Shown: one piece after another, positions 1 through 21,574 of the stretch
Numbering within the stretch: position 1 is the stretch's first letter
How the letters are laid out: each line of letters opens with the position of its first letter
Virus record (IMG/VR): IMGVR_UViG_3300030333_003331
Location: 1-21,574 of that record
Length of the DNA: 21,574 nucleotides
Direction: 5' to 3' (one strand)
From: a virus
Notes under the pieces: model-generated
What the model was told of the DNA's origin: nothing
What the model saw: only the letters and a program-made list of their open reading frames with translations
Databases searched by the model: none
Translations under genes and position numbers: made by a program

Positions 1-329
1 GTGGTCTAACTGTAGATGACACTGGTAACACTTTCGCAGGTGTTCTCAATGGTCGCTACAAGGTTTACATTGACCCATATGCAGGTAGTTTAGATTACTG
101 TGTTGTCGGTTACAAGGGTGATTCGCCTTACGATGCCGGTCTTTTCTACTGCCCATATGTACCGCTACAAATGGTACGCGCCGTTGGTGAAAACACCTTC
201 CAACCCAAGATTGGATTCAAGACCCGCTACGGTATGGTCAAGAACCCATTCGTCGCTTCCGCACTAGATTCGCGTGGTAACGATTACTACCGCATCTTCC
301 GCGTTGACGGACTACTTGGTAACAGTTGA
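1..329 (+). CDS. 23: Major capsid protein gp23, C-terminal end (partial)
   Basis: The window opens inside this gene (reading frame starts at base 3) and shows its last 108 residues. They match the C-terminal part of T4-type gp23, the protein that builds the hexameric capsid lattice: the segments GRYKVYIDPYA, VGYKGDSPYDAGLFYCPYVP, PKIGFKTRYG and the closing YYRIFRV are family hallmarks. T4 gp23 has about 520 residues, so roughly four fifths of the gene lies upstream. The gene ends with TGA and is followed 32 bases later by a strong terminator, as expected for a very highly expressed late gene. Identification is confident; nothing looks broken. Confidence 0.95.
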   Translation, partial: GLTVDDTGNTFAGVLNGRYKVYIDPYAGSLDYCVVGYKGDSPYDAGLFYCPYVPLQMVRAVGENTFQPKIGFKTRYGMVKNPFVASALDSRGNDYYRIFRVDGLLGNS

Positions 330-361
330 TACTGATAGTGATTTCATAATCATTGTTTTAG

Positions 362-398
362 AAAACGGGGTTCCTTCGGGAACCCCGTTTTTCTTTTA
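362..398 (+). terminator. Intrinsic terminator with UUCG tetraloop after gp23
   Basis: A perfect 13-bp inverted repeat (362-374 with 379-391) encloses the loop TTCG and is followed by a T-rich tail. The loop is closed by a C-G pair, giving the exceptionally stable C(UUCG)G tetraloop. The position directly after the capsid gene suggests it ends or attenuates gp23 transcription and may protect the mRNA 3' end. Because the arm ends are A/T runs, it could also work on the opposite strand, but no gene converges here. Confidence 0.93.
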
Positions 399-421
399 TA
401 CATACTGTAGGAGATTTACTC

Positions 422-1042
422 ATGGCGAAATATACAACAGGTTCGGGTCCAGAAAATGCCGGTGAAGATTTCCCCGGCATGGGTGGTTTGACATACCAAC
501 AAAACATTACCAATAGACAACCAACCACCGACAATCCACTATACCCAACCTCATATCAATTTAAATTACTTAGAACACCTTCTCTTCAATTCTTCTGCAC
601 CAAAGCAAGTGTCCCCGGCATTTCAACGGGTGAGATGATTCAAGAAAACTATTTTGCTGATATCAAACACCCCAACAGTCGAATCGTTTTTGGTGATTTC
701 TCAATTACATTCATTGTAGATGAGGATTTAAGAAACTGGTTAGAGTTATATGACTGGATGACTTCTACTGTAAATGTCGAAGATTTCCAACGCCAGTTGC
801 CAATCAAGGACCAGAAGAGCGATGCTACACTCATGGTTCTTTCCAATTCAATGAATCCTAAATTCGAAGTTAAATTGAAGGACTGTTTCCCAACCGAACT
901 AGGGGCATTGGAATTTGATTCATCTGTAACGGACTTGGATCCAATCACATGCAATGTTACCTTTGCATACACCACATATGAAATTACACCAATTGGTAGT
1001 GCAGGCGCACAAACTGTAGAAAAATACTTGAAACGAGGTTGA
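422..1042 (+). CDS. gp19-like tail tube family protein
   Basis: This 206-residue protein looks like the T4 gp19 tail tube family. Visible signs are PTSYQFKLLRTPSLQFFCTKASVPGI (residues about 43-68, the 'P-F-C-A-lP' start of the tube fold), the DFSITFIVDEDLRNWLELYDWM block, and the C-terminal CFPTELGALEFDSS...CNVTFAYTTYEI block, which parallels the end of gp19. It carries about 30 extra N-terminal residues and 15 extra C-terminal ones relative to T4 gp19 (163 aa). A good ribosome site (AGGAGA) stands 8 bases before the ATG. The place after gp23 is not that of gp19 in T4 (after gp18), so it may be a second tube-fold paralogue, a tube initiator/completion protein, or the tube itself. Family call fairly sure, exact role not. 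Confidence 0.72.
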   Translation: MAKYTTGSGPENAGEDFPGMGGLTYQQNITNRQPTTDNPLYPTSYQFKLLRTPSLQFFCTKASVPGISTGEMIQENYFADIKHPNSRIVFGDFSITFIVDEDLRNWLELYDWMTSTVNVEDFQRQLPIKDQKSDATLMVLSNSMNPKFEVKLKDCFPTELGALEFDSSVTDLDPITCNVTFAYTTYEITPIGSAGAQTVEKYLKRG

Positions 1043-1056
1043 TTTTGTGGTATACT
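1028..1056 (+). promoter_or_regulatory. Sigma70-like promoter for uvsY
   Basis: TTGAAA (1028-1033), a 17-bp spacer, and TATACT (1051-1056) preceded by TGG, which makes an extended -10. The -35 and part of the spacer lie in the end of the gp19-like gene. Predicted start of transcription is near 1063, leaving a 20-nt leader with a GGAG ribosome site before uvsY at 1083. Confidence 0.72.
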
Positions 1057-1082
1057 TTGGCAAATAGGCCGGAGATTTATTT

Positions 1083-1517
1083 ATGAATATAGCAACGATT
1101 CGTGGAATGGTGGAAAAAGACCTGAAGATTGATTCAACTGAATTGGACTTAGCATCTCTTAGAATCCCCCAACTTCACAACAAATACCTAAACATATTTC
1201 ACGACGAACGACTTCTACTGAAGAAGATGAAAATCGACTTCAAGGAACTCAGTAGAAGCAAGTGGGAATATTACACAGGCAAAATGGACCAAGACACTCT
1301 AGATGAACTGGGGTGGGAACCATTTCCCCTTAAGATTCTGAAAACGGATATCGACCGTTACTTGGATTCAGACAAAGATTTGTCTGCCGAAAAATCTAAA
1401 ATCGATTACCAAGAAGAGAAGGTTCTCTACCTAGAATCCGTTTTGAAGAATATCACAAATCTACAATGGAACATTAAGAATGCCATTGAGTGGAGAAAAT
1501 TCTTAAATGGTACATGA
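1083..1517 (+). CDS. uvsY: UvsY recombination mediator
   Basis: The 144-residue product resembles T4 UvsY (137 aa), which loads the UvsX recombinase on gp32-coated single-stranded DNA. Shared features are the N-terminal 'DLKIDSTELDLAS' region, the middle 'SKWEYYTGKMD' segment corresponding to the DYYSG block of T4, and the C-terminal 'LDSDKDLS...IKNAIEWRKFLNG' stretch that aligns with T4 LSADKDVL...IKHIQDMRAFEAG. Start chosen at 1083 because GGAG sits 9 bases upstream and because the sigma70-like promoter at 1028-1056 fits a short leader. It overlaps the next gene by 11 nt, so the two are translationally linked. Confidence 0.88.
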   Translation: MNIATIRGMVEKDLKIDSTELDLASLRIPQLHNKYLNIFHDERLLLKKMKIDFKELSRSKWEYYTGKMDQDTLDELGWEPFPLKILKTDIDRYLDSDKDLSAEKSKIDYQEEKVLYLESVLKNITNLQWNIKNAIEWRKFLNGT

Positions 1518-2013
1518 TAATCCCATGAACAGAGTTTATTTGCGTCATGCATATGAAACTGCTATGCATGAAAGTCAAGACCCACATACTCAAGTCGGTG
1601 CTATTTTAGTACACGATGAGTTGGGTATTGTATCGACTGGTGCAAATAAACTTTGCAATAGGATTCAGGAAACACCAGATAAACTAGAATACCCCAAAAA
1701 GAAAATGTACATGGAACATGCTGAACGAAACGCCATTTTCCTCGCCGCAGAAAGAGGTGCATCGACCAGAGGACTCACAATGTATTGTCCTTGGTTTTCT
1801 TGTTTGGAATGTGCAAAGGCAATCGTTCAATGTGATATCAAAAAAGTCGTTGGTCATAAAGAATTGTATGACCTCACACCCGAAAGGTGGAGAGAAAGTA
1901 TCAAACAAGGTCATGCTCTACTTAAAGAAGCGAGGGTTGAAATGGAAATTTGGTCTGGAAAAATTGGAAATGGTGTTTCAATCCAATTCAACGGTCAAAC
2001 TTTCAACCCGTAA
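1507..2013 (+). CDS. cd: Deoxycytidylate (dCMP) deaminase
   Basis: A zinc-dependent dCMP deaminase of 168 residues, which makes dUMP for thymidylate synthesis during phage replication. The catalytic site is intact: HAERNAI at residues 71-77 (zinc-binding His and proton-shuttling Glu) and PWFSCLEC at 95-102 (the two zinc-binding Cys, C99 and C102). The N-terminal PHTQVGAILV block is typical of the family. T4 Cd has 193 residues. Two starts are possible, ATG 1507 (overlapping uvsY, GGAG about 12 bases upstream) and ATG 1525; 1507 is preferred for its ribosome site. A ComE-type deaminase is an alternative name for the same fold. It sits between uvsY and uvsW, an accessory metabolic gene in a recombination block. 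Confidence 0.88.
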   Translation: MVHDNPMNRVYLRHAYETAMHESQDPHTQVGAILVHDELGIVSTGANKLCNRIQETPDKLEYPKKKMYMEHAERNAIFLAAERGASTRGLTMYCPWFSCLECAKAIVQCDIKKVVGHKELYDLTPERWRESIKQGHALLKEARVEMEIWSGKIGNGVSIQFNGQTFNP

Positions 2014-2027
2014 ACCTACATATTAGT

Positions 2028-3506
2028 ATGAGTGATATTGTAATTAGTTCAATTGATTCTGTGTACATTAAGGCCTCCTGTGAAAGAGGGATTGCCCGTG
2101 AGATGTCCGACTTTTTCACTTTCAAAGTGCCCGGATATCAATTCATGCCTGCTTATAGAAATAAGACATGGGATGGTGAAATTAAACTATACAATATCTA
2201 CTCGGAACAAATCTACGCAGGTCTTCTTCCGTATGTAATTAAGTTCGCAAAAGAAAGAAACTATTCTCTTTCAGTTGAGGATTCTCTACGACCTGCACTC
2301 GATAGATTCAATGCAAAAAAATATTGTGAGTCATTAAATCTATCTGTGGGTGGTACAGACATTGCACCACATAACCACCAACTAGAAGCAATCAAACACG
2401 GGATTGAACGGAAGCGATGTCTTCTATTATCACCGACTGCATCAGGCAAAAGTCTGATGATTTATTCAATGATTCGGTATCTTCTGGAAAACATGAATAA
2501 GAAAATTCTCATTATCGTTCCAACCACATCACTGGTAACACAAATGGAACATGACTTTGCCGACTATTCCAGTAAAGACCATTGGAACGCAGAAGAAAAT
2601 TGTCACATGGTATACTCAGGCAAAGAGAAGCAAACCGAAAAGCGTGTTGTTATCTCAACATGGCAATCATTGTACAAAATGCCAAAGAAATACTTTGACC
2701 AATTCGGTGCAGTGTTCGGTGATGAATGTCACTTGTTCAAGGCAAAGTCATTGATGTCACTCATGCAAAAATTGACGGACTGTGATTATCGCATTGGTAC
2801 TACCGGAACACTTGATGGTACACAAACACATAAATTGGTTATCGAAGGACTCTTCGGTCCTGTATACAAGGTAACCACCACATCAAATTTGATGGAAAAG
2901 AATTTACTTGCACAATTGAAGATTGACTGTATTCTGTTGAAATACCCACAGGAACTTCGGCAAGAAGTTGCCCGGGCAAAATATCAGGACGAAATCAACT
3001 GGTTGGTTTCATACCAACCCAGAAACGATTTCATTTGTAATTTGACAACTACACTGAAGGGTAACACACTGGTGTTGTTTCAGTTTGTAGAAAAACACGG
3101 AAAGAAACTGTACGAACAAATCAAAGAAGAAGCGAACGGTAGAAAGGTGTTCTTCGTACATGGTAATACGGATGTGGATATCCGAGAAGAGATTCGACAA
3201 ATCGCAGAGCAAGAAGAAAACGCCATTATTGTCGCCTCCTTCGGTACATTCAGCACCGGTGTTTCCATCAGAAGACTACATAATATTGTATTCGCTTCGC
3301 CTTCTAAAAGTAGGATTAGAATTTTGCAATCTATCGGAAGACAATTGAGAAAATCGGAACATAAAACACTAGCGAAGTTATATGACATTGGTGATGATTT
3401 ACATTGGAAATCATGGAAGAACCACACCCTTAGGCATTTTGTGGAAAGAATTAAGATTTATCGCTCAGAGAATTTTGACCACAATTCAGTAATGATTAAC
3501 ATTTAA
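2028..3506 (+). CDS. uvsW: UvsW DNA/RNA helicase
   Basis: This 492-residue superfamily 2 helicase corresponds to T4 UvsW (about 500 aa), which regresses forks, moves Holliday junctions and unwinds R-loops at origins, switching replication from origin- to recombination-dependent mode. The N-terminal domain (FFTFKVPGYQFMPAYRNKTWDGEIKLY, about 29-55, here quoted in part: WDGEIKLY) is the UvsW DNA-binding domain. Walker A is SPTASGKS (135-142), the Walker B/DEAD-type box is DECH (232-235), and the C-terminal half has VASFGTFSTGVSIR and the IGRQLRKS motif VI. The frame is open upstream to 1950, but ATG 2028 gives the family N-terminus and lies just after the deaminase stop. The ribosome site is weak. 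Confidence 0.95.
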   Translation: MSDIVISSIDSVYIKASCERGIAREMSDFFTFKVPGYQFMPAYRNKTWDGEIKLYNIYSEQIYAGLLPYVIKFAKERNYSLSVEDSLRPALDRFNAKKYCESLNLSVGGTDIAPHNHQLEAIKHGIERKRCLLLSPTASGKSLMIYSMIRYLLENMNKKILIIVPTTSLVTQMEHDFADYSSKDHWNAEENCHMVYSGKEKQTEKRVVISTWQSLYKMPKKYFDQFGAVFGDECHLFKAKSLMSLMQKLTDCDYRIGTTGTLDGTQTHKLVIEGLFGPVYKVTTTSNLMEKNLLAQLKIDCILLKYPQELRQEVARAKYQDEINWLVSYQPRNDFICNLTTTLKGNTLVLFQFVEKHGKKLYEQIKEEANGRKVFFVHGNTDVDIREEIRQIAEQEENAIIVASFGTFSTGVSIRRLHNIVFASPSKSRIRILQSIGRQLRKSEHKTLAKLYDIGDDLHWKSWKNHTLRHFVERIKIYRSENFDHNSVMINI

Positions 3507-3517
3507 GGAGGGATATC

Positions 3518-4102
3518 ATGTCACAATACAAAATTATGAAATTAAGAAGTGGTGAAACTATTATTAGTCAAATCACCAACTCGACAAAACATTCCTTGAC
3601 TCTTCACCGACCAATGGAAGTTCACTTCCCACAATTCGTTGACCCATTTGGCAATTCGAAGAAAGGAAGACCTTGCATGAAGAATTACCTTGCAGGTAGC
3701 GAAACCGCAGACATCACAATCCCGAGTGACTTTGTTGCGGCGTTTCTACCACCAACAAGAGAAATGGTATTCTTGTATGAAAACCAAAAGAAAATCGAAG
3801 ACAATCCTTCATTGGCAACAGACCACACCGAACGAGAAGACTTACCTCCACTTGGAGATACCGCTTCGATGTTAGAACAATTGTTCGGGGCAAGACCAGA
3901 GAAGAAGGAAGAGAATTCAAAACAACAAGACCCAAACGCAATCTCTGTAAGCATAAAAATTCCACCCGCAATCTGGATGCACATGCTTGCGAGTGGTATT
4001 CTTGATGCTGTTGAAGATGAAGATTGGACACCACCCGATGACCGTGGTGACGATTTTGGAACCGATTATGAAGATTGGTCACCTAACCCAGAGGATTACT
4101 AA
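3518..4102 (+). CDS. Sm-like fold protein with acidic tail
   Basis: A 194-residue protein of unknown function. Its N-terminal part (about 1-95; MKLRSGETIISQI, then LTLHRPMEV) reads like a small Sm/LSm-type beta barrel, as in the Hfq-like proteins often found near uvsW and gp55 in aquatic T4-like phages. Residues 95-140 are charged and probably disordered, a short hydrophobic block follows (ISVSIKIPPAIWMHMLA), and the end is very acidic (many D, E, W). It has an excellent ribosome site (AAGGAGGG) 6 bases before ATG. The place directly before the late sigma factor gene might suggest a role in RNA handling or transcription, but that is inference from location and fold only. Confidence 0.55.
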   Translation: MSQYKIMKLRSGETIISQITNSTKHSLTLHRPMEVHFPQFVDPFGNSKKGRPCMKNYLAGSETADITIPSDFVAAFLPPTREMVFLYENQKKIEDNPSLATDHTEREDLPPLGDTASMLEQLFGARPEKKEENSKQQDPNAISVSIKIPPAIWMHMLASGILDAVEDEDWTPPDDRGDDFGTDYEDWSPNPEDY

Positions 4103-4189
4103 GTTATATCTAATGGTTCCTTATGAATGTTGGCACAGATGATTGTAATGGGGGGTCGAAAAATTGTCAACAAAAAAAGTATTAGTTTC

Positions 4190-4217
4190 TTGATTTATCT
4201 GTAGAACATAATATAAT
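4190..4217 (+). promoter_or_regulatory. Sigma70-like promoter for gp55
   Basis: TTGATT (4190-4195), 16-bp spacer, perfect TATAAT (4212-4217), in the 135-bp intergenic space before gp55. Predicted transcription start is near 4224, at the first A of the AAAGGAG ribosome site, so the leader would be only about 14 nt. The rest of the gap (4103-4189) holds nothing I recognise beyond a run of six G and AT-rich DNA. Confidence 0.68.
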
Positions 4218-4237
4218 TGTGTCAAAGGAGTAATGAT

Positions 4238-4834
4238 ATGGCAAAAAAGAAACCAGATAATCATTACATTGATAACGAAGAGTTTTATCAAGCAATGATT
4301 GAATGGAAAAAGGTGGTCAAGGAGGCCGAGGAGGCCGGTGAAGGTAAACCACCAGTCACGGACTATATTGGTGAGTGTTTCATGAAAATTGCAGAACACT
4401 TGTCCTATAGACCAAACTTTATTAATTACCCCTTTAGAGAAGAGATGGTCGGTGATGGTATTGAAAACTGTTTGATGTACTGCACCAACTTCGACCCCGA
4501 GAAATCGAAGAATCCCTTTTCTTATTTCACACAAATAATCTACTACGCATTTCTCCGAAGAATCCAAAAAGAAAAGAAGCAAACCTTCATCAAGTACAAA
4601 GCAATTCAAGTTGCGATGGACAGAGGACTAATTAATCAAGCAAACATGGGTATGCATTTCTTTGACCCCGATGATACATCCGACCCAGTTGCACGATATT
4701 TAGAGTTATCGGAAAATGATATTGAGAAATTTGATAAGACCAAGAAGAAGAAGGAAACAAAACCTAAACCGGTAAAAGACGAACCATTCGACCCGTTTAT
4801 GGAAACGACTGATGAAGATAGCGATTCTAAATGA
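4238..4834 (+). CDS. 55: Late-transcription sigma factor gp55
   Basis: A 198-residue homologue of T4 gp55 (185 aa), the minimal sigma factor that directs host RNA polymerase to late promoters together with the sliding clamp. The core (residues about 60-115) has the sigma region 2-like sequence: YPFREEMVGDGIENC, then FDPEKSKNPFSYFTQIIYYA and FLRRIQKEKKQ. The C-terminus is Lys-rich then ends in DEPFDPFMETTDED, an acidic/hydrophobic tail in the place where T4 gp55 carries its clamp-binding element. ATG 4238 is preferred over an in-frame TTG at 4217 because AAAGGAG lies between them and the TTG overlaps the -10 box. Overlaps gp47 by 23 nt. Confidence 0.92.
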   Translation: MAKKKPDNHYIDNEEFYQAMIEWKKVVKEAEEAGEGKPPVTDYIGECFMKIAEHLSYRPNFINYPFREEMVGDGIENCLMYCTNFDPEKSKNPFSYFTQIIYYAFLRRIQKEKKQTFIKYKAIQVAMDRGLINQANMGMHFFDPDDTSDPVARYLELSENDIEKFDKTKKKKETKPKPVKDEPFDPFMETTDEDSDSK

Positions 4835-5867
4835 TACACACTTTGGCGCCAGAGGCGACTCGCAAATTTTTTGTGACTACTTTTTCAAATTCTTCGATGA
4901 TGTATTCTTCCCGTATTGTGTAGAGAATAAGATTGATACCATTCTCCACTTGGGTGATTTCCTCGACCGAAGAAAATTTGTAAATTTCAATACCCTCAGT
5001 CAAGTTAGAACCAAAATTCTGGACAGACTAGATGAATTGGATATGGAAATCCACTGTCTTCTAGGAAACCATGACACATTCTATAAGAACACCAATGACC
5101 TGAATTCATTGAGAGAGGTGTTCAACAATTATCCCCGTTTTCATATTTACGAAAACCCAACGACTATTCAGTTGGGTGGTTGTAATTTTGGCATAGTGCC
5201 GTGGATTAACAATGAAAATAAAGATGAATCTCTAGACTTTATCAAAACATGCAATGCTCCGATTATCTGTGGTCACTTCGAAATGAATGGTTACCAAGTT
5301 CTGCGGGGAGTCAGTCATCAAAATGGTGGCCTTGATGATTCTCTGTTCAAACGATATGAAATGGTATTGTCCGGCCATTTCCATTGTAAGCAGACTAAGA
5401 ACAATGTCCACTATCTTGGAACTCAATATCAAATTACATTCGGTGATATTAATGAAGACAAGGGATTTCATGTCTTCGATACTGAAAATAGAAACTTGAC
5501 TTTCATTCAAAACCCGTATAGAATGTTCTATCAGTATGTGTGGAATGATAACGACATCACAAAAACGGAAGAGTTGCTTCACATGGACTGTGAGCATTTA
5601 GAACATGCTTTTGTTAAGGTATACATTGAAACAAAAAACAAACCATACATGTTTGAAAAGTTTCTAGACCGTCTATACAACAACAGTGTAAGCAATGTAA
5701 CTCTGATTGATGTTACCGAAGCAAATGACCTAGAGGAAGAAGAAATTGATGTGGGTCAGGACACTCTGAGTTTGATTTATGAAACAATCGATGAGATGGA
5801 TGTCGATGACAGAGATAAATTGAAAGGCCTGATTCGAGAGTTGTACATGGAGAGTCTTTCCCTATGA
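4812..5867 (+). CDS. 47: Recombination endonuclease subunit gp47 (Mre11/SbcD-like)
   Basis: The 351-residue nuclease half of the gp46/47 complex, which resects double-strand ends for recombination-dependent replication and degrades host DNA. All metallophosphoesterase motifs are present: NDTH (D8, H10), GDFLDRR (from 48), GNHD (85-88), CGHFEM (153-158) and SGHFH (187-191). T4 gp47 has 339 residues, so the length is normal. The C-terminal part (about 230-351) is the capping/partner-binding region. The gene overlaps gp55 by 23 nt and its stop overlaps the gp46 start (ATGA), implying coupled translation of the two subunits. Confidence 0.96.
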   Translation: MKIAILNDTHFGARGDSQIFCDYFFKFFDDVFFPYCVENKIDTILHLGDFLDRRKFVNFNTLSQVRTKILDRLDELDMEIHCLLGNHDTFYKNTNDLNSLREVFNNYPRFHIYENPTTIQLGGCNFGIVPWINNENKDESLDFIKTCNAPIICGHFEMNGYQVLRGVSHQNGGLDDSLFKRYEMVLSGHFHCKQTKNNVHYLGTQYQITFGDINEDKGFHVFDTENRNLTFIQNPYRMFYQYVWNDNDITKTEELLHMDCEHLEHAFVKVYIETKNKPYMFEKFLDRLYNNSVSNVTLIDVTEANDLEEEEIDVGQDTLSLIYETIDEMDVDDRDKLKGLIRELYMESLSL

Positions 5868-7582
5868 TTAAATTTCGTTATGTGAGATTCAAGAACTTTG
5901 GGTCTTTTGGTAATTACTATACTGAAATAGATTTCAACAAAGGTCAACAGGTACTCGTTGCAGGGAATAATGGCAACGGTAAATCTTTTGCGTTGTTGGA
6001 TTCTATTACCTTTGGTTTGTTTGGAAGACCGTTTAGGAAAGTCAACATTCCACAGTTAGTCAATAGCATCAACGAGAAAGACTGTGAAGTTCAAGTTGAA
6101 TTCAGCAATGGTAAGCACGAATACAAAATTGTTCGTGGTATGAAACCAAAGAAGTTTGAGATTTACAAGAATGGTAAATTGCTTGACCAAAACGCCAAGG
6201 CAAAAGATTACCAGAAGATGCTTGAAGAACAAATCTTGAAAATGAATTACAAGACATTCACACAAGTAGTGATTCTTGGTAGTTCATCTTTTATTCCGTT
6301 TATGCAGTTGTCTGCATCAGACCGAAGAGAAGTGATTGAAGATATCTTAGACATTCAAATTTTCTCTGTAATGAATGGACTGTTGAAAGCACGAATAACA
6401 CAACAGAAGGAATCTCTTCGTGAGGTTCAATACAACATTGATTTGTTGGAAGAGAAGTGTGAGGTACAGAAAGAATACTTGAAGAAGGTTCAGAACAATG
6501 CCGATGCCAATATCGAAAAGAATCTTGATATTGTCAAAGAGGAAACAAAGGCAATAGAAGAACTACAACAAACCATCAAAGACTTAAGTGAAGAAATTGA
6601 TGATATTGTTGTGGACACCGAACAACTGAAAACCACCAAGCAAAAAATCAAAACCTTTGAAGACCTCAAAAGCAAAATGGAAGGCAAGCAAAGTACACAC
6701 CAGAGAGATTTAGATTTCTATCAAAACAACGATTCGTGTCCTAAGTGTACACAGAAGATTACTAAGAGGTTGAAGGAAACCATGACCAATGTTGCTTCGG
6801 GTGAATTGCATATTCTTTCTGAAGGCCTTGAAAAGATGGAAACACAACTATCATCTTTGTACACAGAACTTGATGCGTTTGCTGAAATTGAAATGCAGGT
6901 TGCAAAATTACAAAAGCAGGTTTCTGGTCACCAATCAAAAATTGATTCTATTAACAATTACATCTCCAAGGTAAATGGTCAGACCAAAGAATTAATTGAG
7001 GGTAAGAAAAATATCAAAACCGAAATCGAGAAAGAAGAAGAGTACCGCGACAACTTAAACGAGCAAACGAATAAGAAAATTCAATTGGTGGAAGATAGAC
7101 ACTATGCGGATATCGCATATACACTGCTGAAAGATAATGGAATCAAAGCAAAGATAATTAAAGCATACTTGCCGGTTATCAACAAACTGATTAACAAGTA
7201 TCTCGCCGCAATGGATTTCTTTGCGAAGTTTAATCTAGATGAAAATTTCAATGAAACCATCAAGAGCAGACATCGTGATGATTTCTCATACATGTCATTT
7301 AGTGAAGGTGAGAAAATGAGAATCGACCTTGCCCTTCTTTTGACATGGAGGGAAATTGCGAGATTGAAGAATAGTGCCAATACGAATTTGTTAATCCTAG
7401 ATGAAGTTTTTGATTCTTCTTTGGATTCTTTTGGTACGGATGAGTTCTTACGACTCCTACATACTGTGAGCGGTTCGACAAATGTATTTGTGATTAGTCA
7501 CAAAGCGGACCAACTCGTTGATAAATTTCAAGAGTATATTACTTTTGAAAAGAAGAATGATTTCAGTCATATGAAGAGGTGA
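5864..7582 (+). CDS. 46: Recombination endonuclease subunit gp46 (Rad50/SbcC-like)
   Basis: The 572-residue ATPase partner of gp47 (T4 gp46 is 560 aa). It has the SMC-like layout: Walker A GNNGNGKS at 34-41, a long coiled coil broken by a zinc hook CPKC at 292-295, then the second coil, the ABC signature FSEGEKMRIDLALLL near 478-492 and Walker B LLILDEVFDSS near 507-517, followed by ISHK as the switch His. The ATPase head drives opening of the complex and the hook lets dimers tether DNA ends. It starts on the ATGA shared with gp47 and ends 3 bases before the first gene of the accessory cassette, so the cassette is probably co-transcribed with it. Confidence 0.96.
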   Translation: MIKFRYVRFKNFGSFGNYYTEIDFNKGQQVLVAGNNGNGKSFALLDSITFGLFGRPFRKVNIPQLVNSINEKDCEVQVEFSNGKHEYKIVRGMKPKKFEIYKNGKLLDQNAKAKDYQKMLEEQILKMNYKTFTQVVILGSSSFIPFMQLSASDRREVIEDILDIQIFSVMNGLLKARITQQKESLREVQYNIDLLEEKCEVQKEYLKKVQNNADANIEKNLDIVKEETKAIEELQQTIKDLSEEIDDIVVDTEQLKTTKQKIKTFEDLKSKMEGKQSTHQRDLDFYQNNDSCPKCTQKITKRLKETMTNVASGELHILSEGLEKMETQLSSLYTELDAFAEIEMQVAKLQKQVSGHQSKIDSINNYISKVNGQTKELIEGKKNIKTEIEKEEEYRDNLNEQTNKKIQLVEDRHYADIAYTLLKDNGIKAKIIKAYLPVINKLINKYLAAMDFFAKFNLDENFNETIKSRHRDDFSYMSFSEGEKMRIDLALLLTWREIARLKNSANTNLLILDEVFDSSLDSFGTDEFLRLLHTVSGSTNVFVISHKADQLVDKFQEYITFEKKNDFSHMKR

Positions 7583-7585
7583 TGT

Positions 7586-8248
7586 ATGGAATTTAATGAT
7601 TATGTTTTTGGTGATGCTATGGAATTGATGAAAGAGATTCCAGACAATTCAGTTGATTTGGTTTTCACTTCTATGCCAGATTTATCACAGACACCCTACG
7701 ACAAAACACCACAGGGAATTGCCGACTATCAAGCATTTCAGGCAGTTGCCGTAACAGAGATTACCCGAATGGTAAAACCAAACGGGTTTGTTGCAATCTG
7801 TCAAACAGATAGACGGGTCAATGGGGGAGTCCTATCAAACCACATGCACTATGCAAAATGTCTTGAGCAGAGAGGACTTAAGTACAAGGACCATAAAATC
7901 GTTGTTCGCAACGAAGTTGGAAAAAAAGACTTGTATCATTTCACATTTCAGCATATGATGTTGTTTTCCCAGAAAGGTGGTTTCAAGAGAGCAGGTGAAT
8001 TTATCAAAGACATCATCGTAGATAAACAAATGATGGTTGGTAATCAATCTGTTTGGTCACAGGATTTTTGCAAGATGGTAATTGAAGCACTTACAAAAGA
8101 GGGAGAGTTCGTTGTTGACCCATTCGCAGGAGTGGGTCCAGTGTTGTATGCCGCCAAGAGTCTAAATAGACAGTATTGGGGGGCAGAGTTGGAAGAAGAG
8201 TTCTACAATAGAGATTTCGAATGGTTTCAGAACCAATTACCGGTATGA
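7586..8248 (+). CDS. DNA methyltransferase-like protein with altered motif IV
   Basis: A 220-residue protein with the beta-class N4/N6 DNA methyltransferase layout: catalytic motif IV region first (DLVFTSMPDLS, from about residue 25), a target-recognition-like middle, and SAM-binding motif I last (VVDPFAGVGPVLYAAKSLNR, about 171-190). Motif I is intact. Motif IV is normally SPPY or DPPY; here it reads SMPD, so the second Pro position is kept but the first Pro and the aromatic residue that stacks on the target base are replaced. It may be inactive, act on another base or substrate, or serve as a partner of the second methyltransferase downstream (9113-10723). It overlaps the PLP-enzyme gene by ATGA. 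SAM-dependent family sure; activity unknown. Confidence 0.78.
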   Translation: MEFNDYVFGDAMELMKEIPDNSVDLVFTSMPDLSQTPYDKTPQGIADYQAFQAVAVTEITRMVKPNGFVAICQTDRRVNGGVLSNHMHYAKCLEQRGLKYKDHKIVVRNEVGKKDLYHFTFQHMMLFSQKGGFKRAGEFIKDIIVDKQMMVGNQSVWSQDFCKMVIEALTKEGEFVVDPFAGVGPVLYAAKSLNRQYWGAELEEEFYNRDFEWFQNQLPV

Positions 8249-9132
8249 AGTACAAAATAATCAATTTCAATACACCCGTTGAATTACACAATGGGATTTA
8301 TGTCAAAAGAGATGACCTCTTCCAACCATTCGGAGAGCATGGTGTAAATGGTGGAAAGGCCAGACAAGGTATTGAATTAATCCGAAGAAATCTAAAGACC
8401 ATTAAGAATTCTCACAAAAGCACCATTGTCACAACCACCAGTGTCCATTCCACGACAGGTGCGATTATGGCACAAGTTGCCAAACACTATAAACTGAAAT
8501 GTGTGATTTGTGTTGGTGGTACTAGCAAGGAAACTGTAGACCGGCACCATATGATGAGACTTGCAAAGCATTTTGGTGCAAAGATTGTTAATGTTTGTGG
8601 TACAGGAATGGCGGGCCCAGTTCTGAAGAGAATGGGTGATTATATTCGAGAGCATGAATATTTCGACGCGACCTTCAACAATAATGCTGATAGTTGTCCA
8701 GAAGCAATCCTTGATATGACAAAAGAACAAGTGGCGAACATTCCAGACAACTTAGACAACCTGATTGTACCTGTAGGCGGTGGAATGCAAATGGCATCAA
8801 TAATTCGTGGACTTACCGCGTATAAAAAGACCGTAAAGCGGGTTATTGGATGTCATGTCGGACCAGACAGAAGAGACAAAATTGACTACTTTATTAACCC
8901 ACTAGAATATCCTATTCTAGATTATGAAATGCACCCATTGAATACCACTTATGGTAAACCTGCACACGAATGGATTGATAAGAAACAAACCATCAAATTA
9001 GATGAAATTTATGAGTCCAAAGCGTGGCGATGGATGTTGGATAATATCAACTTCGAGGAAGAGAAAACTCTTTTCTGGAATGTTGGTCGGCGGTTGTTTG
9101 AAAAGGAAGTATATGCAAACTATGGAGTCTAG
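8245..9132 (+). CDS. PLP-dependent enzyme, ACC deaminase/D-cysteine desulfhydrase-like
   Basis: A 295-residue fold-type II (tryptophan synthase beta-like) PLP enzyme. YVKRDDLFQP (19-28) and NGGKARQG (35-42) match the family's 'KREDL...GNKxRK' block, so K38 is the likely Schiff-base lysine. TTTSVHSTTGA (63-73) parallels the SNH substrate-binding motif, with Val for Asn, and VPVGGGMQMAS (175-185) is the glycine-rich phosphate-binding loop. Family members deaminate ACC or release sulfide from D-cysteine, and related fold-II enzymes make threonine or diaminopropionate; the true substrate cannot be read here. Start 8245 uses the ATGA overlap with the methyltransferase-like gene; ATG 8221 would add 8 residues. 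It overlaps the next methyltransferase gene by 20 nt. Set between two methyltransferases, it may take part in DNA modification rather than host metabolism (inference). Confidence 0.78.
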   Translation: MKYKIINFNTPVELHNGIYVKRDDLFQPFGEHGVNGGKARQGIELIRRNLKTIKNSHKSTIVTTTSVHSTTGAIMAQVAKHYKLKCVICVGGTSKETVDRHHMMRLAKHFGAKIVNVCGTGMAGPVLKRMGDYIREHEYFDATFNNNADSCPEAILDMTKEQVANIPDNLDNLIVPVGGGMQMASIIRGLTAYKKTVKRVIGCHVGPDRRDKIDYFINPLEYPILDYEMHPLNTTYGKPAHEWIDKKQTIKLDEIYESKAWRWMLDNINFEEEKTLFWNVGRRLFEKEVYANYGV

Positions 9133-10723
9133 TACAGTACATCACCAACGAAATGTTTATTTGTTGGATGACCCTATTAACTGTTATTTTGAAGACCTTC
9201 TTGATATGGACCAGAAGGAATTTGAACAATGGATTATTGACCTTCGTAAGAGGGTGGTTGAAATTTGGGCAGAACATGATTGTCCACCCCGAGGTGGCAA
9301 GAACGACCCCGATATCATCAAGAACTTTAACAAGTTATCTGAGTACAATGTTGCCAAGTTTACCCATACAGACGAACTGTCTGAGGTTGAAGATGATGTA
9401 ATTATTAATAGTCGGCATCTGGGAACTGAGGTTGACCAGTGGTTCCCCCACATGTACAAGACTCGTATCAATTACAACGAGAAGGATGATGGGTATTCCA
9501 TCTACGATTTATTCGCTGATGACCGACATCTCCCACGAATGATTAAGTCCGGTACTCGACACTTCAAGAAAGATAGTTTCTACTATATGAGTGTGTGTGC
9601 GAGAAGGAACGATGCCAAAACGGCAATCATCAAAGTAAAGTCCGCCCACGAATGGTTAGAAGCGTTCGAAACACACAAGAACATTTTTAATGGTTATGAG
9701 TTTTGGTTGAACGAACAAAAGAACACCGGTGAAACATCCACGGGTTATGTGCAGGTTGACCAGAAGACCACTCTCTCATTCACTGCTGATGAAGTTCGTC
9801 AATTGTGGAAAGACGGTAGACTTACCAAGAGAAATATTTCAAACATCGACATTGATAATCTCTCGGATGATAACATTTATGTGATTCGTGTTTTCAAATT
9901 GAAAGCACACAAGTTGTTCCCGCATAGTTTTGTGGCATTTCGTGTAGGATATATTCAAGTTGCTCACAACTATCCTCCAATGACTGCTAAATACTTGTAT
10001 GAGCGATTCACCGAAAATCTCAAAGACCAAGAAGTTATTAACATCTATGACCCATCGGCTGGTTGGGGTGGTCGGATTCTTGGTGCTATGTCCGTTAGGG
10101 ATGATAGAACTATTAATTATATTGGGACTGACCCTAATCCTGACAACCATTTTCACGATAGCAATAGCAGTCGCTATTCTCATCTTGCTGATTTCTACAA
10201 TACCAAAACTTATCGTGGAAATCCTTTCTTCTCTCAAACGCACTCATATGAAATATTTTCAGATTGCGCCGAAGACATCGGGTTCAACCCCGACTTCCAA
10301 AAGTACAGAGGAAAACTCGACCTCATCTTCACTTCACCACCTTATTTCAACAGAGAGGCGTATAGCGAGGATGGGAACCAGTCGTACAAAAGGTACGGGT
10401 CGTCGTATGATTCGTGGATGGAAGGATTTCTTCGACCGACCCTAGAGACTTGTTTCGAGTATCTTCGACCAGACAGATATTTGCTTTGGAACATTGCCGA
10501 TTTGAAAGTAGGAAAAAATTATCTTCCTTTGGAAGAAGACTCGAAAAATATTTTGCTTGACCTTGGTATGGAATATAAATATACCTTGAAGATGGCAATG
10601 GTTGGAATGCCAGGACAGAATCGTGTTGATGAAGATGGTGTTCCCAAGTGTAAGAATTTTTGTAAAGTAAATGGAAAGTTCCATAAATTTGAACCCATCT
10701 ATGTGTTCTATAAGCCTAAGTGA
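9113..10723 (+). CDS. Large DNA methyltransferase (N4/N6 type) with extra N-terminal domain
   Basis: A 536-residue protein. The C-terminal 230 residues form an amino-methyltransferase: SAM motif I IYDPSAGWGGRILGA near residue 311, a second acidic strand IGTDPNPDNH, and the catalytic motif LIFTSPPYFNREAY near 404-417 with canonical TSPPY. The order I then IV differs from the beta-class neighbour. The first 300 residues match nothing I can name; they include a charged helix-rich start and a region with KSAHEWLEAFE and GYEFWLNEQK that could be a specificity domain. ATG 9113 is chosen because AAGGA stands 5 bases before it; ATG 9122 is also possible. No restriction endonuclease gene lies beside it, as usual for phage protective methyltransferases. 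Confidence 0.85.
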   Translation: MQTMESSTVHHQRNVYLLDDPINCYFEDLLDMDQKEFEQWIIDLRKRVVEIWAEHDCPPRGGKNDPDIIKNFNKLSEYNVAKFTHTDELSEVEDDVIINSRHLGTEVDQWFPHMYKTRINYNEKDDGYSIYDLFADDRHLPRMIKSGTRHFKKDSFYYMSVCARRNDAKTAIIKVKSAHEWLEAFETHKNIFNGYEFWLNEQKNTGETSTGYVQVDQKTTLSFTADEVRQLWKDGRLTKRNISNIDIDNLSDDNIYVIRVFKLKAHKLFPHSFVAFRVGYIQVAHNYPPMTAKYLYERFTENLKDQEVINIYDPSAGWGGRILGAMSVRDDRTINYIGTDPNPDNHFHDSNSSRYSHLADFYNTKTYRGNPFFSQTHSYEIFSDCAEDIGFNPDFQKYRGKLDLIFTSPPYFNREAYSEDGNQSYKRYGSSYDSWMEGFLRPTLETCFEYLRPDRYLLWNIADLKVGKNYLPLEEDSKNILLDLGMEYKYTLKMAMVGMPGQNRVDEDGVPKCKNFCKVNGKFHKFEPIYVFYKPK

Positions 10724-10732
10724 GGATTTATT

Positions 10733-11821
10733 ATGTCAAAGACTATTCGAGTAGATTATGTTTGGTTAGACGGATACACCCCTGTCCAAAATCTACGAAG
10801 CAAAATTAGAATTATGGAAGTTGATAAACTTCCAACCACCGCAAAGCAAATTCCTGAGTGGGGGTTTGATGGGTCAAGTACACAACAAGCGCCCGGTGAT
10901 GAAAGTGACCTCATTCTCAAACCAGTAAAATTGGTTAAGCAACCATTTGCAGAGGATGAAAAGGATAATTGGGAATCGTATATTGCACTATGTGAAGTTA
11001 TGCTTCCTGATGGGAAACCTCATGCTACCAACACCAGAGCAAAACTTCGAAAACTAAAGAAGAATGACATTATGTTCAGTGCAGAGCAAGAATATGTTTT
11101 GCTCGATGCAAGAACCATTAGACCCATTGGTTGGCCTATGGAAGAAGGTAATGTGACTTTCCCTCCACCACAGGGAAGATATTATTGTGGTGTTGGTGAT
11201 TTTGTTAAAGGTAGAAATTTTGTAGAAAAGTATACCGTTGTTTGCCACAAGGCAGGTCTTCACATTGAAGGTAACAACGCAGAAGTTATGCTTTCTCAAT
11301 GGGAGTACCAGTTGGGTCAATTGAATGCACTTGACCTTGCCGATGAAATGTGGATTGCTCGATATCTTGGTGACCGCTTGGGTGAGTATTACAACACAAT
11401 CATTTCGTATGACCCCAAACCAGTTGCGGGTGATTGGAACGGTTCTGGATGTCACATCAATTTCAGCACGAAGGAAATGCGTGACAATGGTTACAATGAG
11501 GATTATATCTCCGTTCTAATGGAACAGTTCGAAGAAGACCACGACGAGCATATTTCTTCCTGTGGTGTGGGCAACGAACGCCGATTGACCGGTGACCATG
11601 AAACATGTCACATCAATAAATTCAAATATGGTGTTGGTGATAGAAGTGCTTCAATTAGAATTCCAGCAAGTTGCAAAAAGGGTAACTTCTATATGGAAGA
11701 CCGAAGACCGGCAGCGAATGTGGATCCATATCAAGTCCTAACAACCCTGACTAATAGTATTGTGTCCGCACACAAAACTTTAAATTCAATGAAGGGTCAG
11801 GAAAAGGAAGTTGTCGCTTGA
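10733..11821 (+). CDS. glnII: Glutamine synthetase type II (eukaryotic/GlnII-like)
   Basis: A complete 362-residue GSII, which joins glutamate and ammonia with ATP. Signature blocks in order: WGFDGSST (43-50), SAEQEY with E118 and E120 as metal ligands, HIEGNNAEVMLSQWE (177-191, where the family usually has EVMPGQWE), GDWNGSGCHINFSTK (233-247), RRLTGDHET (283-291), YGVGDRSASIRIP (299-311) and EDRRPAANVDPY (322-333). Nothing is missing, so it is probably active. GSII enzymes act as decamers and lack the adenylylation control of GSI. A good GAGG ribosome site precedes the ATG. It follows the second methyltransferase by 9 bases. Role: either support of nitrogen supply in infected cells or glutamine/amine supply for the neighbouring PLP and modification enzymes; the sequence does not decide. 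Confidence 0.93.
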   Translation: MSKTIRVDYVWLDGYTPVQNLRSKIRIMEVDKLPTTAKQIPEWGFDGSSTQQAPGDESDLILKPVKLVKQPFAEDEKDNWESYIALCEVMLPDGKPHATNTRAKLRKLKKNDIMFSAEQEYVLLDARTIRPIGWPMEEGNVTFPPPQGRYYCGVGDFVKGRNFVEKYTVVCHKAGLHIEGNNAEVMLSQWEYQLGQLNALDLADEMWIARYLGDRLGEYYNTIISYDPKPVAGDWNGSGCHINFSTKEMRDNGYNEDYISVLMEQFEEDHDEHISSCGVGNERRLTGDHETCHINKFKYGVGDRSASIRIPASCKKGNFYMEDRRPAANVDPYQVLTTLTNSIVSAHKTLNSMKGQEKEVVA

Positions 11822-11846
11822 CATCTAATTAATTATAGGTTACAAT
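11818..11846 (+). promoter_or_regulatory. Near-consensus sigma70 promoter, leaderless layout
   Basis: TTGACA (11818-11823), exactly 17 bp, TACAAT (11841-11846). The -35 overlaps the stop codon of the glutamine synthetase gene. Counting the last -10 base as position -7 puts +1 at 11853, the A of the ATG of the next gene, so the transcript would be leaderless or nearly so. No ribosome site stands before that ATG, which agrees. Confidence 0.75.
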
Positions 11847-11852
11847 GTGACC

Positions 11853-12989
11853 ATGAAAGCAAAATACAACAAGTATGTGTCCAAGGCATACGGAACAGAA
11901 CCAACCTTGGAGAACTTGACCGAAAGCAATGACCTTACATGGGACTTGCACAAAGCGGTGAACTGGTATCGGTGCAATCCTGTTTCTTCAAAGAAAGAGA
12001 AGAAGTGGGTTCTGGACTATGTTATCCAAACTCTAGGTAAAACCGAAGTAGACAATTATTCGAATGGTACTAATTTTCAGTACGATTTCATTTCGTCATA
12101 TTGTCGTGTTGCCTTAAGAGTCCCAGAAGGTGTAACATTACCAGATGGATTCAAGGAAACCATCGATAAGAATCTCGCTAAGATTCAACGCACCACATCC
12201 AGAAAAAAGCAAGACCGCGATGCCGCGAAGGCGGCCGCCCCGAAGCAGACCAAGACCATTCAGGAAAGAATTGCTGAACAGGTTTGTGAATATATTGGGG
12301 ACATTGAACAGAAACTGGACGATGTTCTTGAGGGAATCGTTGCTCGTAAAGAAAATAACTTTGATGTTTCTGGATGGTTGAAGGGTCGAGAAGTCAAAGC
12401 GATGCAATCAAAAATGGTTGCGGAGTATCTTGAAAAGACTTATTGCGATGAGATTCGTGAACTTGTCACCGGCAATTGTCCCCAACTCAAAGAAGGTTAT
12501 GATTACATGACTCGACCACAACAGAAGAAGTGGTTGAAAACTCTTGAGCAAATTGTCAAGGACTGTTACGAGCATGGTCGCACTGCTGTGAAACCACGAA
12601 AGGCCCGTAAGCGTAAGGTCAAGACTCCTGAACAACTTGTTGCTAAGATGAAGTACGAGAAGAGCAACGAAGAATTCAAATTGACAAGTATCAAACCACA
12701 AGATATAATTGGTGCGTCGAAACTAATTGTGTTCAACACAAAGTATAGGCAGTTGACAATTTACCATGCAAAGGACTTGTCTGGTCTTACCGTAAAGGGT
12801 TCTACCCTACAGAACTTTTCGGAAGATAAGTCTGAAACACGCCGGTTGAGAAAACCACATGCGATGCTTCAGGAATCCGTAAAGGGTATTCGTGCTTTCA
12901 ACAAAGCATGGAATACAATTAAAACCAAGGCAACAAAACCAACTGGTCGTATTAACGACAAGACAATTATTCTAAAGGCGTTTTCATGA
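11853..12989 (+). CDS. Uncharacterised 378-residue protein
   Basis: I do not recognise a named family. Visible layout: an N-terminal domain (1-100) with the helical segment NDLTWDLHKAVNWYRCNP and DFISSYCRVALRVPEG; a basic and Ala-rich linker (112-133); a helical middle (135-245) with two Cys (145, 198); a strongly basic patch KPRKARKRKVK (247-257); and a beta-rich C-terminal part (275-378) with KLIVFNTKYRQLTIYHA and GSTLQNF. The basic patch suggests nucleic-acid contact. ATG 11853 is preferred over in-frame GTG 11847 because the promoter at 11818-11846 would start transcription at 11853. Its stop overlaps the RNase H start (ATGA), linking it to replication genes. Confidence 0.8.
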   Translation: MKAKYNKYVSKAYGTEPTLENLTESNDLTWDLHKAVNWYRCNPVSSKKEKKWVLDYVIQTLGKTEVDNYSNGTNFQYDFISSYCRVALRVPEGVTLPDGFKETIDKNLAKIQRTTSRKKQDRDAAKAAAPKQTKTIQERIAEQVCEYIGDIEQKLDDVLEGIVARKENNFDVSGWLKGREVKAMQSKMVAEYLEKTYCDEIRELVTGNCPQLKEGYDYMTRPQQKKWLKTLEQIVKDCYEHGRTAVKPRKARKRKVKTPEQLVAKMKYEKSNEEFKLTSIKPQDIIGASKLIVFNTKYRQLTIYHAKDLSGLTVKGSTLQNFSEDKSETRRLRKPHAMLQESVKGIRAFNKAWNTIKTKATKPTGRINDKTIILKAFS

Positions 12990-13813
12990 TTCTGCTTGAT
13001 AACAACCAATTGATTATTGCAAACATTTTCCAAACCATGAGACATGGTAGTGATATTAACGAAGACCTTCTTCGTCACATGTGCTTGAATACATATCGAA
13101 TGTATCGAACAAAGTTCAAATCCTATGGTGACTTGGTTATTTGTCAAGACTCTGGTAATTGCTGGCGCCGTGACATCTTCGAATACTACAAGAAGAATCG
13201 TAAGAAGTCACAGGATAAATCTGACTTTGATTGGGATGCTATCTTCAATTCTTTGTCCAAGATTCGTGATGAGATTGTAGAAAATTTCCCATACAAGAGT
13301 ATCGCTGTTCCACGAACGGAAGCAGACGATATTATTGCTGTACTATGTAAGCACTATCACGATAAAGAGAAAATTGTAATTGTTTCATCTGACAAGGATT
13401 TTCAACAACTACAGAGATTCCCAAATATCAAACAATACAGTCCCACGAAAAAGAAGTTCTTGGTGTGTAAAGACCCTGAGAAGTTTTTGCTTGAGCATAT
13501 TCTCAAGGGTGATACTTCGGATGGCATTCCTAACATTCTTTCCGACGATGATGTGTTCATGGTTGAAGGTAAACGACAGAAACCTTGTGGTGCCAAGAAA
13601 ATTGAAAAACTAATTAACGAGTCCGAACTGAGGGAAACCCCAAACTGGAATCGAAATCAAATGCTTGTTGACTTGTCTCTCATTCCAGAGGAATATGAAG
13701 AGAAAATTCTAACAACATTCGACACTGCTGTCTGCGGAGACAGGAGTAAACTATTTAACTATTTTGTAAAACACAAACTCAATAAACTTATCGGGAGCAT
13801 CGAAGAGTTTTGA
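12986..13813 (+). CDS. rnh: RNase H / 5'-3' flap exonuclease (T4 Rnh-like)
   Basis: A 275-residue member of the FEN/T4 RNase H family (T4 protein 305 aa), which removes RNA primers from lagging-strand fragments and cleaves flaps. The acidic active-site residues are visible: D5, RTEADD (E112, D114, D115), SSDKDF (D136, D138) and GDTSDGIPN (D176, D179), the last also being the start of the helix-hairpin-helix DNA grip. The gene begins on the ATGA shared with the preceding unknown gene. It lies before the clamp/clamp-loader block, a sensible place for a lagging-strand enzyme. Slightly short C-terminus relative to T4. Confidence 0.9.
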   Translation: MILLDNNQLIIANIFQTMRHGSDINEDLLRHMCLNTYRMYRTKFKSYGDLVICQDSGNCWRRDIFEYYKKNRKKSQDKSDFDWDAIFNSLSKIRDEIVENFPYKSIAVPRTEADDIIAVLCKHYHDKEKIVIVSSDKDFQQLQRFPNIKQYSPTKKKFLVCKDPEKFLLEHILKGDTSDGIPNILSDDDVFMVEGKRQKPCGAKKIEKLINESELRETPNWNRNQMLVDLSLIPEEYEEKILTTFDTAVCGDRSKLFNYFVKHKLNKLIGSIEEF

Positions 13814-13814
13814 A

Positions 13815-14012
13815 ATGAAAAACAAAAAGAAGAATCGTAACAAGTCGGAAAATCCTTATATGCATGAGGACGACTTTCAAGGTATTGACCCCGCGAGGGG
13901 TATTCGCAAAGAACGCCGTCGAGCGAATCGACATCAGGAAAAACAAAACCTGAAAAACATGAACCCAAGAGACTGGGATGAAATGGAGGATTATTATGAT
14001 AACAACGGATAG
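13815..14012 (+). CDS. Small basic protein, unknown function
   Basis: A 65-residue, strongly charged protein with no family I can name. It starts with a Lys/Asn run (MKNKKKNRNKSE), has a short motif PYMHEDDFQGIDPARGIRK, a basic middle (KERRRANRHQEK) and an acidic end (DWDEMEDYYDNN). It begins one base after the RNase H stop and overlaps the next small gene by 17 nt. In T4 the rnh gene is followed by the small transcription genes dsbA and 33; the position is similar but the sequence gives no support for either identity. Confidence 0.62.
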   Translation: MKNKKKNRNKSENPYMHEDDFQGIDPARGIRKERRRANRHQEKQNLKNMNPRDWDEMEDYYDNNG

Positions 14013-14181
14013 TTTGACAATTGGAGACAAACTGTTCTATCGTAATGGAACAGACGCAGATGAACTTGTTTTCGTTCGTGATTGGACGGAAGAAGAAGAA
14101 CCATTTGTTTTAATTGAAAACCGTGGAAAAGAAGATTGGGTTCACATCTCTGAACTGTACCCGTGGACCGGAGAAGAATAG
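13996..14181 (+). CDS. Small acidic beta-rich protein, unknown function
   Basis: A 61-residue protein, acidic (several EEE runs), with alternating hydrophobic residues that suggest a small beta barrel (LTIGDKLFYRNG, ELVFVRDW, PFVLIENRG, WVHISELYPW). ATG 13996 is preferred over ATG 13978 because GGAGGA ends 5 bases before it. It overlaps the basic 65-residue gene, so the pair is probably translated together; an acidic and a basic partner side by side may bind each other, which is only a guess. Confidence 0.62.
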   Translation: MITTDSLTIGDKLFYRNGTDADELVFVRDWTEEEEPFVLIENRGKEDWVHISELYPWTGEE

Positions 14182-14294
14182 GCATTTATTGGCATCATGT
14201 TCAAAACACCCGCCAAAAATGTTTTCCATTCTCAGAGAAATACTTTAATCTTTTTTGATTTTTTTGATACATATTTTACTGGAGACTATACATC

Positions 14295-14567
14295 ATGAAC
14301 GATAGTGTTAAAACACATCAACGAGACTGGATCCATTCTCTACTCAAAGCAAGAGTTTGCGAAGTCATCTTCGAAAAGGTAGACGGTTCTGAAAGAACAA
14401 TGCTCTGCACCCTGAGAGAAGATTACCTTCCAGAATCACAAACCAAAACTACAAATAAAAAACCAAACACAGATGTTATTCCTGTGTGGGATATTGAGTC
14501 TAAGGGATGGCGTTCCTTTAGAGTTGATAAAGTTGTTCAAGTAACCGAGGCAAATATCAAGGACTGA
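14295..14567 (+). CDS. SH3-like beta-barrel phage protein (DUF2693-type)
   Basis: A 90-residue protein with the features of the small SH3-fold proteins common in T4-like phages (Pfam DUF2693): WIHSLLKARVCEVIFEK near the start, 'DGSERTMLCTLREDYLP' in the middle and the ending VWDIESKGWRSFRVDKV. Function unknown in the family. It follows a 113-bp AT-rich gap (14182-14294) containing T runs but no promoter I would defend, and has a GGAG ribosome site 10 bases before the ATG. One of the three TGGATCCA sites of the window lies in its fourteenth codon region. Confidence 0.75.
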   Translation: MNDSVKTHQRDWIHSLLKARVCEVIFEKVDGSERTMLCTLREDYLPESQTKTTNKKPNTDVIPVWDIESKGWRSFRVDKVVQVTEANIKD

Positions 14568-14570
14568 ATT

Positions 14571-15269
14571 ATGTCGAAGGAATCACCAAAAGGTCACCAA
14601 GAAGGCGATGCAAAAAGAAAGATAACATTTGGTAACGCCAAGAGTTTCCTGAAATCTGCTTGGTCTAAAGGTCTTTCTGGAAAAAGGGTTGACGAACGAA
14701 CCAAGTCACTTCGTGTGATTAGTTGTCATGGTGACGAATCACGGCAAATTTCCCCATGTGAATGGAGAAGATTGAGTGAAGAAGCAGAAGGCACTTATTA
14801 CTGTGGAAGATGTGGTTGCGGAGACAGTCCAAAGACTTGGTTGAATTCAGAGAAAGATGATGCTTATACTAAACTAGATTATCCGAATGTTGTTTGTCCT
14901 CTACAGATGCCTGGGTTTACAAACTACAAACCATATGGTCAAGAAGATTCTGACTTGGCAAAAGAACATGTTTCTGCCAGAAAGATGAATATCGAGTTCA
15001 CTCTATACAGTGAGGGTGTCGATTTGGCACACCGTGGAGTAGACGATACACCAGAAGAATTGATTGGTGTTGAGGAACCACCACAACCAGAAGTTCAACC
15101 AGAAGAAGAAAAGAAACCATGCAAGAAATGCGGCAGGAAACCAGAAGAAAAGAAACCATGTAGTACATGTGGCCGCAAAGGAAAAGAATCTAATCGCCCA
15201 GAGTATCCACCAAGACCAACACCAACAGAAAGAGTGAAAAATTCTATTGACGATATCAATCTAGGTTGA
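14571..15269 (+). CDS. Cysteine-rich protein with tandem CxxC repeat, unknown function
   Basis: A 232-residue protein of unknown role. Its core has a cluster that looks zinc-binding: C52, C63, then YYCGRCGCGDSP (C78, C81, C83) and VVCPLQ (C109). The C-terminal tail is low-complexity, Pro/Glu/Lys-rich, and holds two tandem copies of a 13-residue unit of the form EEKKPC-xx-CGRKx (C184/C187 and C197/C200), which may form a second zinc site. It starts 3 bases after the previous gene. The end of the gene contains the -35 box of the clamp promoter. Structural or nucleic-acid-binding roles are both possible. Confidence 0.72.
   Translation: MSKESPKGHQEGDAKRKITFGNAKSFLKSAWSKGLSGKRVDERTKSLRVISCHGDESRQISPCEWRRLSEEAEGTYYCGRCGCGDSPKTWLNSEKDDAYTKLDYPNVVCPLQMPGFTNYKPYGQEDSDLAKEHVSARKMNIEFTLYSEGVDLAHRGVDDTPEELIGVEEPPQPEVQPEEEKKPCKKCGRKPEEKKPCSTCGRKGKESNRPEYPPRPTPTERVKNSIDDINLG
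15105..15182 (+). repeat. Two tandem 39-bp units encoding CxxC motifs
   Basis: Two in-frame units of 39 bp (15105-15143 and 15144-15182). The first 17 bases are identical (GAAGAAAAGAAACCATG); the rest has drifted mainly while keeping the two Cys codons and the CGRK sequence. A recent in-gene duplication kept under selection for the cysteines is the simplest reading. Confidence 0.8.
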
Positions 15270-15275
15270 TATAAT
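15247..15275 (+). promoter_or_regulatory. Sigma70-like promoter for the sliding clamp gene
   Basis: TTGACG (15247-15252), 17-bp spacer, perfect TATAAT (15270-15275). The -35 and the spacer lie inside the end of the preceding gene, whose TGA stop directly touches the -10. Predicted start near 15282 gives a 21-nt leader with the ribosome site AAAGGAGA before ATG 15303. Confidence 0.78.
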
Positions 15276-15302
15276 GAATCTTTATCAAAGGAGATATTTA
15301 TT

Positions 15303-15995
15303 ATGACTACTACCGCTTCGCAACTTTCTCTGTCAACAGAGACTCTCGAAGTTCTCAAGAACTTTGCTAGTATCAACTCAAACATTCTGGTAAAGCCGGG
15401 AAACAAACTTACGACCGTTTCTCCAGTTAAGAATGTTATGGCAGAAGCAATCGTTGACGAAACTTTTGAAACAGAGTTCGGCATCTGGGACTTGAACAAG
15501 TTCCTTGGTGTGGTTTCTCTGTTCAAGACCCCCACCCTTTCATTCGAAGACAAGTGTGTCTTGATTGAAGAGAACGGGGCATCCGTACAATACTTCTTCT
15601 CAGACCCATCGCTATTGACCACGGTAAATCGTGAAATCAAGATGCCCGAAACTGTTGTCAGTTTTAACTGGAACCCCAAGACATTTTCGGAACTCCTGAA
15701 GGCCGCCGCTGTTATGCAGTTGCCAGATTTCTGTGTTCGAAATGTTGGTGATGGTGTAGAAGCAGTTGTTCTTGACAAATCAGATTCGTCAAGTAATCAT
15801 TACTCAGTTGATTTGGGTGATGTTTCTTGGCAGGGTAATGAATTTGAATTCTTCTTCAAAGTAGAAAATCTCAAAATCTTGCCCGGTGAATACACTGTAA
15901 ACATTACCGAAAAGGTTGTCAGTGAATTCATCCACACCAATCGTGATATTAAGTATTACATTGCTCTGGAATCTGATTCAAGATACAACGGATGA
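15303..15995 (+). CDS. 45: Sliding clamp gp45
   Basis: A 230-residue homologue of T4 gp45 (228 aa), the trimeric ring that tethers the polymerase and activates late transcription through gp55. Matching blocks: LEVLKNFASINSNILVKPGN near the start (T4 LLKNFATINSGIMLKSGQ), FGIWDLNKFLGVVSLF in the middle (T4 YDLNGFLGILSL), YSVDLGD, and the end KILPGEYTV...YYIALESDS (T4 MQPGNYKL...YVVALEADS). It has its own strong promoter. Its stop overlaps the start of the fucose synthase gene (ATGA), so clamp and sugar genes share a transcript. Confidence 0.95.
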   Translation: MTTTASQLSLSTETLEVLKNFASINSNILVKPGNKLTTVSPVKNVMAEAIVDETFETEFGIWDLNKFLGVVSLFKTPTLSFEDKCVLIEENGASVQYFFSDPSLLTTVNREIKMPETVVSFNWNPKTFSELLKAAAVMQLPDFCVRNVGDGVEAVVLDKSDSSSNHYSVDLGDVSWQGNEFEFFFKVENLKILPGEYTVNITEKVVSEFIHTNRDIKYYIALESDSRYNG

Positions 15996-16909
15996 AATAT
16001 CAAAAAACTCTTATCACGGGAGGCCGGGGCCTAGTAGGTTCCGCCATAGAGTCGAATTACAAACCGACTAGTGAAGAATTGAATCTCATGTATTACGATG
16101 AGATTGTCGATTATCTTACACGAAATGAAATAGACTCTATTATCCATTGTGCCGCAAAAGTCGGTGGTATCAAAGCAAATTGGGACTATGCGGCGGATTT
16201 CTTTGATGAGAACATTTTGATGAACACGAACCTTCTTCGCGCCGCTCACCATTGTGGCGTGGAGAAGGTTGTGTCTTTCATGTCTACATGTATTTTTCCA
16301 GACCTTGGTGTACAATATCCACTAACAGCATGTCAGATGCATGAGGGCGAACCACACCCATCTAATTTTGCATACGCATATGCGAAGAGAATGATTGAAG
16401 TGCAAACACGGGCCTATCGACAACAACATAACCGGAATTATGTTAGTGTAATACCATGTAACATCTATGGACCCAACGATAATTTCGATTTGAACGATAG
16501 CCATGTTGTTCCGGCATTGATTAGAAAATGTCACACTGCAATGAAAGAAGGAACTGACTTTGAAGTTTGGGGAGATGGTACACCACTTAGAGAATTTATT
16601 TACTCGGGTGATGTTGCCAAGATTGCAAAGTGGGCCTTGGAGTCCTTTGATTCATACGAACCACTGATTGTCTCGACCGACGAAGAGATTAGTATCAACG
16701 ATGTTGCAACTGCTATTGCAGATGAGTTTGGGTTTACCGGAAACATCGTCTTTACTGGTGGCCACGGAGGTCAACACAGAAAACCTTCAGACAACCGAGA
16801 CTTGAAATATCTTATGAATGGGTTGGGTGGTATTGAGTTTACTTCCTTCAAAGATGGTATTAGAAAAACTATTGAGTGGTACAATAAAGCAGAGAATATT
16901 AGATTATGA
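15992..16909 (+). CDS. fcl: GDP-L-fucose synthase (epimerase/reductase)
   Basis: A 305-residue short-chain dehydrogenase of the Fcl/WcaG family, which turns GDP-4-keto-6-deoxymannose into GDP-L-fucose using NADPH. The nucleotide loop is TGGRGLVGS (9-17). Catalytic residues are visible: S98-T-C100 in MSTCIFP and Y128xxxK132 in AYAYAKRM. VGGIKANWDYAADFFDEN and the VIPCNIYGPNDNF and SHVVPALIRK blocks are specific to this family. Length is normal (about 310-320). It is joined by ATGA overlaps to gp45 before it and gmd after it. It and Gmd form a full two-step pathway from GDP-mannose. Confidence 0.95.
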   Translation: MKYQKTLITGGRGLVGSAIESNYKPTSEELNLMYYDEIVDYLTRNEIDSIIHCAAKVGGIKANWDYAADFFDENILMNTNLLRAAHHCGVEKVVSFMSTCIFPDLGVQYPLTACQMHEGEPHPSNFAYAYAKRMIEVQTRAYRQQHNRNYVSVIPCNIYGPNDNFDLNDSHVVPALIRKCHTAMKEGTDFEVWGDGTPLREFIYSGDVAKIAKWALESFDSYEPLIVSTDEEISINDVATAIADEFGFTGNIVFTGGHGGQHRKPSDNRDLKYLMNGLGGIEFTSFKDGIRKTIEWYNKAENIRL

Positions 16910-17895
16910 AAAAAGCATTAATTACAGGAATCAATGGACAGGATGGTTCATACCTTGCAGAGTTTCTTCTTTCAAAGGGGTATGAGGTTCATGGTATTCT
17001 AAAAAGAAATTCTGTTGCCGAAAATCAAACAGCAAGACTCGACAGCATTTTCAGTAAACTTCACTTGTACTATGGTGACCTGAATGATTTGTCATCTTTG
17101 ATTTCAGTCCTACAAAAAGTGCAACCAGATGAAGTTTATAGTTTGGCGGCACAGTCACATGTTCGAATCAGTTTCGACATTCCCATCTACACAGCATCAA
17201 CGACTGGTTTGGGTATTCTAAATTTGTTCGAAGCATGTCGCTTGACTTGCCCAGAGGCAAAGATTTATCAAGCGTCTTCATCGGAGATGTTCGGAAATGA
17301 AATTGATGAAGATGGGTTCCAACGAGAAACAACAAGAATGAACCCCGTAAGTCCATATGGTTGTGCGAAGGTATTTGCCTACAACATTGCCAGAAACTAT
17401 CGAAACGCTTATGGTATGTTTATCTCAAATGGTATTCTCTTCAATCACGAATCTCCAAGAAGAGGTTCCAATTTCGTGACTAGCAAAATTATTAAGGGTG
17501 CGGTTGCCATCAAAGAAGGGAAACAAAAAGAATTGCGACTTGGTAATCTAGATGCTACCCGTGATTGGGGTCATGCCAAGGATTATGTCAAGGCAATGTG
17601 GATGATGTTACAACACGATGTCCCAGATGATTTTGTTTGTTCAACAGGAATCTCACATTCTGTACGCGATTGTTGTGAATATGCTTTCAAAAAATTAGAT
17701 TTAGACTATAATGATTATGTGACAATCGACCCCAAGTATTTCCGACCAGAAGAACTAGAAGACCTGAAAGGCGATTCTACCAAACTCAGGACTACATTGG
17801 GGTGGAAACCTGAATATACTTTTGAAACAATGCTCGATGAAATGGTTGAACATGAGCATATGTTTCCAGAAGTTCCGTATGATGCAGTGAGGTAA
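16906..17895 (+). CDS. gmd: GDP-mannose 4,6-dehydratase
   Basis: A 329-residue Gmd, which dehydrates GDP-mannose to GDP-4-keto-6-deoxymannose, the Fcl substrate. Cofactor loop TGINGQDGSYLAEFLL (7-22), RNSVAENQTARLDSI (NADP-specificity region), QASSSEMFG (122-130), the SPYGCAK catalytic Y151xxxK155, FNHESPRRGSNFVT and LGNLDATRDWGHAKDYV are all present. At 329 residues it is a little shorter than bacterial enzymes (about 345-370), with a trimmed C-terminus. It sits between clamp and clamp-loader genes, so these sugar genes appear to have been inserted in the replication operon. Confidence 0.96.
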   Translation: MKKALITGINGQDGSYLAEFLLSKGYEVHGILKRNSVAENQTARLDSIFSKLHLYYGDLNDLSSLISVLQKVQPDEVYSLAAQSHVRISFDIPIYTASTTGLGILNLFEACRLTCPEAKIYQASSSEMFGNEIDEDGFQRETTRMNPVSPYGCAKVFAYNIARNYRNAYGMFISNGILFNHESPRRGSNFVTSKIIKGAVAIKEGKQKELRLGNLDATRDWGHAKDYVKAMWMMLQHDVPDDFVCSTGISHSVRDCCEYAFKKLDLDYNDYVTIDPKYFRPEELEDLKGDSTKLRTTLGWKPEYTFETMLDEMVEHEHMFPEVPYDAVR

Positions 17896-17903
17896 TTTAT
17901 ACT

Positions 17904-18842
17904 ATGAGTAATGAATATTTGTGGGTTGAAAAATATCGACCACGAACAATTGACGATTGTGTTCTTCCCGAATCAATCAAAAAAACATTTAAAGACATGG
18001 TAGATTCCGGTGAAGCACAGAATCTACTTTTGTCTGGTGGTGCGGGGTGTGGAAAAACCACAGTTGCCCGGGCGTTGTGTCATGAACTTGATACAGAGTA
18101 TATCATCATCAACTGTTCGGAAGATGGAAACATCGATACACTCCGAACTAAGATTCGAAACTTTGCCAGCACAGTTTCAATCTCTGGTGCAAAGAAGGTG
18201 GTCATCCTTGATGAGTTTGACTACTCGAATGCACAATCTACGCAACCTGCGTTGCGTGGTTTCATTGAAGAGTTTTCTTCTAACTGTCGGTTTATCTTGA
18301 CATGTAACTTCAAGAACCGAATCATCGAACCCCTACATTCTCGGTGTACCAATGTTGAGTTTAAGATTCCCAACAGTGAAAAACCAGAACTTGCAAAGCA
18401 GATTTTGGCAAGACTCACAACCATTCTAAATGCAGAGAATGTTCCGTTTGATGATAGGGTTCTTGCTCAGTTGATTCTCAAGCATTTCCCCGACTTCCGA
18501 AGAATCATCAATGAACTTCAACGGTATTCGATTTCAGGAACAATCGATGCCGGAATTCTTTCCAATCTAGGTGAGATTCAATTACAGCAATTGATTACCG
18601 CCATGAAAGGTAAAGACTTCACAACACTTCGTAAGTGGGCAGTTGACAATCTAGACAACGACCACACACGAATCTTTCGTAAGATTTATGACGGGTTGTA
18701 CGAATCATTTGAGGCAAGTTCGATTCCCGCCGCCGTCTTAATTCTTGCTGACTATCAAGACAAGGCATCGCGTGTTGCCGACCAAGAGATTAATCTGACT
18801 GCTTGCCTAACAGAATTGATGATGGAGTGTACAGTTAAATGA
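17904..18842 (+). CDS. 44: Clamp loader large subunit gp44
   Basis: A 312-residue AAA+ ATPase, homologue of T4 gp44 (319 aa), four copies of which with one gp62 open the gp45 ring and load it at primer ends. Visible motifs: WVEKYRPRTIDDCVLP (7-22), Walker A SGGAGCGKT (44-52), Walker B VVILDEFDYS (99-108) and the arginine-finger SRC motif (146-148). It begins 8 bases after gmd with a GTGAGG ribosome site partly within the gmd stop region. Its TGA stop overlaps the next start (ATGA). Confidence 0.96.
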   Translation: MSNEYLWVEKYRPRTIDDCVLPESIKKTFKDMVDSGEAQNLLLSGGAGCGKTTVARALCHELDTEYIIINCSEDGNIDTLRTKIRNFASTVSISGAKKVVILDEFDYSNAQSTQPALRGFIEEFSSNCRFILTCNFKNRIIEPLHSRCTNVEFKIPNSEKPELAKQILARLTTILNAENVPFDDRVLAQLILKHFPDFRRIINELQRYSISGTIDAGILSNLGEIQLQQLITAMKGKDFTTLRKWAVDNLDNDHTRIFRKIYDGLYESFEASSIPAAVLILADYQDKASRVADQEINLTACLTELMMECTVK

Positions 18843-19888
18843 TTGACATGCTTCTGAAAAACCAAGAGTATATTTTCTACTTGGTCGCTATTATGATTAT
18901 TGGTGGTGTCGTTCGTGACCATTTCTATCTGCATGATGTGTTTGGTATTCTCATTCGCAAGGTAAAGTCGAAGCGACTTGTGCTTGCGTTGGTTTCACTA
19001 TTCGGTGGTGTGTTGCCCATTCCGGGCAGAGTAACCACCTCTGCGGGTATTCTTGATTCGCTTGCACCATCGAAGGAGAAGTGCAGTACATGCCGACATA
19101 AGTTTGGTATCATCGACTACCTAGCATCTCACCACTATTACCTGTGGTCACCACTGGAAAAGACAATCATCATGCCCATTGCGGCATTGGGTCTGACCTA
19201 TGGTGCGGTTGTCGGAATGCTTTGGCCTCTTCTCGCGGTAACGATTGCGTATATCACATACTACATCATGTTCCGAATCAAGGAACAGGACATTCAACTT
19301 AGTCTTGATGCAGGTTTTGATATTCACAAACCTCGTTTGTTTTATGGTGCATTGCCACTTCTGTTGGGTATTGCTTCCATCACACCTTGGGTCGGTCTGG
19401 AACCACAGTGGGCGTTTAGTGCTTTAGCAATTTACTACCTCTGTCTGTCGAAGACCTTCGCACTTGGTGATATTTTATCATACATCAAGTGGCCTTTGGT
19501 AGCAACTCTCGCGGTTGTTATTGTCGCATCGAATTATGCAAAGAGTTACTATGGTGAAATTGAAGTCTTCCTTGAGAATTCTCAAGTGCTTGACATTAAC
19601 ACCACAGTTGGATTCGTTGCGATTTCAGTTCTGGCATTTACCTCTGCGTTCTGTCTTGGTTCGTCGAGTAAGTTCTCTGGACTTGTGGTGATTCTATCAT
19701 CCGTGTATGGTCTGGAATACTTTGTGTGGTTCTTCGCACTTGAGTATTCTGGTTACCTTGTAAGTCCTACCCACAAGTGTATGCACATCGGTCGTATGTA
19801 CTTCAATACACCGTGGGGAGAATATGCAAAAGCATTAGGAATTTGGGTTGCACTACTACTGGTGGCCGGGGTATACTCTCTCGTATGA
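18839..19888 (+). CDS. Polytopic membrane protein, DUF401-like
   Basis: A 349-residue integral membrane protein with about nine to ten hydrophobic segments (roughly 12-26, 46-62, 108-124, 126-146, 167-184, 190-205, 216-232, 254-273, 279-301, 330-348). LFGGVLPIPGRVTTSAGILDS (54-74, in part) and the late YLVSPTHKCMHIGRMYF (307-322) resemble the paired conserved blocks of DUF401-type permeases, whose transport substrate is unknown. A cytosolic-looking loop carries KCSTCRHK (81-88), a possible metal or redox site. It is locked by ATGA overlaps between gp44 and gp62, genes that in T4 are adjacent and co-translated. The family call rests on memory of motifs and is moderate; membrane nature is certain. 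Confidence 0.75.
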   Translation: MIDMLLKNQEYIFYLVAIMIIGGVVRDHFYLHDVFGILIRKVKSKRLVLALVSLFGGVLPIPGRVTTSAGILDSLAPSKEKCSTCRHKFGIIDYLASHHYYLWSPLEKTIIMPIAALGLTYGAVVGMLWPLLAVTIAYITYYIMFRIKEQDIQLSLDAGFDIHKPRLFYGALPLLLGIASITPWVGLEPQWAFSALAIYYLCLSKTFALGDILSYIKWPLVATLAVVIVASNYAKSYYGEIEVFLENSQVLDINTTVGFVAISVLAFTSAFCLGSSSKFSGLVVILSSVYGLEYFVWFFALEYSGYLVSPTHKCMHIGRMYFNTPWGEYAKALGIWVALLLVAGVYSLV

Positions 19889-20265
19889 AACTATTCGATT
19901 ACATAAATGCAATCAACAGCACAAAGAAACCTCTTCTCGACACAGAAGACGAGCAGGTCGAGAAGGGGTATGTGCCGTTTTTCGTGAACAAAACCCTATC
20001 GTATTTCCCCGATACAATTCTTCAGTCGAATGAAATCAATCAACGGGCGCAGTTAGATAAGAAAATGCAATTTGATTATTTACTACATAGTATTAGACCA
20101 CGAAAAAGGTTTAGTAAGTGGTTAAAGAAAACTAACCCGGCGTCTTTGGAGATTGTCAAAAAACATTATGGTTATTCGAACAAGAAGGCACTAGAGGTGC
20201 TAGACATTCTAACGAAAGACCAACTGAAAGAACTTGAATCCAGATACGGTGGTGAAAGTGGATAA
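19885..20265 (+). CDS. 62: Clamp loader small subunit gp62
   Basis: A 126-residue protein matching gp62 of aquatic T4-like phages: KLFDYINAINSTKKPLL, EKGYVPFFVNKTLSYFPDTI, LDKKMQFDYLLHSIRPRKRFSKW and HYGYSNKKALEVLDILTKDQL. T4 gp62 (187 aa) shares the 'NALSQFPE', '[20 protein letters not shown]' pattern; the aquatic forms lack its long N- and C-terminal extensions. Start 19885 is set by the ATGA overlap with the membrane gene and by the family N-terminus, though the frame stays open upstream to 19777. It completes the gp44/62 loader. Confidence 0.9.
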   Translation: MKLFDYINAINSTKKPLLDTEDEQVEKGYVPFFVNKTLSYFPDTILQSNEINQRAQLDKKMQFDYLLHSIRPRKRFSKWLKKTNPASLEIVKKHYGYSNKKALEVLDILTKDQLKELESRYGGESG

Positions 20266-20276
20266 TGGAGTAAACA

Positions 20277-20684
20277 ATGGAAAATGTTCGTATCGATATA
20301 AATGATTTGGTGGAGGTAGAGTTTTCTGAACCAGACGATTTCCTGAAAATTAAAGAAACCCTAACACGAATTGGGGTATCGTCGCGTCAGGAAAGAAAAC
20401 TATACCAATCTTGCCACATCTTACACAAAAGAGGACACTACTATATCGTCCACTTCAAAGAACTGTTCGCCCTTGATGGGTTAAGTACAGACTTGAGTGT
20501 GAATGATATTGGAAGACGCAATACAATTTCTTCTTTGTTGGAAGAATGGGGATTGCTCACGATTACAAATCCTGATAAGGTAGTGGAACCAAGAGTACCA
20601 ATTAGTCAAATCAAAATTTTGCCCTTCAAGGAAAAGGATGAGTGGGAACTGATTCCCAAATATCATATCGGCAAAGGAAATTAA
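20277..20684 (+). CDS. regA: RegA translational repressor
   Basis: A 135-residue homologue of T4 RegA (122 aa), an RNA-binding protein that blocks initiation on mRNAs of replication genes, including clamp and loader genes and its own. Conserved blocks: DDFLKIKETLTRIGVSSR, LYQSCHILHKRGHYYIVHFKELF, LLEEWGLL and EWELIPKYHIG (T4 EWKLVPKYTIG). It carries about ten extra N-terminal residues (MENVRIDINDL) before the family start. Ribosome site GGAG is 8 bases before ATG. Its place after gp62 is the T4 order. Confidence 0.95.
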   Translation: MENVRIDINDLVEVEFSEPDDFLKIKETLTRIGVSSRQERKLYQSCHILHKRGHYYIVHFKELFALDGLSTDLSVNDIGRRNTISSLLEEWGLLTITNPDKVVEPRVPISQIKILPFKEKDEWELIPKYHIGKGN

Positions 20685-20686
20685 TT

Positions 20687-21310
20687 ATGGTAAATGTAAT
20701 TCAACACATTAACTGGCAGTTTAATGCGGATGGTTCTGAAGGTAGTGATGCAATAGATAAGTTCAGAAATTCTTCAGATGGCCATTCATATGAACATCTA
20801 TATAGTAAGATTCTACCAACCGCTTCTAGAATTCTAGAAATTGGAATATTTAAAGGTGCATTTGCCCATTTTTGTAAGACACAAATTTCCTCAGAAATAT
20901 TCATGGTCGGAGCAGAAATGCATACCTATGATACTCCTGAAACTGCGATGTTCGATGACTTATATACTGGTGATGCCTATTCAGAAGATTTCTTGAATTG
21001 GATTAAAGAAAATAATTATCACAAATCATTTGATTTTGTAATCGATGACGGCCCACACACCGTTCAGTCGCAAGTATGGTCTATTCGTAATTGTGCAGAA
21101 ATGATGACAGATAATGGTGTATATCTTTGTGAGGATATCCAAACTCCTGAAAATGCCGTGACCATTGCAAGAAATTCTCCGTTTCCAGAAAATACTTACC
21201 TGTGGGATAATAGACAAATGCATGGAAGGTATGATGATATTTGTGTTGTGGTTGATAGAAAAAATATTTTTGATAAAAGTTTAAAACTGTTAGTTCCTAG
21301 TGCAGATTGA
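20687..21310 (+). CDS. Class I SAM-dependent methyltransferase, TylF/macrocin-type
   Basis: A 207-residue methyltransferase. SAM motif I is RILEIGIFKGAFA (48-60), followed by the acidic positions near MVGAEMHTYD and the block FDFVIDDGPHTVQSQ (115-129), and GVYLCEDIQ (144-152). The I-DDG-H pattern is typical of sugar O-methyltransferases of the TylF/cephalosporin-hydroxylase group, so a glycan target is likely. ATG 20687 lies 2 bases after the regA stop with AAAGGA upstream. In T4, regA is followed by the DNA polymerase gene 43; here sugar-type genes stand in between. Its neighbour is a glycosyltransferase, so both probably serve phage or host surface glycans. Confidence 0.75.
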   Translation: MVNVIQHINWQFNADGSEGSDAIDKFRNSSDGHSYEHLYSKILPTASRILEIGIFKGAFAHFCKTQISSEIFMVGAEMHTYDTPETAMFDDLYTGDAYSEDFLNWIKENNYHKSFDFVIDDGPHTVQSQVWSIRNCAEMMTDNGVYLCEDIQTPENAVTIARNSPFPENTYLWDNRQMHGRYDDICVVVDRKNIFDKSLKLLVPSAD

Positions 21311-21329
21311 TAATCAAGGACTTTAAATT

Positions 21330-21574
21330 ATGAAATTCGACCTGCGTGAAATCCAGACTTACTGGATTAATCTTGAAGATGATAAGGTCAATGCTAAGAG
21401 AATGACAAAAATGTGTGATTCTCTTGGTCTTAACCACAGACGAATCCGAGGAATCAAAAGAAGTCCTGGTATTGTTGGTTGTGGATTATCACACCTTGAA
21501 TGTTGGCATAGAATCGTGGCACACGACAAAAAACTACCCGCCCTCGTCTTTGAAGATGATGCAACTCAAATTAA
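21330..21574 (+). CDS. Glycosyltransferase family 25 (partial, start only)
   Basis: The first 81 residues of a protein cut by the window end. TYWINLEDDKVNAKRM (10-25) is the GT25 opening (strand plus nucleotide-sugar contact), GCGLSHLECW (50-59) is the central block and ALVFEDDA (71-78) holds the EDD metal-binding motif. Family members add galactose or related sugars to lipopolysaccharide-type glycans or collagen-like proteins. AAGGA stands about 11 bases upstream. With the methyltransferase before it and the GDP-fucose genes upstream, it suggests a glycan-decorating function. Confidence 0.85.
   Translation, partial: MKFDLREIQTYWINLEDDKVNAKRMTKMCDSLGLNHRRIRGIKRSPGIVGCGLSHLECWHRIVAHDKKLPALVFEDDATQI

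Follow-up and report, generated by a model that had tools for sequence, protein, structure and literature searches.

In Ackermannviridae and M6-like phages, 5-hydroxymethyl-dU (5-hmdU) is hypermodified by a pathway that includes ADDT/aGPT-Pplase enzymes, a 5-hmdU DNA kinase and a PLP enzyme. In Ackermannviridae, the role proposed for the PLP enzyme is to decarboxylate serine once it is attached to hydroxymethyl-dU. Among the named 5-hmdU transformation genes is orf169 of Dickeya phage PP35 (PMC6336734). The CmoA/CmoX/CmoY 5-carboxymethylcytosine-glycine system, present in the marine cyanophage Synechococcus phage S-B43 and in many other phages, demonstrates a second strategy, in which carboxymethylation is followed by ATP-dependent amide ligation; its authors found no candidate N6/N4 carboxymethyltransferase (PMC12783734). 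Finally, phages encode ParB-methyltransferase proteins such as gp1 of Erythrobacter phage R6L, which is listed only as a DNA modification methylase, its PLP domain going unmentioned in the passages found in that paper (PMC5463345).

The stretch of DNA analysed here (the window) is a virus record of 21.6 kb. It represents a T4-like fragment and carries uvsW, gp47, gp46, RNase H, gp45, gp44, gp62 and regA. Downstream of gp46 lie four plus-strand ORFs that encode a variant methyltransferase (MT1), a PLP enzyme, a second methyltransferase (MT2) and a glutamine synthetase (GS) (table 1). The original prediction had described them as one tight run, and the genes proved real, with the predicted coordinates, overlaps of 4 nt and 20 nt and a gap of 9 nt. 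The order MT1-PLP-MT2-GS recurs in 12 further distinct contigs at protein identities of 35-62%, and selection on each of the four genes is purifying (dN/dS about 0.02-0.24), which together put the arrangement beyond chance. When PADLOC defence models were searched, only the methyltransferases matched, as generic Type II or orphan MTases; the PLP enzyme and GS had no match.

Table 1. Features of the gp46-RNase H interval of the window.
Feature	Position	Strand	Description	Basis
gp46 (SbcC-like)	5864..7582	+	upstream border of slot	phrog_77 1.7e-165
MT1	7586..8248	+	short (220 aa) beta-class N4/N6 amino-methyltransferase fold, variant catalytic motif	
MT1 motif IV	7667..7693	+	TSMPDLSQT; canonical is [DNS]PP[YFW]	
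MT1 motif I (SAM binding)	8117..8143	+	DPFAGVGPV, kept	alignment A5
PLP enzyme	8245..9132	+	fold-type-II (PALP) enzyme, phage DNA-modification branch	PF00291 2.1e-13; phrog_3650 1.6e-34
Predicted PLP Schiff-base lysine	8356..8358	+	NGGK	invariant in 25 aligned sequences
PLP loop	8437..8460	+	TSVHSTTG in place of canonical fold-type-II Asn loop	alignment
PLP C-terminal signature	9070..9087	+	LFWNVG, signature of phage branch (DcyD: LFIHTGG)	alignment
MT2	9113..10723	+	536 aa; uncharacterised N-terminal half, C-terminal N4/N6-type catalytic domain	
MT2 motif I	10049..10072	+	DPSAGWGG	alignment A1
MT2 motif IV	10331..10357	+	TSPPYFNRE	invariant in alignment A1
GS	10733..11821	+	full-length GlnII-type glutamine synthetase; probable accessory	NF041605 1.3e-104
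T4-type RNase H	12986..13813	+	downstream border of slot	PF02739 and PF09293

We propose that MT1, the PLP enzyme and MT2 work as one module that hypermodifies DNA bases after replication, and we give this reading a probability of roughly 55%. In its favour, the genes are linked, their families and conserved catalytic motifs can be read from sequence, and they are under purifying selection; a cultured phage carries a methyltransferase-PALP fusion, and the PLP branch is otherwise found in 5-hydroxymethyl-dU hypermodification loci. In contigs retrieved by searching with MT1 only, the PLP gene directly adjoined MT1 in every case (24/24 viral contigs). A second, distant PLP (PALP) family adjoins the same MT2 in many T4-like contigs, and a methyltransferase was found near 71 of its 82 full-flank loci (48/54 viral, 23/28 from bacterial genomes), compared with a background of 1 hit in 263 kb. 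Roughly a hundred further phage and prophage contigs show the pairing of PLP and methyltransferase genes. In ZS04_7 of the cultured Erythrobacter phage ZS04, a DNA methyltransferase is split by a second-family PALP domain, which lies between its motif-I and motif-IV halves, while in the cultured Microcystis phage Mae-JY30 a PALP gene directly follows a methyltransferase-like gene. Scattering of the genes, which according to the original prediction would speak against a cassette, was looked for in homologous phages, and MT1-PLP-MT2 stays linked. A literature search, with subscription papers apparently outside its reach, returned no description of PLP-methyltransferase DNA modification.

On sequence evidence, the window PLP enzyme belongs to a phage-specific branch together with the Ackermannviridae thymidine-hypermodification PLP enzyme. 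Phage PLPs share derived motifs and separate from E. coli DcyD, CysK, CysM and IlvA with support of 100/98, in a tree where these four enzymes are the only outgroup and long branches meet. The family phrog_3650 is common to the window enzyme, PP35 orf169 (31.7% identity to it over 206 aa) and Montesquieu MONT_41. MONT_41 adjoins aGPT-Pplase2, and the homologs L110/L111 adjoin ADDT, HMUDK and a TS-family gene. The alignment in which the predicted Schiff-base lysine is invariant also takes in the four E. coli enzymes. In fold-type-II enzymes the Asn loop contacts the substrate carboxylate and PLP; here the window reads SVHSTTG, as against QSNH in DcyD, SGN in CysK and AGNH in IlvA.

MT1 matched Pfam N6_N4_Mtase (PF01555, 4e-15), and Foldseek matched its AF2 model (pLDDT 86) to the DNA N4-cytosine methyltransferase 8s9m (9.5e-18). 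In fold and motif I it agrees with the N4/N6 amino-methyltransferases of PF01555, but its motif IV departs from their pattern. This motif reads TS[C/M]PD[L/I]SQT in 24/24 homologs, confirming that MT1 was rightly called a variant. In a sister clade (L083-L095) the dN/dS of MT1 is about 0.03, placing it among the most constrained genes of that clade. A pattern-limited scan of bacterial genomes found no MT1.

The C-terminus of MT2 matched PF01555 at 4.3e-5, with a whole-protein score of 24.0 just below the curated cut-off of 26.7, and its invariant TSPPY conforms to the motif IV pattern. The N-terminal half had no sequence match in Pfam, PHROG, NCBIfam or PDB, and an AF2 model (pLDDT 74) used for the question of this half matched only Rossmann methyltransferases (e.g. 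Trm11) and viral N4-cytosine methyltransferases. MT2 is conserved in the gp46-gp45 slot, where 22 full-length sequences share 56-84% identity with that of the window; the phage collection yielded no full-length homolog. At 17 loci MT2 and GS occur without the PLP gene. A whole-record generic PF00291 search missed the known PALP in record G022, so alignment A7 and tblastn were used instead, and these detected no PLP homolog in a 123-kb record with MT2 and GS. Given such loci, MT2 can act without the PLP enzyme, which counts against the module reading.

GS carries Gln-synt_C (2.8e-18) and Gln-synt_N (1.6e-11) domains, matches yeast GS 3fky (1.8e-84) and retains 11/11 of the catalytic and metal-, ATP- and glutamate-binding positions examined. 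Many relatives have it but neither PLP nor MT1, it was seen in only 3/80 loci of the second PLP family, and most PLP-MT2 loci lack it. GS is thus probably an accessory and not part of the core. The predicted DNA-modification cassette is well supported for MT1-PLP-MT2, given the near-perfect linkage, the gene fusion and the PLP branch in common with hypermodification loci, but not for GS. We also set aside GS as a DNA-acting amide ligase, for which CmoY offers a precedent, since the enzyme of the window is canonical and most PALP-MT2 loci have no GS; the degenerate GS of a sister clade is why the idea still figures among the rival readings below.

A simple alternative is that the genes have independent functions, the methyltransferases providing protective methylation while auxiliary metabolic genes for the PLP enzyme (a deaminase or desulfhydrase) and GS set ammonia free and assimilate it again. 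The intact active site of the window GS fits this, as do its fusion to a thioredoxin/glutaredoxin-like domain in many relatives and its position in another phage lineage, with a primase-like gene on one side and ThyX-like and RNR-like genes on the other, a nucleotide-metabolism context. We nevertheless consider it unlikely. The PLP gene keeps company with methyltransferases and not with GS, a PALP-methyltransferase fusion exists, and the PLP enzyme lacks the canonical Asn loop and clusters with DNA-modification PLPs. Moreover, the L083-L095 clade retains MT1-PLP-MT2, yet its GS homolog has lost E196, E203, H253 and R324 (human GS numbering). Without these residues but still under purifying selection, this homolog is no longer a normal GS.

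Two described routes were searched for and rejected. The TS-family dUMP hydroxymethylase (PF00303) was absent from all cassette and PALP-MT2 records searched, which reach 174 kb and may be fragments, and the amino acid:DNA transferase (PF18724, ADDT/aGPT-Pplase) was absent from related records; control G022 was positive for both. Phrog_3271 was likewise absent from related records, in a search run without a positive control. Thymidine-type hypermodification was rejected on these three absences, no hydroxymethyluridine route having been found in the related records. Enzymes of this PLP branch follow an amino acid:DNA transferase in the pathway known for them, so the failure to find one here counts against the module reading. 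The carboxy-SAM route was rejected because CmoA (TIGR00740) was not found in 21 related records, although host CmoA could substitute.

Under the module reading, MT2, aided in this lineage by the variant MT1, would flip a base and transfer to it a SAM-derived group. As the motif of MT2 is of the SPPY type, the target is probably an exocyclic amino group, e.g. cytosine N4. As the searches yielded neither a hydroxymethylase nor an amino acid:DNA transferase, SAM itself, through its 3-amino-3-carboxypropyl arm, would be the most economical source of the amino acid, a step we suggest by analogy; no feature of the sequence points to such a donor, which counts against the module reading. The PLP enzyme would next work on the alpha-amino-acid moiety. 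Decarboxylation, as proposed for its Ackermannviridae counterpart, would be the simplest reaction, and the amine-bearing base so formed would block host nucleases. GS, encoded next door, would most likely supply glutamine for nucleotide synthesis and take no part in the base chemistry. In its most specific form, this proposal would amount to an amino-acid-type hypermodification free of hydroxymethyl-pyrimidines and widespread among T4-like phages not yet cultured and among prophages of alphaproteobacteria. A methyltransferase-fold enzyme would move the 3-amino-3-carboxypropyl group of SAM to an ordinary base, and decarboxylation by a PLP enzyme, in some cases part of the same protein, would yield an aminopropyl base. 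We hold this form to be doubtful as it stands.

SAM is itself an alpha-amino acid and usable by PLP enzymes. The PLP enzyme might then never touch DNA and instead turn SAM into an unusual donor, e.g. decarboxylated SAM, for the methyltransferases; the location of the ZS04_7 PALP inside a methyltransferase domain would suit such a cofactor hand-over. We think this quite unlikely, because the relatives in 5-hmdU loci adjoin enzymes that put amino acids on DNA, favouring a DNA-bound substrate, and PALP has no sequence feature showing SAM binding.

Very unlikely, in our view, is a single pathway of all four genes, in which the GS-like enzyme amidates a carboxylate that a methyltransferase has put on the base as part of a carboxymethyl or aminocarboxypropyl group, as in CmoX/CmoY or Mom-type carbamoylmethyl adenine. 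The phage precedent for carboxymethylation with amide ligation, the four-gene order kept in 12 other contigs and the constrained but degenerate GS homolog of one clade all speak for it. Against it, the window GS retains every GlnII residue examined, GS is missing from most PALP-MT2 loci and present in many without PLP, and the related records yielded no CmoA, even if the host could supply the donor. In addition, DNA is unlikely to fit into the active site of GS, a narrow channel between subunits. That MT1 is dead or regulatory and the PLP enzyme a moonlighting partner, leaving ordinary N4/N6 methylation by MT2 only, would agree with the missing PPY core of MT1, the canonical motif IV of MT2 and the occurrence of MT2 without PLP, but is highly improbable given the strong constraint on MT1, its intact motif I, its invariant altered motif and the invariant PLP lysine.

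If the module reading is true, an unrecognised hypermodification by methyltransferases and a PLP enzyme, bypassing hydroxymethyl-pyrimidines, would be in use in many T4-like phages of the environment and many prophages of alphaproteobacteria. This would widen the known set of DNA-modification donors and explain conserved 'methylase' genes annotated as ordinary. The idea is testable now, since cultured Erythrobacter and Microcystis phages carry the genes fused or adjacent.

Compared with known systems, the window GS resembles GlnII-type enzymes in length and in all examined catalytic residues, but is phage-encoded, scores below the NCBIfam cut-off (350 vs 500 bits) and shares about 50% identity or less with the GS of other phage lineages. 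As in CmoA/CmoX/CmoY, a methyltransferase-fold enzyme would add a handle that a second enzyme extends, and an amide-forming enzyme lies nearby. However, MT2 has SPPY (TSPPYFNRE) and not the C5-type SPPC, MT1 has neither (TSMPDLSQT), and the partner is a PLP enzyme where the Cmo system has an AMP-forming ligase. With the ParB-methyltransferases R6L gp1 and ZS04_7, the locus shares a methyltransferase with an SPPY/CPPY motif IV linked to PALP, which in the window is a separate gene of another PLP sub-branch. In relation to 5-hmdU hypermodification, the window has two methyltransferases where that pathway has a TS-family hydroxymethylase and ADDT. The PLP enzymes of the two are homologous, both are sited with DNA-modifying genes, and both probably act on an amino acid attached to DNA.

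We confirmed that two DNA methyltransferase-type genes (MT1 and MT2), a fold-type-II (PALP) pyridoxal-phosphate enzyme gene (PLP) and a glutamine synthetase gene (GS) form one tight run after gp46; coordinates, both overlaps and the gap agree with the original prediction. The 21.6 kb window, from a virus record, contains T4-like replication genes, and its closest isolates by gp46, among those listed, are Synechococcus T4-like phages (46-48% identity). In S-CREM1, the nearest of them, other genes occupy the gp46-gp45 interval, and the phage collection has no record with a full-length MT2.

Genes of the cassette in the window
Gene	Position	Strand	Remark
MT1	7586-8248	+	first gene after gp46
PLP	8245-9132	+	overlaps MT1 by 4 nt
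MT2	9113-10723	+	overlaps PLP by 20 nt
GS	10733-11821	+	9-nt gap after MT2

A search of viral contigs by MT1 alone bore out the expected co-occurrence, PLP lying immediately downstream of MT1 in 24/24 good contigs; apart from the window, 12 distinct contigs have the complete MT1-PLP-MT2-GS order. The MT1-PLP unit moves as a block, since in four loci (L076-L079) it adjoins methyltransferase genes at sites away from gp46. A GS search of viral contigs gave 47 loci, in many of which GS, usually with MT2, occupies the interval from gp46 to RNase H or gp45. MT2 may also act by itself, because 17 loci have MT2 and GS without the window-type PLP (some with a second PALP family), and no PLP homologue of either type was detected in a 123-kb record having MT2 and GS. 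In a sister clade (L083-L095), dN/dS was about 0.02-0.06 for MT1 and MT2, about 0.05-0.16 for PLP, with values for GS reaching 0.24; comparing the window with its nearest relatives gave about 0.07-0.17.

Several neighbouring genes were also recorded. One cassette has a small protein, SET-domain-like by inspection, between PLP and MT2 (L047:7921-8358), and one GS locus lacks MT2 and has a short gene after gp46 that is adenine-methylase-like by inspection (NPPYG motif; L032:4273-4800). Directly 3' of the window GS is a conserved gene (11847-12989; phrog_11903, 2.2e-68), retained at the same position in the sister clade at 33-38% identity. The membrane protein encoded at 18839-19888 has 97% identity to that of the related contig L003, most neighbours being at 70-83%, which suggests recent exchange or strong constraint.

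In the methyltransferase pair (METHYLTRANSFERASES; MT1/MT2), MT1 has a beta-class fold (AF2 pLDDT 86), its model matching a DNA N4-cytosine methyltransferase in Foldseek (9.5e-18), with motif I intact and motif IV reading TS[CM]PD[LI]SQT in 24/24. The MT2 motifs TSPPYFNRE and DPS[AS]GWGG are essentially invariant over 22 sequences; its N-terminal half has no known relative, and its structure model matched methyltransferase domains only.

The window PLP is a PALP protein whose best profile is phrog_3650 (1.6e-34), the family of the Ackermannviridae PLP proteins and of MONT_41, while the best bacterial NCBIfam model scored far worse (1.2e-9). To this family belongs orf169 of Dickeya phage PP35 (31.7% identity over 206 aa), counted among the genes for 5-hydroxymethyl-dU (5-hmdU) transformation (PMC6336734). 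MONT_41, of phage Montesquieu, neighbours aGPT-Pplase2 and nucleotide kinases, and distant homologues in L110 (neighbours Pfam-checked) and L111 (similar by inspection) are clustered with genes for an amino acid:DNA transferase (ADDT; PF18724) and a 5-hmdU kinase and with a gene of the TS family. A maximum-likelihood tree placed 21/21 phage sequences apart from E. coli DcyD, CysK, CysM and IlvA (support 100/98); with these four bacterial enzymes as outgroup and long branches meeting, it is good but not final evidence of separation. The phage proteins lack the Asn loop and share Y[ED]xK and, at the C-terminus, an FW motif (FWxVG in most). Five further homologues (L102-L104, L108, L109) adjoin a radical-SAM-type gene, most of them having a ParB-like gene as well (L102 checked by Pfam), possibly a further DNA-modification module in other phages.

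At eight loci a different PALP gene (phrog_7093) lies just upstream of GS and MT2. A scan with the family alignment found at least 545 matching viral stretches, from which we retained 80 loci; in bacterial genomes it found 38 loci, the majority titled alphaproteobacterial. Flanks of 1.7 kb or more on each side were available for 82 loci; a related methyltransferase is nearby in 71 of these (48/54 viral, 23/28 genome), the background being one methyltransferase match in 263 kb outside these loci. In Erythrobacter phage ZS04 (L116:2326-4764, ZS04_7) the PALP domain, at about residues 400-625, sits inside a methyltransferase, between its motif-I half (DPFAGG) and its motif-IV half (FSCPPY); the N-terminus is probably ParB-like, judging by its similarity to L102, which matches PF02195. 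ZS04_7 is annotated only as a methylase, and its counterpart in Erythrobacter phage R6L, gp1 (KY006853), is given in the R6L paper only as a DNA modification methylase. In Microcystis phage Mae-JY30, the PALP gene is directly 3' of a methyltransferase-like gene.

The window GS is GlnII-like, with 11/11 examined catalytic or binding positions intact. In another lineage (L007, L009, L019, L041, L045) GS is flanked by a primase-like gene on one side and by ThyX-like and RNR-like genes on the other (named by inspection), and the sister clade, which keeps MT1-PLP-MT2, has a GS homologue lacking E196, E203, H253 and R324 (human numbering) that is still under purifying selection. Because of its intactness, these neighbours elsewhere and this degeneration, the window GS is most simply a glutamine-supply gene and not a core step. 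Of the four-gene modification cassette first proposed, the MT1-PLP-MT2 part is supported; GS, intact and present at 3/80 second-family loci, is probably an accessory. The residues lost in the sister clade are metal-binding Glu/His and an active-site Arg, as in a repurposed or pseudo-enzyme GS. About 20 relatives carry an N-terminal CGWC thioredoxin/glutaredoxin-like domain on GS (~110-130 aa, weak Glrx-like/thioredoxin matches, about 1e-4; L010, L016-L018, L020-L023, L025, L027-L032, L034, L035, L037-L039, L046).

Linkage, fusion, families, motifs and selection are what we observed for the module. For its chemistry, we infer that MT2 (with MT1 in the window lineage) would put a SAM-derived group onto a base, after which the PLP enzyme, by analogy with that of Ackermannviridae, would remodel an amino-acid moiety. 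The simplest proposal needing no other donor would be transfer of an aminocarboxypropyl group and its subsequent decarboxylation. The PLP enzyme might instead make a SAM analogue as donor. Protective methylation beside unrelated metabolic genes has the intact GS on its side, and facing it the linkage of PLP to methyltransferases and the ZS04 fusion. Plain methylation only would suit the loci in which MT2 has no window-type PLP, and faces the invariance of the altered MT1 motif. An amidation pathway of all four genes has their shared order in its favour, and against it the intact window GS and the lack of GS at most PALP-MT2 loci. Neither a TS-family hydroxymethylase nor ADDT was found in cassette records or PALP-MT2 records up to 174 kb, a positive control being detected, and 21 records yielded no CmoA; many searched records are fragments, so these absences, like that of CmoA, are not proof.

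PLP-dependent DNA hypermodification is already known, as is carboxymethyltransferase-based DNA modification (PMC12783734). In the literature, incompletely covered, we found no description of a PLP enzyme linked and fused to DNA methyltransferases where the hydroxymethyl route is lacking. Whereas known PLP hypermodification follows that route, the window PLP is tied to methyltransferases, with no TS-family hydroxymethylase or ADDT in the records searched.
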